DNA of 64,000 nucleotides from Acidimicrobiia bacterium (lineage in GTDB: Bacteria > Actinomycetota > Acidimicrobiia > Spongiisociales > Spongiisociaceae): the NCBI GenBank assembly GCA_011523635.1, contig WTGI01000057.1:6804-70803 (forward strand), given 5' to 3'. The first letter of the stretch is position 1. The number at the start of each line of letters is the position of its first letter. The notes below the pieces were generated by a model, which was not told the origin of the DNA, did no database searches, and worked only from the letters and a program-made list of their open reading frames with translations. Positions 1 to 64,000 of the stretch are shown piece by piece. Both the position numbers and the translations under genes were made by a program.

Positions 1-117
1 GGTCGTCGTCTTCCTCGTCGGCGTGGTCGTCGTCTTCCTCGTCGGCGTGGTCGTCGTCTTCCTCGTCGGCGTGGTCGTCTTCCTCGTCGGCGTGGTCGTC
101 GTCCATGTCCTCGGCGT
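1..117. repeat. 24-base tandem repeat encoding a His/Asp/Glu-rich loop
   Basis: Three near-identical 24-base units lie at 1-24, 25-48 and 49-72. A 21-base copy follows at 73-93 and a variant copy at 94-117. Read on the minus strand in the frame of the binding protein gene, each unit encodes the octapeptide HADEEDDD; the variant reads HAEDMDDD. This is an in-frame coding repeat, so expansion or contraction changes only the length of the acidic, metal-binding loop. Confidence 0.9.
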
Positions 118-589
118 GGTCGTCGTCTTCCTCGCCGTGCCCGTGGCCCCCACCTCCACTAAAGGGTATGGGGTCGAGCAGATCACCCACCTCTAATACG
201 TTGACCCCGTCCTCTTCGGCTGCCTCGATCACGTCGATCAGGCCTTCCTCCAAGCCGAGGCCGTTGGCAACCACCAGGTCAGCGGTGTAAAGCAGGGCTG
301 CCTGGCTGGACGAGATCTGGTAGTCGTGAGGGTCGGCGCCCGGCGGTAACAGAACTTCGATATCAGCATTCCCACCAACGACATTCGATATCACGTCACC
401 GAGGATCGTGGTCGTCGCCACCACCGCCAGTCGGCCTGCCGGTGCTGCGGAGGTTGTTTCTGGTACCGTTTCTGCTACCGCCGGGCTCGAGGTGGAACTT
501 GGTGTTGGGTCCTCTCCGTCCGCACCGCACGCCACAGAAGCTACCGTCAGCATTAGCAACCATGAGATAGCGCGCAGCCGTAGGGACAT
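1..589 (-). CDS. znuA: Zinc/manganese-type ABC transporter substrate-binding lipoprotein (ZnuA/TroA family), 3' end beyond window
   Basis: This extracytoplasmic binding protein should deliver zinc or manganese to an ABC importer. The visible 196 residues start with a lipoprotein signal peptide whose lipobox reads ASVAC. A linker rich in Pro, Thr and Ser follows, then a TroA-like start (VVATTTILGDV) and the family's first metal-ligand histidine in GADPHDY. A long His/Asp/Glu-rich loop comes next, as is typical of high-affinity zinc-binding proteins, and it runs off the left edge. The ATG at 589 has a purine-rich Shine-Dalgarno stretch (GGGGAAAGGG) just upstream, and a Fur/Zur-like box lies about 42 bases before the start. 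Zinc is the likeliest metal given the loop; manganese cannot be excluded. The C-terminal half, with the remaining ligands, is not visible. Confidence 0.85.
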   Translation of the reverse strand, partial: MSLRLRAISWLLMLTVASVACGADGEDPTPSSTSSPAVAETVPETTSAAPAGRLAVVATTTILGDVISNVVGGNADIEVLLPPGADPHDYQISSSQAALLYTADLVVANGLGLEEGLIDVIEAAEEDGVNVLEVGDLLDPIPFSGGGGHGHGEEDDDHAEDMDDDHADEEDDHADEEDDDHADEEDDDHADEEDDD

Positions 590-630
590 AGGGCCCTTTC
601 CCCTCTTCTCGTACCCTCAGGTAATAAAAG

Positions 631-649
631 AATGATAATCAGTCTCATT
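631..649 (-). promoter_or_regulatory. Fur/Zur-family operator-like box
   Basis: The 19 bases read AATGATAATCAGTCTCATT. The outer AATGA/TCATT arms are inverted repeats, and the core TGATAAT-C-AGTCTCA resembles the 7-1-7 Fur/Zur palindrome (TGATAATnATTATCA) with a good left half and a weaker right half. It lies about 42 bases upstream of the metal-binding lipoprotein start, where a metal-dependent repressor would act. The assignment to Zur rather than Fur or Mur is inferred from the regulated gene. Confidence 0.5.
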
Positions 650-712
650 AGAGAGGGCAACTCGCGTCGCTCCGTTCGGGAACGGGCCGGGCAACTGCCG
701 GGCAGCGCCGGC

Positions 713-1129
713 TTAGGGTTCTGACAGCAAGGCCACCGGCCGGAACTCGGCCACAGCGGTGGCCTCGACGCTCACCTCCCGGAGCCCTAGGACGTCCACG
801 TCGAGCGTGGCCGTAACCACCACCGTCCTAGGGTCGTATCCGCTATCGGGCCGGCAATCACACCGGACCAGCTCGGCGCCGTTGGAGCGGACAAGCCGAG
901 CCGCCTCGTCGGCTGCCGATCCGGAGGCCCCGAACGGCCGGAAGGTGACCGGCGCCGCGGCGAGCGCACCGGCCTCCGCCGCGGCGGTCACCCGGTTCCT
1001 GGCGATCGACACCTGACCGATCGCGGTCACCCCGGCTGCCAGGACCAGGGCCAGGGCCAGCACCCCGACCGCGGCCAGGGTCGCCGAACCGCGGTCCGTG
1101 CCGATACGCGTGACCTCACATGACCTCAT
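713..1129 (-). CDS. Rv3654c/TadG-like pilus-associated membrane protein
   Basis: A 138-residue protein with a short basic N-terminus (MRSCEVTRIGTDRG), one hydrophobic helix at about residues 16-40 and a soluble outer domain. The pattern SATLAAVGVLALALVL after the arginine/aspartate stretch resembles TadE/TadG pseudopilins and the Rv3654c family, which closes the actinobacterial tad cluster. Its ATG overlaps the stop of the preceding tadE-like gene in ATGA, so the two are probably translationally coupled. It is probably a minor pilin or assembly factor in the membrane. The exact role of Rv3654c-type proteins is not settled. Confidence 0.7.
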   Translation of the reverse strand: MRSCEVTRIGTDRGSATLAAVGVLALALVLAAGVTAIGQVSIARNRVTAAAEAGALAAAPVTFRPFGASGSAADEAARLVRSNGAELVRCDCRPDSGYDPRTVVVTATLDVDVLGLREVSVEATAVAEFRPVALLSEP

Positions 1130-1488
1130 GCCTCGACCCGCATCTCGGTCGTCGATTCGAGGGGTATCCGCAACCCGCCGAGCGCTGCCAGGACCACATG
1201 GTCGACGGTCACGGTCACGCGGGCTGCATGACCCACCACGGGCGGGCGCCTTACGCTGATCCGGGCCCGGCCCGCCAGTTCCGGACCGAGCGCACGGCGG
1301 GTTGCCTCGATCGCGCGGGCGGGATCGGGCGAGGTGGCAGCCACCCTCGCCCCCTCCCGTCCGGCGGCGGTCAGTTGGAGCGCCGTCCTCGCCACCACGG
1401 TCACCTCGGCGATCGCCAGGACCAGCAGGAGGATCAGCGGGATGACCAGAGCGAACTCCACTGTGGAAGAGCCCCGTTCTCGTGTCAG
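1126..1488 (-). CDS. tadE: TadE-like minor pilin, probable CTG start
   Basis: The protein of about 120 residues carries the TadE signature near its N-terminus: RGSSTVEFALVIPL followed by a hydrophobic helix and then a beta-rich outer domain. TadE proteins are minor pseudopilins of the Flp pilus. In this frame there is no ATG, GTG or TTG close to the conserved start. The only well-placed candidate is CTG at 1488, which overlaps the stop of the upstream pilin gene as CTGA, copying the ATGA/GTGA couplings seen elsewhere in the operon. A much longer version from an ATG at 1752 would translate the pilin gene out of frame and is unlikely. The gene ends in an ATGA overlap with the next gene. Confidence 0.75.
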   Translation of the reverse strand: MTRERGSSTVEFALVIPLILLLVLAIAEVTVVARTALQLTAAGREGARVAATSPDPARAIEATRRALGPELAGRARISVRRPPVVGHAARVTVTVDHVVLAALGGLRIPLESTTEMRVEA

Positions 1489-1685
1489 CCCAGCAGCCCG
1501 ATGATGTGCTTGGCCACGGAGCCGAAGAACTTGCCGATGAGGCTGGTCCTGTTGATCCAGTTCAGGAGCAACGAAGCCATGCCGGCCGCGCACATTCCCA
1601 CCAGGGTGTACTCGACGGTGGCCTGACCTTCCTCGCCCCCGACAGCCCGGGTCGCCCGACGGATGATGTTGATGATTGAACTCAT
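1485..1685 (-). CDS. Flp-type pilin (DUF4244 family)
   Basis: A 66-residue prepilin with a charged leader, the processing site context GGEEGQATVEYTLVG (cleavage expected after the Gly before Gln, with Glu at +5) and a hydrophobic helix to the C-terminus. This is the actinobacterial DUF4244/Rv3656c-type Flp pilin, expected to be the major subunit of the pilus fibre. The ATG at 1685 is preceded by a strong AAAGGAG site. The gene lies 68 bases after tadC; that gap contains a GC-rich inverted repeat, which could limit read-through or stabilise the pilin message. No prepilin peptidase gene is visible in the window. Confidence 0.85.
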   Translation of the reverse strand: MSSIINIIRRATRAVGGEEGQATVEYTLVGMCAAGMASLLLNWINRTSLIGKFFGSVAKHIIGLLG

Positions 1686-1753
1686 GATGAGTCTCCTTTC
1701 TCCCGCGTTGGCGGGTCTGCCGGCGTCCGGCCGGTCCGGGGGGAAGTGACATT

Positions 1754-2395
1754 TCAGAACGACATGAAGGGGTCGAGGAGCCGCGCCAGCGAGGGCAGCA
1801 CCAGCGGACCGATCATCAGGATGAGCAGGCCGGGAAGCATCAGGAGGGTGAGCGGTAGCACCATCCGCACCGGCAGACGGCGAGCCTTCTCGACAGCCGA
1901 GGAGCGGGCCGCCTCCCGGTATTCGGCGGCCAGTGCGGTCAGGGCGAGCTCGAGAGGAGAACCCGACAGATGGGCCGCGCCCACCTGGCGGAACAGCCGG
2001 CCGCCGATGCCGCGCGCGTTCATCAGGGACGGGGTGAGGCCGGCCTTCACGGCATGACGGAGGATCCTGTCGACCTCCTGGCCCAGCGAAGAGGAGAGGC
2101 TCTCGCGGGCCAGGGCCAGCGCTCCGGCCGGTGACAGGCCGCCCGATAGGCCGATCAGCATGGAGTGCGTGAGCAGTTCCAACTCATCCTCCGCCCGCCG
2201 GCGCGCCAGCCGCTCGGAACGGAGTGCGCGGCGCCGGCGGAGGGAGTACCAGACCAGGCCGAGGCTGGCGCCGGCCAAGGGGTTGGCCAGCCCTATAGCG
2301 GCACCGGTCGCGGCGATGGAGCGCACGCCGATGGATCGGCCGACGGTCATGCCGTAGACCACTACGGCTACGGACACCATGGTGAAGAGGCTCAC
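1754..2395 (-). CDS. tadC: TadC-like type II secretion F-domain protein
   Basis: A 213-residue inner-membrane platform protein with a T2SSF domain. Hydrophobic segments lie near the N-terminus (SLFTMVSVAVVVYG and GAAIGLANPLAGASLG) and at the C-terminus (MVLPLTLLMLPGLLILMIGPLV). The central GLSPAGALALAR and LELALTALAAEYREAARSSA stretches are typical of TadC. The GTG at 2395 overlaps the tadB stop as GTGA, and the first hydrophobic helix begins right after it, which supports this start. It pairs with TadB beneath the pilus. Confidence 0.85.
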   Translation of the reverse strand: MSLFTMVSVAVVVYGMTVGRSIGVRSIAATGAAIGLANPLAGASLGLVWYSLRRRRALRSERLARRRAEDELELLTHSMLIGLSGGLSPAGALALARESLSSSLGQEVDRILRHAVKAGLTPSLMNARGIGGRLFRQVGAAHLSGSPLELALTALAAEYREAARSSAVEKARRLPVRMVLPLTLLMLPGLLILMIGPLVLPSLARLLDPFMSF

Positions 2396-3063
2396 GACAG
2401 CTTTCTCCCCAGGATCAGGGTCACGGAAGCGCCGCCGATGAGGAGCACGGCGCCGAGGCCGACCAGGACGGGACCGACACTCCCCATCGACATCAGATCC
2501 GAGAGCGTCCCGGTGGCGGCTGCGGCCAGCAATCCGCCGACGGGAAGCACGGTCAGCACCGCGACGGATGCCCGGGCGGCCGCGCCCGCCGCCCGCACCT
2601 CGCGCTGGAGCTCGATGCGGTCGGTCTGGATACCCGCCAGCGTGGCGAAGGCAGCCGACACCCGGCCTCCGCTCTCCGAGCCGATCCGCACCGCGGCTGC
2701 GGCCAGGTGGCCGGTTCCCGGGAGCGCCGCGGACGCCGCTCCCGCCACCTCGGGCATGGGGCGGCCGGACCGGCAGAGGCGGGCCATCCGGGCCAGGTCC
2801 AGGTCGGGCGCACGAGTGCCGGCATCGACCAGCGCCTGGCGGAGGCTCCTTCCCGCCCGTAGCTCGGCGCTCACAGCCTGCAGGTAGGCGACCTCCTGGT
2901 AGGGGTCGGGTCGACTCCGGCGGAGGGCCAACCAGACACCGGCGGCGATCCCCGCCAGGCCGGCCCACCACGGCAACACCACCGCGGCTCCTAGAGCCAG
3001 CGCCTCCCACCAGCGCCGGGGCCGGAGCGCCACACCGATCGCCACCAGCCCGAGGATCAACAT
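2392..3063 (-). CDS. tadB: TadB-like type II secretion F-domain protein
   Basis: A 223-residue membrane protein with two N-terminal hydrophobic segments, a cytoplasmic T2SSF domain (AVSAELRAGRSLRQALVDAG, IGSESGGRVSAAFATLAG) and two C-terminal membrane helices. The ATG at 3063 is chosen over the ATG at 3078 because a GGGAGG site sits 4-5 bases before it. The start overlaps the tadA stop by 7 bases. With TadC it should form the membrane platform on which the TadA ATPase acts. Confidence 0.85.
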   Translation of the reverse strand: MLILGLVAIGVALRPRRWWEALALGAAVVLPWWAGLAGIAAGVWLALRRSRPDPYQEVAYLQAVSAELRAGRSLRQALVDAGTRAPDLDLARMARLCRSGRPMPEVAGAASAALPGTGHLAAAAVRIGSESGGRVSAAFATLAGIQTDRIELQREVRAAGAAARASVAVLTVLPVGGLLAAAATGTLSDLMSMGSVGPVLVGLGAVLLIGGASVTLILGRKLS

Positions 3064-4115
3064 GCCGCCTCCCGGCATCCGTCGATTCCGACCTCGGCGA
3101 TCGTCTCCACCTGGCGGGTGGCATTCCTGCGGTTCAGGTGCACCACCAGGTCGACAGCGGAGCGGAGTTGGCGCCGGATGGCGGTCTCGCCCACTCCCTC
3201 GCTCCCGGTCAGGGCCAGCGTCTCGATCCGCCAGAGGGCGTCCTCGGGACCGTTGGCGTGGACGGTCGACAGGCTCCCGTCGTGGCCGGTGTTCATGGCC
3301 GAGATCATGTCGAGGGCCTCGGCGCCTCGTACCTCGCCGACGATGATGCGGTCCGGCCGGAGCCGTAGAGCGGTACGTACGAGATCGGCCAGGGTGACCC
3401 GTCCGCGGCCCTCGGCGTTGGGAGGGCGGGCTTCGAGCCGGACCACGTGCCCGGCGAAACTCAACTCGGCGGCGTCCTCGATGGTCACGATCCGTTCGCC
3501 GGCCGGCACCGTCGCCGCCAGGGCGTTCAGCAAGGTGGTCTTTCCGGTTCCGGTCCCGCCGCTGACCACGATGTTCCTACGGTCGATCACGGCCTGTTCG
3601 AGCATCGTGCGCTGGGCATCGGTCATCGAACCCCAATCGACGAAGGTGTCCAGGCTGGGCGCCACCGCGGTGAAGCGACGGATGGCGACGATCGGACCGC
3701 CGACCGACACCGGCGGGACGACGGCATGCAGGCGGCTTCCGTCAGGAAGGCGGGCGCTCACCAGCGGACTGGCCCGGTCCAGGCGCAGGCCCAGCGGGGC
3801 GATGGTGCGTTCGACGGCAGCCAGGACCGCCGCGTCGTCGGCGAAGGAGACATCGGTGGATTCCAAGACCCCTAGACGCTCCACCCAGACCTCGTCGGGA
3901 CCGTTGACGAACACGTCCGAGACGGCGGGGTCTCGGAAGAGCGGCTCGATCGGTCCCATCCCCACGAGGGTGTCGACCACCACGTCCACGATTCCAGGGG
4001 AGGCCAGCGGCGACTCCACCGACATGATCCTGCGCACCTCGGCCTCGGCCTGATCCCGGCTCAACTCGACATCCGACTCGAGCACCCGCCGGAGGACGCG
4101 TTCGACTACTGCCAT
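3057..4115 (-). CDS. tadA: TadA/CpaF family pilus-assembly ATPase
   Basis: This cytoplasmic hexameric ATPase powers Flp pilus assembly. The 352-residue protein has an N-terminal domain, a Walker A motif GGTGTGKTT at about residues 186-194, a Walker B-like segment RIIVGEVRG at about 256-264 and the secretion-ATPase His box GHDGSLSTVHAN at about 278-289. All nucleotide-binding elements look intact. The ATG at 4115 is preferred because GGAG lies 6 bases upstream; an alternative ATG at 4121 would add two residues. The gene overlaps the CpaE-like gene upstream by 10 bases and tadB downstream by 7, so the cluster is one tightly coupled operon. Confidence 0.92.
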   Translation of the reverse strand: MAVVERVLRRVLESDVELSRDQAEAEVRRIMSVESPLASPGIVDVVVDTLVGMGPIEPLFRDPAVSDVFVNGPDEVWVERLGVLESTDVSFADDAAVLAAVERTIAPLGLRLDRASPLVSARLPDGSRLHAVVPPVSVGGPIVAIRRFTAVAPSLDTFVDWGSMTDAQRTMLEQAVIDRRNIVVSGGTGTGKTTLLNALAATVPAGERIVTIEDAAELSFAGHVVRLEARPPNAEGRGRVTLADLVRTALRLRPDRIIVGEVRGAEALDMISAMNTGHDGSLSTVHANGPEDALWRIETLALTGSEGVGETAIRRQLRSAVDLVVHLNRRNATRQVETIAEVGIDGCREAAC

Positions 4116-4672
4116 CGCCATCTCCAGACCGGGGCCCACGATCGCAACCACCGGCCGGTAGGGGTCTGGCAGGCCGGTACGGAGCTGAAGGCGGAGCGGG
4201 AGGGAGCGTCGACCACCGGCCCCGGCCCGGGCTCCACCCGGCCGATTCCGGTGCGCACCCACACCCGGGGCGACACCCGCGTGTCGACGCCGGGGATCAG
4301 GGGGGCTATCCGCACGAACGGTATGGCGTCCAGGGGGGTGCGGGTCCGCACCACTACGCACGGCCAGGACTGGACGAGGGCGCCGACGACCTCCATGGCA
4401 GCCGGGATACGTACGCCTCCGTGCGGGAGTACCGCCAGTCCCTTTCGAGAGGGGACCAGTTCGGCGAGAGTGGGGCCATCCTCGACCAGGTCTGCCAGGG
4501 TCCGGCGGCCCGGCAGGGGAAGGCCCTCCTGATCGAGGTCGATCAGGAGCGCCGTAGGGTGGAACGATGCCAGCGCAAGCGGCGCCAGCATCCCGAGCAC
4601 ATCGTCGTGGAGGGTATGGACGGCTAGGGCTACCATGCCCGCGGGCCCTGCCGTCGCCCAGGGCACGGCCAT
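4106..4672 (-). CDS. Short CpaE/Rv3660c-like protein with a degenerate P-loop
   Basis: The first gene of the tad operon encodes 188 residues where CpaE-like/Ssd proteins usually have about 350. The region ATAGPAGMVALAVHTL sits where a MinD/ParA-type GGKGGVGKS loop would be, but the lysines are missing. It is followed by ALLIDLDQEG, which resembles the MinD switch segment. Position and these traces suggest a reduced CpaE-like localisation factor that cannot bind ATP normally. The last 40 residues are low-complexity and overlap tadA, so the true C-terminus is uncertain. No clear Shine-Dalgarno precedes the ATG at 4672. Confidence 0.5.
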   Translation of the reverse strand: MAVPWATAGPAGMVALAVHTLHDDVLGMLAPLALASFHPTALLIDLDQEGLPLPGRRTLADLVEDGPTLAELVPSRKGLAVLPHGGVRIPAAMEVVGALVQSWPCVVVRTRTPLDAIPFVRIAPLIPGVDTRVSPRVWVRTGIGRVEPGPGPVVDAPSRSAFSSVPACQTPTGRWLRSWAPVWRWRWQ

Positions 4673-4683
4673 GGTGGATATTG

Positions 4684-4710
4684 GTTAGCGTTAATGAACA
4701 TATGGCTAAC
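4684..4710. promoter_or_regulatory. Inverted repeat in the divergent tad/HAD promoter region
   Basis: GTTAGC (4684-4689) and GCTAAC (4705-4710) form a 6-base inverted repeat separated by 15 AT-rich bases. It sits 12-38 bases upstream of the first tad gene in a region otherwise GC-rich. It could be an operator controlling the pilus operon. No protein partner can be named. Confidence 0.3.
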
Positions 4711-4814
4711 ATATCCAGCTTTGGACAGCTTGGTAACCCCCATCTTTTCGCGTTCTCGCCGGCCCGGTCGGGCCTCGATCGGCCTCAACGCTCCCGGATC
4801 GCTCCGTTCTCCCG

Positions 4815-4820
4815 TAAGAT
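4815..4820 (+). promoter_or_regulatory. -10 element (TAAGAT) of a leaderless HAD gene
   Basis: TAAGAT fits the actinobacterial TANNNT -10 pattern and ends exactly 7 bases before the GTG at 4828, so transcription should begin on the start codon. The same spacing occurs before the genes starting at 22678, 23656 and 48929 in this window. Confidence 0.55.
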
Positions 4821-4827
4821 GGACGCC

Positions 4828-5625
4828 GTGAGAACGGGTGTCGCCTTCTTCGATCTCGACAAGACGATCATCGCCAAGTCGTCGACCCTGGCCTTTGCCC
4901 GACCCCTTCACAGGGCGGGCCTCCTCCGGCGAAGAACCCTGCTCAGGGCGGCTACCGCCCAGGCCGCCTACCGGATGGCCGGTGCGGATCAGGACAAGCT
5001 GGATCAACTTCGTGACCGGCTGGTGAGCCTTACCAAGGGCATCGAGGCTTCGCGGATCCGGGACCTGGTCGAGGAGACCATCGACGAGGTCCTGACACCG
5101 CTGGTCTACGAGGAGGCGCTCGACCTGATGGACGAGCACCGCCGGGCGGGCCGCGAGGTGGTCATCATGTCCATCTCGCCCGAGGAGGTGGCCCGACCGC
5201 TGGCAGCCCACCTCGGAGTCGACCATGTCATCGCCACCCGTGCAACCGTCGACGAAGAGGGTTGCTACGCCGGTGAACTGACCTTCTACGCCAGCGGAAC
5301 CGCCAAGGCCGAGGCCATCCGGCGGTTGGCCGGGGAGTGGGGGATCGACCTCGACCGGTGCTACGCCTACTCGGACAGCGCCACCGACCTCCCGATGCTG
5401 GAGGCGGTGGGCCATCCGGTGGCCGTCAACCCGGACCGCGCCCTGCGGGAGGTTGCGACCGAGCGGGGCTGGCCGGTGGCCGAGTTCGACAGTCCGGTGA
5501 ACCTGCGGAGCCGTCTCCAGACCCTGGCCCGGCCGGCGCCGTTGGTGTCCGGTACCGTTGTCGCCACCGCCATAGCCGGCGCCGTGACGCTGTGGGCATT
5601 GAAAGCCCGCCAGCGGGCCACATGA
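4828..5625 (+). CDS. HAD-superfamily IB hydrolase (Rv3661-like phosphatase)
   Basis: A 265-residue haloacid-dehalogenase phosphatase of subfamily IB, related to phosphoserine phosphatase. Motif I is FFDLDKT at residues 7-13, motif II lies in VIMSISPEEV, and motif III/IV is the CYAYSDSATDLPML segment with the acidic pair. A hydrophobic C-terminal stretch (SGTVVATAIAGAVTLWAL) suggests membrane attachment. The GTG at 4828 is preferred to the ATG at 4819, because that ATG lies inside the probable -10 box TAAGAT and GTG is at leaderless spacing. It is divergent from the tad operon, as Rv3661 is from Rv3660c in Mycobacterium. The substrate is unknown; phosphoserine or a lysophospholipid-like phosphate are possibilities. 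Confidence 0.85.
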   Translation: MRTGVAFFDLDKTIIAKSSTLAFARPLHRAGLLRRRTLLRAATAQAAYRMAGADQDKLDQLRDRLVSLTKGIEASRIRDLVEETIDEVLTPLVYEEALDLMDEHRRAGREVVIMSISPEEVARPLAAHLGVDHVIATRATVDEEGCYAGELTFYASGTAKAEAIRRLAGEWGIDLDRCYAYSDSATDLPMLEAVGHPVAVNPDRALREVATERGWPVAEFDSPVNLRSRLQTLARPAPLVSGTVVATAIAGAVTLWALKARQRAT

Positions 5626-5711
5626 CCGGCGCACGGCTGAGGCGCTGACCGGGCGCCGCAGATGGCGCGTGCCCGACCCGGCCTGCCAGGACGGCGCGAG
5701 CGTGCGGTGCG

Positions 5712-6617
5712 ATGAGCCCTAACGCCCGCCGACTCCTGTCCTTTCTCGGGATACTGGCCGTTCTCATCGCGATGTGGGAGGGCTACAAGTGGATGGGAAC
5801 GGCGACGGGCGGTGTCTGGCCGGGTACCGGCATCGGGCTACCGGTCCGCACCAACGAGCGTTCGATGCCCCACACCTGGGACGTGGTCATCGCCCTCCTC
5901 CGTCCGGCGCGGCGCGGGGGCGAGATGCTGCTCCTCGTCCTCGTCCGGGCTGCTCTCTTCACCTGGCGTTCCGCGCTCCTCGGGTTCGTCCTCGGTAGCG
6001 CGGTGGGTTTCGGCCTGGGCGTGCTGTTCGTGCGGTCAGCCCTCGCCGAGCGCGGTCTCATGCCCCACGTGGTCGCCTCCCAGACGGTCCCCATCCTCGC
6101 CATCGCTCCAATCCTGGTGGTCTGGGCCGGTCGCCTGAACGTCACCCGGTGGCTGGTCGTGGCGGTGGTCTCTGCCTACCTGGCCTTCTTCCCGGTCGCT
6201 ATCAACACCCTGCGCGGGCTGCGCAGCCCCGACGCGACCGCCTCGGAATTGATGCGGTCCTACGCGGCCACCCCGAACCAGGTGCTGTGGAAGCTCCAGG
6301 TGCCGGCGGCCCTGCCCTACCTGTTTCCCGCCCTGAAGATCGCGGCCACAGCCTCGATCATCGGCGCCATCGTCGGCGAGCTCCCCGCCAGCATGCCCGA
6401 CGGGCTGGGCCGGGCCATACTCAACTTCGCGGCCGCCTTCTCGGCGGCCCCCGAGAAGCTCTTCGCCTCGATTCTTGTCGCCTCGATGGTGGGTATCGGG
6501 TTCGTCGGCGTGGTTGTCCTCGCCGAGCGGATCCTGATACCGCCGTCCCGGCGACTGGAGGACCTCGGCGAGGCCGCTGGTCAGCGGGGTGGACGTCTGA
6601 AGGAGGTGGTCGCATGA
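5712..6617 (+). CDS. ABC transporter permease (NMT1/THI5-type importer), first permease
   Basis: A 301-residue inner-membrane permease of the BPD_transp_1 (SsuC/TauC/ThiX-like) family. A first membrane helix lies at residues 9-24, followed by an unusually long periplasmic stretch and then the core helices. The cytoplasmic coupling loop is LMRSYAATPNQVLWKLQVPAALPYLFPALK in two parts: the EAA-like SELMRSYAA and the LQVPAALPYL segment that docks on the ATPase. The stop overlaps the ATPase start as ATGA. It forms a heterodimer with the second permease two genes on. The association with pyrimidine-degradation genes downstream suggests pyrimidines or related ring compounds as cargo. Confidence 0.82.
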   Translation: MSPNARRLLSFLGILAVLIAMWEGYKWMGTATGGVWPGTGIGLPVRTNERSMPHTWDVVIALLRPARRGGEMLLLVLVRAALFTWRSALLGFVLGSAVGFGLGVLFVRSALAERGLMPHVVASQTVPILAIAPILVVWAGRLNVTRWLVVAVVSAYLAFFPVAINTLRGLRSPDATASELMRSYAATPNQVLWKLQVPAALPYLFPALKIAATASIIGAIVGELPASMPDGLGRAILNFAAAFSAAPEKLFASILVASMVGIGFVGVVVLAERILIPPSRRLEDLGEAAGQRGGRLKEVVA

Positions 6618-7387
6618 GCGCACTCTCGCTACGCGGGGTCGGGAAGGTGTTCAACCCCGGCTCCGACCAGGAGGTGCAGGCCGTCCACGGGGTTGACCTG
6701 TCGGTGGAGCGGGGAGAGTTCATCTCCGTCATCGGACCTTCCGGATGCGGGAAATCCACCCTCCTGCGCCTGATCGGAGATCTCACCCCGCCCTCCTCCG
6801 GGACGGTTTCCGTCAATGGCAAGACTCCCGCTCGGGCCCGGCTCGACCGTGACTACGGGATGGTGTTCCAGTCCGCCACGCTATTGGAGTGGCGCAGGGT
6901 GGCGGCCAACGTGGAACTGCCCTTGGAGATCATGGGCATGGACGCGGCCGAGCGTTCCCGGCAGGCGGCCGCCATGCTGGGGCTGGTCCAGCTCGACCGG
7001 TTCGCCAACCACTACCCGTGGCAGCTCTCCGGCGGGATGCAGCAGCGGGTGGCCATCGCCAGGGCGCTGGCCTTCAAGCCCTCCATCCTCCTGATGGATG
7101 AACCGTTCGGCGCCCTGGACGAGATGACCCGCGAGCGGATGCAATCGGAGTTGCTTCGCATCCGGGCCGAGACGGGGACGACGGTGGTGTTCGTGACCCA
7201 TTCCATTCCCGAGGCGGTCTTCCTGTCGACCCGCGTCGTCATCATGTCGCCCCGTCCGGGAACCATCACCGAGGTGGTCGACATCGACCTTCCGGAGCCG
7301 CGTTCCGACGACACCCGCGAGGACCAGCGCTTCTTCGAGTTGCTCACTGACGTCCGTGAGGGGCTGAGAGCCGTGGAGGACTCGTGA
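6614..7387 (+). CDS. ABC transporter ATP-binding protein (NMT1/THI5-type importer)
   Basis: A 257-residue ATPase of the SsuB/TauB class. Walker A is GPSGCGKST (41-49), the signature is LSGGMQQR (138-145), Walker B is LLMDEP (159-164) and the switch histidine lies in FVTHSIPEA. All motifs are intact. The ATG at 6614 overlaps the upstream permease stop, and the gene's own stop overlaps the GTG of the next permease, so the three are translated as one coupled unit. It energises import for the two flanking permeases. Confidence 0.92.
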   Translation: MSALSLRGVGKVFNPGSDQEVQAVHGVDLSVERGEFISVIGPSGCGKSTLLRLIGDLTPPSSGTVSVNGKTPARARLDRDYGMVFQSATLLEWRRVAANVELPLEIMGMDAAERSRQAAAMLGLVQLDRFANHYPWQLSGGMQQRVAIARALAFKPSILLMDEPFGALDEMTRERMQSELLRIRAETGTTVVFVTHSIPEAVFLSTRVVIMSPRPGTITEVVDIDLPEPRSDDTREDQRFFELLTDVREGLRAVEDS

Positions 7388-8172
7388 CCGACCGGCCGGA
7401 GTTCCTCCGGAAGGTCTACTTCCGGCTTCCCGCCATCGGGATCTTCGTCGGCGGGCTGATCGTGTGGGAAGGCATGGTCAGGGCCTTCGACATCAAGGGG
7501 TTCATCCTCCCGGCGCCCACGGCGATTGCGGCCACGTTCGCCAGCGAGACCTCCGACCTGCTCGCCGCGGGGGCAGGGACCTTCTCCACCGCGCTGGCCG
7601 GCCTCCTGCTGGGCGGCTTTCTTGCGTTCTTCACCGCCCTGGCGGCCGCCCGGTGGCGCTTTGTTCGTGACGGGGCACTTCCCTTCGCGATCGCAGCCAA
7701 CTCCACTCCGATCGTCGTCCTGGCGCCGATCGCCAACTCATGGTTCGGACTCCGGAGCCCGTTCGGCTCGATCTTCGTCGTCGCGGTCCTGGTGTTCTTC
7801 CCGGTCATGATCAACCTCGTCCGGGGCCTCCTCTCGGTGGAGGCATCCGGAATCGAACTGATGGAGTCCTACGCGGCCGGACGGCGCACCACGCTGTGGA
7901 AGCTGCAGCTCCCCAACGCAACCCCGTACCTGTTCTCTGCGTTGAAGGTCGCCGCCGCGCTCAGCCTCATCGGCGCCATCGTCAAAGAATTCTTCGGGGG
8001 CTCCCAGGAACGCCTCGGCCAGTACATCACCACCAAGGCGGGGCTGCTGCAGTTCGAGGAGGCCTGGGCCGCCATCGTGCTGGCTTCCCTGTTCGGCATC
8101 GCCCTCTACAACATCGTGGTGCTGATCGAGCGGCGGGTCATCCCCTGGCACGTGTCGGTGCGCAATGCCTGA
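7384..8172 (+). CDS. ABC transporter permease (NMT1/THI5-type importer), second permease
   Basis: A 262-residue permease of the same family as the one two genes upstream, with about six membrane helices. The coupling loop contains IELMESYAAGRRTTLWKL and the segment LPNATPYLFSALK. The GTG at 7384 overlaps the ATPase stop (GTGA). Having two different permeases flanking one ATPase points to a heterodimeric channel. The substrate-binding protein gene follows after a 223-base gap. Confidence 0.85.
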   Translation: MTDRPEFLRKVYFRLPAIGIFVGGLIVWEGMVRAFDIKGFILPAPTAIAATFASETSDLLAAGAGTFSTALAGLLLGGFLAFFTALAAARWRFVRDGALPFAIAANSTPIVVLAPIANSWFGLRSPFGSIFVVAVLVFFPVMINLVRGLLSVEASGIELMESYAAGRRTTLWKLQLPNATPYLFSALKVAAALSLIGAIVKEFFGGSQERLGQYITTKAGLLQFEEAWAAIVLASLFGIALYNIVVLIERRVIPWHVSVRNA

Positions 8173-8395
8173 ACATCTACAGCCGGACGCGTAACCGGCA
8201 GATAAATCCTTCTCCTGGGGGTAGCGTCGGCTACTACACCATCTATCCTTCGTTGTTCTCCGAGAGGCGTTTAATCGAGAGACCTCGTGGCCGACGTTTG
8301 CGGTGCACTTACCGCTCAAGGGAGGGCGCAGGCTTTGTTGCACAGGCGACGGCAGGTTGCGAGGGAGGCACAGGAGCAACATGAAAGGAGGCGCA

Positions 8396-9478
8396 ATGAG
8401 GAGGCTACGAGCACTCACCGCGACGCTGGCAGTTCTGGTATTGGTCACCAGTGCCTGCGCCGCTGAGGACGATGAGCTGACCCCGATCAACCTGCAGCTG
8501 CAATGGGTGGCGCAGGCGCAGTTCGCCGGCTACTACGCGGCTGTGGATCAGGGCTTCTACGCCGATGAGGGACTGGACGTGACCATCCTTGAAGGCGCGG
8601 TCGAGATCGTCCCCCAGCAGGTCGTAGCGACCGGAGGCGCCGAGTTCGGTCTCGCGTGGGTTCCGAAGGCACTGGTGTCCAACGAGGAGGAGGCCGGGCT
8701 GGTGAACGTCGGCCAGGTGTTCCAGCGTTCCGGAACGCTCATGGTGTCGTGGGCCGATTCCGGCATCACCTCCCCGAGCGATTGGGAAGGCAAGATCGTC
8801 GGGAACTGGGGTTTCGGCAACGAGTACGAGTTGACCGCCGCCATCGAGAAGTTCGGCGTGAACGTGGGCGAACTGGTCGCGCAGAGCTTCGACATGGAGG
8901 CCTTGCTCAACCGGGAGATTGACGCCGCCGAGGCGATGATCTACAACGAGTACGCCCAGGTGCTGGAAGCGACCAACCCGGACACGGGCGAGCTCTACCA
9001 GCCGTCCGACCTCACCGTGATCGACTTCAACGACCCGTCGATCGCCACGGCCATGCTCCAGGACGCCATCTGGGTCACCGAGGCATATGCCGAGGACAAT
9101 CCCGACATCGTCGAGGCGTTCCTGCGGGCCAGCTTCCGGGGGTGGATCCACTGCCGTGACAACCCCGACAGCTGCGTCGACATCGTGCTGGCCGCCGGAC
9201 CAACCCTGGGACGCAGCCACCAGACCTGGCAGATGAACGAGATCAACGGTCTCATCTGGCCGTCGCCGCATGGCATCGGCGTCATGGATGCCGCTCTGTG
9301 GCAGCAGACCGTCGACGTGGCCACCAGCCAGGGCGTGATCCAGGGCGTTCCGCCGGCCGGCTCGTACCGGACCGACTTCGCCCAGAACGCGGTGGACGCG
9401 CTGGAGGACGACGGACTCGACACGGTCGGCAACAGCTGGCGGCGGGTCACCGTGGAACTGAACCCGGGCGGCGAGTAA
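8396..9478 (+). CDS. ABC transporter substrate-binding lipoprotein, NMT1/THI5-like
   Basis: A 360-residue extracytoplasmic binding protein. It has a lipoprotein signal peptide with lipobox VTSAC and then the NMT1/THI5 pattern LQLQWVAQAQFAGYYAAVDQGFYADEGL, quoted here only in parts: LQWVAQAQFAGYY and DQGFYADEGLDV. This fold binds thiamine precursors, pyrimidines, riboflavin or related ring compounds. The ATG at 8396 has AAAGGAG 5 bases upstream; an ATG at 8381 lacks comparable support. It is preceded by a 223-base region that probably carries a promoter. The next gene encodes beta-ureidopropionase, so a pyrimidine or hydantoin-type ligand is the best inference. Confidence 0.88.
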   Translation: MRRLRALTATLAVLVLVTSACAAEDDELTPINLQLQWVAQAQFAGYYAAVDQGFYADEGLDVTILEGAVEIVPQQVVATGGAEFGLAWVPKALVSNEEEAGLVNVGQVFQRSGTLMVSWADSGITSPSDWEGKIVGNWGFGNEYELTAAIEKFGVNVGELVAQSFDMEALLNREIDAAEAMIYNEYAQVLEATNPDTGELYQPSDLTVIDFNDPSIATAMLQDAIWVTEAYAEDNPDIVEAFLRASFRGWIHCRDNPDSCVDIVLAAGPTLGRSHQTWQMNEINGLIWPSPHGIGVMDAALWQQTVDVATSQGVIQGVPPAGSYRTDFAQNAVDALEDDGLDTVGNSWRRVTVELNPGGE

Positions 9479-9600
9479 AGGATCGGACGCCCCAGCGGGG
9501 CAACTCCAAGTAGCAATCCTGCGGATCGGTGGGGTCGGAGCCGGCAACGGCTCCGACCCCGGTTCCGCGTCACAATGAGGAACAGCGGATAGGAGAGAAA

Positions 9601-10443
9601 ATGGCCAACATCGTTCGGGCAGCGCTCCTGCAGGCTGCATGGACCGGTGACCGGGAGTCCATGGTCGAGAAAGGCGCCCACTACGCGTACCAGGCCGCCG
9701 ACCAGGGCGCCCAGGTGATGTGCTTCCAGGAACTGTTCAACGGGCCCTACTTCTGCCAGGTCCAGGACGACGACCACAAGGACTCCGCCGAGCCCGTGCC
9801 CGACGGCCCGAGCACGCAGCGGATGATCGAGGTGGCCAAGGAGACAAGCATGGTCCTGGTCGTCCCCCTGTACGAGAAGGAGGACGACGGCTTCCTCTAC
9901 AACACCGCAGCAGTGATCGACGCGGACGGCACGTATCTGGGTAAGTACCGCAAGACCCACATCCCGCACGTCAACGGGTTCTGGGAGAAGTTCTACTTCC
10001 GGCCCGGCAACCTAGGCTACCCGGTGTTCGACACCGCGGTGGGCCGGATCGGCGTGTACATCTGCTACGACCGCCACTTCCCGGAGGGCTGGAGAGCGCT
10101 CGGTCTGGCCGGCGCCAAGATCGTGTTCAACCCGTCGGCGACCAGCCGCGGCCTGTCCATGTACCTGTGGAACCTGGAGCAGCCCGCATCGGCGGTGGCC
10201 AACGAGTACTTCGTCGGCGCCATCAACCGGGTCGGCAAGGAACCGTACGGTGACAACGACTTCTACGGCTCCTCGTACTTCGTCGACCCGCGAGGGCAGC
10301 TGGTGGGCGAGGCCGGCTCCGACACCGAGGAGGAGCTCGTGATCAGAGATCTCGAGATGGACCTGATCGACGATGTCCGCAAGATATGGGCCTTCTACCG
10401 GGACCGCCGCCCCGACGCCTACGACCCCCTGGTCGCCCCCTGA
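9601..10443 (+). CDS. N-carbamoyl-beta-alanine amidohydrolase (beta-ureidopropionase), nitrilase superfamily
   Basis: This cytoplasmic enzyme would hydrolyse N-carbamoyl-beta-alanine (or the thymine-derived isobutyrate analogue) to the beta-amino acid, CO2 and ammonia, the third step of reductive pyrimidine breakdown. The 280-residue protein carries the nitrilase triad Glu44 (FQELF), Lys118 (YRKTHIP) and Cys155 (ICYDRHFPE). The CYDRHFPE context is typical of beta-ureidopropionase and N-carbamoyl-amino-acid hydrolases. GGAGAG lies just upstream of the ATG at 9601. It follows the importer in the same direction, and dihydropyrimidinase and an aminotransferase lie just beyond two inserted genes. 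An N-carbamoyl-D-amino-acid hydrolase is the main alternative. Confidence 0.88.
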   Translation: MANIVRAALLQAAWTGDRESMVEKGAHYAYQAADQGAQVMCFQELFNGPYFCQVQDDDHKDSAEPVPDGPSTQRMIEVAKETSMVLVVPLYEKEDDGFLYNTAAVIDADGTYLGKYRKTHIPHVNGFWEKFYFRPGNLGYPVFDTAVGRIGVYICYDRHFPEGWRALGLAGAKIVFNPSATSRGLSMYLWNLEQPASAVANEYFVGAINRVGKEPYGDNDFYGSSYFVDPRGQLVGEAGSDTEEELVIRDLEMDLIDDVRKIWAFYRDRRPDAYDPLVAP

Positions 10444-10481
10444 GGGTTCGAGGTCCCGGGCGCTTCTGTCCACCTGGAGTG

Positions 10482-10733
10482 TCAGCCGCGGTCCTCATCT
10501 AACACCTCCACGGTGCTGAGGGAGGCCCTGGAATGGACAGCGGGCGTGAGACCCGAGCGCCTTGGCGGCGTGATCCAGCCCTCCGCGATGCCCCTTTCGA
10601 GCATCGATGTGCCTAGGCCTACGAGTTTCGCAACAGGCCTGCCCCGATCGGTCACGATTACCTCCTCACCTCCGGCGGCCTTCCTCACGTAGTCCGACAG
10701 ATGTGCCTGGAGCTCGCGGATTCCGACTTTCAT
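10482..10733 (-). CDS. Phd/YefM-family antitoxin, orphan
   Basis: An 83-residue protein with the Phd/YefM N-terminal DNA-binding fold: VGIRELQAHLSDYVRKAAGG, followed by EEVIVTDRGRPVAKLV, which is diagnostic of the family. The C-terminal tail, where such antitoxins wrap a toxin, ends in VEVLDEDRG. No toxin gene follows: the next gene on this side is convergent and ends 38 bases away. The ATG at 10733 starts at the conserved MKVGIRE; a TTG at 10754 would extend it by 7 residues. No clear Shine-Dalgarno is seen. Together with the HNH gene it sits inside the pyrimidine catabolic cluster. Confidence 0.85.
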   Translation of the reverse strand: MKVGIRELQAHLSDYVRKAAGGEEVIVTDRGRPVAKLVGLGTSMLERGIAEGWITPPRRSGLTPAVHSRASLSTVEVLDEDRG

Positions 10734-10861
10734 GAAGTCACGATAGAACCTCAACGGCGTTGCGCGGGCGTCCGTCCGGGGATGGCGACTCGACGTTGCC
10801 AGGTTTTGACGAATATATAGTTGTTTCGGCTGCTTACAGTCTGTTTATGCCACATCCATGG

Positions 10862-10867
10862 TATAGT
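10862..10867 (+). promoter_or_regulatory. -10 element (TATAGT) of the HNH gene
   Basis: TATAGT is a near-consensus -10 hexamer ending 10 bases before the ATG at 10878. The transcript would have little or no leader. The SOS-box-like sequence that follows overlaps the expected transcription start. Confidence 0.45.
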
Positions 10868-10869
10868 AT

Positions 10870-10885
10870 ACGAACATATGTACGG
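10870..10885. promoter_or_regulatory. SOS/LexA box-like palindrome over the HNH start codon
   Basis: ACGAACATATGTACGG matches the actinobacterial LexA consensus TCGAAC-N4-GTTCGA at 9 of its 12 fixed positions. It includes the intact left core CGAAC, and the ATAT spacer matches mycobacterial boxes. The ATG at 10878 lies inside it. In Mycobacterium, 13E12/DUF222-HNH genes are known members of the LexA regulon, which supports function. Confidence 0.55.
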
Positions 10886-12245
10886 ATACCTACTTGACTA
10901 CCCGGAACAGGAAACGGTCCAAACCCGTGTCCGAAATTACCTCGAGGGTGAGCGGTCGGGGCTTAACGCGCTGGTCATGACGGCGTACCAGAAGGAGCGG
11001 CAGCGTGTCTACGACCGGGCCGCCCACATGGCTCAGAGCGCCGGTTACGCGGATAGGGACGTCGAGGACGCCCAGGCCGAAGCCGCTCTGGTCCGGGCCG
11101 AAGCGCAGGCCAGCCGGGCGCGTGGCGACCAGCTCGGATGGCTCAGGCACATGCTGCGGCGGGGTGCTGTCGCCCGGTTCGGGTACCGCAACCCCACCGA
11201 GATGGTCGCGTCCCGGCTCGACATCGAACGTCCGGCCGCCCGCGACCTCGTGTACCTCGCCGAGCGGCTGGGAGACCAGCAGATCGAGAGCATCCGTCAG
11301 GGTGCCACCTCCTACGTGAGGGTGCTCGCGGAAACCCGCCTGGCCGAGGCGGGGGCATCGGCAGAGGCGATCGAACGCAGCCGGAACATGGACCTCGAAT
11401 CGGTCAAGCGGCTTCTCCAGGGCTATCGCAGGGTGAGCCGGACTGACGAGCGGGAACTGTTCGAGGGCCAGCACGTGAGCTTCCAGCCGTCACTCGATGG
11501 CGGCCATGTACAGGTGAAAGGGAGGCTCGGGCCGTTGGAAGCGGAAATATGCCGCCAGGGTCTCGACCGCCGCGGCGAGAGCTTGGTGCCCGCAGGCGAG
11601 GGCCGTCCCGGGGCGGGACAGAGGAGAGCCTTGGCGCTCACCACCCTGTGCCAGGACGAACTGGACCGCCCACCCGCACCCGTCCGCACGACCGCCGAGA
11701 AAGTCCGGGCAGCCCGTAACCGGCGTGAACCCGCCCTCATGGTGGTCGCCGACCAGGGATTGGCCGAGGTGTCCGGACACGAACAAGGGGTGGCCATCCT
11801 GGGCGGGGCCAGGGTAGGAGCCGACACCGTGGACCTCGTCCAATGCTCGGGCCGCACCGAAGTCGTCACTGTCGCAGGCCAGAGCGTCGTCCATCACGGG
11901 TCGACCGGTTCGTTACGACCGTCCCTGCGCAGGGCGGTCCTAGCCCGCGACGACGGCTGCACCATCGACGGGTGCAGCTCGACCTACCGCCTCGAGGTTC
12001 ATCACATCACTCCCATGTCCAAGGGCGGTGACCACACCCCCGACAACCTCACCACCCTGTGCTGGTGGCACCATCACGTGGCCGTACACCGCAGAGGCAT
12101 GCGCATCGACCCTCAATCACCTCCCCGACGCCGGCGCCTGCTACCACCGAACCCGACCTGCGGTTACCAACTACCGGAGCCCGACCCCCATACGTTGGCA
12201 GTGCTGCGCGCCCTTCGAGCACCCACCAACCGAGCCCCTCCCTGA
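10878..12245 (+). CDS. DUF222/HNH endonuclease (13E12-repeat family)
   Basis: A 455-residue protein with an N-terminal helical DUF222-like domain and a C-terminal HNH nuclease. The nuclease has a Cys pair in CTIDGCS, the catalytic EVHHITPMSKGGDHTPDNL and the closing LCWWHHHVAVHRRG. These genes are multicopy in actinobacterial genomes, and the 13E12 members in Mycobacterium are damage-inducible. The ATG at 10878 lies in an SOS-like palindrome and 10 bases after a -10 hexamer. The Arg/Pro-rich C-terminus is typical of the family. It splits the beta-ureidopropionase gene from the rest of the pyrimidine pathway and was probably acquired as an insertion. Confidence 0.85.
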   Translation: MYGYLLDYPEQETVQTRVRNYLEGERSGLNALVMTAYQKERQRVYDRAAHMAQSAGYADRDVEDAQAEAALVRAEAQASRARGDQLGWLRHMLRRGAVARFGYRNPTEMVASRLDIERPAARDLVYLAERLGDQQIESIRQGATSYVRVLAETRLAEAGASAEAIERSRNMDLESVKRLLQGYRRVSRTDERELFEGQHVSFQPSLDGGHVQVKGRLGPLEAEICRQGLDRRGESLVPAGEGRPGAGQRRALALTTLCQDELDRPPAPVRTTAEKVRAARNRREPALMVVADQGLAEVSGHEQGVAILGGARVGADTVDLVQCSGRTEVVTVAGQSVVHHGSTGSLRPSLRRAVLARDDGCTIDGCSSTYRLEVHHITPMSKGGDHTPDNLTTLCWWHHHVAVHRRGMRIDPQSPPRRRRLLPPNPTCGYQLPEPDPHTLAVLRALRAPTNRAPP

Positions 12246-12406
12246 ACCTGCCCACCTTCGGCCTCGCACCACGTCCGGTCGAGGAACGCCGGCATGTCGA
12301 GCAGCCTCCCCGAACGGCATCCCCAATGGCCGGTTAGCAGGCACAACCCGGCTTCGTGACCGAGCCGGCCGGTTATCCTGGCACACACGCGAAACGGGGG
12401 TCAACC

Positions 12407-13702
12407 GTGGGCATCCATGCCGACCTACTAGAGCGCCACCGGGCGGTGATTCCCCCCTGGGTCGGCCTGTACTACGACGAGCCGATCTCGCTGGTGGACG
12501 GGGAGGGTCGGCACGTGGTCGACGCCGAAGGGAACCGCTACCTGGACTTCTTCGGGGGGATCTTGGTGACGATCGCGGGCCACCGCGTCCCTCGGGTGGT
12601 CGAGGCGATCAAAGCGCAGGCGGACCGGATGCTTCACACCTCCACCCTGTACCTGATGGAGTCCCACATAGCGCTGGCTGAGCAGATCGCGGAACTGTCG
12701 GGCATTCCGGATGCCAAGGTGTTCTTCGCCAACTCGGGGACCGAAGCCAACGACACCGCCCTGATGCTGGCCACCCAGTACCGCCGCTCCAACCAGGTCC
12801 TTGCCGTGCGGGGCAGCTACCACGGCAAGTCCCACAGCGCCATTGCCGTCACCGGCAACGCCGCCTGGTCGGGCACCACCTTCAGCCCCTTCCAGGTGAC
12901 GTACGTGCACGGCGGCTACAAGCTTCGCTCCCCGTTCGGCCACTTGCCGGACGACCAGTTCATCGCCCGGTGCGTCGATGATCTCCGTGACCTGCTCGAC
13001 ATCGCCACGGCCGGCAACGTGGCCGCCATGATCGCCGAGCCCATCCAGGGTGTCGGGGGCTTCATAACTCCGCCCGACGGGCTGTTCGGGGCCATGAAAG
13101 AGGTGCTGGACGAGCATGGGATCCTGTTCATCTCTGACGAGGTCCAGACCGGCTGGGGTCGCACCGGCGAGAACTTCTGGGGGTACGAGGCGCACGGCAT
13201 CGTCCCGGACCTGCTCACCTTCGCCAAAGGGCTGGGGAACGGCATGGCGATCGGAGGCGTGGTCGGGCGGAAGGAGATTATGGACTGTTACCCCGCCAAC
13301 GCGATCTCGACCTTCGGGGGGAACCCGATGGCGACCACGGCCGGGCTCGCCACCCTCGAGGTCCTGGTGGAGGATGACCTACAGTCGAACGCCTACAAGG
13401 TGGGCGCCCAACTCAGGAACGGGTTCGACCACCTCGCCATGGAGACCGAGCAGATCACGGAAGTACGGGGCAAGGGCCTGATGCTCGGCATCGAACTGTC
13501 CGAGCCCGGCACCGGCAAGCCCGACCCGGTTCTGACCGGAGCCATCATGGAGGAGGCCAAGGCCGAGGGGCTCCTGATCGGCAAGGGCGGGCTGTACGGC
13601 AACGTGCTGCGCATAGCCCCGCCGTTGTCCGTCACCGAGGCGGAGTGCGACGAGGGCCTGGCGATGCTCGATGCCGCCGTCCGCCGGGCAACGAGCGCCT
13701 GA
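12407..13702 (+). CDS. Class III aminotransferase, likely beta-alanine/3-aminoisobutyrate:2-oxo acid transaminase
   Basis: A 431-residue PLP enzyme. It has the class III signatures FFANSGTEANDTALMLA, YHGKSHSA, the cofactor aspartate in ISDEVQTGWGRTG and the Schiff-base lysine in LTFAKGLGNGM. The GTG at 12407 is preceded by GGGGG about 7 bases upstream and by a possible -10 TATCCT at 12374-12379. Dihydropyrimidinase and semialdehyde dehydrogenase lie directly downstream. It would therefore convert beta-alanine or 3-aminoisobutyrate from pyrimidines into malonate or methylmalonate semialdehyde. An alanine-glyoxylate-type transaminase is the nearest alternative on sequence alone. Confidence 0.85.
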   Translation: MGIHADLLERHRAVIPPWVGLYYDEPISLVDGEGRHVVDAEGNRYLDFFGGILVTIAGHRVPRVVEAIKAQADRMLHTSTLYLMESHIALAEQIAELSGIPDAKVFFANSGTEANDTALMLATQYRRSNQVLAVRGSYHGKSHSAIAVTGNAAWSGTTFSPFQVTYVHGGYKLRSPFGHLPDDQFIARCVDDLRDLLDIATAGNVAAMIAEPIQGVGGFITPPDGLFGAMKEVLDEHGILFISDEVQTGWGRTGENFWGYEAHGIVPDLLTFAKGLGNGMAIGGVVGRKEIMDCYPANAISTFGGNPMATTAGLATLEVLVEDDLQSNAYKVGAQLRNGFDHLAMETEQITEVRGKGLMLGIELSEPGTGKPDPVLTGAIMEEAKAEGLLIGKGGLYGNVLRIAPPLSVTEAECDEGLAMLDAAVRRATSA

Positions 13703-13732
13703 CAGCCGAGACAATCGAATCGGAGGGAAGCC

Positions 13733-15154
13733 ATGGGAACTGCACTCATCAAGAACGGCACCGTCGTCACCGCCACCGAGACCATGCTGGCCGACGTGTT
13801 CGTCCAGGGCACGCAGGTGGTTGCCATCGTCTCGTCCGACGCACACGACCTGGGCCTGGCAGCGGACCGCACCATCGACGCGTCAGGAAAGCTGGTCATA
13901 CCGGGCGGCATCGACGTGCACACCCACATGGAACTGCCGTTCGGGGGCACTTTCGCCGCCGATACCTTCGAGACGGGAAGCCGGGCCGCCGCCTGGGGAG
14001 GCACCACCACCATCGTTGACTTCGCCGTCCAGACCAAGGGCGAGTCCGCCATGGACGGCTTCGAGCGTTGGATGGACAAGGCCGAGGGCGAGTGCGCCAT
14101 CGACTACGGCTTCCACATGATCACGGGAGACATCAACGAGCAGACGCTCAAGGAGATGGACATGCTGGTGGACGAGGGCGTGACCTCGTTCAAGATGTTC
14201 ATGGCCTACCCGGGCGTCTTCTACTCCGACGACGGCGAGATCGTCATGGCCATGCAGAAGGCCGCCGAGAACGGATCAATGATCGCCATGCACGCCGAGA
14301 ACGGTATCGCCATCGACGTGTTCGTGAACCAGGCGCTGCAGCGCGGCGAGACCGATCCGATCCATCACGGAATCGTGCGCAAATCGGTGCTGGAAGGCGA
14401 GGCGACCCACCGTGCCATCCGGCTGGCCGAGGTCACGGGCGCTCCGGTCTACTTCGTCCATCTATCGGCTCTCGAAGCCCTCGAACAGGTCACCCTGGCC
14501 AGGGATGAGGGGCGGAACGTGTTCGCGGAGACCTGCCCGCAGTACTTGCTGCTGGATCTGGACAACCTCGGAGGAGGCTTCGAGGGTGCCAAGTACGTGT
14601 GCTCGCCGCCGTTGCGCGACCGGGCGGCCGGACACCAGGAGCGGCTGTGGCGGGGCCTCGCGACGGACGACCTTCAGGTGGTGTCGACCGACCACTGCCC
14701 CTTCTGTATGGGGGACCACCACACGTTCGGAACCCAGAAGCAACTCGGGCGGGACAATTTCGCGGCGATCCCCAACGGGATGCCCGGGGTCGAGAACCGG
14801 ATGGAACTGATCTTCGATGCGGGTGTCGCGGGAGGGCGCATCAACGCCAACCGGTTCGTGGAGATCACCGCCACCACGCCGGCCAAGATGTTCGGCCTGT
14901 TCCCGAAGAAGGGCACCATCGCGCCCGGGAGCGATGCGGACATCGTGATCCTCGACCCGGACCGCACGCATACGATCTCGGTGGAGACCCACCACATGGA
15001 CGTCGACTACTCGGCCTACGAAGGCCGGGAGATCACCGGCAAGGTCGAGACGGTCATGTCGAAGGGCAAGGTCATCATCAAGGACGGCCGGTATCACGGG
15101 AGCAAGGGCGACGGGGAGTACCTGCGGCGCGGTACGACCATGATGCTGCGCTAG
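13733..15154 (+). CDS. hydA: Dihydropyrimidinase (D-hydantoinase family)
   Basis: A zinc amidohydrolase that opens 5,6-dihydrouracil, dihydrothymine or hydantoins to N-carbamoyl amino acids. All binuclear-metal ligands are visible: His63 and His65 (VHTHME), the carboxylated Lys154 (SFKMFMAY), His187 (MHAEN), His243 (VHLSA) and Asp320 (STDHCPF). Its length of 473 residues is normal for the family. The ATG at 13733 has GGAGGGAAGC just upstream. It lies 30 bases after the aminotransferase and is followed by the CoA-acylating dehydrogenase, so the three form an operon. The expected partner reaction, beta-ureidopropionase, is encoded at 9601. Confidence 0.93.
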   Translation: MGTALIKNGTVVTATETMLADVFVQGTQVVAIVSSDAHDLGLAADRTIDASGKLVIPGGIDVHTHMELPFGGTFAADTFETGSRAAAWGGTTTIVDFAVQTKGESAMDGFERWMDKAEGECAIDYGFHMITGDINEQTLKEMDMLVDEGVTSFKMFMAYPGVFYSDDGEIVMAMQKAAENGSMIAMHAENGIAIDVFVNQALQRGETDPIHHGIVRKSVLEGEATHRAIRLAEVTGAPVYFVHLSALEALEQVTLARDEGRNVFAETCPQYLLLDLDNLGGGFEGAKYVCSPPLRDRAAGHQERLWRGLATDDLQVVSTDHCPFCMGDHHTFGTQKQLGRDNFAAIPNGMPGVENRMELIFDAGVAGGRINANRFVEITATTPAKMFGLFPKKGTIAPGSDADIVILDPDRTHTISVETHHMDVDYSAYEGREITGKVETVMSKGKVIIKDGRYHGSKGDGEYLRRGTTMMLR

Positions 15155-15239
15155 GAGGATCTCCGGGGACGGTGCGGGCAGCCCACGGCGAGCGCCACGG
15201 CAGAGTAAGTCAAGGACCCACGGCATGAGGATGAGGGCG

Positions 15240-16733
15240 ATGAAGACCATAACCCACTGGATAGGCGGAAAGCCCTGGGAGGGCGAACCGGAGCGGACCG
15301 GTCCGGTGTTCAACCCGGCCACCGGACGCCAGGCCGCCGAGGTGGCGTTCGCCGGGGCCGCCGAGGTGGACCGAGCGGTCGGTGCAGCACGGAAGGCGTT
15401 CGAGGACTGGCGGTCGGTGTCGCTGACCCGTCGCCAGAACATCATGTTCGCCTACCGGGAACTCATCACCCGGCACCGTCTCGACCTGGCCCGCATCCTC
15501 ACCGCCGAGCACGGGAAGACCCTCGACGACGCCTTGGGCGAGGTCCAGCGGGGCCTCGAGGTGGTGGAGTTCGCCTGCAACATCGCCCATCTGATCAAGG
15601 GGGAGTTCTCGGAGCAGGTCAGCAGCGCCGTCGACACCTACACGGTGCGCCAACCGCTGGGGGTGGCGGCCGGGATCACCCCGTTCAACTTCCCCGCCAT
15701 GGTGCCCATGTGGATGTTTCCCATCGCCATCGCCTGCGGCAACACCTTCGTGCTCAAGCCGTCGGAGAAAGATCCGTCCGCCTCCCTGCTCAACGCGGAA
15801 CTGCTGGCCGAAGCAGGCCTTCCCGACGGCGTTTTCAACGTGGTTCACGGTGACAAGGCGGCGGTGGACGCCATCCTGGCGCATCCGGACATCGCCGCCG
15901 TCTCCTTCGTGGGTTCGACGCCGATCGCCCGGTACATCTACGAGCAGGGAACCGCGAACGGCAAGCGGGTCCAAGCGCTGGGCGGCGCCAAGAACCACAT
16001 GATCGTCCTTCCCGACGCCGACATGGACCTGGCCGCCGATGCGGCGGTGTCGGCCGGTTACGGCTCGGCCGGCGAGCGGTGCATGGCTATTTCGGTGGTG
16101 GTGACGGTGGGCGAGGCCGCCGACCGGCTGCTGCCCAAGGTCCGGGAGCGGATCGCCGACCTGGTGGTGGGTCCCGGAGACTCCGATGGCGCCCAGATGG
16201 GCCCGCTGGTCACCGCCGAGCATCGCGACCGGGTCGCCGGCTACGTCGACGCCGGCGAGGCCGAGGGCGCGCGCCTCCTCGAAGACGGCCGGGGCTTCAC
16301 CAGCGAAGGGCACGAGGATGGCTTCTTCTTCGGCCCCACCCTGTTCGACGGGGTGACGAAGGACATGTCGATCTACCGGGACGAGATCTTCGGACCCGTG
16401 CTCTCGGTGGTACGCACCGACTCCTACCAGGAGGCGATAGACCTCATCAACGTGAACCCGTATGGCAACGGAACCGCGGTGTTCACCAACGACGGCGGCG
16501 CGGCGCGCAAGTTCCAGGCCGAGATCGAAGTGGGGATGGTCGGGATCAACGTTCCGATACCGGTACCCCTGTCCTTCTATTCCTTCGGGGGCTGGAAGGA
16601 CTCCATCTTCGGCGGCCATTCCATCTACGGCCCCGAAGGGGTGCATTTCTACACCCGGCCCAAGGTCGTGATCGCCAGGTGGCCGGACCCCATCCACCGC
16701 GGGGTGGACCTCGGATTCCCCCAGCATCGTTAG
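15240..16733 (+). CDS. mmsA: CoA-acylating (methyl)malonate-semialdehyde dehydrogenase
   Basis: A 497-residue aldehyde dehydrogenase of the MmsA/IolA type, which oxidises malonate or methylmalonate semialdehyde with NAD+ and CoA to acetyl- or propionyl-CoA and CO2. Diagnostic features are ITPFNFPAMVPMWMFPIA, the FVGSTPIARYIY cofactor loop, LGGAKNHMIVLPDAD and the catalytic Cys281 in GSAGERCMA. The glycine-rich GGWKDSIFGG near the end is also typical. Three in-frame ATGs compete (15225, 15231, 15240). The last gives the usual family N-terminus MKTITHWIGGKPWEG and has AGGG nearby. It completes the route from pyrimidines to central metabolism. Confidence 0.92.
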   Translation: MKTITHWIGGKPWEGEPERTGPVFNPATGRQAAEVAFAGAAEVDRAVGAARKAFEDWRSVSLTRRQNIMFAYRELITRHRLDLARILTAEHGKTLDDALGEVQRGLEVVEFACNIAHLIKGEFSEQVSSAVDTYTVRQPLGVAAGITPFNFPAMVPMWMFPIAIACGNTFVLKPSEKDPSASLLNAELLAEAGLPDGVFNVVHGDKAAVDAILAHPDIAAVSFVGSTPIARYIYEQGTANGKRVQALGGAKNHMIVLPDADMDLAADAAVSAGYGSAGERCMAISVVVTVGEAADRLLPKVRERIADLVVGPGDSDGAQMGPLVTAEHRDRVAGYVDAGEAEGARLLEDGRGFTSEGHEDGFFFGPTLFDGVTKDMSIYRDEIFGPVLSVVRTDSYQEAIDLINVNPYGNGTAVFTNDGGAARKFQAEIEVGMVGINVPIPVPLSFYSFGGWKDSIFGGHSIYGPEGVHFYTRPKVVIARWPDPIHRGVDLGFPQHR

Positions 16734-16870
16734 AAGGGTGTTCAATAGACGGGGATGGACTGGCCCGCGTTGCCTTGACCGGGGGTTCTCTGCCGGATAG
16801 GGGGCCGGCCGGACATTATTCGGTACCCTCCTAGAAGAGGCAAGAACAACCGAAAGAGGGGATAGGCACC

Positions 16871-17887
16871 ATGGACTTCGGCGTCGTGCTCCAGACCGAT
16901 CCACCCGCCTCCCGGGTCATAGAACTCACCCGGCTGGCCGAGGCCAACGGATTCAGCCACGCCTGGACCTTCGACTCCCACGTGCTGTGGCAGGAGCCTT
17001 TCGTCATCTACTCGAGGATGCTGGCCGAGACCGACCGGATGGTGGTGGGTCCGATGGTCACCAATCCGGGCACCCGGGACTGGACGGTGCTGGCCTCGCT
17101 GTTCGCGACCCTCAACGACATGTACGGCGGCCGGACCATCTGCGGGATGGGACGGGGCGACTCGGCCTTGAGGGTCATCGGCCGCAAGCCCCGCACCCTG
17201 GCCAAGATGGCCGAGTCGATGGAGGTCATCAAGGGGCTGGTCGCCGGGGAGGACGTCGACTACGACGGCACGCCTCTCCGGATACCGTGGATCTCGGAGG
17301 GTTGGGACCTGCCGATGTGGGCGGCCGGTTACGGACCGAAGGCGCTGGCCACGATCGGGCGTCACGCCGACGGGTTCATCCTGCAGCTGGCCGACCCCCA
17401 GATCCTGGAGTGGACGGTGGCAGCGGTTCGGGCCGCGGCGGCGGACGCAGGCCGCGATCCCGACGAGATATCGGTCTGCGTGGTGGCGCCGGCCTACGTG
17501 GGCGACAACATCGAGCACCAGCGGGAGCAGCTCCGGTGGTTCGGGGGCATGGTCGGTAACCACGTCCACGACCTGGTGAAACGCTACGGCTCGGACAACC
17601 CGGAAATGGTCCCCGAGGTTCTGGCCGACTACATAGCCGCCCGGGAAGGCTACGACTACGCCCACCACGGCAAGGCCGGCAACCCCTCCACCGACTTCGT
17701 GCCCGACGCCATCGTGGACCGTTTCTGCGTGCTAGGAACGGCGGAGGACCACATCGCCAAGCTGGCGGAACTAAGCGCTCTGGGGATGGACCACTTCGGG
17801 GTCTACCTGATGCATGACGACCGGGAAGGAACGCTGAACGCCTACGGCCGGACGGTCATACCGGGGATCGAGGGTCCACGGGTTTGA
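16871..17887 (+). CDS. Luciferase-like (LLM class) flavin/F420-dependent oxidoreductase
   Basis: A 338-residue bacterial-luciferase-type TIM barrel. The N-terminal strand is MDFGVVLQTDPPASRVIEL, and the substrate/cofactor pocket regions MVGPMVTNPGTRDW and RTICGMGRGDSALRVIG are characteristic. It most resembles the CPS_4043-like subgroup annotated as F420-dependent, whose members are often found beside dihydropyrimidinase genes. GAAAGAGGGG precedes the ATG at 16871. It follows the pyrimidine genes in the same direction after 137 bases. Its substrate is unknown. A redox step on the pyrimidine or hydantoin ring, or an unrelated oxidation, are both possible, and FMN rather than F420 cannot be excluded. 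Confidence 0.8.
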   Translation: MDFGVVLQTDPPASRVIELTRLAEANGFSHAWTFDSHVLWQEPFVIYSRMLAETDRMVVGPMVTNPGTRDWTVLASLFATLNDMYGGRTICGMGRGDSALRVIGRKPRTLAKMAESMEVIKGLVAGEDVDYDGTPLRIPWISEGWDLPMWAAGYGPKALATIGRHADGFILQLADPQILEWTVAAVRAAAADAGRDPDEISVCVVAPAYVGDNIEHQREQLRWFGGMVGNHVHDLVKRYGSDNPEMVPEVLADYIAAREGYDYAHHGKAGNPSTDFVPDAIVDRFCVLGTAEDHIAKLAELSALGMDHFGVYLMHDDREGTLNAYGRTVIPGIEGPRV

Positions 17888-17934
17888 TCATCGGCTCTCG
17901 CCCGGATTCACCCCTCACCCGCCTCGGGGGCTCC

Positions 17935-18357
17935 TCAATAGCCGGATTCGGCGACGGGTGAGCGACCCCCGCCGGCCACCGACCCGTACTCCTCTTCGCT
18001 CACCTTGCGGCCCTCCCACACGGTGGCGCCGCCGGTCGTATGGGATAGATGCGTCATCGGCGAGTCCGGGAGGGCGCCGTGCCAGTGCACCTCGCCGGGA
18101 GGTGCGTGGACGAGATCTCCGGTGGAGATCTCGACAGCGGAGCCTTCCTCGTTCTGTACCAGGCCCGCGCCGTTCGTGACATAGAGCACTTGGCCTTCAG
18201 GGTGGTGGTGCCAGTCGGTGCGGGCGCCCGGCTCGAAGCTCACTGCGAGGATGTTCAGCACACCGTCGTTGCGCACCGGCCCGAATAGCACGTCACCGGT
18301 GAAGTACTCCGCGGGCGCCTCCTCCCACGCTACATCACCAGGCCTCCAATGTTCCAT
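17935..18357 (-). CDS. Cupin-domain protein
   Basis: A 140-residue single-domain cupin. Motif 1 has the metal-binding histidines in TDWHHHPEGQVLYVTNG and motif 2 reads PPGEVHWHGALP. GGAGG sits 4 bases before the ATG at 18357. Small cupins of this shape are often carboxymuconolactone-decarboxylase-associated or quercetinase-like, but no substrate can be assigned. It is 30 bases downstream of the decarboxylase-like gene on the same strand and is likely co-transcribed with it. Confidence 0.8.
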   Translation of the reverse strand: MEHWRPGDVAWEEAPAEYFTGDVLFGPVRNDGVLNILAVSFEPGARTDWHHHPEGQVLYVTNGAGLVQNEEGSAVEISTGDLVHAPPGEVHWHGALPDSPMTHLSHTTGGATVWEGRKVSEEEYGSVAGGGRSPVAESGY

Positions 18358-18387
18358 GATCCTCCGAACCGATCGACGCCGAGGACT

Positions 18388-19782
18388 CTAGATGAGAGGA
18401 GTGGCCGTCCCGTCGATAAGGCGCCACAGCCGCTCGACGTGTTCCTCGCGGGTGTCCATCTGGCCTATCGACACCCGCAGGAACGAGGTCTCCCCGATCC
18501 GGGAAGGGGTCAGGAACGAGTGGCCGGACCGGTTGACCGCCTCCCCCAGCGACTCGGTGGCCCGGTTGCCGGCCCGGTGCCGGAAGCACACGAGGGCGAA
18601 GGGCACGGGGGCCACCAGCTCGAAACGAGGGTCCTCCCGCATCCGGTCGGCAAGGGAGCGAGCCCACGCCACGTTGTCGCGTATCCGGGACCGCAGCGCG
18701 GCGGCGCCGTAGTAACGCAGCACGAACCAGAGTTTGAGGGAGCGGAAGCGGCGCCCCAGCGCCACGTGCCAGTCCCGGTAGTCGATCACCTGCCCGCTTT
18801 CCGAGGAGGCGTTGCGCAGGTACTCGGGCAGGATCGAGAGGGTGCGGATCAGGGGTCGCCGGTCGGCCACGTAGAACAGAGAGCCGTCGAAGGTCATGGG
18901 CGTCCACTTGTAGGGGTTGACCGTGTAGCTGTCCACCAACTCCAGGCCGTCCTGGTGGTGCCGGAACTCCGGACAGAGCATGGCGTTCCCGGCATAGGCG
19001 GCGTCCACGTGATGCCACATCCCTGCCTGGCGGGCCAGTTCGCCCACGGCGCGGACCGGGTCGACCGCGGTCGTGGCGGTGGTGCCCACGGCCGAGCAGG
19101 CGAAGGCGGGCTCCAGCCCGGCGGCCCGGTCCTCACGTACCGCCTCCCGGAGAGCATCGATCCGCATGGCGTAGGCATCGTCCACGTCGATCAGGCGCAC
19201 GTGGTGGTAGCCCGCCACCCGAGCTCCCTTCTCCACGGATGAATGGGCCTGCGAGGAGGTGTAGGCGACGCACCGGTCTGTTGCTCCGCCTCGTGTCGCC
19301 ACCTCTTCGCGGGCGACCACGAGGGCGGTGTGGACGGCATCCGAGGCGGTCTGTTGAAGCACGCCGCCTCCCTGGTCGGTGGTCTTCCATGCGTCAGGGA
19401 GCCCGAGCAGGTCCACCATCCAGTCGGCCATAACGTTCTCCAGTTCGGTGCATACCGGGCTGGTGGCCCACAGCATGCCCTGCTGGCCTAGACCGGCCGA
19501 GACCAGCTCGCCGAGAATGCCCGGGCCGGAGGTGGCGGCCGGGAAGAATGCGAACCATCCGGGGGAGACCCAGTTGGTCAGCCCGGGTACCACGATGCAG
19601 TCCAGGTCGGCGGTGATCTCCTCGAAGTCCTCCGGCTCCTCCGGAGCGTGGTCGGGCAGCATCTCCCGGATCTCTCCCGGCGCCAGTTGCGACTGGACCG
19701 GCAAATCGCCCACCCGCTCCATGTAGCCGGCCAACCAGTCGACCAACGCGTAGCCGTGGCGGCGGAACTCCTCAGGAGTCAT
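18388..19782 (-). CDS. PLP-dependent aromatic L-amino acid decarboxylase-like enzyme
   Basis: A 464-residue group II decarboxylase. The family landmarks are visible: the N-terminal swap domain, PLP-stacking segment SSQAHSSVEKGARVAGY, cofactor Asp in HVDAAYAGNAMLCPEFRH and the Schiff-base lysine in NPYKWTPMTFDGS. The usual NPHKW of aromatic amino acid decarboxylases reads NPYKW here. The C-terminal LRVSIGQMDTREEHVERLW is standard. Tyrosine, tryptophan, DOPA or phenylalanine are the likely substrate classes, but specificity cannot be read from sequence. Some members of this fold are aldehyde synthases. No strong Shine-Dalgarno is seen before the ATG at 19782. Confidence 0.87.
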   Translation of the reverse strand: MTPEEFRRHGYALVDWLAGYMERVGDLPVQSQLAPGEIREMLPDHAPEEPEDFEEITADLDCIVVPGLTNWVSPGWFAFFPAATSGPGILGELVSAGLGQQGMLWATSPVCTELENVMADWMVDLLGLPDAWKTTDQGGGVLQQTASDAVHTALVVAREEVATRGGATDRCVAYTSSQAHSSVEKGARVAGYHHVRLIDVDDAYAMRIDALREAVREDRAAGLEPAFACSAVGTTATTAVDPVRAVGELARQAGMWHHVDAAYAGNAMLCPEFRHHQDGLELVDSYTVNPYKWTPMTFDGSLFYVADRRPLIRTLSILPEYLRNASSESGQVIDYRDWHVALGRRFRSLKLWFVLRYYGAAALRSRIRDNVAWARSLADRMREDPRFELVAPVPFALVCFRHRAGNRATESLGEAVNRSGHSFLTPSRIGETSFLRVSIGQMDTREEHVERLWRLIDGTATPLI

Positions 19783-19905
19783 CGAAGGGACACGATCCGC
19801 ACACCTCCATGCAAAGTGAATCGGAGAGCTTCGTCGATCACGGGTGTATACGCACGGATCGTCCCGCGACGCTAGCGCCTCCGTCTCTAAGCCTATCCAG
19901 CCGAG

Positions 19906-20238
19906 TCAGGGGTCGGTTCTAACCGCCGTAACAACGAGTTCCGAGAGCCATGCATTGAGGCTCTTGCGCTCTGTCCGGGCCGCCGCTGCCGCGGCCCTGT
20001 GAACACGTGGCGGCAGACGGAGCGCGATCCTCCCCGAGTAGGGGCGATCAGGCTCTCGGCCCCTCTCCGAACATATCGCGAGGTATTCGTCCACCGAGTC
20101 CCTGAATGCCTGCTGCACTTCCGACACCGAACTGCCCTGAAAGGTAATCACGTCTCGGGTGTCCACCACCTCGCCGTGGAGAAGGCCTGCTTCGTCGTCG
20201 AAGATTACGACTCCGCGGTATCCGCGGTGCTCCAGCAT
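19906..20238 (-). CDS. hicB: HicB-family antitoxin
   Basis: A 110-residue HicB antitoxin. The N-terminal partial RNase-H-like fold (YRGVVIFDDEAGLLHGEVVDTRDVITFQGSS, of which GYRGVVIFDDEAGLLHGEV is most typical) neutralises HicA. The C-terminal IALRLPPRVHRAAAAAARTE is a ribbon-helix-helix DNA-binding domain that should repress the operon. The start at ATG 20238 is chosen because AGGAG lies 7-8 bases upstream; a longer reading from 20280 would overlap hicA. It lies 16 bases after hicA. Confidence 0.88.
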   Translation of the reverse strand: MLEHRGYRGVVIFDDEAGLLHGEVVDTRDVITFQGSSVSEVQQAFRDSVDEYLAICSERGREPDRPYSGRIALRLPPRVHRAAAAAARTERKSLNAWLSELVVTAVRTDP

Positions 20239-20254
20239 CGTTCTACTCCTAGCT

Positions 20255-20509
20255 CTACGGCCTGACACCGGCTTCCGCAAGGAACCTCCTCGCAGAGGCG
20301 ACCGATCCCTTGTCCGCCTCCTTGCGCGGATGAGGCCGGTGGAACACGGCGATCACGTCATTGAGTTCCACCGCCACACGAGATCCTGCTCGCTCCTCGA
20401 TGGTTGCGCCACAGGCAACGAACAGTGACTCGATGTCATTCCAGTTGATCGAGGCCTGCGTCGGTCTCCGGAATATCGCTTCCAGAGTCCTCCGGTGTTT
20501 CCTTCTCAC
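20255..20509 (-). CDS. hicA: HicA-family mRNA interferase toxin
   Basis: An 84-residue HicA of the actinobacterial type beginning MRRKHRRTLEAIFRRPTQA (GTG start at 20509). It has the dsRBD-like core INWNDIESLFVACGA and the C-terminal FHRPHPRKEADKGSVASAR. The position that is GSH in the classical Escherichia coli protein reads GSRV here, which is usual in this subgroup. It would cleave mRNA when free of HicB. The inverted repeat at 20518-20536 directly precedes the start and is the likely operator. Confidence 0.88.
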   Translation of the reverse strand: MRRKHRRTLEAIFRRPTQASINWNDIESLFVACGATIEERAGSRVAVELNDVIAVFHRPHPRKEADKGSVASARRFLAEAGVRP

Positions 20510-20517
20510 CGAGGAAT

Positions 20518-20536
20518 GATATCACATTATGATATC
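20518..20536 (-). promoter_or_regulatory. hicAB operator/promoter inverted repeat
   Basis: GATATCA (20518-20524) and TGATATC (20530-20536) form a 7-base inverted repeat with a 5-base spacer, 8 bases upstream of the hicA GTG. The AT-rich palindrome stands out in GC-rich DNA. A ribbon-helix-helix HicB dimer is the expected ligand. The divergent leuC start lies only 49 bases away, so binding could also affect leuC. Confidence 0.6.
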
Positions 20537-20585
20537 GGCATCGCTGGGTTTGCGCCTCCGCCCGTGTACCATTCTCGGCGATCCT

Positions 20586-21989
20586 ATGACGAACCCGCCG
20601 CGCACCCTTTTTCAGAAGGTTTGGGACGCCCATGTAGCCCACGAGGCTCCCGGGGAGCCGTCCCTTCTCTACATCGATCTGCACCTGGTCCACGAGGTGA
20701 CCAGCCCGCAGGCGTTCGACGGCCTGCGGCTGGCCGGACGGGGCGTGCGGCGACCCGACCTGACGCTGGCGACCATCGACCACGGGGTCCCGACGGCCAA
20801 CCGCAGTCTCGGGATTAGGGATCCGCTGTCAAAGAAGCAGATCGACGCCCTGATCTCCAACTGCGAGCAGTACGGCATCACCCTTTACGGGCTGGACGAC
20901 CCCCGCCAGGGCATCGTCCACATCATCGGTCCCGAGCAGGGGATCACCCAGCCCGGCATGACCATCGTCTGTGGCGACTCCCACACCGCCACACACGGTG
21001 CGTTCGGAGCCCTGGCCTTCGGGATCGGTACCTCCGAGGTGGAGCACGTGCTGGCTACCCAGACCCTTCCCCAGGCCAAGCCCAAGGCCATGGCGGTGAC
21101 GGTCGACGGCGACCTGCCTACGGGCGTCACCGCCAAGGACATCATCCTGGCCATCATCGCCCGGATCGGGGTGGCCGGCGGAGTGGGCCATGTGATCGAG
21201 TACCGGGGCTCCACCATCCGCTCCCTCTCGATGGCGGCCCGCATGACCATCTGCAACATGTCGATCGAGGGGGGCGCCCGGGCCGGCATGGTGGCCCCTG
21301 ACGACACCACCTACTCGTACCTGGAGGGACGCCCCCATGCTCCCGGCGACTGGGAAGCGGCGCTGGATCATTGGCGCACCCTTCCCACCGATGACGGCGC
21401 CTCCTTCGACACCGAGGTCGAGCTGGACGCCGCCGAGCTCGAGCCGCACGTCTCCTGGGGCACCAACCCCGCCCAGACCGTGCCGGTGAGCGCCCGCGTG
21501 CCCCACCCGGACGACTACGACGACCCGCTGGACCGGTCCGGATGCGGGCGGGCCCTGGAATACATGGACCTGGCGGCCGGCACCCCGATCACCGATATCC
21601 GCCTCGACCGGGTCTTCCTCGGTTCGTGCACCAACGCCCGCATCGAGGACCTGCGAGCGGCGGCGGGGGTAGTGGAGGGGCGCTCCGTGGCCCGGTCGGT
21701 CAGCGCCATGGTGGTGCCCGGTTCCGGGCTGGTGAAGCTCCAGGCTGAGGAGGAGGGTCTCGACCGCATCTTCAAGGAAGCCGGGTTCGAGTGGCGGGAC
21801 GCCGGATGCTCCATGTGCCTGGGGATGAACGACGACATCCTCGCCCCGGGGGAGCGCTGCGCATCGACATCAAACCGCAACTTCGAGGGCCGCCAGGGGC
21901 GCGGCGGGCGGACCCACCTCGTCAGTCCCGAGATGGCCGCCGCCGCGGCGGTGGCCGGGCACTTCGTCGACGTGCGAACCTGGGCCTGA
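20586..21989 (+). CDS. leuC: 3-isopropylmalate dehydratase large subunit
   Basis: LeuC isomerises 2-isopropylmalate to 3-isopropylmalate in leucine synthesis, as a heterodimer with LeuD around a [4Fe-4S] cluster. At 467 residues it has normal length. It shows [21 protein letters not shown], the first cluster cysteine in [13 protein letters not shown] and the other two in [12 protein letters not shown], followed by [14 protein letters not shown]. The ATG at 20586 begins the family-typical [12 protein letters not shown]; an upstream in-frame ATG at 20529 lies inside the hicAB operator and is unlikely. leuD follows after 2 bases. No leucine leader peptide was seen. Confidence 0.95.
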
Positions 21990-21991
21990 CC

Positions 21992-22597
21992 ATGGACCCC
22001 GTAGGCATCATCACGGGCACCATGGCGCCCTTGCCGAGGAACAACTGCGACACCGACCAGATCATGCCCAAGCAGTTCCTCAAGCGCGTCGAGCGGAGCG
22101 GCTACGGGCAGTTCCTGTTCCACGACTGGGCCAGGATCGCCGGCGGAGATCTCGACCCCGACTTCGTCCTGAACCGTCCCGAGTACCAGGAGGCCCGGGT
22201 CCTGGTCAGCGGTCCCAACTTCGGTTCGGGATCATCTCGCGAGCACGCTCCGTGGGGCATCCAGGACTGGGGCTTCGAAGCGGTGGTCGCCCCCTCGTTC
22301 GCTGACATCTTCTACAACAACTGCACCAAGATCGGGTTGCTGCCGGTCACGCTCACCGAAGCCGAGGTGAACGGGCTGATCGAGTTGGCCACTGCCACGC
22401 CGGGAGCCGTGGTCACCATCGACCTGGAGACCCAGACGGTCACCACCGGCGACTGGCGGGCCGGCTTCGAGATCGACCCCTTCACCAAGTACCGGCTCCT
22501 CGAGGGCCTCGACGACATCGGCCTCACCATGCGGAATCTCGAGGCCATCGAGGTCTTCGAGCAGTCCCGGCCCGGCTACCTCCCGTCTCTGGCCTGA
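21992..22597 (+). CDS. leuD: 3-isopropylmalate dehydratase small subunit
   Basis: The 201-residue swivel subunit that completes the LeuC active site. The signature NCDTDQIMPKQFLK and the GPNFGSGSSREHAPWGI loop are intact, and IFYNNCTKIGLLPV is also typical. It starts 2 bases after the leuC stop, so the two are translated together in equal amounts. leuA and leuB are not in the window. Confidence 0.95.
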   Translation: MDPVGIITGTMAPLPRNNCDTDQIMPKQFLKRVERSGYGQFLFHDWARIAGGDLDPDFVLNRPEYQEARVLVSGPNFGSGSSREHAPWGIQDWGFEAVVAPSFADIFYNNCTKIGLLPVTLTEAEVNGLIELATATPGAVVTIDLETQTVTTGDWRAGFEIDPFTKYRLLEGLDDIGLTMRNLEAIEVFEQSRPGYLPSLA

Positions 22598-22664
22598 TGG
22601 TGCCGGCACCGGCACCGGCGAGTTGACCAGGCCTCCGGTCGGCCGGTAGGCGTCTCCGGCCCGG

Positions 22665-22670
22665 TAGGCT
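22665..22670 (+). promoter_or_regulatory. -10 element (TAGGCT) of leaderless lgt-like gene
   Basis: TAGGCT fits TANNNT and ends 7 bases before the GTG at 22678. The predicted transcript starts on the start codon and no Shine-Dalgarno is present. Confidence 0.5.
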
Positions 22671-22677
22671 CGCGGAC

Positions 22678-23556
22678 GTGTTCGCAGTCATCTCCTACCC
22701 GCCGATCCCGATCTTCGAGGTCGGGCCGCTCCGGATGTCGCTCCACGGGGTCTTCGCCGGGGTGGGGTTCCTGGCCGGCGCCTACTACGGCACCCTCCGA
22801 TACCGGGCCCGGGGCTTCGACGGCAACCTGTTCCAGTCGGTCCTTACCTGGGCGCTGGTGGGTGCGCTGCTGGGGGCCCGGTGGCTCACCCTGCCCGCCT
22901 ACTGGGCGGAGAACGGATTCGACGCGGGAGAGTTGATCAACATCGGCGGCAACTACTCCATCCTGGGCGGTTTCGCCGGCGGTATCGGGGCCGGTGTCTG
23001 GAGGGCGCAGCGGCTGGGACTCCGGCTGGGACCCGCCGTCGACGTGGCCGCCTTCGGCCTGGCCATAGGAACGGTGGTGGGCCGCATCGGCGACCTGGCC
23101 ATCGTGGAGCACCTCGGGGGGCCGACCCGTTTCGCGCTGGGATACGGGATTCGGCCGGGCTACGACGTGGCGCCCCAGCACGACCGCTTGGAGTGCGTGA
23201 CGGCGACCGTGGGCGAGTTCTGCGGCATCTACCACCATGCCGCCCTGTATGACATGCTGGCCGCGGCCGTATGCTTCGGCTTCCTCTACTGGCTGGTCTT
23301 CCGCTCCGGCGCCCGGCTCCGCTACGGCCAGCTGTTCGCCATCTGGATGACCTGGTACGGCGTCCAGCGCTTCCTCATCGATTTCACCCGGCTCGCCCTG
23401 GATGTCGGCGGCGACCGGACCCTGGGTGCGCTGACATGGAGCCAGTGGAGCGCCCTGGCCGCCGCGGTGGGCGGCCTTGCCCTGTTCCTATGGCTGGGTA
23501 GGCGGAACCCGGTGGTGACGCCGGAGAACGACCGAGCCCAGGGCGCCGCTACGTAA
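22678..23556 (+). CDS. lgt: Divergent prolipoprotein diacylglyceryl transferase (Lgt) family protein
   Basis: A 292-residue polytopic membrane protein with the Lgt layout of about seven helices. It has the signature-like VVGRIGDLAIVEHLGGPT and the C-terminal RFLIDFTRLAL. Lgt attaches diacylglycerol to the lipobox cysteine of prolipoproteins, several of which are encoded nearby. Several residues reported as important in the Escherichia coli enzyme differ here: the HGG histidine position reads ILGG, the signature Asn is Asp and the late Glu is Asp, while the two key arginines and the signature Glu remain. The GTG at 22678 is supported by the leaderless promoter. It is either a diverged Lgt or a paralogue with another lipid-transfer role. 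Confidence 0.75.
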   Translation: MFAVISYPPIPIFEVGPLRMSLHGVFAGVGFLAGAYYGTLRYRARGFDGNLFQSVLTWALVGALLGARWLTLPAYWAENGFDAGELINIGGNYSILGGFAGGIGAGVWRAQRLGLRLGPAVDVAAFGLAIGTVVGRIGDLAIVEHLGGPTRFALGYGIRPGYDVAPQHDRLECVTATVGEFCGIYHHAALYDMLAAAVCFGFLYWLVFRSGARLRYGQLFAIWMTWYGVQRFLIDFTRLALDVGGDRTLGALTWSQWSALAAAVGGLALFLWLGRRNPVVTPENDRAQGAAT

Positions 23557-23618
23557 CGGAGTGCCCGGCGAGCGAGAGGCCGGCGTCGAGCCTTGTGTCT
23601 CGATCCGCTCAATTCGGG

Positions 23619-23648
23619 TTGTCGGGGCGGTTGCCGATGGGGTAACCT
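23619..23648 (+). promoter_or_regulatory. Promoter of the aromatic leader peptide and DAHPS-like gene
   Basis: A -35 of TTGTCG (23619-23624) and a -10 of TAACCT (23643-23648) are separated by 18 bases. The -10 ends 7 bases before the GTG of the leader peptide, so the transcript probably begins on that codon. Confidence 0.5.
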
Positions 23649-23655
23649 GCCCATC

Positions 23656-23727
23656 GTGACTTCTACCCAGGTGTATTCGTACTTCGCCTTTACCGGGCCC
23701 GGCGCCCGGGCCTGGCGTGACGTCTAG
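23656..23727 (+). CDS. Aromatic leader peptide (Tyr/Phe/Trp), attenuation control
   Basis: GTG at 23656 opens a 23-codon frame ending at TAG 23725-23727. Codons 7-12 read YSYFAF and codon 20 is Trp, so five of 23 residues are aromatic and four of them fall within six codons. This is the form of a ribosome-stalling leader peptide sensing charged tRNA-Tyr and tRNA-Phe. The GTG sits at leaderless spacing from the -10. The DAHP-synthase/chorismate-mutase-like gene begins 86 bases downstream, with a terminator-like hairpin between. Too short for ordinary gene finding; the aromatic clustering and the downstream gene are the evidence. Confidence 0.8.
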   Translation: MTSTQVYSYFAFTGPGARAWRDV

Positions 23728-23780
23728 ACCTCACCTGTCGTAGAAAGCCAAGGCCCGGAGCGCCCGCTCCGGGCGCTTTG
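23706..23780 (+). terminator. Attenuator: terminator hairpin with competing antiterminator
   Basis: GCCCGGAGC (23753-23761) and GCTCCGGGC (23766-23774) make a 9-base perfect stem followed by GCTTTG, a terminator-like hairpin. CCGGGCCT (23706-23713), inside the leader peptide frame just before and touching the Trp codon, is perfectly complementary to AGGCCCGG (23751-23758), which overlaps the terminator's 5' arm. A ribosome stalled on the Tyr/Phe codons would leave the first segment free to pair and block termination. A ribosome reaching the stop codon would cover it and allow termination. The U-tract is short, as is common in GC-rich actinobacteria. Confidence 0.7.
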
Positions 23781-23813
23781 ACGTTCGGAGCGAAATCCCA
23801 CCGGAGGAGCATC

Positions 23814-24875
23814 ATGGAACGCAGAGCACTACGCAACGGATCACCCGTGGACACCATCGTCGCGGTGGGAGAGACCCGGTTCGGGCACGACCCGTTCCCG
23901 ACCATCGCAGGCCCCCGGGCGGTCGAGTCGGAGGAACAGATCATGGGGGTCGCCGCTGTGGTGGCCGACGCCGGCGCGGCCGTGCTCCGGGGTGGGGTAT
24001 ACGAGTCGAGCGCCTCGCCGTACGAGTTTCCGGGACTGGGCCAGCCCGGCCTGGAGTTGTTGCGGGACGCAGGTGCCGAAGTGGGCCTGCCCACGGTTAC
24101 CAAGGCCCTGGAACCCAAGGACGTCGAGCTGGTCGCCTCCCATGTCGACATGATCCACGTCGATCCCCGCTCCATGCAGAACTTCGAGTTGCTGCGCGTG
24201 ATCGGCGGGACTGGGAAGCCGGTGCTACTCGAGCGCGGAGGCTCGGCCACCGTGGACGAGTGGCTGTGGGCGGCCGAGTACGTGCTCGCAGAGGGCAATG
24301 ACCAGGTGGTGCTGTGCGAGGGGGGCATCCGCACCTTCGAGAAGTCAACGCGGGCAACCCTGGACCTCAGCTCGATCCCGGTGCTGAAGGAGATCAGCCA
24401 CCTCCCGGTCATCGTGGCTCCTTCCGCAGCCGCCGGATCCCGGACCAGGATCCAGCCCTTGTCGCTGGCCGCCCAGGGCGTCGGCTCCGACGGGCTGATG
24501 GTGGAGGTCCACCCGGATCCCATGGCGGCCCGCACCGCGGTGTCCCATCAGATCACCTTCGAGATGTTCACCGCTCTCATGGACGCGCTGGGCGTCAATC
24601 GGGTCCGGATGAACATCGACATGATCGACCGCGATCTGGTCCGCCTCCTGGCGCGCCGGTATCTCATGGTCATGCGGGTGGGCCGGATCAAGGCCGAACG
24701 TGGGATGCCGGTCCACGTACCCGAGCGCGAGGAGGAGCTGCTGGCCGTCGTCAGGCAGGAAGCGGAGAGGCACGGTCTGGTTCCGGTCGAGGTCGAGAAG
24801 ATCTTCGAACTCATCCTGGAGCAGGCCCGTAATACGCAGCACCGGGAGCGGGCAGGATCCTGGTCCAGCGCCTGA
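23814..24875 (+). CDS. DAHP-synthase-like (probably inactive) domain fused to chorismate mutase
   Basis: A 353-residue protein. Residues 10-245 follow the type I DAHP synthase barrel (SPYEFPGLG, TFEKSTRATLDLSSIPVLKE, GLMVEVHPDP). Residues 265-340 form an AroQ-type chorismate mutase with R-MNIDMIDRDLVRLLARR, Lys in GRIKAERG and the REEE site retained. The synthase active site is altered throughout: the metal-ligand Cys in AGPCSVES is Arg (AGPRAVES), the Lys of AYKPR is Glu, LLKRG is LLERG, CERG is CEGG and the metal-ligand His of DPSH is Ala (APSA). The synthase reaction is therefore unlikely, while the mutase may be active. GGAGGAG precedes the ATG at 23814. The upstream attenuator links expression to aromatic amino acids. 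Confidence 0.8.
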   Translation: MERRALRNGSPVDTIVAVGETRFGHDPFPTIAGPRAVESEEQIMGVAAVVADAGAAVLRGGVYESSASPYEFPGLGQPGLELLRDAGAEVGLPTVTKALEPKDVELVASHVDMIHVDPRSMQNFELLRVIGGTGKPVLLERGGSATVDEWLWAAEYVLAEGNDQVVLCEGGIRTFEKSTRATLDLSSIPVLKEISHLPVIVAPSAAAGSRTRIQPLSLAAQGVGSDGLMVEVHPDPMAARTAVSHQITFEMFTALMDALGVNRVRMNIDMIDRDLVRLLARRYLMVMRVGRIKAERGMPVHVPEREEELLAVVRQEAERHGLVPVEVEKIFELILEQARNTQHRERAGSWSSA

Positions 24876-25143
24876 GCCTCGGCGTAACCGGCGCCCGGGC
24901 CCGTTGGAGCCAGCGGAGGGTCTCCTCCATCACTCCGTAGTCGACTCCTCAGGCGTGCGGTATGTACTCCACAGCGGCGGTCGCGTACCCCGTGCGGCTG
25001 TGATGCGACATCCTTGCCGGATACTCCCAGGCCATGGATCAGTCCTATACCTTGTTGAGAATTGTTAAGGAGGAATGTGATCGGAGTGGAGTGGGCCCGG
25101 CGCGGAGCGTAGGCTGATCCATCACGAGGGAGAAGGGCCGGCG

Positions 25144-26724
25144 ATGTTCGACTTGGTGATCCGGGGCGGCCGGTTGGTGGATGGCACCGGCGCGCCGAGC
25201 CGTTCGGGCGACCTCGGCATAGCAGGAGATCGGATCGCGGCGATGGGCGACCTGAGCCGGGCCGAAGCCAGAGGATCGCTCGACGCGACCGGGATGGTTG
25301 TGGCGCCCGGCTTCATCGACATTCACAGCCACTCGGACTTCACGCTGCTGATCGATCCCCGTGCCCATAGCCAGATCTTCCAAGGCGTCACCACCGAGGT
25401 GGTCGGCAACTGCGGCCACGGCTGCGCACCGCTGGGTCCGAACGTCGATGCCTTCACCGGGAACATCTACGGCTACCAGGACATCCTCCCGATCGACTGG
25501 ACAACGATGGAGGGCTATCTCGCCCGGTTGGAAGAGGCCGGACCGGCGGTCAACGTGGCCACGCTGGTCCCCAACGGGAATCTGCGACTCGCCGCGGTGG
25601 GCGACGTGAGACGGCCCGCCACCGCCGACGAATCCGCCCTGATGGCGCGACTCCTGGAGGAGGGTCTCGACGCGGGCGCCTTCGGGTTCTCCACCGGACT
25701 CGAGTATCCCGCCGAGAGGGAGGCGTCCGAGGAGGAACTCATCGAGCTGTGCCGGGTCACGGCTCGCCACGGTGGGCTGTACGCGACCCACGAGCGAAAC
25801 CGCGAGGTGTTGGCGATCGAGGCGGTCGAGGAAGGCCTGCGCGCCGCGGCCGCCACGGGGGTTCGGCTCCAGCTGTCGCACATAATCCCGCGCCGGGGCG
25901 GGCCGCCAGACTCGCTCGAGCGCTGCATCGAGGCGGTCGAGGCTGCCCATGGCAGCGGGCTCGACGTCGAATTCGATGCTCACACCCGGCTTCACGGCAT
26001 CACCAACCTGAGTGCGGTGCTCCCCTCCTGGGCGATGGACGACGGGCCGGCCCGGCTCCGGGATTACCTGAGAGATCCGGCCGTCAGGGATCGCCTGAAG
26101 CGATACGACAGCATCATCTCCTCCTTCGGGCTGGGAGGCTGGGACCGGGTTGCCCTGTTCCGCAGCGCCGGCTCCCCCTCCAAGGCCGGCTACAGCATCG
26201 CCGACCTTACGCCCTCCGGCGGTGATCCCTACGACACCATGTACGACCTGCTGCTGGCCGAGGGCGACGACTTCCATGGCGCGCTGCTGATCGTCCATTC
26301 GTACGACGACGACATGCTGGCCCACACCTTTCGCCACCCACTCTGCACCACCGAGTCGGACGCGACCGCCCTGTGTACGGATGGCCCCCTCCGCGACACC
26401 ACCTTCCTCGGCGCCTACACGTGGGTAGGAGTCTTCTACCGGACCATGGTCAGGGAGAGGCGGGAGCTGACACTGGAAGAGGCCGTGTACAAGCTGACCG
26501 CCCAGCCGGCCGACCGGATGGGGCTCGGCGACCGGGGTCGCCTGATCGAGGGTATGCAGGCTGATGCCGTTGTTTTCGATCCCGACGAATTCTCGGATCG
26601 GGGGACACTCGACGATCCGAACCAACCGGCGGTCGGTGTCCGGCACGTGTTGGTGAACGGAGGGCCCACGGTCGTTGACGGCGCTGAGACGGGTCGCCGG
26701 AGTGGCCGGGTCCTACGTCGCTGA
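25144..26724 (+). CDS. N-acyl-D-amino-acid deacylase family amidohydrolase
   Basis: A 526-residue amidohydrolase of the D-aminoacylase group, which removes the acyl group from N-acyl-D-amino acids. It shows the metal motif FIDIHSHSDF, the group-specific cysteine in VVGNCGHGCAP, His in YATHERN, His in QLSHIIPR and the catalytic Asp in TESDATALCTDG. The C-terminal GLGDRGRLIEGMQADAVVFDP is the family's composite beta-sandwich closure. A probable -10 TAGGCT lies about 30 bases upstream, and GAGAAGGG precedes the ATG at 25144. Dihydro-orotase-like or other cyclic amide substrates are alternatives. It stands alone, 260 bases before a TRAP binding protein. Confidence 0.87.
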   Translation: MFDLVIRGGRLVDGTGAPSRSGDLGIAGDRIAAMGDLSRAEARGSLDATGMVVAPGFIDIHSHSDFTLLIDPRAHSQIFQGVTTEVVGNCGHGCAPLGPNVDAFTGNIYGYQDILPIDWTTMEGYLARLEEAGPAVNVATLVPNGNLRLAAVGDVRRPATADESALMARLLEEGLDAGAFGFSTGLEYPAEREASEEELIELCRVTARHGGLYATHERNREVLAIEAVEEGLRAAAATGVRLQLSHIIPRRGGPPDSLERCIEAVEAAHGSGLDVEFDAHTRLHGITNLSAVLPSWAMDDGPARLRDYLRDPAVRDRLKRYDSIISSFGLGGWDRVALFRSAGSPSKAGYSIADLTPSGGDPYDTMYDLLLAEGDDFHGALLIVHSYDDDMLAHTFRHPLCTTESDATALCTDGPLRDTTFLGAYTWVGVFYRTMVRERRELTLEEAVYKLTAQPADRMGLGDRGRLIEGMQADAVVFDPDEFSDRGTLDDPNQPAVGVRHVLVNGGPTVVDGAETGRRSGRVLRR

Positions 26725-26741
26725 GGGTGGCCCGAAAGCTT

Positions 26742-26903
26742 GCAAAGTGCAGGCCTGTACACCATCCGGTGTGGGAGCTGTGGTCATCCATCACACTTAG
26801 AGCAGGGACTTCTCAGAACCCTCCGGGGTCATAGCCGACGAGTCACCGGTAAGATTGTGGGCACCTGGTGGGAAGGCGCATTACGCGCCGACCTGCACTT
26901 TGC
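26742..26903. repeat. 12-base perfect inverted repeat flanking 138 bases between amidohydrolase and dctP genes
   Basis: GCAAAGTGCAGG (26742-26753) and CCTGCACTTTGC (26892-26903) are exact reverse complements. They enclose most of the 260-base gap before the TRAP binding-protein gene. The repeat could fold the leader of that mRNA into one long-range stem or mark the ends of a small element. No coding frame inside it is convincing. Confidence 0.5.
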
Positions 26904-26984
26904 CGTCGATCGTCATGCCGGCATAACGGGTCCTCTACGACCCTCCCCGGATGGCGCTCGACCCAGTCGGGAAAGGAGGAGCCA

Positions 26985-28226
26985 TTGGCGAGAGATAAAA
27001 GGGGAGGACCCTCGCTGGAAGAGACGTTGGAGACCAAGGTCGACCGGCGTGACTTCCTGAAGAAGGCGGGCATGACCGTCGCGGCCGGCGGGTTGCTAAC
27101 CACTATCGGCGCCTGCGGGACCGGAGAGTCCGAGGCCACCACCACCCAGGGGACTTCGGGTTCGGCCACCACGGCGGCCACTGCGGACACCGCCCAGGAA
27201 GCGGTCGAGGTGGTCATGACCCAGGGCGGTCCCGAGATCGAGTGGGAGATGGGCACCAGCTGGCCGTTGTCGCTGGACACCATCTACGGCGGTGCTGTGG
27301 AATTCGCCCAGCGGGTCTCGGACATGACCGGCGGCCGGTTCAACATCACGCCCAGGGCGGCAGGCGAACTGGTACCGGGACTCGAGGTCCTGCAGAACGT
27401 CCAGCAGAACGCCATCCCGGCCGGCCATACCGCGTCGTACTACTACGTGGGTCTGAGCCCTGCCACGGCTTTCAACACGGCCCTGCCGTTCGGGTTCACC
27501 TACCGGCAGCAGAATGCGTGGATGTACGAGGGCGGCGGCTTGCAGCTGATGCAGGACTTCTACGCGGATCGCTTCGGCGTGATCAACTTCCCGGCCGGTA
27601 ATACCGGAGTCCAGATGGGCGGTTGGTTCAACAAGGAGATCAACTCCGCGGCGGACCTGCAGGGACTGCGCATGCGGATACCCGGCCTGGGAGGCAAGGT
27701 GATGGAGCGGCTCGGCGTCACCGTGCAGGTGTTGCCAGGCGGCGAGATCTTCCAGGCACTCCAGACCGGCGCAATCGACGCGACCGAGTGGGTCGGCCCG
27801 TACGACGACACGACCATGGGCTTCCATGACGTGTCCACGTATTACTACTACCCGGGATGGTGGGAGCCGGGCCCCGAGCTCGACGTCTTCATCCCGCTGG
27901 ACGAATGGAACCAGCTGCCCGAGGAGTACCAGGTGATAGTCGAGTCGGCCGCGTACGCCGCCAACGCCACCATGATGGCGCGCTACGACGCCAAGAACCC
28001 GGCTGCTCTCCAGACGGTTCTCCAGTCGGGTATCGAGCTGCGGCCCTTCCCGGACGACGTGATGCAGGCTTCGGAGGACGCCGCGTTCGAGCTCTTCGAC
28101 GAGACCGCGGCCGAGAATGATGACTTCAACACTATCTTCGGGCATTGGAGCGCCTTCCGCGACGGCATCACCCAGTGGCATGGTCTCGCCGAGACCGCCA
28201 TGGTCAGCTGGACCGGACGGAACTAG
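26985..28226 (+). CDS. TRAP transporter substrate-binding protein, DctP/TakP type
   Basis: A 413-residue periplasmic-type binding protein with a twin-arginine signal ([17 protein letters not shown]) ending in a lipobox-like IGAC. The mature part follows the TakP subgroup that binds 2-oxo acids: [20 protein letters not shown], the carboxylate-binding [10 protein letters not shown] arginine region and [15 protein letters not shown]. The TTG at 26985 is chosen because AAAGGAGG lies 5-6 bases upstream and no better codon precedes the signal. TRAP systems need DctQ and DctM membrane subunits, and neither is found next to it or elsewhere in the window. It may serve permeases encoded elsewhere. Confidence 0.85.
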
Positions 28227-28244
28227 CCGCAGACAACGCCGCTA

Positions 28245-28278
28245 GCCGGCCCGCGTTCCACACGGCGCGAGGGCCGGC
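28245..28278 (+). terminator. Possible hairpin after dctP
   Basis: GCCGGCCC (28245-28252) pairs with GGGCCGGC (28271-28278) over an 18-base loop, 19 bases after the dctP stop. No U-tract follows, so termination is uncertain; it may instead protect the mRNA 3' end. Confidence 0.35.
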
Positions 28279-28423
28279 ACGACGGCGTCGAACGGTGCGC
28301 CCGACAGGAACGCCTCTCTTGTCGAGGGAGGTGAACTACCGTCGGTTCGGGCACGGAGACGCGTAAGGCCCACGAGTTTTGGAGGTGGGATCAGATGGAC
28401 GACCTTCCGGGCGCCATCTCCGC

Positions 28424-29374
28424 ATGACGGCGCGCGGCTGGCGCAAAGGCGTCGGGTGGGGCTGGTCGTGGGGCGACGCCGACGAGGTCGGGGCGCTCAA
28501 CGGCATCTCGCCCCCTTCTGTGTTGGAGGCACTGGCCCTTGTCTCCGAGGGTCGGATATACGACCTAGGGCTTGCGGTCGACCGGTCATCGTTCCGCTCG
28601 CCGGTCCATCCATCGACCGAGATCGCGTCCTTCCGCACGCCGGCGCTGGCCAAACAGCAGCAGGACATCCCGATGCTCGACCCATCCACGAACACTAAGG
28701 AGATGGCGTTCATCTCGGGCCTCGTCATCTGCTCGGATCACATCGGGACCCACATAGACGGGCTCGGCCACCTCACAACCGGCGCCGACGACCAGTGGTA
28801 CAACGGCTACACCTGGTCGGAGGACGGTGGGGACTTCGGCCCCCGCAAGGCGAGCGCCGACACGACACCTCCGATAGTCGCCCGCGGCGTACTGCTCGAC
28901 ATCGCCTCTCTGCACGGAGTTGATGTGCTGCCACCGGGAACCGCCATCGGTCCGGAGGATCTGCAAGCCGCGGCCGCCAGCCAGCAGGTAGAACTCCGGG
29001 TCGGAGATGTCGTGCTGATCAGAACCGGATCGCTGGGATCGTGGGGTGAGGCCGGCTCCGATCACGAGAAGCTGAAAGGCCCGGACACCTCCGGGCTGAA
29101 CCTGGCGGCTGCCCGCTGGCTGATCGAGAACCACGGCTCCATCCTCGTGGGCAGTGACACCTCGATGCTGGAAGTGTTCCCGGCGGTGGACGGGGACAGC
29201 TGGCACCCTGTCCATGAATACCTGCTGGTGGAGCACGGAGTCCACATCGCCGAACTGCACTACCTCGAGCAGTTGGCTGCGGACCGGAAATACGAGTTCT
29301 GCTACGTGGCCCTACTACCGAAGCTGCGGGGCCTCACCGGCGGGTTCGCCATGCGGCCTATCGCCATGGTCTAG
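28424..29374 (+). CDS. Cyclase-family protein (kynurenine-formamidase-like metal hydrolase)
   Basis: A 316-residue cyclase/Cyclase_2-family enzyme. It shows the typical N-terminus WGDADEVGALNGISP, the metal-binding motif SDHIGTHIDGLGHL (HxGTHxDxxxH) and later SWHPVHEYLLVEHGVHI. Relatives hydrolyse N-formylkynurenine or act on polyketide and isatin-type rings. The specific substrate is unknown. The ATG at 28424 overlaps the stop of a 10-codon frame starting at ATG 28395, which has GGAGG upstream, so the cyclase may be translated by coupling to that short frame. A TTG at 28379 is an alternative start. Confidence 0.8.
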   Translation: MTARGWRKGVGWGWSWGDADEVGALNGISPPSVLEALALVSEGRIYDLGLAVDRSSFRSPVHPSTEIASFRTPALAKQQQDIPMLDPSTNTKEMAFISGLVICSDHIGTHIDGLGHLTTGADDQWYNGYTWSEDGGDFGPRKASADTTPPIVARGVLLDIASLHGVDVLPPGTAIGPEDLQAAAASQQVELRVGDVVLIRTGSLGSWGEAGSDHEKLKGPDTSGLNLAAARWLIENHGSILVGSDTSMLEVFPAVDGDSWHPVHEYLLVEHGVHIAELHYLEQLAADRKYEFCYVALLPKLRGLTGGFAMRPIAMV

Positions 29375-29382
29375 AGGACTAG

Positions 29383-30420
29383 TTAGTGGCCCTGCGTGGG
29401 ATGGAGTAACACCTTCAGGGTTGAGACGGGGTTGGCCAGGGCATCGAAGCCCTCGTCGAAGCGGGTAATCGGGAGAACCATGGAGATCAGGCTCTCGATT
29501 TCGAAGGCCCCCTGGGCCAGCAGGTCGATGGCGAGGGGGAACTCCTCGACATAGATGATGCTTCCGACGACGTCGACCTCCTTGCCGATCACCGTGGTGG
29601 CTGTCACCTGCACGGGGCGTGAGGGGAGACCCGTGAGAGCGACCCGCCCGCCGTAACGGACGATGTCGACGGCGAGTTCGAGGGTGCCCTGGGCTCCGGA
29701 GCACTCGAAGACGAACTCGGGCGGCTCGAGCTCGGTCCCGAACAGCTCGGTTGGTGGCTCCGTCCGAGGATCGAGCGCGAGATCGGCCCCGAGGTCCAGG
29801 GCTGCTTGGCGCCGGAAGGCCGAGAGTTCGATGGCGGTGATCGTCGCGGCGCCGGCGCGTCGCAGGGCCTGGACCACCAGTAGGCCGACGGGACCGGTGC
29901 CGATCACCGCCGCGGAACTTCCGAGCCGAAAGCGGGAGCGTCGCACCGCACGTATCGCGGTGGCCAGCGGTTCGACGAAGGCCCCCTGTTCCGAACTGAC
30001 CGAGTCGGGCAGGGGATACAGCACCTTCGGGTCGACCGTTACGAACTCCGCCATGCCGCCGTCGTGCCGGATCCCGATGCCGTTCTCGAAGACGGCCGAG
30101 CGGCACAGGTTGAACCTGGCGTCCCGGCAGGCCCCGCAGGCGCCGCAGAGGTTCCCGTTGGGGTTCACCACCACGCGCGTGCCGGGTTCCCATCCCTCCA
30201 CCTGCGCGCCGGTGGCCACCACCTCGCCCGAGAACTCGTGTCCCATGACGACCCCCGAGCGAAAGGGTGCGCTCATGGAAGGAGCGTGCAGGTCGGTTCC
30301 GCAAACCCCGCAGAAGTGGGGGCGCAGCAGCACGTCGCCGGCTCCCACCTCAGGGATCGGGACCTTCTCCAGCCGGATCTTGCGGTCGTCCCCGAAGACG
30401 ATGGCTCGCATCCGCGTCAT
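29383..30420 (-). CDS. Zinc-dependent medium-chain alcohol/polyol dehydrogenase
   Basis: A 345-residue MDR enzyme like sorbitol or threonine dehydrogenase. The catalytic zinc site is CGVCGTDLH with GHEFSGEV, the structural zinc cysteines lie in NLCGACGACRDARFNLC, and the Rossmann motif is VIGTGPVGLLVVQAL. It oxidises a secondary alcohol of a sugar or polyol with NAD(P)+. GGAGG precedes the ATG at 30420. It is the last gene of a minus-strand run of dehydrogenases and dehydratases and faces the cyclase gene end to end with 8 bases between. Confidence 0.88.
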   Translation of the reverse strand: MTRMRAIVFGDDRKIRLEKVPIPEVGAGDVLLRPHFCGVCGTDLHAPSMSAPFRSGVVMGHEFSGEVVATGAQVEGWEPGTRVVVNPNGNLCGACGACRDARFNLCRSAVFENGIGIRHDGGMAEFVTVDPKVLYPLPDSVSSEQGAFVEPLATAIRAVRRSRFRLGSSAAVIGTGPVGLLVVQALRRAGAATITAIELSAFRRQAALDLGADLALDPRTEPPTELFGTELEPPEFVFECSGAQGTLELAVDIVRYGGRVALTGLPSRPVQVTATTVIGKEVDVVGSIIYVEEFPLAIDLLAQGAFEIESLISMVLPITRFDEGFDALANPVSTLKVLLHPTQGH

Positions 30421-30465
30421 GATCTTCCTCCTCTCACCTGCTCAAGCCGTCCGTCTATGGGACCT

Positions 30466-31221
30466 TCATCTGCCCAGGTGGCGACCGCCGTCGATGGGCA
30501 GCGACACGCCTGTGATGAACGATGCCCTGTCCGACGCCAGGAACAGGGCAGCCCAGGCAACGTCGTCGGCCGTGGCGATACGACCCAGTGGGTGCTTGGC
30601 CACCAGCATCTCCGCGGTCGCCTCCGCGTTGTCGACGGACGCCAGGTACTGGTCGGTCATCGGTGTATCCACGGTCGCGGGACACAAGGCGTTCACCCGG
30701 ATGTTGTCAGGGGCCAGTTCCATCGCCATGACCCGGGTCATCGCCGTCATCCCGCCCTTGGAGGCGCCGTAGGCGGTGAGTCCCTGGTTGCCGCGGATGG
30801 CGTTGATCGACGCGATGTTGACGATCGCTCCACCGCCGTACGCCCGCATATTGGGGACGACCGCCCGGGCCATGTAGAAAGCGCTGGCCAGGTTGGTCTG
30901 CAACACGTTGTCCCATAGCTCGTCGGTGGTGTCCGGAAGCGGTGCTCGTATGGTGATTCCGGCGTTGTTGATCATGATATCGACGCGGTCGTGCAGGTCG
31001 ATGGCAACAGCGGCAAGAGCTTCGCAATCGGATCGTTGCCGAACGTCGGTCCGGCATGTCCGGACGCTCTCGGCGCGGCCGAACCGCATGGTGAGTTCAT
31101 CGTGGGCGATGTCGCCGGCCACCACGCTCGCACCGGACTGCACGAGCAACTCGGTAATCCGGGCGCCGATCCCCATGGCCGCACCCGTCACGATGGCTAC
31201 CTTGCCGGCGATTCCATCCAT
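30466..31221 (-). CDS. Short-chain dehydrogenase/reductase
   Basis: A 251-residue classical SDR. The cofactor motif is TGAAMGIG, NNAG is present, and the catalytic Ser (NIASINA) and YGASKGG tetrad are intact, with the C-terminal SLPIDGGRHLG. The start is the ATG at 31221, giving MDGIAGKVAIVTG; a TACCGT hexamer ends 6 bases upstream and no Shine-Dalgarno is visible, so it may be separately transcribed without a leader. It is separated from the next SDR by a 96-base spacer holding a large inverted repeat. A sugar or sugar-acid oxidoreductase role is inferred from the neighbours. Confidence 0.87.
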   Translation of the reverse strand: MDGIAGKVAIVTGAAMGIGARITELLVQSGASVVAGDIAHDELTMRFGRAESVRTCRTDVRQRSDCEALAAVAIDLHDRVDIMINNAGITIRAPLPDTTDELWDNVLQTNLASAFYMARAVVPNMRAYGGGAIVNIASINAIRGNQGLTAYGASKGGMTAMTRVMAMELAPDNIRVNALCPATVDTPMTDQYLASVDNAEATAEMLVAKHPLGRIATADDVAWAALFLASDRASFITGVSLPIDGGRHLGR

Positions 31222-31239
31222 GGGCCAACGGTACACACG

Positions 31240-31318
31240 GTGGTCTGTCTGCGAGCAGCCCGGCGTGCTCTGGCGGCCATCCCACACCGCCATTCCACAG
31301 ACCACGCAGACAGACCAC
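31240..31318. repeat. 14-base perfect inverted repeat between two SDR genes
   Basis: GTGGTCTGTCTGCG (31240-31253) and CGCAGACAGACCAC (31305-31318) are exact reverse complements around a 51-base loop. The loop contains its own stem TGGCGG/CCGCCA. The right arm overlaps the last base of the upstream SDR stop codon, and the left arm lies just before the next gene's putative -10. It may act as an mRNA processing or terminator structure, or as a dimeric operator. Confidence 0.6.
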
Positions 31319-32100
31319 TAGCTCGTGAGAAGGCCGCCGTCGACGTTGAGGGATTGTCCTGTCACGTAAGAGGCGTATGAGGACGCCAGGAATCGCACGA
31401 CGGTTGCCACCTCGTCGGGATCCGCGAGCCGACCCATCGGAATGGGTTCGGCCCGTCTCAAGACCCATGCCCGCGGGTCCATCCCTTCGGCGGGAGCGAA
31501 CTGCTCGCCCAACCGGGCGTTGAACGCGGTGTCGACCACGCCTGGGCAAACCGCGTTCACGCGGATGCCGTCCGGCGCGAGAATGCGGGCAGTCGAGCGG
31601 GTGATGTTGATGACGGCCGCCTTGCTGGCGGCGTAGGGAGGGGACATGGTGCGCCCGTCTCGCCCGGCGGTGGAGGCGATGTTCACGATCGACCGACCGG
31701 CAGGGCCTGGGTCCCCCGACGCTCGCATGACCTCGGCGGCGGCCTGGGTGCAGAACAGCAGTCCCTTGGCGTTGACATCCAGCGTCACGTCCCAGTCGGC
31801 CTCGGTCAGTTCGAACAGGCCGGCGGCCCTGATGAGACCGGCGTTGTTCACCAGCACGTCCAGCCCCCCGGACTCCCTGGCGATACGCTCCATCGTCCGC
31901 CGAACGGCCTGGCGGTCCGTCACGTCCAACCCGAGGGGAACTATCAGACCGCTGTCGCCCACATCCACCCCGTCGGGCGTCATGTCGCTCGCATAGACCC
32001 GTGCCCCTGCCTCGGCGAGGCGGTCGGCGATGGCCTGCCCGATGCCACCGGCGGCGCCCGTCACCAGGGCCACGCTTCCGGTCAGCCCCCAATCCGTCAT
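31318..32100 (-). CDS. Short-chain dehydrogenase/reductase
   Basis: A 260-residue SDR with TGAAGGIG, NNAG, NIAS and YAASKAA motifs and the C-terminal SLNVDGGLLTS. It resembles 3-oxoacyl-ACP-reductase-like and sugar dehydrogenases, a group in which substrate cannot be read from sequence. Its ATG overlaps the stop of the upstream enolase-superfamily gene as TGATG, so the two are translationally coupled. That pairing suggests it oxidises a sugar or deoxy-sugar acid made by the dehydratase. Confidence 0.88.
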   Translation of the reverse strand: MTDWGLTGSVALVTGAAGGIGQAIADRLAEAGARVYASDMTPDGVDVGDSGLIVPLGLDVTDRQAVRRTMERIARESGGLDVLVNNAGLIRAAGLFELTEADWDVTLDVNAKGLLFCTQAAAEVMRASGDPGPAGRSIVNIASTAGRDGRTMSPPYAASKAAVINITRSTARILAPDGIRVNAVCPGVVDTAFNARLGEQFAPAEGMDPRAWVLRRAEPIPMGRLADPDEVATVVRFLASSYASYVTGQSLNVDGGLLTS

Positions 32101-33230
32101 CAGTTCACCTCGAATCTGTCTACCGCGTCCTGATCGAGCCGTATCCCGTGTCCCGGGCGGGGAGGAACGAGGAGTTCGCCGTTCTCGAATCCGAGGGTCT
32201 CCTCGAGGAGAGTCTCGAAGTTGAGAACCCCGACCCCCGCGTGGAAGTACTCGAGCACCTCGACGTTGGGTGTGGCCGCGCCGAGGTGGACGTGGATGTC
32301 CGGAACCCAGTGCGGGGCCAGGGCGATGTCCTGCGCCTCGGCGGCGTGGGCGATCTTCACCCATTCCGTGATCCCGCCCACGACCGTGGCGTCCGGCTGG
32401 AGGATGTCGGCGGCGCCGGTGTCGATCAGGCGCTGGAAGGAAGCCAGCCCGGCTTCGATCTCCCCGGTCGCCACGGGAGTGGCCAGCTCCGCGGCGATCC
32501 GGGCCGATGCCTTCATGCGGTCGGGCAGGACCGGCTCCTCGATCCACCACAGTCCCAGATCGTCCAGGAGCCGCAGGTCGCGGATGGCGCTGGATGCGTC
32601 TGTCCAGGCGTGGTTGCAGTCGACCGCCACCTTCACGCCAGGTCCTACCGCCTCGAGTACCCGTTCGACCCGCCGCAGGTCGTCACGGATCGGGAGTCGA
32701 CCGATCTTGATCTTGACGGCCCCGAAGCCCAGATCGACATGACGCCGCACCTCCTCCTCGAGGTTCTCGAGATCCGCTTCCGGGTCGTCGTGGTAGTAGT
32801 AGCCGCCGCTGGCGTATGCGGGCACCCGGAGCCGGTACCTTCCCAGGATGTCGCACAGGGGTAGTCCCGCCCGGTTTGCGAGCAGGTCCCACAGGGCGAT
32901 GTCGATCGCCGACAGGCCACGGGTGACCGCTCCCCGTGCGCCCAGCAGCAACGTCTCGAAGGACATCTCCTCCCACAGGCGTTCTATCTCCGCCGGGTCC
33001 CTCCCCACGATCACCGGACTCAGGGCATTCTCAATCGCCGAGCGGATCACGGCGGCGCCTCCACGGAATCGCGACCCGACGGTGAAACCCAGGCCGGTCC
33101 CTCCATCGGCCGTCCGTATCCACACCAGTACGTACTCGCGCTCGGAGACCTTCACGTTGGACCAGGCCACGGGCGCCGGCAGGGGAACCGAAACGATCCT
33201 CACCTCGATGCGTTCGATCCGATCAGCCAT
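32100..33230 (-). CDS. Mandelate racemase/muconate lactonizing enzyme superfamily protein (first copy)
   Basis: A 376-residue enolase-superfamily enzyme. Visible active-site parts are the KIKIG lysines (second lysine as base), metal ligands in VDCNHAW, WIEEP and ATGEIEAG, and a histidine in APHWVPDIHVH. This fits the mandelate racemase subgroup, where sugar-acid dehydratases dominate. The ATG at 33230 gives MADRIERIEV; GTG 33236 is an alternative. It lies 37 bases after a second family member and overlaps the next SDR gene. It probably dehydrates an aldonate-type acid. Confidence 0.88.
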   Translation of the reverse strand: MADRIERIEVRIVSVPLPAPVAWSNVKVSEREYVLVWIRTADGGTGLGFTVGSRFRGGAAVIRSAIENALSPVIVGRDPAEIERLWEEMSFETLLLGARGAVTRGLSAIDIALWDLLANRAGLPLCDILGRYRLRVPAYASGGYYYHDDPEADLENLEEEVRRHVDLGFGAVKIKIGRLPIRDDLRRVERVLEAVGPGVKVAVDCNHAWTDASSAIRDLRLLDDLGLWWIEEPVLPDRMKASARIAAELATPVATGEIEAGLASFQRLIDTGAADILQPDATVVGGITEWVKIAHAAEAQDIALAPHWVPDIHVHLGAATPNVEVLEYFHAGVGVLNFETLLEETLGFENGELLVPPRPGHGIRLDQDAVDRFEVN

Positions 33231-33267
33231 GCTCACACCCCATCTGCAGCCGGTACTGGCACCCTGG

Positions 33268-34389
33268 TCAGGTCGGGAGCCGTATCTCGAAATGCACTTC
33301 CCTCGGAACCTCGGGGTCGATGTCGATCCCGAGGCCCGGCTCACCGAGCGGCCGGACGTATCCGTCGGCGTCGAAGCTGACGGTCTGCCGCAGCATGGCG
33401 CTGGCCCCCGGCACCACCGACGAGGGGTAGTACTCGATTATCAGGCCGTTCGGTATCGCCGCCACCAGCGGTGTGTGGATGTGCGGGTGGCCGTGCGGGG
33501 CGATCGGGACGTTGTGAGCCTGGGCGATGGCGGCCACCTTCATGAACTCGGTGATGCCGCCCAGGATCTGGGCGTCGGCGTTGAGGATGCTCACGCCGGT
33601 CCGCTCTATCAGGTCCCTGAAGCCGTGCTTGGTGTACTCGTTCTCCCCCGCCGCGATGGGAATGGTGGTGCTGGCGGATACCCTGGCCAGTCCCTCGTAG
33701 TCCTCCGGATGGATGGGCTCCTCGAACCAGTAGATGTCGAGCGGCTCGAGGGCCCGGGCGACCTTGACGGCGTCGAACACGGTGTACGCGCCGTTGGCGT
33801 CCAGAAGTATGTCGGTGTCGGGCCCCACCGCGTCCCGCACCGCGGCCACCCGCTCCACGTCCTCGCGGACCCGCATGCCTCCGATCTTCATCTTGATCGC
33901 CCTGGCGCCGAGCTTGACGTACCCGGACACCTCCTCCTGTAGTTCGTCGACGCCCTTTCCCTCCTCGTAGTAGCCACCGGCGACGTAGCCCGGGATCCGC
34001 TCCCGGTAGCCGCCCAGCAGGACGTGGAGCGGTAGTCCGGCCGCCTTGGCCTTGATGTCCCACAGAGCGATGTCCACCGCGCTGATCGCTCGGGTGGTGA
34101 GGCCACGCCGCCCGATCAGCTTGGGACGCCACAGGTCGCCCCAGATCAGTTCGTTGCGCAGCGGATCCTGCCCGAGGATCACGGGGGCCAGGGTACGGAT
34201 CGTCTCCGAGATGATCAGGTTCCCGTTCTCGACCAGCGGATCGGTGGTCAGGCCGAACCCCGTGGTGCCCTCGTCGGTTTCGATCTCCACGAGGCCGACG
34301 CACGCCTCCGAGTAGGTGAACAGCCCGTTGTGGATGGGCCGGGGCCGCTGCCACCGGTAGGACGAGAACCTGAGGCCGACCGTTCTCAT
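33268..34389 (-). CDS. Mandelate racemase/muconate lactonizing enzyme superfamily protein (second copy)
   Basis: A 373-residue paralogue of the adjacent gene. It has KMKIG lysines, metal ligands in LLDANGAY, WFEEP and AAGENEY, and the HPHIH histidine region of the mandelate racemase subgroup. The Asn in DANGAY and the GENEY variant are typical of sugar-acid dehydratases. The two paralogues differ widely, so they probably act on different acids or stereoisomers. It lies between two SDR genes in the same run. Confidence 0.88.
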   Translation of the reverse strand: MRTVGLRFSSYRWQRPRPIHNGLFTYSEACVGLVEIETDEGTTGFGLTTDPLVENGNLIISETIRTLAPVILGQDPLRNELIWGDLWRPKLIGRRGLTTRAISAVDIALWDIKAKAAGLPLHVLLGGYRERIPGYVAGGYYEEGKGVDELQEEVSGYVKLGARAIKMKIGGMRVREDVERVAAVRDAVGPDTDILLDANGAYTVFDAVKVARALEPLDIYWFEEPIHPEDYEGLARVSASTTIPIAAGENEYTKHGFRDLIERTGVSILNADAQILGGITEFMKVAAIAQAHNVPIAPHGHPHIHTPLVAAIPNGLIIEYYPSSVVPGASAMLRQTVSFDADGYVRPLGEPGLGIDIDPEVPREVHFEIRLPT

Positions 34390-34426
34390 CGGGTTCCCCC
34401 CTCCATGCCGCTGCTCTTGCCCACGG

Positions 34427-35227
34427 TCAGTCTCGGAGGATGGCGCCGCCGTCTACATGCAGGCACTGCCCCGTGATGCTGTCGGCGGCCCTCGACGCCA
34501 GGAAGACCACCGCCGCGCCAACCTCCTCGGGGGTCTGCGGTCTTCCCAGCGGGATCGTCTCTGCGTAGTTGGAGGTGAACACTTCGTACGGGTCCCGGGC
34601 GGCCAGTTCCGGGTCCTGGCGCTGGCGGTAGGCGATGCCCCGTTCCTGGAGGGGGGTCCAGACCGCACCCGGGCAGACCGCGTTCACGTTGATCCCGAAG
34701 GGCGCTACCTCCATGGCCAGGCCCTTGGTGTATCGGAGGATGGCGGCCTTGCTGGTGGCGTAGGCTCCGCCGATCCGTCGGCCCGCGTGGCCGGCCATCG
34801 AGCCGACGTTGATGATCTTGCCCCGTCGCTGCTCCTTCATCCCCGGCACGAAGGCCTCGCAGCAGCGCACCGTGCCCTGGATGTTGACCAATAGGACCGC
34901 GGTCCAGTCCTCGTCGCGGTCTCGGGCGCCCTCCCGTCCCATGGTGGCAGATGCGACCCCGGCGTTGTTGATCAATATGTGGGGTGGCCCGAAGGCCCCG
35001 AGAACCGCCTCGGCGCTCGCCGATACGGACTCGAGCGAGGTGACGTCCAACTCCAGCGCCAGCGGATCGCCGGGTATGAGGTCGGCCGTCTCACGGGCCC
35101 GATGCCTGTGCAGGTCGGTCACGGCGACCCGGGCACCGTGTTCGGCCAGGGCGAGGGCCATCGCCCGGCCGAGGCCCCCACCGGCCCCGGTAACGACCGC
35201 GGTACAACCGTGCAGGTCACCCAGCAC
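34427..35227 (-). CDS. Short-chain dehydrogenase/reductase
   Basis: A 266-residue SDR with TGAGGGLG, NNAG, NVGSMAG and YATSKAA motifs and the C-terminal CLHVDGGAILRD. The start is a GTG at 35227 giving a standard N-terminus. An insertion of about 20 residues around YRQRQDPELAARDPYEVF near the substrate loop is shared by many sugar dehydrogenases. It follows the FAD oxidoreductase by 30 bases and precedes the second dehydratase by 37, consistent with a sugar dehydrogenase acting before dehydration. Confidence 0.87.
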   Translation of the reverse strand: MLGDLHGCTAVVTGAGGGLGRAMALALAEHGARVAVTDLHRHRARETADLIPGDPLALELDVTSLESVSASAEAVLGAFGPPHILINNAGVASATMGREGARDRDEDWTAVLLVNIQGTVRCCEAFVPGMKEQRRGKIINVGSMAGHAGRRIGGAYATSKAAILRYTKGLAMEVAPFGINVNAVCPGAVWTPLQERGIAYRQRQDPELAARDPYEVFTSNYAETIPLGRPQTPEEVGAAVVFLASRAADSITGQCLHVDGGAILRD

Positions 35228-35257
35228 GGGGACCCCTGTACGTGTTGCCGAAGCCGT

Positions 35258-36745
35258 TCATATGATCGCTCCCTGGGACTGCAAGGTGGATTGAAGCAGC
35301 ACGATGTCGATGTCGTGGGGCGGCGTCCCGTGCTCGGCGGCGATGGCGGCGGCGGTCCCCGCCGCCTGGCCGATCATCATACAGGTGATCTGGTGGCGGG
35401 CGGATCCGTGGGCGATGTGGTCGGCCGAGATGTTGCGCCCGGCCATCATCACGCCGTCGACATCGGCGGCGACCAGGGCCCGGTACGGGATCTGGTACCA
35501 GCCCCGGTCCCCGCCCACGTCCGTGAGGAGGAACTCCCGTCCCCCTGGGTCCTCGGGGTGGATGTCCACCCGGACTCCGCACCGCCCTACGGCATCGGGG
35601 AAGTCGGAAGCGGCGGCCACGTCGTCGGCGGTGAGCAGGTACCGGCCGAGAATTCGTGGGCCTTCCCGGACCCCTAGCAACGTCCCGAACCTCAGCAGGT
35701 AGGCCTTCTCGAATCCGGGAGCGTTGGTCTGGTAGTAACGCACCATGTCGAGGACGAAGCGGCGGGTCGCCACCAGTGCGTCGTCGTATGCGTCGCGGTC
35801 CCTCGGGTCGAGACCGTAGGTGGTGTCCATGTTGACGGAGAAGGACGAGGCCACCCAATGCCCGTCCCGCCAGTGCATCCAGAAAGTCCCCAGGCTGGGG
35901 TCGGCGTGGGCGGAGTGCTCCGCCCCCACCGGTGTGGGAAGCAGCCCGGCCTCCCTCGCAGAGGAGTAGTTCACGCCCAGACGGACCACGAAGGGACCAC
36001 TGGCCTCCCAGTCGCGTCGCAGGGTGGCGGCCGAGACCCCGCGGTCGCGGTGGTGGTGGCTGATGTCCTCAGGGTGGTCCGCCAGATGATCGAGGAGGCG
36101 CCCGAGGTCGATCCCGGCCATCTCGAAGTAGAGGGTGGCAGCTTCCGCTTTGTTGTCGCTGGGCCGGCCCACCTCGTAGCACGCACCGGCTTGGACCGCG
36201 GCGATCCCGTCGCCGCTGGCGTCGACGATGATCTGAGTGTCGATGCGGACCAGGCCGCCGCCCCTGGTCACCAGGGCGCCCACCACCGCCCCGTCGTCGA
36301 CGATGACATCCACCAACTGGGTCATGAACCAGATATCCGCCCCGGCTTCGGAGACCATCTCCTCGATGACGACCTTGCTGATCTCGAGGTCCTTCGGCCA
36401 GGCATTGCTGGGATCGCCGGGGTCTCCCGACGTGGCTCGCGCCGCCAGCATCCGGTCGTAGTACTCCAGGGGGATGCCGCCCACCATGAGCTGACCCGCC
36501 GCGTCGACCCGGTGGCTGCTCTCCCCGGTGGGCCGGAAGCCGATGGTCCCCATCACCATGGCTCCGCCGCCATGAGTTCCGCCCAGGAAGGGCAGGTACT
36601 CCACCAGGATGGTTTCGGCGCCGTTCCTGGCGGCGGCGGTCGCCGCGACGAAGCCTGCCGTTCCGCCGCCTACCACAAGTACGTCCGCCCTAGACCGGCC
36701 GTGTAGGTGACTGTCCAAGTGTCGGGCTGTGGAGGCTGGGATCAA
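35258..36745 (-). CDS. FAD-dependent oxidoreductase (FAD_oxidored family)
   Basis: A flavoprotein with the dinucleotide-binding motif VLVVGGGTAGFVAATAAARNGAETILVE, shown in part as VLVVGGGTAGFVAA, then FLGGTHGGGAMVMG, a central IIVDASGDGIAAVQAGA and a C-terminal VDGVMMAGRNISADH FAD motif. This is the FAD-dependent dehydrogenase family seen in many catabolic islands; the substrate is unknown. The start is uncertain. TTG 36745 (AGGAAG upstream) gives 21 residues before the Rossmann strand, and TTG 36718 or a codon upstream of 36880 are alternatives. It heads the minus-strand run that ends with the alcohol dehydrogenase. Confidence 0.78.
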   Translation of the reverse strand: MIPASTARHLDSHLHGRSRADVLVVGGGTAGFVAATAAARNGAETILVEYLPFLGGTHGGGAMVMGTIGFRPTGESSHRVDAAGQLMVGGIPLEYYDRMLAARATSGDPGDPSNAWPKDLEISKVVIEEMVSEAGADIWFMTQLVDVIVDDGAVVGALVTRGGGLVRIDTQIIVDASGDGIAAVQAGACYEVGRPSDNKAEAATLYFEMAGIDLGRLLDHLADHPEDISHHHRDRGVSAATLRRDWEASGPFVVRLGVNYSSAREAGLLPTPVGAEHSAHADPSLGTFWMHWRDGHWVASSFSVNMDTTYGLDPRDRDAYDDALVATRRFVLDMVRYYQTNAPGFEKAYLLRFGTLLGVREGPRILGRYLLTADDVAAASDFPDAVGRCGVRVDIHPEDPGGREFLLTDVGGDRGWYQIPYRALVAADVDGVMMAGRNISADHIAHGSARHQITCMMIGQAAGTAAAIAAEHGTPPHDIDIVLLQSTLQSQGAII

Positions 36746-36914
36746 GTTGGTGGCTTCCTGTGATGGACCAGCGTCTCCGGCGAAGATCTCCGGCGTCGGT
36801 TCCGCCGCGTCCGGACGGCGACGAGTACCATCGTAACGGTCCAGAAGTGTGGACAAGGTGGATACGCCGACTACGGCGATGCGTTTCACCGGTCCACAGG
36901 AAACGAGGTCGCCG

Positions 36915-37886
36915 ATGATCGTCACCGGTACTACCCGTAAGCGAACCCTCGACGAAGTCGGCTACGTTGTCTGGAAGGATCTGTTCGATCCCCCGGTGGA
37001 TCTCCTGCCTCTCTTCGACGAGTACGACGCTCTTATCGACGACGTATCCGCCCGGCTGGAGGCCGATGGCGCGATCGAGGATCGTTACACCGACCTGCCC
37101 CTCGGTCGCAGGGTGGTGCGCCTCGGCGTCGAGACGCGCGGGGACATCTTCCGCTACACGGACATCTGCCTTCCCGGCGCGCGCACGACGGTCGACACCC
37201 CGATTCACCTCGGTCCGGCGGTGTTCGGCCTGCTCACCAACCCGAAACTGCTGGATGCGGTGGAGCACTTCATAGGTCCCGAGATTCTCGTCCATCCGGT
37301 ACAGCATGCGCGGATGAAGCCGCCCCAGCACCTGGTTCCCGACGAGCTGTTCTTCAACACGATGATCTCCCGGACCGTCTGGCACCAGGATCAAAGCGTG
37401 GTCCACGAGGCCGGGGACGCCACAGACATCCTCACCGTCTGGATCCCGCTCACCGTCGCCAATATCGAGACAGGGTGTGTCGTAGTGGTTCCCGGCAGCC
37501 ACCGGGACGACCTGATACTGCACTGCCTTGACACGCAGCGGACCAAGGGGCTGCACATCCCGGAGGAGCGGGTGCCTCCGGGAGCGATCCCGGTGGAGAT
37601 GGATCCGGGCGATGTCCTGTTCATGCACCGGCGGACCGTGCACTCGTCCCTGCCGAACCTGAGCGACGATCTGCGCTGGAGTTTCGACCTCCGTTACTCC
37701 CCGGTCGGCGCGCCCACCGGCAGGGACTGGGCGCCCAGCTTCGTCGCCCGGAGCCGGTGCGCCCCCGAGTCGGTCGTGATCGGCGCGGACGAGTGGCGGG
37801 ACATGTGGCTAGACACCAGGGACCGCATTTCCCGCGAGCCACCGGTCTCCTTCCGATGGGACCCCGACGACATCCGGTGCGCCTGA
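36915..37886 (+). CDS. Phytanoyl-CoA dioxygenase (PhyH) family Fe(II)/2-oxoglutarate oxygenase
   Basis: A 323-residue non-haem iron dioxygenase. The facial triad is His157 and Asp159 in WHQDQS and His243 in RRTVHSS, with a later Arg in the WSFDLRYSP segment for 2-oxoglutarate. The central DILTVWIPLTVANIETGC is typical of PhyH. The ATG at 36915 has GAGG 7 bases upstream and is divergent from the FAD oxidoreductase. PhyH homologues of this length hydroxylate varied small molecules, so the name should not be read as phytanoyl-CoA specificity. Confidence 0.87.
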   Translation: MIVTGTTRKRTLDEVGYVVWKDLFDPPVDLLPLFDEYDALIDDVSARLEADGAIEDRYTDLPLGRRVVRLGVETRGDIFRYTDICLPGARTTVDTPIHLGPAVFGLLTNPKLLDAVEHFIGPEILVHPVQHARMKPPQHLVPDELFFNTMISRTVWHQDQSVVHEAGDATDILTVWIPLTVANIETGCVVVVPGSHRDDLILHCLDTQRTKGLHIPEERVPPGAIPVEMDPGDVLFMHRRTVHSSLPNLSDDLRWSFDLRYSPVGAPTGRDWAPSFVARSRCAPESVVIGADEWRDMWLDTRDRISREPPVSFRWDPDDIRCA

Positions 37887-37926
37887 ACATTTCGGCGATT
37901 TCGGCTCATGTCCCACCCATCTGTTA

Positions 37927-37940
37927 TTACATTGGTGTAA
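37927..37940. promoter_or_regulatory. TTACA-N4-TGTAA palindrome before the small regulator/dGTPase unit
   Basis: TTACA (37927-37931) and TGTAA (37936-37940) form an inverted repeat 27 bases before the ATG at 37968. The AT-rich stretch around it probably carries the promoter. It may be the operator of the small DNA-binding-like protein that follows. Confidence 0.45.
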
Positions 37941-37967
37941 CTCGAATTAAGGGGTTGGGGGACCACC

Positions 37968-38216
37968 ATGCAACACGCTGCCGCCCGCGAGCGCAGGCAT
38001 CGAGTAAAGAAAGCAGTGGCCGAGCGCGAGGAGCGTAGAGAACGGGTACTGATGCTCTTTGAGCACGAGCCAGTAATCTTGAATGTGAGGGGGATTCTGC
38101 GTCGGCTCGATGATCCGGACTTCAGTCACTCGCACGTGTGCATAGCGGTTTCCGAACTCATGAGTCGTGGACACCTCGCCTCGTCGATAGAAGGCATTCG
38201 GCTTGTGCGCCGATGA
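37968..38216 (+). CDS. Small basic protein, putative winged-helix-type regulator
   Basis: An 82-residue protein not recognised as a named family. The first 26 residues are highly charged (RERRHRVKKAVAEREERRER). The rest, LMLFEHEPVILNVRGILRRL then HSHVCIAVSELMSRGHLASS and a closing GIRLVRR, has the helix-helix-helix-wing pattern of a winged helix. GGGGG lies 6 bases before the ATG. Its stop overlaps the dGTPase ATG (ATGA), so the pair is co-translated, and the palindrome just upstream fits autoregulation. Base composition is less GC-rich than the flanks. Confidence 0.6.
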   Translation: MQHAAARERRHRVKKAVAEREERRERVLMLFEHEPVILNVRGILRRLDDPDFSHSHVCIAVSELMSRGHLASSIEGIRLVRR

Positions 38217-39544
38217 GCGCTCGGTCTGAGCGTGCATCTGGGTCCGAATCCAATGAGCACGAGTACCGCACGGAGTTCCAACGTGACCGCGATCGGGTCC
38301 TGTACTCGGACGAGTTCCGGCGGCTCAGCGGTATCACCCAGGTCGTGTCAGCCACTGAAGGGGATGTCTTCCACAACCGGCTGACGCACTCTCTGAAGGT
38401 AGCGCAAGTCGGACGTCGGATGGCAGAGCGCCTCATAGAGGACACGTCGGCCGGTTTGATGGAAGCGTGCGGAGGTCTTGATCCCGACGTTGTGGAGACC
38501 GCGGGCCTCGCCCACGATCTCGGTCACCCACCCTTCGGTCACGACGGTGAGGACGCGATCTGCAGGGCGGTGCGCGATCGGGGGGTTGAGGAGGGATTTG
38601 AGGGGAACCCGCAGTCGTTTCGGATCGTTACCAGGCTGGCCGTCCGGTATGCCGACCAGATCCCGCCGGGCCTGGACCTCACTAGGGCGTCACTCAACGC
38701 AATCCTGAAGTATCCGTGGCTTTGGGAGAAGGGCGGTTACCGAGGCCGCAAGTGGGGTGCTTACAGAGAGGATGCCGAAAGCTCCGCGTGGGCCCGAGAG
38801 GGAGAGGGCCTTGAGGAGGGACAGCGGAGCGTTGAGGCCGAACTTATGAACTGGGCTGACGATGTCACCTACGCCGTTCACGATATGGAGGACTTCTATA
38901 GGGCTGGCCTCATTCCACTCGAACGGCTTCACGCGCAGGGTTCCTATGGCGAGTGTCCGCCCACTACACCCGAAATCGAGCGGGTGGCGGAAGAAGTGCA
39001 ACGCGAGAAGCCGGAACTAGCGAATGACGAAGCCGAACTAGGCGAGATGCTGGTATCTCTGATCGATCCTAACTTCTCTTCGCTGGACGCCCCGTTCGAT
39101 GGCGGAACAAAGCAGCGTGACACACTGCGAGCGGGAACCTCGTATCTAATTTCCCGATTCATCGGAGCCATCTCCCTCCGCGAGCCCACCGCGGACGATC
39201 CAAGGTGGGTCAAGATCGAAGAGCTAGCCCGAACTGAAGTCACTATTCTAAAGGAGTTGACAAAATATTACGTGATCGGGCATCCCCGAGTTGTGAGTGT
39301 CAGAGTTGGTCAACAAAGGATGCTGAGAAGACTGTTTGGGATCTACGTGGAGGTGATCGGCAGTAGGAAGCATCGCCATCGGGCTCTGCTTCCACAAGCC
39401 AAACAGGACCGGAGGTACAGCGGTGACAGTTCACAGCGGCTGGCGTCCGATCTGTTAGCGAGTATGACAGAGCGGCAGGTCACACAGACCTACCAACGGT
39501 TGATGGGCTTCGTTCCGGGTCCGGTCTCCTACTTCGACGTCTAG
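38213..39544 (+). CDS. dgt: dGTP triphosphohydrolase family protein (HD domain)
   Basis: A 443-residue HD-domain nucleotide hydrolase of the dGTPase family, which releases triphosphate from dGTP or other dNTPs. It has YSDEFRRLSGITQV, the first ligand His59 in HNRLTHS, the HD pair His101-Asp102 in LAHDLGHPPFGHDGED and the later Asp216/Asp217 in NWADDVTYAVHD. It starts at ATG 38213 in an ATGA overlap. dGTPases of this type balance nucleotide pools, and some act in anti-phage defence by depleting dNTPs. Codon use is more relaxed and AT-richer than in neighbouring genes, and the unit sits between unrelated catabolic genes, suggesting acquisition by transfer. Confidence 0.88.
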   Translation: MSARSERASGSESNEHEYRTEFQRDRDRVLYSDEFRRLSGITQVVSATEGDVFHNRLTHSLKVAQVGRRMAERLIEDTSAGLMEACGGLDPDVVETAGLAHDLGHPPFGHDGEDAICRAVRDRGVEEGFEGNPQSFRIVTRLAVRYADQIPPGLDLTRASLNAILKYPWLWEKGGYRGRKWGAYREDAESSAWAREGEGLEEGQRSVEAELMNWADDVTYAVHDMEDFYRAGLIPLERLHAQGSYGECPPTTPEIERVAEEVQREKPELANDEAELGEMLVSLIDPNFSSLDAPFDGGTKQRDTLRAGTSYLISRFIGAISLREPTADDPRWVKIEELARTEVTILKELTKYYVIGHPRVVSVRVGQQRMLRRLFGIYVEVIGSRKHRHRALLPQAKQDRRYSGDSSQRLASDLLASMTERQVTQTYQRLMGFVPGPVSYFDV

Positions 39545-39577
39545 GAGGACTGCAGCGGCTCCGCCCGTTACTCAGGC

Positions 39578-40468
39578 TCAGGCTTTGAAGCCTTCCGTCA
39601 GGCCCGCGACCAGTTGGCGTTGCATCACCAGGAAGACGATCACCATGGGAATCGTCATCAGGGTGCTTCCTGCTAGAACGGCGGTCCACATGTCCTGCTC
39701 GTGGAACACCCGGGCGAGCAGGGCGGTCAGCCCTACCGGTAGGACGAACAGGTCGGTGTCCTGGAGGACTATCAGCGGCCAGAAGAAGCTGTTCCAGGTC
39801 TGGATGAAGAGGATCACGCTGATCGCACCGAGGATGGGCCGCGCCAGCGGCATGGCGACGTTCCAGTAGATGCGCCACTCCGAAGCGCCGTCGACCCGGG
39901 CCGCCTGGATGAGTTCGGACGGGAGGCTGACCATGTACTGGTGGATCACGAACACGGAGAAACCGCTGGCGACGAACGGGAGGATCAGGGCCTGGTAGGT
40001 GTTCATCCAGTCCAGGTCGATCATCAGCGACAGCAGGGGCAGGTAGAGCACTTCGAAGGGCAGCAGGAGCGACCCGACCACGATGATGAACAGCGTTCGC
40101 CGGAATGGGAAGCGGTAGACCGCGAACGCGAAGGCCGCCATCGACGACACCAGGATCGTGAGGCTCACCCGGAGGGTCGTGACGAAGATGCTGTTGGCGA
40201 ACCACCGGGGGAATCCGGTCGTCGCCAGCTGCTCGTAGCCGCCCGGGTCGAAGGCTCTCGGGATGAGGGTGGGGGGCAGGGACGTGAGTTCGGACACCCG
40301 CTTGAAGGAGCCGGACACCATGAAGATCAGCGGGTATAGAGCCAGAAGCGCCGCGACCACAAGCAGCACCTGAAGGAGGATGCGGACGACCCTTCTCCGG
40401 TACAGGGACAGGTCACGCGATCCTGCGGGAGGAGCCGCCGGGCGGCGCTCGGTATCAGTGGCCTGCAC
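39578..40468 (-). CDS. Carbohydrate ABC transporter permease, MalG type (CUT1)
   Basis: A 296-residue permease with six membrane helices and the EAA loop IQAARVDGASEWRIYWNVAMPLARP, quoted in part as QAARVDGASEWRIYWNVAMP. The GTG at 40468 overlaps the MalF-type gene by 14 bases. It forms the translocation channel with that partner for a sugar or sugar derivative. No ATPase gene accompanies the set; CUT1 systems in actinobacteria often share one MsiK-type ATPase encoded elsewhere. Confidence 0.9.
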   Translation of the reverse strand: MQATDTERRPAAPPAGSRDLSLYRRRVVRILLQVLLVVAALLALYPLIFMVSGSFKRVSELTSLPPTLIPRAFDPGGYEQLATTGFPRWFANSIFVTTLRVSLTILVSSMAAFAFAVYRFPFRRTLFIIVVGSLLLPFEVLYLPLLSLMIDLDWMNTYQALILPFVASGFSVFVIHQYMVSLPSELIQAARVDGASEWRIYWNVAMPLARPILGAISVILFIQTWNSFFWPLIVLQDTDLFVLPVGLTALLARVFHEQDMWTAVLAGSTLMTIPMVIVFLVMQRQLVAGLTEGFKA

Positions 40469-41381
40469 CGCCGCCCTCCTTTCTCAGCGCGCCGAACCTC
40501 CACAACTGCACCAGGGCGATCCCCAGACCGAGCACGAAGATCGAGACGCCCACCGCCGCGCCGAAGCCCAACTCCCTGAACCGGAACGCCGAGCGGTACA
40601 TGTAAAGGACGAGGGTCAGACCCTGCTCTCCCGGTCCCCCGCTGGTCTGGTAGGGAGCGCCGGTGAAGAACAGGAGGATGAATATCTGGTCGAAGATCCG
40701 GATGGCGTCGTTGACGAGCAGGACCAGCACCAGGAGGGACACCGGCCGCAGCAGGGGGACGGTCACTCTCCGGAACGAGGCCCAGGGCCCCGCCCCGTCG
40801 ACCAGGGCGGCATCGTACAGGGAGGGCGGGATGCCCTGCAGACCGGCCAGGAAGTAGATCATGGGAACCGAAGTCCACTGCCACAGCAGGAGCCCGACGA
40901 TGGCGGGTTTGACGAAAGCCGGTGTTCCTGTGAAGTCGAAGGGGCCGAGCCCGACGAGGCCCAGCAACCAATTAAGCGCTCCGTAGTGCTCGCTGTAGAT
41001 GACGATGAACACCATGGCGATCACCACGGTCGGGGTACCGATCGGTAGGAAGAACGCAGTCCTTAGGAAGGTGCGGAGTCGGATCCAGTGGGTGTTCAGA
41101 ATCATCGCCAGGAACAGTGCGGTCGGTACGATGACGATTACCGCCGCGACCGCCAGCCAGCCCGTGTTGGTGAGGGCTTTCAGGAAAGAGGGGTCCTTGA
41201 GCATTCGCCGGTAGTTGGACAGGCCGATCAACTCGGGCTCCTGGCCGACCGCGCCGGTCCATCTGGTCAGGCTCAGGTAGATCCCCAGCGCGGCCGGGTA
41301 GATCGTGAAGATGCTGAAGAGGATCAGGAAGGGCGACAGGAACAGGTAGGGGGCGAATCGCGACTCACGCGATCCTCGCAC
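40455..41381 (-). CDS. Carbohydrate ABC transporter permease, MalF type (CUT1)
   Basis: A permease of about 308 residues with six to seven helices, the first starting at APYLFLSPFLILFSIF, and the EAA loop YDAALVDGAGPWASFRRVTVP. The start is uncertain. GTG 41381 has AGGG 6 bases upstream and gives the usual short N-terminus; GTG 41426, GTG 41459 and TTG 41486 are longer alternatives. It lies downstream of the binding-protein gene and overlaps the MalG-type gene, forming one importer. Confidence 0.85.
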   Translation of the reverse strand: MRGSRESRFAPYLFLSPFLILFSIFTIYPAALGIYLSLTRWTGAVGQEPELIGLSNYRRMLKDPSFLKALTNTGWLAVAAVIVIVPTALFLAMILNTHWIRLRTFLRTAFFLPIGTPTVVIAMVFIVIYSEHYGALNWLLGLVGLGPFDFTGTPAFVKPAIVGLLLWQWTSVPMIYFLAGLQGIPPSLYDAALVDGAGPWASFRRVTVPLLRPVSLLVLVLLVNDAIRIFDQIFILLFFTGAPYQTSGGPGEQGLTLVLYMYRSAFRFRELGFGAAVGVSIFVLGLGIALVQLWRFGALRKEGGGAGH

Positions 41382-41592
41382 GGTATGCCCTGAGCGTGCA
41401 CGTGGTGGATCGGATCGGGATTCCACGCTCAGTGGCCGGCTCCGTTCGCGGCGCTCCACGATGAACGGCTGGCCGCCACAGGGCAACGATCGTTAGTCAT
41501 GACCAGCGGCGGCTCAGCCCACACTTCATCACCGGAGCAAGTTGTCTTACCGCACCGCGGCTCTGTCGATCCGGACTACGGTGCCGTGTGTA

Positions 41593-42954
41593 TCACTCTC
41601 CGGCCATCGCCCGGATAGCGTCCGCGGCCTCCTTGAGGGCGACTGCCGGTTCCTTGTCTCCCGCCAGCACGGGCGGCACCGTGTTGGTGGTGAGATGGTC
41701 CAGGGCCCGGATGAGGAGCGGATGGGTGTTGACGGTGGCGAAGTTCTCGATCATCGCTGTATAGACCGGGGCCACGGGCTGCTCCAGGTACGGATGTACG
41801 GCTTCGGCCAGCGCCGGATCGTCGTAGGCCGCCAGGTTCATGGGCGGCGTCGCGAAGTCCTCGAACCTCTTGACGTTGTTCTCCACCGACAGGAACCCGA
41901 AGGCGAGGAAGTCGAACACCAACTCCTGGTGCGGTCCGGCCAGTACCGGGTAGATGGGGGCTCCGCCCCGCGCGCTCGTGTAGCCGGCCTCGAACTTCGG
42001 GGGCGGTGCCATCTTGAACTTGCCCTGGTGCTCGGGCAGGTTCGGGGGCAGCAGCAGATCGCCGTACCAGTTGGGCATGTACGCGCCGCCGATGGTGTCA
42101 TCACGGTAGGCCTCGAAGGTCCCGGCGCCGTAGAACTCGCTGGTCGTGAAGGCGATGTCCTCACGAACCATCCGGACGAGGGTCTCGAGGGCCTCCAGGT
42201 TCTCATCAGCATCGAGATTGACGGCACCTTCCTCGTCGAAGACGTTCCCGCCCGCATGGGGCATCATGTAGTTGAAGTGCCTCGACGTGCTGTCCTCGAT
42301 GATCATGATGTTGGCACCGGTCGCGGCCTTGAGCTTCTTCCCGCCCTCGATGAAGTCGTCCCAGGACGCGAAGTCGGCACTGATACCGGCCTGCTCGAAG
42401 AGGTCGGCCCGGTAGTAGTAGGTGACCGCCGAGAGGAGTCCCGGAATGCCGTAATACCGGCCCTTGAACTTGCCCTCGCGCATCCCTCCGGCTATCTGGT
42501 CGACCCACGGTTGGGCGGCGTCGGTGAAGTCGTAGAGACCCGACTCGTGGAGACCGGCTGCCAGAGCCGAATTCCACGTGTCCTCGCTGTCGAGGTCGGT
42601 GCTGTCGGCTATCTTCTCGCCGGCTGCCAGCTGGTCGAGAACCCGCTGCCGTACCTCCGCCGGTTGCTCGGCCGGGATGTCGAACGTGATGTCGTAGTTC
42701 GGGTGCATGGCGGCGAAATCCGGTCCGATATCGGTGAAGAACTGGACGGCCGACTGGTCGGCGGTCAGGATCGTGATAGTGACCGGTTCCTTGCCCATAG
42801 TGGTGGGAGCGGCTGTCGTGGCCGCCGCCGTCGTTGGTGGGGATGTGGTGGCGGCCGGCTCGTCGTCGCCACAGGCAGCCAATCCGAAGACGGCCAGACC
42901 TCCACCGACCTGCAACGAAGCCTTTAGGAACTCTCTCCTGCTTCTGACTACCAC
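41593..42954 (-). CDS. Extracellular sugar-binding protein of a CUT1 ABC transporter
   Basis: A 453-residue SBP_bac_1-family protein. The signal has a twin-arginine-like SRREFLKASLQVGGGLAVFG and a lipobox GLAAC. A Pro/Thr/Ala linker follows before the mature binding domain (VTILTADQSAVQFFTDIGP, DFIEGGKKLKAATGA, DDTIGGAYMPNWYGD). GTG 42954 is chosen because GGAGGAG lies 6-7 bases upstream and it begins just before the signal; a GTG at 42978 would add eight residues. It is the first gene of the importer operon and binds the unknown carbohydrate. Confidence 0.88.
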   Translation of the reverse strand: MVVRSRREFLKASLQVGGGLAVFGLAACGDDEPAATTSPPTTAAATTAAPTTMGKEPVTITILTADQSAVQFFTDIGPDFAAMHPNYDITFDIPAEQPAEVRQRVLDQLAAGEKIADSTDLDSEDTWNSALAAGLHESGLYDFTDAAQPWVDQIAGGMREGKFKGRYYGIPGLLSAVTYYYRADLFEQAGISADFASWDDFIEGGKKLKAATGANIMIIEDSTSRHFNYMMPHAGGNVFDEEGAVNLDADENLEALETLVRMVREDIAFTTSEFYGAGTFEAYRDDTIGGAYMPNWYGDLLLPPNLPEHQGKFKMAPPPKFEAGYTSARGGAPIYPVLAGPHQELVFDFLAFGFLSVENNVKRFEDFATPPMNLAAYDDPALAEAVHPYLEQPVAPVYTAMIENFATVNTHPLLIRALDHLTTNTVPPVLAGDKEPAVALKEAADAIRAMAGE

Positions 42955-43156
42955 GGCGCTCTCCTCCCGCCCGATCACGATTCCTGGTCGATGAACTCAA
43001 CATGGGAATCCGGTACCCGTCGTCGAGGTTAGCCCAGGTCATATGGCCCTTCAACTGGTTTCCGCCGTGTGGTCGAGCCGGTCGACGAGGACCGGACCGC
43101 ACGCTGCGAGGTGCGCCGACCGATAAGATCAGAGCCGGACCACAGGGGCGCGGCGC

Positions 43157-44233
43157 ATGAGCATGATCCAGACGGTTACCGGACCGATCCACCCGGACGA
43201 TCTGGGGATAGTGTCTCTTCACGAGCACGTGTATTCCGCCGGGCCTGACCCGGACGCGGACGACGGGGACCACTCCGACTTCCCGTACTGGGATCTGCCG
43301 ATCACGATCGACATCCTCGGCGACCTCCGGCGTGGGGCGCCCAACCGCCAGAACATGTCGCTCGACGACGAGGGGATCGCGGCCGAGGAGTTGGGGCATT
43401 TCGCCGCCCACGGAGGCACGACGGTGGTCGACAACACGGGGGTGGGCCTCAACCGGGATCCGGTGGCCCTGCGGCGGATCGCCGAGGCGAGCGGAGTGAA
43501 CATCGTCACTACCACCGGTTTCTACAAGCACGGGATGCACCCTCCCTGGGTGGCGAACATGACCACCGACCAGGTGGCCGACCTGATGGTGACCGAGTTG
43601 GACGAGGGGATAGACGGCACCGGGATCAAGGCCGGGTCCATAGGCGAGTGCGCCTGCTCGGAGGAGCCCCTGCCATACCACCCGGAGGAGGAGAAGATCC
43701 TCCGGGCGGCCTGCCGGGCACAGATCAGGACCGGGGTGGGGTTCACCGTCCATCCCTCGATATTCGACGCCGTCCGGGGTGGCATCGCCACGGTCGGGGA
43801 GGCCTATGTGGATCTGATCGAGCAGGAGGGGGCCGACCTCGAGAGCTTCTACCTGAGTCATTGCGATCTCAGCCTCGACCACCTCGATTACCACCGCAGG
43901 CTGCTGGACCGGGGGATCACGATCTCCTACGACACCTTCGGGTACGAAGGCTTCAACCTGCCCGCGTTCCTGGGAGGATGCCGCATGCCCAGCGATATCG
44001 AGCGGGTCGACGCCATCGCCATCCTCTGCCACGAGGGTTATGACCGCCAGATCGTGATGGCTCAGGATGTGGGAATGCGGATGTTCTGGAAGCGCTACGG
44101 CGGGTCCGGTTACTCGCTGGTGCTCGAATGGGCCGTGCCGATACTGCGCGCCCGGGGGGTGACCGAATCGCAGATCCACAACATGCTGGTCGAGAACCCC
44201 AAGCGCATTCTCACTCCAGCCGCCGGTCGATGA
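43157..44233 (+). CDS. Phosphotriesterase-family metal hydrolase (lactonase/amidohydrolase)
   Basis: A 358-residue enzyme of the PTE subgroup of the amidohydrolases. Metal ligands are visible in SLHEHVYSAG (HxH), the carboxylated lysine in GIKAGSIGE, His in GFTVHPS, His in YLSHCDLS and Asp in VMAQDVGM. Family members hydrolyse organophosphates, lactones of sugars or homoserines, or phospho-sugars. The position next to a sugar importer and a hydantoinase/oxoprolinase suggests a lactone or cyclic amide substrate. It is divergent from the binding-protein gene, and the HyuA-HyuB gene begins 46 bases downstream. Confidence 0.87.
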   Translation: MSMIQTVTGPIHPDDLGIVSLHEHVYSAGPDPDADDGDHSDFPYWDLPITIDILGDLRRGAPNRQNMSLDDEGIAAEELGHFAAHGGTTVVDNTGVGLNRDPVALRRIAEASGVNIVTTTGFYKHGMHPPWVANMTTDQVADLMVTELDEGIDGTGIKAGSIGECACSEEPLPYHPEEEKILRAACRAQIRTGVGFTVHPSIFDAVRGGIATVGEAYVDLIEQEGADLESFYLSHCDLSLDHLDYHRRLLDRGITISYDTFGYEGFNLPAFLGGCRMPSDIERVDAIAILCHEGYDRQIVMAQDVGMRMFWKRYGGSGYSLVLEWAVPILRARGVTESQIHNMLVENPKRILTPAAGR

Positions 44234-44279
44234 GCGTCATCGAGCCGATGAGAGCCAGCCCCGGAGCGCGGTCGGTCGG

Positions 44280-47924
<3,645 letters not shown>

Positions 47925-47931
47925 GAAGAGG

Positions 47932-48336
47932 TCAGGTAGTGCGGGCGATCCGTATCAGTGCCTCCATCGCTCTCAGTGCCCGCTTCGTCTCCGGCATCGA
48001 TGGGCTTCGATCCTCGCACTGAGCCTTGTTCTTCACGTTCACCAGGGCGATCAGGTATGCGCCCGCATCTTGTGCTTGGCCCGGGGCTTGCCTGAGCAGG
48101 TCTATGGCGTCGGCGTGGTTACCGCTCGCCGAGCGTTGCCGGAGGGTTCGGCAAGAGATCGAGTCAGCGGCGGCGATTCCGGCGAGGACGGCATTGCTGA
48201 CCGCCACCGAGCGGGTGGGACCATCGTCCGACAGGGGGTCGAGACCGGCGGCCAGTGCGAACGCCTCGGCCTTGTTCAGGCGAGCATCGGAGTAGGCGTC
48301 ATCACAGGCAGCCCGCCGTGCGGCACGCCGCCTCAT
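47932..48336 (-). CDS. HEPN-domain protein, putative toxin/RNase of an MNT/HEPN pair
   Basis: A 134-residue mostly helical protein resembling the SAV_6107-type HEPN family. It shows AEAFALAAGL, AVSNAVLAGIAAADSISCRTL and a candidate catalytic RX5H motif at Arg68-His74 (RSASGNH), then a helix with NVKNKAQCED. The RX4-6H motif marks metal-independent HEPN RNases. The ATG at 48336 overlaps the nucleotidyltransferase stop (ATGA), the classic arrangement of HEPN/MNT toxin-antitoxin modules. It converges on the HyuA-HyuB gene with 7 bases between. Confidence 0.7.
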   Translation of the reverse strand: MRRRAARRAACDDAYSDARLNKAEAFALAAGLDPLSDDGPTRSVAVSNAVLAGIAAADSISCRTLRQRSASGNHADAIDLLRQAPGQAQDAGAYLIALVNVKNKAQCEDRSPSMPETKRALRAMEALIRIARTT

Positions 48337-48929
48337 GCGCTATAGGCGAGGAGGTCGATGGAGTCGCGGTCCAGAGACGCGGCGAACGCGGGTGCCCGTT
48401 CAGGTAGGCCGGCATACTCGTCTTCGGTGTAGACCAACGGGGTACAGGGGTTGCCGGTCAATCGCGCCACGGCCACCGCGATGTCCGCGGCCGCTGACCA
48501 TCGGGTCGACTCTTCGGTGGTATCCGGCCAGACCACCAGCAGGTCGATGTCGCTTCCGTGTGCCGCCTCGCGGCGGGCTACGGAGCCGAACAGCAGGGCA
48601 TTTGATGCGCCGGGGGCGTAGGTCCGCACAGCTTCAGCAATCCGGATCGGTATGGCCTCGTCCATCGCGACCACTTCGAGGACGGCGGGGGCCAGGACGT
48701 GGGCGCGGTTCAACCTGTGCAGCAAGGCGCGACCCGCTGCGGTCTGGCTAACCAGGCCGGTATCCGCCAGCCTGTCCAGCGCCTTCTGGACGCCTGCCTG
48801 GCTGGCAGGCGTCGAGACGAGTCTCTGCACCGCCCGCCCCGTGAGCGGGTGGGTGGCCCTGGCCAGCACTTCGAGCACCGCGCCGGTGAGACCGGGCGCA
48901 AGCACGCTGATCGGGTGGGTCAAGTCCAT
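48333..48929 (-). CDS. Winged-helix/minimal nucleotidyltransferase (MNT) fusion, putative antitoxin and repressor
   Basis: A 198-residue protein with two parts. Residues 10-75 look like a MarR-type winged helix (GAVLEVLARATHPLTGRAVQ, GVQKALDRLADTGLV). Residues 95-190 are a Pol-beta-type nucleotidyltransferase with Gly115-Ser116 and the DxD pair Asp127/Asp129 (FGSVARREAAHGSDIDLLV). In HEPN/MNT modules the MNT AMPylates or masks the HEPN toxin. The fused DNA-binding domain would let the same protein repress its promoter. The ATG at 48929 lies 7 bases after a TAGAGT -10 hexamer and immediately next to a 42-base inverted repeat. Confidence 0.78.
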   Translation of the reverse strand: MDLTHPISVLAPGLTGAVLEVLARATHPLTGRAVQRLVSTPASQAGVQKALDRLADTGLVSQTAAGRALLHRLNRAHVLAPAVLEVVAMDEAIPIRIAEAVRTYAPGASNALLFGSVARREAAHGSDIDLLVVWPDTTEESTRWSAAADIAVAVARLTGNPCTPLVYTEDEYAGLPERAPAFAASLDRDSIDLLAYSA

Positions 48930-48971
48930 TATGCACACTCTAATCTGCATATGACCACTAGAGTATGCATA
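48930..48971 (-). promoter_or_regulatory. Promoter-spanning inverted repeat of the MNT/HEPN operon
   Basis: TATGCACACTCTA (48930-48942) and TAGAGTATGCATA (48959-48971) match as an inverted repeat at 12 of 13 positions around a 16-base spacer. On the minus strand the proximal arm contains the -10 TAGAGT (48942-48937) and the transcription start, and the distal arm covers the -35 region. The first coding base follows directly. Such placement suits a repressor dimer, most simply the winged-helix MNT protein itself. Confidence 0.65.
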
Positions 48972-49023
48972 GAGGTTGGGATTGCCGGAATGTCTCGGCC
49001 TGAGACGCCCCCATGCCCGTAGG

Positions 49024-49482
49024 TCAGGGGCAGCGCCGGTTCGCTTCGGTTTCCAGTAGCTGCGCGTAGGAAGCCACCCCCGGCGCCGATCCGGACACGC
49101 CCAGCCGGTCCGCCCGGAGTCGGGCCGCCTCGGTCGCCGCCCCCTGGCGGGAGGCGCCGCCCTCACCGGCGCCGCAGATACCGGAGATGTCGGAGCGAAC
49201 CTCGTCCTCGGTCAGGCCGGCGAAGGGAGTACCGGCGGCCTCGGACGCCAAGCGATCCATCAGGTCGAGCGGTGGGGATGCCGGTTGCGCCACCGTGGTT
49301 CCTGAAGTGTCCGTTGCCGGACACCAGGAGCATTCCTCGACCTTGCCGGTGGTCGACGTCGGATCCTCGACCTCGGCGACGGTGGCGGATGTCGGAGGCT
49401 CGGCTTCGGTCTCCGTACCGTCACACCCCGATGACAGGATTACGGCGGCCAGTATCCAGAGGGAGAGACGGGCGGTCCTCAA
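49024..49482 (-). CDS. Hypothetical lipoprotein
   Basis: A 152-residue secreted lipoprotein of unknown function. It has a signal peptide with lipobox LSSGC, a Thr/Glu/Pro-rich linker, a CSWCPAT motif with two cysteines, and a small C-terminal domain with further cysteines (SGICGAGEGG, ANRRC). The TTG at 49482 overlaps the CocE-like gene's stop as TTGA. No family is recognised. The tight coupling suggests it is made together with the hydrolase. Confidence 0.65.
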   Translation of the reverse strand: MRTARLSLWILAAVILSSGCDGTETEAEPPTSATVAEVEDPTSTTGKVEECSWCPATDTSGTTVAQPASPPLDLMDRLASEAAGTPFAGLTEDEVRSDISGICGAGEGGASRQGAATEAARLRADRLGVSGSAPGVASYAQLLETEANRRCP

Positions 49483-51179
49483 CGGGGGATGACAGGTAGG
49501 AGCACGTGGCTGGGCCGGTCCTGGTCATGGAACACCGTCTGGGTGGCGGGTTGCATCGAGGTCTCGTTCCAGAGCTCCCCACCCATGTTGGGGTTGCGGT
49601 CGAAGCGCGGGAAGTTGCTGCTCGAAACCTCCACCCGGAGCCGGTGGCCGGCATTGAAGACCTGGCTGGTTTGCCACATGTCGATGGTGAACTCGTACGG
49701 GGTGCCCGGTTCCATGAGCGCCGGGTCGGTGACCGAGTCGCGGTACCGGGCGCGGCGGATCCCCTCGCACACGATGATGGACCGGCCGTCCGGATGGACG
49801 TCGCAGAGGGTGGCGGTGAAGTCGGTGTCGGGCGCCGAACTGGCGGCGTAGAGGGTCATCGTGACCGGGCCGGTGACCTCCAGATCGCCGTCGAGCGGTT
49901 TGCTGGTGTACACGAGGACATCGGTCCGCTCCTGTAACTCGGAACGGTCCTTGGGCCCGGCGTTGTCGAGCATCACGTCGCAGCCTCCGAGGGTGGGAAC
50001 CGGATTCTCGGGGTCGTACTCGAAGCGATCGGCCGGTTCGTCGGCCGGATGGTCGAAGGACGCGCTTCCGTTGCCGGAGAGCGAGCGGGCGTCTCCTTCG
50101 CCGTGCAGGTAGAGGGGCCGGTAGTCGGTGCGGGCCAGGGGCCACTCGCTCTCGCTGCGCCATTCGGCGTCGCCCATCACGTAGATCCTCACCGGCGGCT
50201 CCCCGTCCACGCCGTTGTCAATACCCTTGAGTCGACGGTCGTACCAATCGAGGTGGAGACCGGGCAGGTCGAACTGCACGCCGGGCCCGAGGTCGATGTC
50301 GCCGTTGCGGTCGGCCCGGTCGAGGTCGTGCGACCACGGGCCGATGATGATCCGGGTCAGGTCACGGGCCGCCTCGGACCCTCCCCCTCGCTTGAGGCCG
50401 GTGTAGGCCTTGAAGACCTCGCGTGACAGGTTGTCGTACCAGCCGGTGACGAAGTGCGCGGGCGTCTCGATCATCCCGTACTTGTCCTTCAATCCGTACG
50501 TCTGCCACGACTCGTCGAAGGTGGGATGGTCCAGGAAAGTCCAGTACGCGGGCCGGAAGATGCCTGACACGGCTCCTTTGAGGGGCATATGACGGTACAA
50601 CGCCTCGACGTCGAGGAATTCGAAGCTGGTGCAGTTCATGGTCCGCCGACCGCTATTGATACCCCACACGAAATTCTGCAACTGGAGGACTCCGCCGTCC
50701 ATCAGGAAGTAACCGAAATTGTCCTCCTGGTTGCCTACGGGCAGGATTCCCCTGAGCGAGGGATGGCCGGACAGGGCCGCCTGCAGTTGGGTGAAGGCGA
50801 CGTAGGACTGTCCGAACATACCGATGTTGCCGTCGCACCAGGGCTGGGAGGCCAGCCATGCCAGCGTGTCGGCCCCGTCGGAAGCTTCGTGGATGTAGGG
50901 AACGTAGTCGCCACCCGAGTCGTAACGTCCCCGGCAGTCCTGCATCACCGCCGCGTATCCGCCTCCGAGGAAGCGAGGCACCCATTCCTGCAAGTAGGCG
51001 AGGTCGGTACACACCTCACCGCTCTGCTTGCCGTATTTCGTGCGGCACAGGAGGGTTGGGAAGGGCCCGTCGCCTGGCGGCAAGTAGACATCGGCCGACA
51101 AGTTGACCCCGTCCCGCATAGGGACCATCACGTCGATCATGACCGATACCCCGGCCCGAACCTCCTGTATGGCGGTCAT
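49479..51179 (-). CDS. CocE/NonD-family alpha/beta hydrolase (first copy)
   Basis: A 566-residue serine hydrolase of the X-Pro dipeptidyl-peptidase S15/CocE group, which includes cocaine esterase and alpha-amino-acid ester hydrolases. The nucleophile lies in GMFGQSYVAF, the Asp in FVTGWYDNLS and the His in GPWSHDLDR. The C-terminal jelly-roll domain ends GHRLRVEVSSSNFPRFDRN. A very strong GGAGGGAGG site precedes the ATG at 51179. A second homologue is encoded at 54903. The enzyme probably acts on acylated amino acid or amide-type esters; location is uncertain because no signal peptide is seen. Confidence 0.88.
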   Translation of the reverse strand: MTAIQEVRAGVSVMIDVMVPMRDGVNLSADVYLPPGDGPFPTLLCRTKYGKQSGEVCTDLAYLQEWVPRFLGGGYAAVMQDCRGRYDSGGDYVPYIHEASDGADTLAWLASQPWCDGNIGMFGQSYVAFTQLQAALSGHPSLRGILPVGNQEDNFGYFLMDGGVLQLQNFVWGINSGRRTMNCTSFEFLDVEALYRHMPLKGAVSGIFRPAYWTFLDHPTFDESWQTYGLKDKYGMIETPAHFVTGWYDNLSREVFKAYTGLKRGGGSEAARDLTRIIIGPWSHDLDRADRNGDIDLGPGVQFDLPGLHLDWYDRRLKGIDNGVDGEPPVRIYVMGDAEWRSESEWPLARTDYRPLYLHGEGDARSLSGNGSASFDHPADEPADRFEYDPENPVPTLGGCDVMLDNAGPKDRSELQERTDVLVYTSKPLDGDLEVTGPVTMTLYAASSAPDTDFTATLCDVHPDGRSIIVCEGIRRARYRDSVTDPALMEPGTPYEFTIDMWQTSQVFNAGHRLRVEVSSSNFPRFDRNPNMGGELWNETSMQPATQTVFHDQDRPSHVLLPVIPR

Positions 51180-51345
51180 CCTTGCCTCCCTCCGGGGACG
51201 GTGGTCGATCGGCGAAGCCCGCCCCGCGGCCGTGCTCCACGCTGCGCCCAACGCTAGCCGGGACCCATTTCGGCGGTGGCGAGGATGTCCACTACGGGTG
51301 TACGGTGGGGTGGAGACCGCACAAGGCGAGGATGGGGAGGTCGGG

Positions 51346-52236
51346 ATGATCATTGATACGCATGTGTGGCTGTCCAAGCCGGAGCACTGGGGCGACCAGG
51401 ACATCATGGACGACGCCATGTACAAGGCGGGATGGGCCGCTCGGGGTCTCGGTACGAAGACCGGGCTCACCAAGGGCATCAACGCCGAGCAGATGGTGGA
51501 GATCATGGACGAGGCGGGGGTCGACATGGCTGTCTGCCACTCGGTGAAGGTGCCCCGCCTCAACACCCACGTCCCGACCGAGTGGGTGATTTCTGAGTGT
51601 GCCAAGTTCCCCGACCGCCTGATCCCGATGGGCAGCGTCGACCTGCTCGGCGGCGTCAAGTCCCTGCGGGAGATGGAGGAGATCACCGCCATGGGTGGCG
51701 TCGGCATGAAGATGACCCCCGCGCCGAGCTACGGGATCCCCCTCAACGACGAGCGCCTCATGCCGATCTACGAGAAGGCGGCCGAGCTTGGGATGATCAT
51801 CCAGATCCACACCGGATGGTCCGGGTTCGGCCGGCTCGCCGACCAGCATCCCATCCTCCTGGACGACGTGGCGGTGCGCGTCCCCGAGTTGAAGCTGATC
51901 GTGGTGCACGCCGGGGAGAACTACTACGAGGAAGTAGTGATGATGATGCTGAAGAACCCCAACATGTACGCCGGCACCGGCTGGTGGGGGTTCCTGCAGC
52001 CGCTCGAGACCAACGTGCGGTTCCTCAAGTACGCCAAGCACTTCATGGTGCTGGACAAGTGCCTGTGGGGTACCGACAACTTCGACTGCCGCGAGGACGT
52101 GCCGTACACCAGGTCCTTCCCGAGGCTGGCCCGGGAACTGAACATCGCTCCGGGGTTGCCGGAGTTGACGGACGAGGACATCGATGCCTACCTGGGCGGC
52201 AACGCCGCCAAGCTGTACGGGGTCGAGAAGGACTGA
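51346..52236 (+). CDS. Amidohydrolase_2-family hydrolase/decarboxylase
   Basis: A 296-residue TIM-barrel enzyme of the amidohydrolase_2 (ACMSD-like) family. It shows an N-terminal IIDTHVWLS, in which the first HxH ligand is reduced to one histidine, IQIHTGWSGFG and IVVHAGENYYEE histidines, and the catalytic Asp in CLWGTDNFDC. Members decarboxylate or hydrolyse aromatic and heterocyclic acids. GGGGAGG lies 5 bases upstream of the ATG at 51346. It is divergent from the first CocE gene and is followed 17 bases on by the aldolase-like gene. Confidence 0.85.
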   Translation: MIIDTHVWLSKPEHWGDQDIMDDAMYKAGWAARGLGTKTGLTKGINAEQMVEIMDEAGVDMAVCHSVKVPRLNTHVPTEWVISECAKFPDRLIPMGSVDLLGGVKSLREMEEITAMGGVGMKMTPAPSYGIPLNDERLMPIYEKAAELGMIIQIHTGWSGFGRLADQHPILLDDVAVRVPELKLIVVHAGENYYEEVVMMMLKNPNMYAGTGWWGFLQPLETNVRFLKYAKHFMVLDKCLWGTDNFDCREDVPYTRSFPRLARELNIAPGLPELTDEDIDAYLGGNAAKLYGVEKD

Positions 52237-52253
52237 TCAGCCGAGGGCGCCCG

Positions 52254-53363
52254 ATGACCCGAGCCGGTCTGCCGTCACGCGGCCTGCGCGAGGCCGACCT
52301 CGACACGCCGGCTCTGGTGGTGGATCTCGACTCCCTCGAGCGCAATCTCGATCGCATGGCCGAGGCGGCGCTAACGGCCGATGTTGCCCTCCGGCCGCAC
52401 GTCAAGACCCACAAGTGCGTCACCATCGCCCGGATGCAGCTGGAGCGAGGCGCGGTCGGGGTCTGCGTGCAGACGGTCTCGGAAGCGGAGGCGATGGTGG
52501 AGGGCGGCATCCTGGATGTCTTCGTGGCCAACGAGGTGGTCGGCGCCGGGAAACTCCGCCGCCTGGCTCGATTGGCGCGTGAGGCCACCGTCACCGTGTG
52601 CGTGGACGACCCCGGCAACCTCGACGACCTGGGACGCGCCGTTCGCCGGGCCGGGTCGTCCGTCGGAGTGATGGTGGAGATGAACACCGCCGAAAACCGG
52701 GCGGGGGTGCCTCCGGGGGAACCATTCCTGCAACTGGCCCAGCGGGTCGAGTCGACTCCGTCATTGCGATTCGTCGGCTTACAGGCCTACAACGGAGTCG
52801 CCCAGCACATCAGGGACCATCCGTCACGCCGGGCCGCTACCGAGCGCAACACCGCCCTGGTGCAGGAATCGGTCGACCTGCTGGCCCGTAACGGCATCCG
52901 GTGCGAAGTGGTCAGCGGCGGCGGGACGGGAACCTATGACCTCGAAGCGGCGTCGAAGGTCTACAGCGAGATCCAGCCGGGCACCTACGTGTTCATGGAC
53001 GCCGACTACCTGGCCAACCGGGACCGGTTCGGCGGGCCGTTCCGGGACTTCGACGTGAGTCTCTACGTCCTGGCCACCGTGATGAGCCGCCGTCCCGGCA
53101 TCGCGATCGTCGATGCCGGCCTCAAGGCAATCTCCCTGGGGAACGGGCTTCCGGTCGTGCAAGGCGGCGGAGCTCTGTACAAGAGGTTCGCCGACGAGCA
53201 CGGTGTTCTCGCGCCGGCCGACCGGCCCCTACCCGACCTCGGCCATCAGGTCCGCCTGATGCCGGTCAACTGCGACCCCACCGTCAACCTCTACGACCAC
53301 CTCGTCGGCCTCCGCAACGGCGTGGTGGAGGAGGTTTGGGCCGTCGACGCCCGCGGGTACTGA
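52254..53363 (+). CDS. D-threonine aldolase/D-serine dehydratase-like PLP protein (DSD1 family)
   Basis: A 369-residue fold-type III PLP enzyme. The Schiff-base lysine lies in LRPHVKTHKC, with EMNTAENRAGV and VVSGGGTGTYDLE in the barrel, and the C-terminal domain has VNCDPTVNLYDHLVG. In D-threonine aldolases the metal site is formed by a His and an Asp near PNHxCPTVN; here that segment reads PVNCDPTVN, so the His is apparently replaced by Asn while an Asp is close by. It probably acts on a beta-hydroxy-D-amino acid. The ATG at 52254 follows the amidohydrolase by 17 bases. Confidence 0.83.
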   Translation: MTRAGLPSRGLREADLDTPALVVDLDSLERNLDRMAEAALTADVALRPHVKTHKCVTIARMQLERGAVGVCVQTVSEAEAMVEGGILDVFVANEVVGAGKLRRLARLAREATVTVCVDDPGNLDDLGRAVRRAGSSVGVMVEMNTAENRAGVPPGEPFLQLAQRVESTPSLRFVGLQAYNGVAQHIRDHPSRRAATERNTALVQESVDLLARNGIRCEVVSGGGTGTYDLEAASKVYSEIQPGTYVFMDADYLANRDRFGGPFRDFDVSLYVLATVMSRRPGIAIVDAGLKAISLGNGLPVVQGGGALYKRFADEHGVLAPADRPLPDLGHQVRLMPVNCDPTVNLYDHLVGLRNGVVEEVWAVDARGY

Positions 53364-53373
53364 AGCCTGGCGG

Positions 53374-53420
53374 GTTAACGAGGTGTGGCTCCCGGACGGG
53401 CCGGGAGCCACACTGTTAAC
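53374..53420. terminator. Bidirectional rho-independent terminator
   Basis: GTGTGGCTCCCGG (53383-53395) and CCGGGAGCCACAC (53401-53413) form a perfect 13-base stem with a 5-base loop, flanked by GTTAAC on both sides. It sits between the convergent aldolase-like and NMT1-type binding-protein genes and would stop transcription from both. Confidence 0.85.
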
Positions 53421-53437
53421 TCGGTTGCTGTAGGGGA

Positions 53438-54727
53438 TTAGCCCTGGGGCTCGTCGCCGTTGGGGCCCACGCCGGTTCCGAGCGGCGCGTTGATCCAGGC
53501 GACCAGATCCTCGCGTTCGAGGAGGCGGTTGAACCAGACTTCCTGGACCTCGTGGTCCTGCCAGTCAACGCCCTCGGCGATGTAGCCCTCCTCCCGTCCG
53601 GACGCGAAGCTGTCGGCCACCACGTTGCCGAAGTAGGTGAGCTCACCCGGCGTGAACATGTAGTCCTTGGCATCATCGAGCAGCGGGAAGTAGTTGAGTT
53701 CCGTCATGATCCTGGAGGTCACGAAGGCGCCCAGGCTGGTGCCGCCGGTCTGGTCCTTGGCTTCCTCGCCCACGAATTCGCCCACGATCTCGGGGTACGC
53801 GTCGAGATAACGCGAGGCTCGGTACCAGATGGCCAGGGAACGGAGCACCGTCTCGGGGTTCTCCTCGAGCCAGTCGGCCCGCACGCCCTCGGTCGAGTAG
53901 AGGATCGCCGAGGCCCCGAACAACTCCAGCGGCGCCGCAACCACGTACTCGCCCGCCAGTTCCTCGGAGTAGAGCATCCTGGCCTGGGCGGAGAGGTTGC
54001 CGGTGTAATAGTCGGCTTCACCGCTCAGGTAGCCGAAGTTCATCGCCTCCATGCTCGGGTAGTACTTGAACACCACGTCCTGGTTTGCCGTGTCGTCGGG
54101 GTCGAAGGTCAGGCCGATGTTCTCCAGTAGCCCACGCTCGAAGGTGGTGGGGAATCCCTCGGTCTTGACGAACTCCTTGCCCCGCATGGACTCGGCGAGT
54201 TCGGCCATGGCAGCCTCCTCGTCGCCCAATCGCTCGAGCGCCTCCTCGTACACCACCGTCTCGCCGGCCCTGCCGATGAGCACGAAGCCCTGGTACTGGT
54301 TGGTGATCAGGTAGTTCCGGTACTCGGGGAACTCGCCGATGATCGTCCCGTAGCAGATCTGGCACGAGAACAGCATGTCGATCTCGTCGGTCTGCAACTG
54401 CGTGTACGGGATGCTGACGAACGGGATGATCTCCAGGTCGAGGCCGATCCGGGTGTCCATGCCGATCGACGCGGCATAAGACCACAGACGGTCGTCGTAG
54501 GACGGGGTAGCGCCGATCCGGATCACGCCGCCCTTGGGCTCGTCAGGCGGTACGCTCAGGTCCACCATGGGTTCCTCTTCGACCATGGCAGCCGTCGTGG
54601 TCGGGGCCTGAGTGGTCGCGGGGGCCTGAGTGGTCGTGGGCGCCTCCTCCTCGGCGTCACCGCAGGCGATCGCCAACATCGCCAGGATGGCTAGAAGGAG
54701 TGTTCCTTTCCACCAGCGATTGCGCAT
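53438..54727 (-). CDS. NMT1/SsuA-type ABC substrate-binding lipoprotein
   Basis: A 429-residue binding protein with signal peptide and lipobox LAIAC, a repetitive TTTQAPATTQAP-type linker, then a mature domain of the NMT1/TauA fold (VIRIGATPSYDDRLWSYAAS, FVSIPYTQLQTDEIDMLFSC, YYPSMEAMNFGYLSGEADYY). GGGAGGG precedes the ATG at 54727. The matching permeases and ATPase are probably those at 57788-64000 on the other strand, about 3 kb away. The ligand is unknown; the neighbouring HyuA-HyuB fusion suggests a cyclic amide or N-containing acid. Confidence 0.85.
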   Translation of the reverse strand: MRNRWWKGTLLLAILAMLAIACGDAEEEAPTTTQAPATTQAPTTTAAMVEEEPMVDLSVPPDEPKGGVIRIGATPSYDDRLWSYAASIGMDTRIGLDLEIIPFVSIPYTQLQTDEIDMLFSCQICYGTIIGEFPEYRNYLITNQYQGFVLIGRAGETVVYEEALERLGDEEAAMAELAESMRGKEFVKTEGFPTTFERGLLENIGLTFDPDDTANQDVVFKYYPSMEAMNFGYLSGEADYYTGNLSAQARMLYSEELAGEYVVAAPLELFGASAILYSTEGVRADWLEENPETVLRSLAIWYRASRYLDAYPEIVGEFVGEEAKDQTGGTSLGAFVTSRIMTELNYFPLLDDAKDYMFTPGELTYFGNVVADSFASGREEGYIAEGVDWQDHEVQEVWFNRLLEREDLVAWINAPLGTGVGPNGDEPQG

Positions 54728-54793
54728 ATTCCCTCCCTTTAGTCTGGGCGGCCCGCGCGTCTCTCGCCCGTCGGTCGCCGCCCGCTTGGGCTT

Positions 54794-54822
54794 ATGATGC
54801 TTAGAGAGGCGCGGTGTGTCAA
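54794..54822 (-). promoter_or_regulatory. Sigma-70-type promoter of the NMT1-type binding protein
   Basis: On the minus strand a perfect -35 TTGACA (54822-54817) is followed after 17 bases by CATCAT (54799-54794), matching four of six -10 positions. Transcription would begin near 54787, leaving a leader of about 60 bases with a strong ribosome-binding site. Confidence 0.65.
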
Positions 54823-54902
54823 CAGGTAGTGGGCGCCTTCCACTGTGAATCGACTCCACCCGGGAAGATAAGCCTCGACCAAGAGAACATGCGGGAGGTG
54901 AC

Positions 54903-56645
54903 ATGAGACAGAAGATCATGCTCGATGTGCGGGTGCCGATGAGGGATGGGATCCTGTTGTCGGCCGATGTGTACCTGCCGCCGGAGGGGGATCGGTTTCC
55001 CGTCCTGCTCACCCGGACCATCTACAGCAAAGAGAGCTACCCCGAGACCGACGGGGCTCGCCCGAACGGTTACGTGGGCTGGGGGGAGCGCTTCATGGAG
55101 GACGGTTTTGCCGTCGTCATACAGGACTGCCGGGGGCGCTACGACTCCGACGGGGTCTGGGAGGTCTATGTCCAGGACGAGGACGGTCACGACACCGTGG
55201 AGTGGCTGATCCGCCAACCGTGGTGCGACGGGAACGTCGGCATGTTCGGTATCTCCTACCTGGGCTTCACCCAGATGCATCCCGCCCCCCTGGCCTCGGA
55301 GGGACTCAAGGCCATCCTGCCGATCGCGGCGACGCCGGACGGCTACGACATGTTCTGGCAGCAGGGAGCATTCCTGATGCAGCAGGCCAGCCACTTTCTC
55401 CAGATCGGTCGGCGGACCAGCCACGCGCAAGGGATGGCCATGCTGGCCGGTTTGCCCGGCGGGACGATGGGCGTGGGCGGCGGCAAGGCCGGCGATCCCC
55501 CCGGTGACCTCTCGTACCTCTACGAGCGGATGCCCCTCTACTCGGCGTTCGACGAGTACGACGACGTGACGATATGGAAGGAGCTCCTCGACCACAACAC
55601 CTACGACGCGTACTGGGAGAAGCGGATCGTGAACGGCCGGTACGGGACGATCGAGGCGCCCGCCTATTTCCTGACCGGGTGGTGGGATTGCACCGTGCGG
55701 CACATGTTCGAGGCGTTCGAGAACTGGACAAGGGACGCCGGGCCCGAGGCTCGGGCCAGGACCAAGATCATGTGCGGTCCCTGGACCCACACCCGTATCG
55801 GGGTGGCCGACTGGGGTCAGGATGTCCAGTTCGGCCCGGATGCCGAACTCGACATCTTCGCCCTGCACCGCCACTGGTACGACCAGCGCCTCAAGGGAAT
55901 CGCGACCGGGGTCGACGAAGAGGCGCCGCTCCAACTCTTCGTGTGCGGCGACAACGTGTGGCGGGGGGAATACGAGTGGCCGCTGGCGCGCACCGAGTAC
56001 CGGGACTTGTTCCTGCACGGGCAAGGATCAGCGAACACGCGGCAGGGAGACGGAAGCCTCGGTTGGGAACCGCCGGCCGGCGATGAGCCGCCCGACACGT
56101 ACGTGTACGACCCCTCCGCCCCGGTTCCCACGCTGGGCGGCCAGGTGGCTTACGTGGACCAGAGCGGACCCCGTGACCGGTCGACGGTCGAGGACCGGTC
56201 CGATGTCCTGGTGTACACCGGTGATCTGCTCCCTTCCGACCTCGAGTGCACCGGGCGGGTGAAGGCAGTCCTCTTCGCGGCCTCGTCGGCGCCCGATACC
56301 GACTTCACGGCCACGCTCGTAGATGTGTTCCCCGACGGCCGGGCCATCAACGTCACCGAAGGGATCGTCAGGGCGAGGTGCCGGGAGAGCCGCCAGTCCC
56401 CCTCCCTGATCGAGCCCGGACAGGTCTACGAGTACCGGATCGATCTGTGGGAGGTCTCGTGGGTGTTCAAAGCCGGGCACCGGATCCGTCTCGAGGTGTC
56501 GAGCAGCAACTTCCCCCGCTTCGACCGCAACACCAACCTGGGAGGCGACGTCGGTCGAGAGTCCGGCTTCCGGTCAGCCCGCCAGACCGTGTACCACGAT
56601 GCACGGCACCGAAGCCGTCTCACCCTCCCTGTGATCCCCCGGTGA
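54903..56645 (+). CDS. CocE/NonD-family alpha/beta hydrolase (second copy)
   Basis: A 580-residue S15/CocE-group serine hydrolase. The nucleophile lies in GMFGISYLGF, Asp in FLTGWWDCTV and His in GPWTHTRIG, and the C-terminal domain ends in SSNFPRFDRNTNLGGD. It shares the whole domain plan with the copy ending at 49479 but is clearly diverged, including an insertion around GGTMGVGGGKAG. GGGAGG precedes the ATG at 54903. It is divergent from the binding-protein gene. Its last codons overlap the start of a small antitoxin-like gene. Confidence 0.88.
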   Translation: MRQKIMLDVRVPMRDGILLSADVYLPPEGDRFPVLLTRTIYSKESYPETDGARPNGYVGWGERFMEDGFAVVIQDCRGRYDSDGVWEVYVQDEDGHDTVEWLIRQPWCDGNVGMFGISYLGFTQMHPAPLASEGLKAILPIAATPDGYDMFWQQGAFLMQQASHFLQIGRRTSHAQGMAMLAGLPGGTMGVGGGKAGDPPGDLSYLYERMPLYSAFDEYDDVTIWKELLDHNTYDAYWEKRIVNGRYGTIEAPAYFLTGWWDCTVRHMFEAFENWTRDAGPEARARTKIMCGPWTHTRIGVADWGQDVQFGPDAELDIFALHRHWYDQRLKGIATGVDEEAPLQLFVCGDNVWRGEYEWPLARTEYRDLFLHGQGSANTRQGDGSLGWEPPAGDEPPDTYVYDPSAPVPTLGGQVAYVDQSGPRDRSTVEDRSDVLVYTGDLLPSDLECTGRVKAVLFAASSAPDTDFTATLVDVFPDGRAINVTEGIVRARCRESRQSPSLIEPGQVYEYRIDLWEVSWVFKAGHRIRLEVSSSNFPRFDRNTNLGGDVGRESGFRSARQTVYHDARHRSRLTLPVIPR

Positions 56646-56872
56646 TTGGTGTTTCGTTCGTGCTCCCGGACCACCACGATGCCGAAACCAAGCGGAAGGC
56701 GGCTCGCCGAGGAGTCTCGTTGTCCGAGCACATACGTCGTCTCGTAGCTCACGACCTGGGGCAGGGCGCGTCCTCGAACGATCCATCTGCCATCTTCGGA
56801 CTATTCGATTCTGGCGGATCAAGAATCGCCGACGGTAAGCAGGCGATGATCAGCGAGGCAATCGACAAGTAG
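56642..56872 (+). CDS. Ribbon-helix-helix antitoxin-like protein (VapB-type), partner decayed
   Basis: A 76-residue protein with the N-terminal pattern VSFVLPDHHDAETKRKAARR followed by GVSLSEHIRRLVAHDLG, the usual RHH antitoxin start; the C-terminal tail is acidic and polar. The GTG at 56642 overlaps the CocE stop (GTGA). A fragment of a PIN-domain toxin follows, so this was a VapBC-type module. The fusion of its start to the hydrolase stop may be accidental. Confidence 0.65.
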   Translation: MIGVSFVLPDHHDAETKRKAARRGVSLSEHIRRLVAHDLGQGASSNDPSAIFGLFDSGGSRIADGKQAMISEAIDK

Positions 56873-56928
56873 TTCGAAGCCAGAGGTATTTGATCAGTGC
56901 CACCTACGTTCCTGGGAGTTTCCCCGAT

Positions 56929-57069
56929 CGGGCATTCTCCCTGACCGACCGTACCGGTTGGGCGCTCATGGAGCGTCGCGGCATCGCCGACCCGCTTGCT
57001 CTGGACGCCGACTTCCGCATATACGGCTACGGTCCCCAGCGAATGCGAGCATTCGCAGTACGCCCGTAG
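56929..57069 (+). pseudogene. C-terminal remnant of a PIN-domain (VapC) toxin
   Basis: Read in the frame ending at TAG 57067-57069, the DNA encodes DRAFSLTDRTGWALMERRG and then LALDADFRIYGYGP. These match the last third of VapC PIN domains, with the conserved S-TD and later D-DF acids. No start codon or N-terminal domain with the first acidic residue precedes it; upstream in frame the sequence is unrelated. It is therefore a truncated, non-functional copy lying just after the RHH antitoxin-like gene. Confidence 0.65.
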
Positions 57070-57115
57070 GCTGGTGGCTCCTGGCGTGATCCGTGCTCAC
57101 CCGGCAGCTGGCCGG

Positions 57116-57631
57116 CTACTCCTCCAACACTTCGAAGGTGGCGACCGCCTGGATCTCGAACGGTGCCGATTCTCCTATGTAACAGAGGATGCCGTAGGTA
57201 TTGTCGAATAGGGTGCGGTTGGCACCCATCAACTGGTTGGCGGGAGCGCGGATCTTGCGGGTCTGATCCACCCAGTCGGGGGAGTCCTGGTTGGCTGCCG
57301 CGTCGCCACTATCCACGTAGGCGGCCAGGTCCTCGAACGTCCGGCCCTCGGGGAAGCGGAGGATGTCGATGCGGGCCCGAATGTCGCTCCGGTTGTCCAG
57401 CGTCATCCGGACCGGGCCGGGGGCGACGGTCTCCGGACCGATGTAGGTGCAGGCTTCGCCGTCGTACACCACCGTGGGCAAATCGGCCCGATCTGCGAAC
57501 TGCCCGAAAGTGGAGACGGTCGTTTCCGATTCGTCGCCACCCCCTTCGCCCCCGCCACCTCCGTCTCCCCCACAGGCGGCGAAGAGAAGGGTCGCGGCAA
57601 CCAAGCACACCGGCAAGTCTCGAAACCGCAC
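57116..57631 (-). CDS. Hypothetical lipoprotein
   Basis: A 171-residue secreted lipoprotein of unknown function. The signal peptide ends in lipobox LFAAC, followed by a Gly/Glu-rich linker. The mature domain of about 120 residues contains CTYIGPETVAPGPVRMTLDN, suggestive of a cupredoxin-like beta-sandwich but not diagnostic. The GTG at 57631 has AAGGAG 7 bases upstream; a longer reading from 57748 would destroy the signal peptide. It is divergent from the permease operon. Confidence 0.7.
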   Translation of the reverse strand: MRFRDLPVCLVAATLLFAACGGDGGGGGEGGGDESETTVSTFGQFADRADLPTVVYDGEACTYIGPETVAPGPVRMTLDNRSDIRARIDILRFPEGRTFEDLAAYVDSGDAAANQDSPDWVDQTRKIRAPANQLMGANRTLFDNTYGILCYIGESAPFEIQAVATFEVLEE

Positions 57632-57787
57632 GCTTACGCTCCTTGGTGGCCTGAGCCATTGTAAGCCAGGGGGTGTGCGGAAGACGGACGGGCGGAGTTC
57701 TATGTGTGGCCCGTCGTCCCGGTGCCCGCGTGTGTATCCTCCGGCCATCCGTTAGGCAAGACCTCAGATCGGACTGTCGAGGCGAGG

Positions 57788-58669
57788 ATGCGACGAATGG
57801 TCGGACCAGACTGGATCCGAGGCGGTCCACGCTCCATCGGCAACCTGGCTGATCGCGCCCTGGCCTGGTTACGAAAGCCGGGGCCCGCGAGCAGGATCGT
57901 ACGGGCGCTACTCGTCCCTGCACTCGCGTTCGCGATCTGGGCCATAATCACCAACCGTGGAATGGTTCAGGCGATCAAGCTGCCCACACCGCAGAAGCTC
58001 GTCTCGGTCTGGTGGGCGATCGGGGACCTGATACCGGGGGCGTTCTGGATCACCCTTCAGATGGTCGTAACCGGCATAGTCGTCGGTGGGCTGGCAGGCC
58101 TCGGGTTCGGTTTGATGTTCGGGTACAGCCGCTGGGCACGGGATCTCCTGGAGTTCTCGTTCGATTGGCTGCGTGTGGTTCCCATGTTCGCCCTGATACC
58201 GCTGTTCCTGCTCTGGTTCGGGATAGGGATGCGGCCCCAGATCGCTCTGGTGACCCTGGGCGTGATGCTGATCCTGACGATCGTCACGACCGAGGCAGTG
58301 CGCAACGTCCTGCATATCCATGTGAAGGCGGCGCTGACGATGGGCGCGTCTCGGTTCCACATCTACCGGACGGTGGTGGTTCCTTCGATCATTCCCCACA
58401 TACTGGTGGGACTCCGATTGGCGGTTATCTCCGCGTGGGGTTTGGAGGTGGCGGCGGAGTTCATGGGATCGGTTAGAGGCCTCGGGAACCTGCTGATCGC
58501 CGGGTTGACAAACCTGGACTCGGCTCGGATCCTTGCCATGACGCTCGTCTTCCTCGGCCTCGCTATCGCGTCCGACTTCCTGTTGAGGGCGTTGATCAAG
58601 CGGACCATGAGATGGACGCAGCGTTCGGCCGGGAGCGGTCTGGTTGCGGAAATGCTCGGCACCGCGTGA
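57788..58669 (+). CDS. ABC transporter permease, SsuC/TauC type (first of two)
   Basis: A 293-residue permease with about six helices (LLVPALAFAIWAIITN first) and the ATPase-coupling loop HVKAALTMGASRFHIYRTVV followed by VPSIIPHIL. It begins a plus-strand operon that continues into a second permease, a HyuA-HyuB enzyme and an ATPase. ATG 57788 is used; ATG 57797 is an equally possible start. With the second permease it should form a heterodimeric channel. Confidence 0.85.
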   Translation: MRRMVGPDWIRGGPRSIGNLADRALAWLRKPGPASRIVRALLVPALAFAIWAIITNRGMVQAIKLPTPQKLVSVWWAIGDLIPGAFWITLQMVVTGIVVGGLAGLGFGLMFGYSRWARDLLEFSFDWLRVVPMFALIPLFLLWFGIGMRPQIALVTLGVMLILTIVTTEAVRNVLHIHVKAALTMGASRFHIYRTVVVPSIIPHILVGLRLAVISAWGLEVAAEFMGSVRGLGNLLIAGLTNLDSARILAMTLVFLGLAIASDFLLRALIKRTMRWTQRSAGSGLVAEMLGTA

Positions 58670-58676
58670 CCACGAC

Positions 58677-59576
58677 ATGACTGCAAAAAGCGGAGGCGCC
58701 GCCGCGACCGGATCCCGAGCTCGGCTTGGGGATCAACGGGTTCTCAGCGGAACAAGGATCCTCGCGGTAGTAAGGGCCCTGCTGGTGCCTGTTGCCGTCG
58801 CGGCTCTATGGTTCGCGGTCACCAACCTCGGTTGGGTGGATGCGGCGTACCTACCGACGCCCCAGCGACTGTGGGAGAATCTGAGCACCGGGTTCCACTA
58901 CCTGGCCGGCAGCCGGGTCCCGTTCGTCGAGGGCATACCCGGTGCGACCTGGGTGTCACTTCAGATGGTTCTGATTTCGGTGGCGATCGGTACTCCGCCC
59001 GGGCTGGTGGTCGGTTTGTTGTTCGGGTACAGCCGCCTGTTCCGGGATCTTTTCGAATTCTCCCTGGACGCGATCCGCCCGACCCCTTTGATCGCGCTTC
59101 TCCCGATGCTCATGCTGTGGTTCGGTACGGAGATGTCGACGGGAGTCCGGCTGATCAGCTTTGGCGTGTTCCTGATTCTGACCATCGCGGGCACCGAAGC
59201 GGTCCGCAACGTGCCTCACGTCTACGTGAGGGCGGCGCTGACTGCGGGGGCCTCGCGATTCCACGTGTACCGGACGGTGGTGATCCCGGCCATCGTGCCC
59301 CACATGATGGCCGGTTTCCGCTTGGCCGTGGTGGTGTCGTGGGGTTTGGTGGTGGCGGCCGAGTACATGGGTACGGGTGTGGGCCTGGGTGCCCTGATGT
59401 TCGGCAGAGTCCGGTATCTCGACAACGCGGGGATCATCGTGATCGTGCTGATCCTGGCGTTACTGGCGGTACTGAGCGACTTCCTGCTGCGGGCGGTCGC
59501 CAAGCGGTTCACCCGCTGGAGTTCGAGGGGCGCGGCCTCTGCCAGCATGGTTGGTGAGATGCTCGGATCGCGATGA
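58677..59576 (+). CDS. ABC transporter permease, SsuC/TauC type (second of two)
   Basis: A 299-residue paralogue of the preceding permease. The coupling loop reads YVRAALTAGASRFHVYRTVV then IPAIVPHMM, and both proteins end in a similar LL-RA-KR-RW tail with MLG. The strong similarity points to a local duplication. It starts 7 bases after the upstream stop with no clear Shine-Dalgarno, so translation probably depends on coupling. The HyuA-HyuB gene starts 12 bases after it. Confidence 0.85.
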   Translation: MTAKSGGAAATGSRARLGDQRVLSGTRILAVVRALLVPVAVAALWFAVTNLGWVDAAYLPTPQRLWENLSTGFHYLAGSRVPFVEGIPGATWVSLQMVLISVAIGTPPGLVVGLLFGYSRLFRDLFEFSLDAIRPTPLIALLPMLMLWFGTEMSTGVRLISFGVFLILTIAGTEAVRNVPHVYVRAALTAGASRFHVYRTVVIPAIVPHMMAGFRLAVVVSWGLVVAAEYMGTGVGLGALMFGRVRYLDNAGIIVIVLILALLAVLSDFLLRAVAKRFTRWSSRGAASASMVGEMLGSR

Positions 59577-59588
59577 CGCCGGCGTCAG

Positions 59589-62500
59589 GTGTCGACGTCT
59601 GTCGCGAAGAGTGGGCTTGGCGTGGGTAGCCGGGTAGGCGCGGATGTAGGCGGCACCTTTACCGACGTCATCGTCCAGGAACCCGACGGCCGCACCACCA
59701 CGCGCAAGGTGCTGTCCACACCTCCCTCCTACGACAAGGCGGTCACCGTCGCCATCGACACCTTGCTGGGTGACTCTCCCCGGGCGGTGCCAACCCTGGT
59801 CCAGGAGGTGATCCACGGGACCACGGTGGCGACCAACGCCATCCTCGAGCGCCGGGGCGCCCACCTGGCCCTGGTGACCACGGAGGGGTTCCGCGACGTG
59901 CTGGAGCTCCGCAGAGTCAGGATGCCCCACCTCTACAACCCGTTCTGGCGCAAGCCGCCGCCGATTGTCGAGAGGCGCCTCCGGTTCGAGATCGGCGAGC
60001 GCATGCTGGCCGACGGGACGTCCCACCGTCCGGTTGACGAGGCCGAAGTGGCGGACGTGGCCGCCCGACTGCGCGACGAGCATGTGGAGGCGGTGGCGGT
60101 CTGCCTGCTGCACGCCCATAAGTACCCGGCCCATGAGGAGCAGGTGGCGCGGATCCTGAGACGCGAACTCCCGGGCGTCCATGTCGTGCTGTCGAACGAG
60201 GTTCTCAGGGAGCAGAACGAGTACGAGCGATCCGCCACCACCGCCCTCAATGCCTACGTGATCCCGATCATGGGCGCCTACGTGCGCGATCTCGTGGACG
60301 GTCTGGAAGGAGTCGGGGTAGATGCTCCGGTACTGATCATGCAGTCGTCCGGCGGCGCCATGACCGCCGCCGACGCGGCCCACCGGCCGGTCTACGCCCT
60401 CGAGTCCGGTCCGGCGGCCGGGGTGGTGGCCGCGCAGGGATTGGCCAGGGAACTGGGCATAGCGAACGCCATCTCGTTCGACATGGGCGGCACCACGGCC
60501 AAGGCGTCGCTGATCGAGGAAGGGCGGGTGACCCTCAGCAGGGAATACGAGGTGGGCGCCGACCTATCGGTGGGGACCCGGTTGCTGCGTGGTTCCGGAG
60601 AACTGCTGAGGGTGCCGAGCATCGACATCGCCGAGGTGGGGGCCGGTGGCGGGAGCATCGCCTGGGTGGACTCCGCCGGAGGCCTCCAGGTGGGTCCTCG
60701 CAGCGCGGGGGCGGTTCCCGGTCCCGCCTGCTACGGCCTCGGCGGGGACGATCCCACCGTGACCGACGCCAACGTGGTGCTGGGCTACGTCCGGTCCGGA
60801 CCGCTCGCCGGGGATGCCGTATCGATCAAACCGGGTCTGGCGAGGTCCGCCCTGGAGTCGGTGGCCACCCCACTGGGGATTCCGGTGGCGGAGGCCGCCC
60901 GGGGCGTCCACGATCTGGCCAACGCCCGGATGATGCGCGCCCTGCGCGCGGTCTCGTCAGAACGCGGGCGTGATCCGCGGGAGTTCGCCCTGATCGCCTT
61001 CGGCGGGGCAGGTCCTATCCACGCGGCCAGCCTGGCGACCGAACTGGGGATCGACACGGTGGTCGTGCCCCCCAATGCCGGGGTCTTCTCTGCGGCAGGT
61101 CTCCTCTACGCCCGGCCGGAGTACCACGATGTCCGGTTCTGCGAGCTCGACGCCAGGGACTCCTCGGTGATCCCCACCATGTCCCGACTGCTGGCCGAGC
61201 TGGAGTCCCGACTGGAGTCGAGCATCTCCGGCGGCGTCACCGAGTGGGTCCGATCCGCCGACGTGCGCTACAAGGGTCAGAGCTTCGACATCGAGGTGAC
61301 CATTGCGGAGACCGAGATGACGGTTACCGGGCTGGCGAAGCTGGTGGCGGACTTCGAGGACCGCCACGAGCAGTTGTACGGCGTACGCAAGGATCCGGAC
61401 GACCCGATCGAGGTGCGAGCGGTCCGACTCGCCGCCCTCGGGCCCATGCCCCGAACCAGGCAGGTGTCGCAGGAAGCCACGCTTAGCGACCACGCCGACG
61501 GAGCCGAGCCATCCGACGGCTCGCGTCCCGCCCTCTTCAGCCTGGCCGGTGGCTACCTGGACGCTCCGGTGCTGGCACGGAGGACCGGCGTGGGACCGGA
61601 CGGGATGACCGGTCCGCTGCTCGTCGACGAGTACGACACCACGATCGTGGTGCCGCCCGGCTGGGTTGCCCGCCGGCATGTTTCGGGCGCCCTCTTCCTC
61701 AGCCACGAGGAAGGCGGCAAGACCGAGGTACAGCATGCCGATGTCGTGACCCGCCAGATAGTCGCCAACGCCCTGGCTTCCGCCGCCGACGAGATGGCCA
61801 CCACCATCTTCCGGACCGCCCACTCGACCGTGGTTCGGGACGCCATGGACTTCTCCGCCGCCCTGCTCGGTCCGGACGCCCAGACCGTTGCCCAGGCCGT
61901 GACCATTCCCTTCCATCTCGGGGCGGTCCCCACGGCCGTGGATGCCCTCCTCGCCCGCTTCCGCGACAGGATGCGCCCCGGTGACGTCTTTATCATGAAC
62001 GATCCGTTCGACGGCGGCATGCACTTACCCGACGTGTTCGTCATAAAGCCGGTCTACTACGAGGACACCCTGATCGGCTACGGCGTGGCCACCGCCCACC
62101 ACGGTGACATCGGCGGAAGGCTGCTCGGGAGCTCGGCCACCGACAACACCGAGGTGTTCCAGGACGGTCTCCGGATACCGTGGATGCACCTGTACAAGGA
62201 GGGCGGGCCCGTGGAGGAGGTCCACGCCCTCATCAGGGCCAACGTACGGGTTCCCCACATGCTCTTCGGCGATCTCGGCGCCCAGGTGGCGGCCTGCTCG
62301 GTCGGGGAAAGGGCGTTGCAGGCGATGGCCGAGCGGTACGGGATCGGGCGGCTGACCGAGCTGATGGACGGACTTATCGACTACACCGAGGTCCTGATGC
62401 GCAAGGAGATCTCCACCTGGCCGGACGGGACCGCCACCTTCACCGACTACATGGACTCGGACGGGATCGAGAGCCGGGACGTGGCCATAAGGGTGAAGGT

Positions 62501-63458
62501 GACGATCCAGGAGGATGAGGTGATGGTCGACCTCTCGGATTCGGATCCCATGGTGGCGGGGTCTCTCAATGCCACCCGTTCGTTCATCGTGGCGACCGCA
62601 TACCACTGCGTCATGTCGGCCGCCGCCTCGGAGTTCCCCAACACCGCCGGTGCCTTCCGCCCGGTCCGCATCGTTACAAAACCGGGGACGGTCACCCACG
62701 CCGTCTATCCGGGCGCCAACTCGATGAGGGGCGTCACCGGGTTCCGCGCCTTCGACGCCATCAACGGCGCCCTAGCCCAACTGGTCCCGGACCGCGTGCC
62801 CGCGGCCGGAGAGGGTGGCAACACCGTCGTCATTCTTGGAGGTCATCACGATGACGGCGAGCCCTTCGTCTACTTCGAGCTACTGGTCGGGACCTGGGGA
62901 GCCACTCCTGAGGGCGACGGGAACGACGGGCTCAGCAACCCCATAGCCACTGCAGCCAACGTCCCCATCGAGGTGGCCGAAGCCGAATTCCCGATCATTA
63001 TCGAACGCTATGGCCTGGTGCCCGACAGCGGCGGGGCGGGGCGCCACCGCGGTGGTCTCGGTCTGGAGAAGTCATGGCGGCCGCTGGTGCCCACCTCCCT
63101 GCTGATCCGCTCCGACCGCCAGCGGCACCCGCCCTTCGGCCTGATGGGCGGCGCGCCGGGCGGATTGTCCGCCAACACCGTTTCGAGGCTGTCCGGCGAG
63201 GACGAGGAGTTCCCGCCTATGTTCAGCGACGGCCTGGCTGCGGGCGAGCTGTACCACCACGTTCAGGCGGGCGGCGGCGGCTGGGGTAATCCGTTGGAAC
63301 GGGACCCGCGGCACGTCGCCGAGGACGTGAGGAACGGCAAGATCGGACGTGAGGCGGCCCTACGAGACTACGGGGTGATACTGGACGAGGATCTGGTGGT
63401 GGAGACCGAGGCGACGGCCTCCAACCGCCGGAAGATGAAGGTCGAGAAAGAGCAGTGA
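59589..63458 (+). CDS. Fused hydantoinase (HyuA-HyuB), N-methylhydantoinase-like
   Basis: A 1289-residue A-B fusion. Residues 16-195 are Hydant_A_N (DVGGTFTDVI, TTVATNAILERRG), and the central ATPase segment reads FDMGGTTAKASLIE, the form typical of N-methylhydantoinase A. HyuB begins at about 718 (VVTRQIVANALASAADEMATT is its start, given in part as IVANALASAADEM) and continues to the Gly-rich AGGGGWGNP. A charged tail follows. The start is GTG 59589, or GTG 59622 just before the conserved core. It lies inside an ABC importer operon, so it probably opens the imported cyclic amide with ATP. Confidence 0.9.
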   Translation: MSTSVAKSGLGVGSRVGADVGGTFTDVIVQEPDGRTTTRKVLSTPPSYDKAVTVAIDTLLGDSPRAVPTLVQEVIHGTTVATNAILERRGAHLALVTTEGFRDVLELRRVRMPHLYNPFWRKPPPIVERRLRFEIGERMLADGTSHRPVDEAEVADVAARLRDEHVEAVAVCLLHAHKYPAHEEQVARILRRELPGVHVVLSNEVLREQNEYERSATTALNAYVIPIMGAYVRDLVDGLEGVGVDAPVLIMQSSGGAMTAADAAHRPVYALESGPAAGVVAAQGLARELGIANAISFDMGGTTAKASLIEEGRVTLSREYEVGADLSVGTRLLRGSGELLRVPSIDIAEVGAGGGSIAWVDSAGGLQVGPRSAGAVPGPACYGLGGDDPTVTDANVVLGYVRSGPLAGDAVSIKPGLARSALESVATPLGIPVAEAARGVHDLANARMMRALRAVSSERGRDPREFALIAFGGAGPIHAASLATELGIDTVVVPPNAGVFSAAGLLYARPEYHDVRFCELDARDSSVIPTMSRLLAELESRLESSISGGVTEWVRSADVRYKGQSFDIEVTIAETEMTVTGLAKLVADFEDRHEQLYGVRKDPDDPIEVRAVRLAALGPMPRTRQVSQEATLSDHADGAEPSDGSRPALFSLAGGYLDAPVLARRTGVGPDGMTGPLLVDEYDTTIVVPPGWVARRHVSGALFLSHEEGGKTEVQHADVVTRQIVANALASAADEMATTIFRTAHSTVVRDAMDFSAALLGPDAQTVAQAVTIPFHLGAVPTAVDALLARFRDRMRPGDVFIMNDPFDGGMHLPDVFVIKPVYYEDTLIGYGVATAHHGDIGGRLLGSSATDNTEVFQDGLRIPWMHLYKEGGPVEEVHALIRANVRVPHMLFGDLGAQVAACSVGERALQAMAERYGIGRLTELMDGLIDYTEVLMRKEISTWPDGTATFTDYMDSDGIESRDVAIRVKVTIQEDEVMVDLSDSDPMVAGSLNATRSFIVATAYHCVMSAAASEFPNTAGAFRPVRIVTKPGTVTHAVYPGANSMRGVTGFRAFDAINGALAQLVPDRVPAAGEGGNTVVILGGHHDDGEPFVYFELLVGTWGATPEGDGNDGLSNPIATAANVPIEVAEAEFPIIIERYGLVPDSGGAGRHRGGLGLEKSWRPLVPTSLLIRSDRQRHPPFGLMGGAPGGLSANTVSRLSGEDEEFPPMFSDGLAAGELYHHVQAGGGGWGNPLERDPRHVAEDVRNGKIGREAALRDYGVILDEDLVVETEATASNRRKMKVEKEQ

Positions 63459-63522
63459 CCATGGCAGCCTGTTGCGCCAACCGACCTCACGGGGGTAGGT
63501 TGCCTGCTTATCGAGGAGAAGG

Positions 63523-64000
63523 ATGACGATGGACATGGGCAGCGGCGGCGCAGTCAAGCTGGACGTACGGGATCTCTCCATCTACTTCGACGACCTGCAT
63601 GTCCTCGACAACATCTCCTTCCAACTCACCGAGGGTGACTTCGTGTCATTGCTCGGTCCGAGCGGGTGCGGCAAGTCGACCCTGCTCAACCTGGTGGCCG
63701 GACTGCTGGTACCGACCAGCGGCACGATCGCCCGGGATGGGATCGAGGTGACCGCTCCCGGCCCGGACCGCAGCATGGTCTTTCAGGACGACGCGGTGTT
63801 CCCCTGGTACACGGTGGCCCAGAACGTCGAGTACGGACTGCGGGTCAAGGGAGTCGAGAAGGGAGAACGACGCCAGAAGGCACAGGGCTTCATCGACCTG
63901 GTCGGCCTGTCAGGCCGGGAGGGCGCCTACCCGTACCAGCTGTCGGGCGGTATGCGAAAGCGCGTGGATGTGGCCCGTGCCCTAGCCGCCGAGCCCGACG
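63523..64000 (+). CDS. ABC transporter ATP-binding protein, SsuB/TauB type, 3' end beyond window
   Basis: The first 159 residues of an ATPase. Walker A is GPSGCGKST, the Q-loop is MVFQDDAVFPWYTV and the signature is QLSGGMRKRVDVARALAAEPD, cut at the right edge just before Walker B. GAGGAGAAGG precedes the ATG at 63523. It follows the HyuA-HyuB gene by 64 bases and should energise the two permeases of this operon. Signature LSGGMRKR instead of LSGGMQQR is normal in this class. Confidence 0.92.
   Translation, partial: MTMDMGSGGAVKLDVRDLSIYFDDLHVLDNISFQLTEGDFVSLLGPSGCGKSTLLNLVAGLLVPTSGTIARDGIEVTAPGPDRSMVFQDDAVFPWYTVAQNVEYGLRVKGVEKGERRQKAQGFIDLVGLSGREGAYPYQLSGGMRKRVDVARALAAEPD

Follow-up and report, generated by a model that had tools for sequence, protein, structure and literature searches.

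The locus described here, a short reading frame with clustered tyrosine and phenylalanine codons followed by RNA segments that can pair in two ways, raises the question of which gene it serves and by which mechanism. It lies on contig WTGI01000057.1 of an Acidimicrobiia bacterium (assembly GCA_011523635.1), of which a stretch of 64,000 nucleotides, the window, was analysed (Table 1). The gene that begins 39 nt past the 9-bp hairpin codes for a DAHP synthase fused to a chorismate mutase. Aromatic amino acid synthesis begins with the DAHP synthase reaction, and chorismate mutase catalyzes the branch-point step leading to Phe and Tyr. Aconitase-family genes (leuC- and leuD-like) and lgt are the upstream neighbors. 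The first-pass annotation had described the RNA structures correctly, but the identity of the gene and a fifth pairing segment went unnoticed.

From the anatomy, conservation and covariation observed at this locus and its relatives, we infer stalling, a termination decision and an amino acid response: the leader is very probably a ribosome-mediated transcription attenuator, which ties expression of the DAHP synthase-chorismate mutase gene to charged tRNA-Tyr and tRNA-Phe. Transcription would begin at the GTG codon or within a few bases of it, and the ribosome would translate the leaderless frame. As long as Tyr and Phe are in good supply, the ribosome would reach the stop codon, segment 2 would be covered or re-paired with segment 1, segments 3 and 4 would then pair, and RNA polymerase would terminate. 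When Tyr- or Phe-tRNA is scarce, the ribosome would stall at codons 7–12 and mask segment 1; segment 2 would capture segment 3 ahead of the synthesis of segment 4, and transcription would go on. After read-through, segment 4 would be free to pair with segment 5.

Table 1. Features of the leader and its predicted target gene (window coordinates)
Feature	Position	Strand	Basis
-35-like hexamer TTGTCG, 18-nt spacer to -10 box	23619–23624	+	Sequence; comparison over 61 leaders
-10 box TAACCT, 7 nt upstream of leader GTG	23643–23648	+	Sequence; TANNNT in 61 leaders
Putative leaderless leader peptide gene, GTG to TAG, product VTSTQVYSYFAFTGPGARAWRDV followed by stop	23656–23727	+	Sequence, ortholog leaders, SD scan
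Candidate control codons Tyr7, Tyr9, Phe10, Phe12 (YSYFAF, codons 7–12)	23674–23691	+	All 61 DAHP synthase leaders contain Tyr and Phe codons
Segment 1, partner of segment 2 in a 10-bp register (23706–23715) or, alternatively, a 6-bp one (23693–23698/23704–23709)	23693–23702	+	MFE fold of naked RNA
Segment 2, CCGGGCCT, antiterminator 5' arm, within leader reading frame	23706–23713	+	Sequence, folding, covariation
Segment 3: 23751–23758 with segment 2 (antiterminator); 23753–23761 with segment 4 (terminator)	23751–23761	+	Folding, covariation
Segment 4, terminator 3' arm: 23766–23774 with segment 3; 23765–23774 with segment 5	23765–23774	+	Folding, covariation
Weak U-tract region GCTTTGAC after terminator stem	23775–23782	+	Sequence
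Segment 5, GTTCGGAGCG; complement of 23765–23774 in segment 4; U-tract in 4:5 loop	23783–23792	+	Shuffle test, covariation
Shine-Dalgarno sequence GGAGGAG of structural gene	23803–23809	+	Sequence
Predicted target gene: DAHP synthase (PF00793) with C-terminal type II chorismate mutase (PF01817), fusion	23814–24875	+	Family domains

Leader peptide and start signals

Direct reading of the sequence gives a frame of 23 codons with a GTG start and a TAG stop at 23725–23727, and the earlier description of a leaderless frame with YSYFAF at codons 7–12 and Trp at codon 20 is exact. If translated as predicted, the leader is rich in codons for amino acids that belong to the pathway, or the use, of the downstream gene. 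The leader has its -10 box some 7 nt upstream of the start codon and lacks a Shine-Dalgarno (SD) sequence, which points to a leaderless transcript with a predicted start at the leader itself. Among related leaders, a TANNNT box occurs 6–10 nt upstream of the start codon in all 61, as demanded by the rule by which leaders were found; the best -35 score reaches 4–5 of 6 in 43 of the 61, as compared to about 16% of control positions, and an SD-like tetramer precedes the start in only 2 of 63. Leaderless attenuators place their control codons within 7–12 codons of the 5' end, constraining the coupling of transcription and translation. The first-pass annotation considered a leaderless leader peptide unusual; such peptides are in fact common in Actinobacteria, and RNA-seq has located several in S. 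lividans (PMC8079986).

Conservation across the order

At the genus and family level 12 orthologs were recovered, all of which have retained both helices, antiterminator and terminator, together with a GTG leader of 23 codons. At the order level, the upstream regions of orthologs from other families were included, giving 61 leaders from seven families of the order. The search was mechanical, taking small frames after a TANNNT box without a codon filter, and yielded essentially one candidate per locus, which was aromatic-rich. The set used for statistics comprises the 61 leaders with at least three Phe or Tyr codons, so that the bare presence of aromatic codons is partly selected, while the joint presence of Tyr and Phe, the positional limit and the TTT bias lie outside the selection rule. 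Both amino acids are encoded in every one of these leaders. Phe and Tyr codons make up 283 of the 732 codons at positions 2–13 and 1 of the 518 later ones, counts which are not independent, several leaders being from close relatives; the control codons thus end where segment 1 begins. As the final control codon, TTT is used in 55 of 61 leaders, as compared to 3 of 89 Phe codons in the genes of the window. This rare codon (23689–23691 in the window) could raise the sensitivity of stalling, or could belong to the conserved TTTACCGGG core.

The leader recurs in dozens of related genera; it was found upstream of nearly all orthologs examined, and is missing or altered in some lineages (genus g42, part of family f2, and family f5). 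In the order-wide upstream search, no leader was found at a second DAHP synthase paralog or at DAHP synthase fusions of 700 residues. The latter, found in families f5 and f8 (L086, L089–L098, L105), carry DAHP synthase inside an open frame of about 700 residues, the upstream part of which resembles the end of prephenate dehydratase; they are probably PheA-DAHP synthase fusions which lack a leader of this kind. At the position of the leader start, locus L036 reads ACG and its sister locus L035 ATG; both have fewer aromatic codons, which we read as a leader that is decaying or differently started. A family f8 genome contains, beside its native copy, a 3-kb contig (G109:C15, locus L029) with a 90%-identical leader of the f1 type and its gene; this contig is probably contamination, or possibly the result of transfer.

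Competing helices and their covariation

In the window, CCGGGCCT at 23706–23713 and AGGCCCGG at 23751–23758 match as perfect reverse complements, the first half of the pairing being part of the leader's codons. The putative terminator is a strong hairpin (23753–23761/23766–23774) of 9 bp, eight G-C and one A-U, closed by the loop GCCC; the two pairings are mutually exclusive. The U-tract that follows is weak in the window, with three U only (GCGCTTTGACG), and T-richer in most relatives. The region folds better than all of 200 dinucleotide shuffles (z = -4.7), and the antiterminator piece alone gives z = -4.2; the 2:3 match of the window, taken as a single locus, reaches only p = 0.05–0.1. The stem and the perfect 8-base alternative pairing of the earlier description are correct base for base and far above chance. 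The 9-bp terminator reaches -19.5 kcal/mol in the window, the 8-bp antiterminator by itself only -14.7 kcal/mol, hence the choice between them must be kinetic or aided by segment 5.

Alignment A4, which consists of 21 divergent sequences, shows the terminator helix paired in 21 of 21, with changes on both sides at 4 of 9 pairs. For the 2:3 plus 4:5 set, 82% of cells are paired and 7 pairs have changed on both sides; sliding the partners by one base lowers the pairing to about 53% or less. The 6-bp register of 1:2 is paired in 93.7% of cells in the alignment. In dinucleotide-shuffle tests of 29 representatives, helix 2:3 alone gave p ≤ 0.05 in 10 and a combined p of 3e-11, uncorrected for kinship; in many members of family f7, where it comprises about 5 bp, it is not individually significant. 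Antiterminator and terminator are thus mutually exclusive and conserved with compensatory changes. The first-pass annotation had proposed a comparison of aromatic codons and pairings among relatives; the codons persist in all of the leaders compared, and both helix sets covary.

Ribosome position and the predicted choice of helix

Folding of the window RNA with a ribosome placed on Tyr9 or Phe10 predicts the antiterminator 2:3 together with 4:5, while a ribosome on Trp20 or on the stop codon predicts the terminator. Across the family, a ribosome stalled at the last Phe or Tyr codon as segment 3 emerges is predicted to give the antiterminator in 58 of 58 leaders, and a ribosome at the stop codon the terminator in 58 of 58, this second half being partly built in, as the terminator helices were picked beforehand. 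In these models the geometry suits an attenuator: a stall at the control codons would free segment 2, and the stop position would permit the terminator. The predictions agree with the earlier proposal that stalling at Tyr or Phe exposes the antiterminator and translation to the stop hides it. Trp was rejected as a control codon: it lies downstream of segment 1, the fold from Trp20 gives the terminator, and Arg replaces it in L010–L012, in line with the first-pass expectation that Trp is not a main signal.

Distribution and redeployment of the module

A covariance model of the leader, R1, was also searched against the class and against 396 genomes sampled over the phylum. It matched in 84 genomes of this order of Acidimicrobiia and, marginally, once elsewhere in the class; in the 396 phylum-wide genomes its matches outside the order were ordinary terminators only, an absence that is provisional in view of the strict filters applied to large sets. 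The marginal phylum matches L239, L240 and L242 were rejected, each being a hairpin at the end of an ordinary gene; L235 and L241 look like ordinary gene-end hairpins too.

Second copies of the module lie upstream of pheS, which codes for the alpha subunit of Phe-tRNA synthetase, in several genera (L217–L227, L229, L230, L232, L233; gene identities at these loci and for the type I-alpha DAHP synthase below were read from translations). Their leaders, such as MISLLRSQSFAFTGPGARASGVS, contain Phe without Tyr: Phe occurs in 15 of 15 and Tyr in 1 of 15 (Fisher p = 2e-14, uncorrected for kinship). Phe codons alone before pheS, and Tyr plus Phe before DAHP synthase, are what a stalling attenuator predicts; the pheS copies amount to a natural codon-swap experiment, one that lends support to the idea of ribosome stalling without any bench work. 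In the window's own genome no leader was found upstream of pheS, which closely follows another gene. Genus g6 carries the module upstream of a type I-alpha DAHP synthase gene (L228, L234; leader MNVARFSSYYFFGPTGSK). In the same genus, DAHP synthase-chorismate mutase genes have an altered leader (L066, L067, L072, L073). Locus L231 (G113:C55) has a Cys-rich leader frame (MSPSTVCVCCCCRRFRVRPGEVTC) and a terminator-like hairpin upstream of a cysteine synthase-like gene, and is likely a cysteine attenuator.

These data bear on two other explanations. One is arrest by the nascent peptide, as in TnaC, which responds to tryptophan in this way: the conserved ...FTGPGAR might stall the ribosome upon binding a free aromatic ligand. 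Family f1 indeed keeps FTGPGAR, and most pheS leaders FTGP.AR; however, the peptide past FTG is not conserved in other families (FTGLRPGSA, FTGAGPRST, FFGQSPG) while the base pairing is kept, which places the conservation at the RNA level, and the codon content follows the downstream gene. We rejected peptide arrest as very improbable. Even less credible is an ordinary intergenic terminator or palindromic repeat beside a chance small frame. Complementary words are common in GC-rich DNA, the 2:3 match of the window is modest, and the marginal R1 matches outside the order are ordinary terminators, but the recurrence in seven families, the codon content, the start signature and the covarying alternative helices contradict such a coincidence.

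Segment 5 and the 4:5 helix

Like segment 3, segment 5 is able to pair with segment 4, so that segment 4 has two possible partners. In shuffle tests the 4:5 helix gave p ≤ 0.05 in 22 of 29 representatives (combined p about 1e-23, uncorrected for kinship); 84.7% of its cells are paired, and 3 pairs have changed on both sides. Segments 4 and 5 covary across genera, GGTCTCGGGC occurring with GCCTGGGACC, and GGCTTCGGG with CCTGGGGCC, and an automated terminator finder often picked the 4:5 hairpin over 3:4. The helix is conserved upstream of DAHP synthase and largely missing from pheS leaders (present in 1 of 8 tested), hence the core switch does not need it.

Since segment 5 sits 12–38 nt (median 21) upstream of the start codon in 55 loci, the leader might act mainly on translation, with pairing in the read-through RNA setting access to the SD sequence of the DAHP synthase gene, comparable to translational attenuators and SD-sequestering T-boxes. 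Predicted SD accessibility is 0.50 in the antiterminated form, as compared to 0.43 otherwise (p = 0.002) and 0.39 without segment 5 (p = 0.01), p-values that are generous because the sequences are related. The effect is, however, small and inconsistent, the predicted pairing of segment 4 with the SD sequence is nearly nil (mean 0.01–0.04), and the presence of a conserved GC-rich hairpin, with a T-rich stretch behind it in most relatives, suggests termination of transcription. We therefore rejected segment 5 as an SD switch, and regard control mainly at translation as improbable.

Within the transcription attenuator, the 4:5 helix may stabilize the antiterminated form or shield the start region after read-through. 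It is conceivable, if doubtful, that the leader as a whole is a five-segment, two-state device, in which 4:5 locks the antiterminated RNA, encloses the U-tract and adjoins the ribosome-binding site, so that one stall would set both read-through and the later state of the RNA (translation or stability), with the core module also redeployed before pheS without Tyr codons. The conserved post-terminator helix raises the question of the fate of attenuator RNA after read-through.

Comparison with known leaders

Rfam (4227 families, including Phe and Trp leaders) gave no match at gathering score in the window, and in open-licence full text no report of such a leader for Acidimicrobiia was found. The leader represents an RNA family absent from Rfam, and gives an almost wholly uncultured clade a point of shikimate-pathway control that is predicted and can be tested.

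The pheA and pheST attenuators of E. coli consist of a leader with Phe codons and segments pairing as 1:2, 2:3 and 3:4. They resemble the Acidimicrobiia module in serving genes of aromatic biosynthesis and Phe-tRNA synthetase, the module likewise preceding pheS in some genera. It differs from them in its predicted leaderless translation, in its use of Tyr codons as well, and in that Rfam 15 gave no match at E ≤ 1 to 23560–23880. The actinobacterial trp, ilvB, leuS and leuA leaders encode leader peptides with alternative hairpins, and many are transcribed leaderless (Seliverstov et al. 2005, PMC1262725; PMC8079986), but they concern other amino acids and genes; upstream of phenylalanine or tyrosine operons, no conserved structures were reported in the Actinobacteria examined (PMC1262725).

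The direct functional precedent is the aroR leader of Corynebacterium glutamicum, which precedes the operon of the DAHP synthase gene aroF (Neshat et al. 2014, as described in PMC11802643 and PMC4046766). According to these descriptions, it shares with the Acidimicrobiia leader the phylum Actinomycetota, a Phe-Tyr-Phe run, a DAHP synthase gene and a proposed increase of transcription upon stalling, and the operon is reported to respond to Phe, not to Tyr. Compared with aroR as described there, the Acidimicrobiia leader is distinguished by the gene fusion, longer runs of Tyr plus Phe, the nearly invariant TTTACCGGG core and segment 5; the likeness is one of functional analogy. The mechanism of attenuation is thus known, whereas the RNA family, its redeployment before pheS and the 4:5 helix appear to be new.
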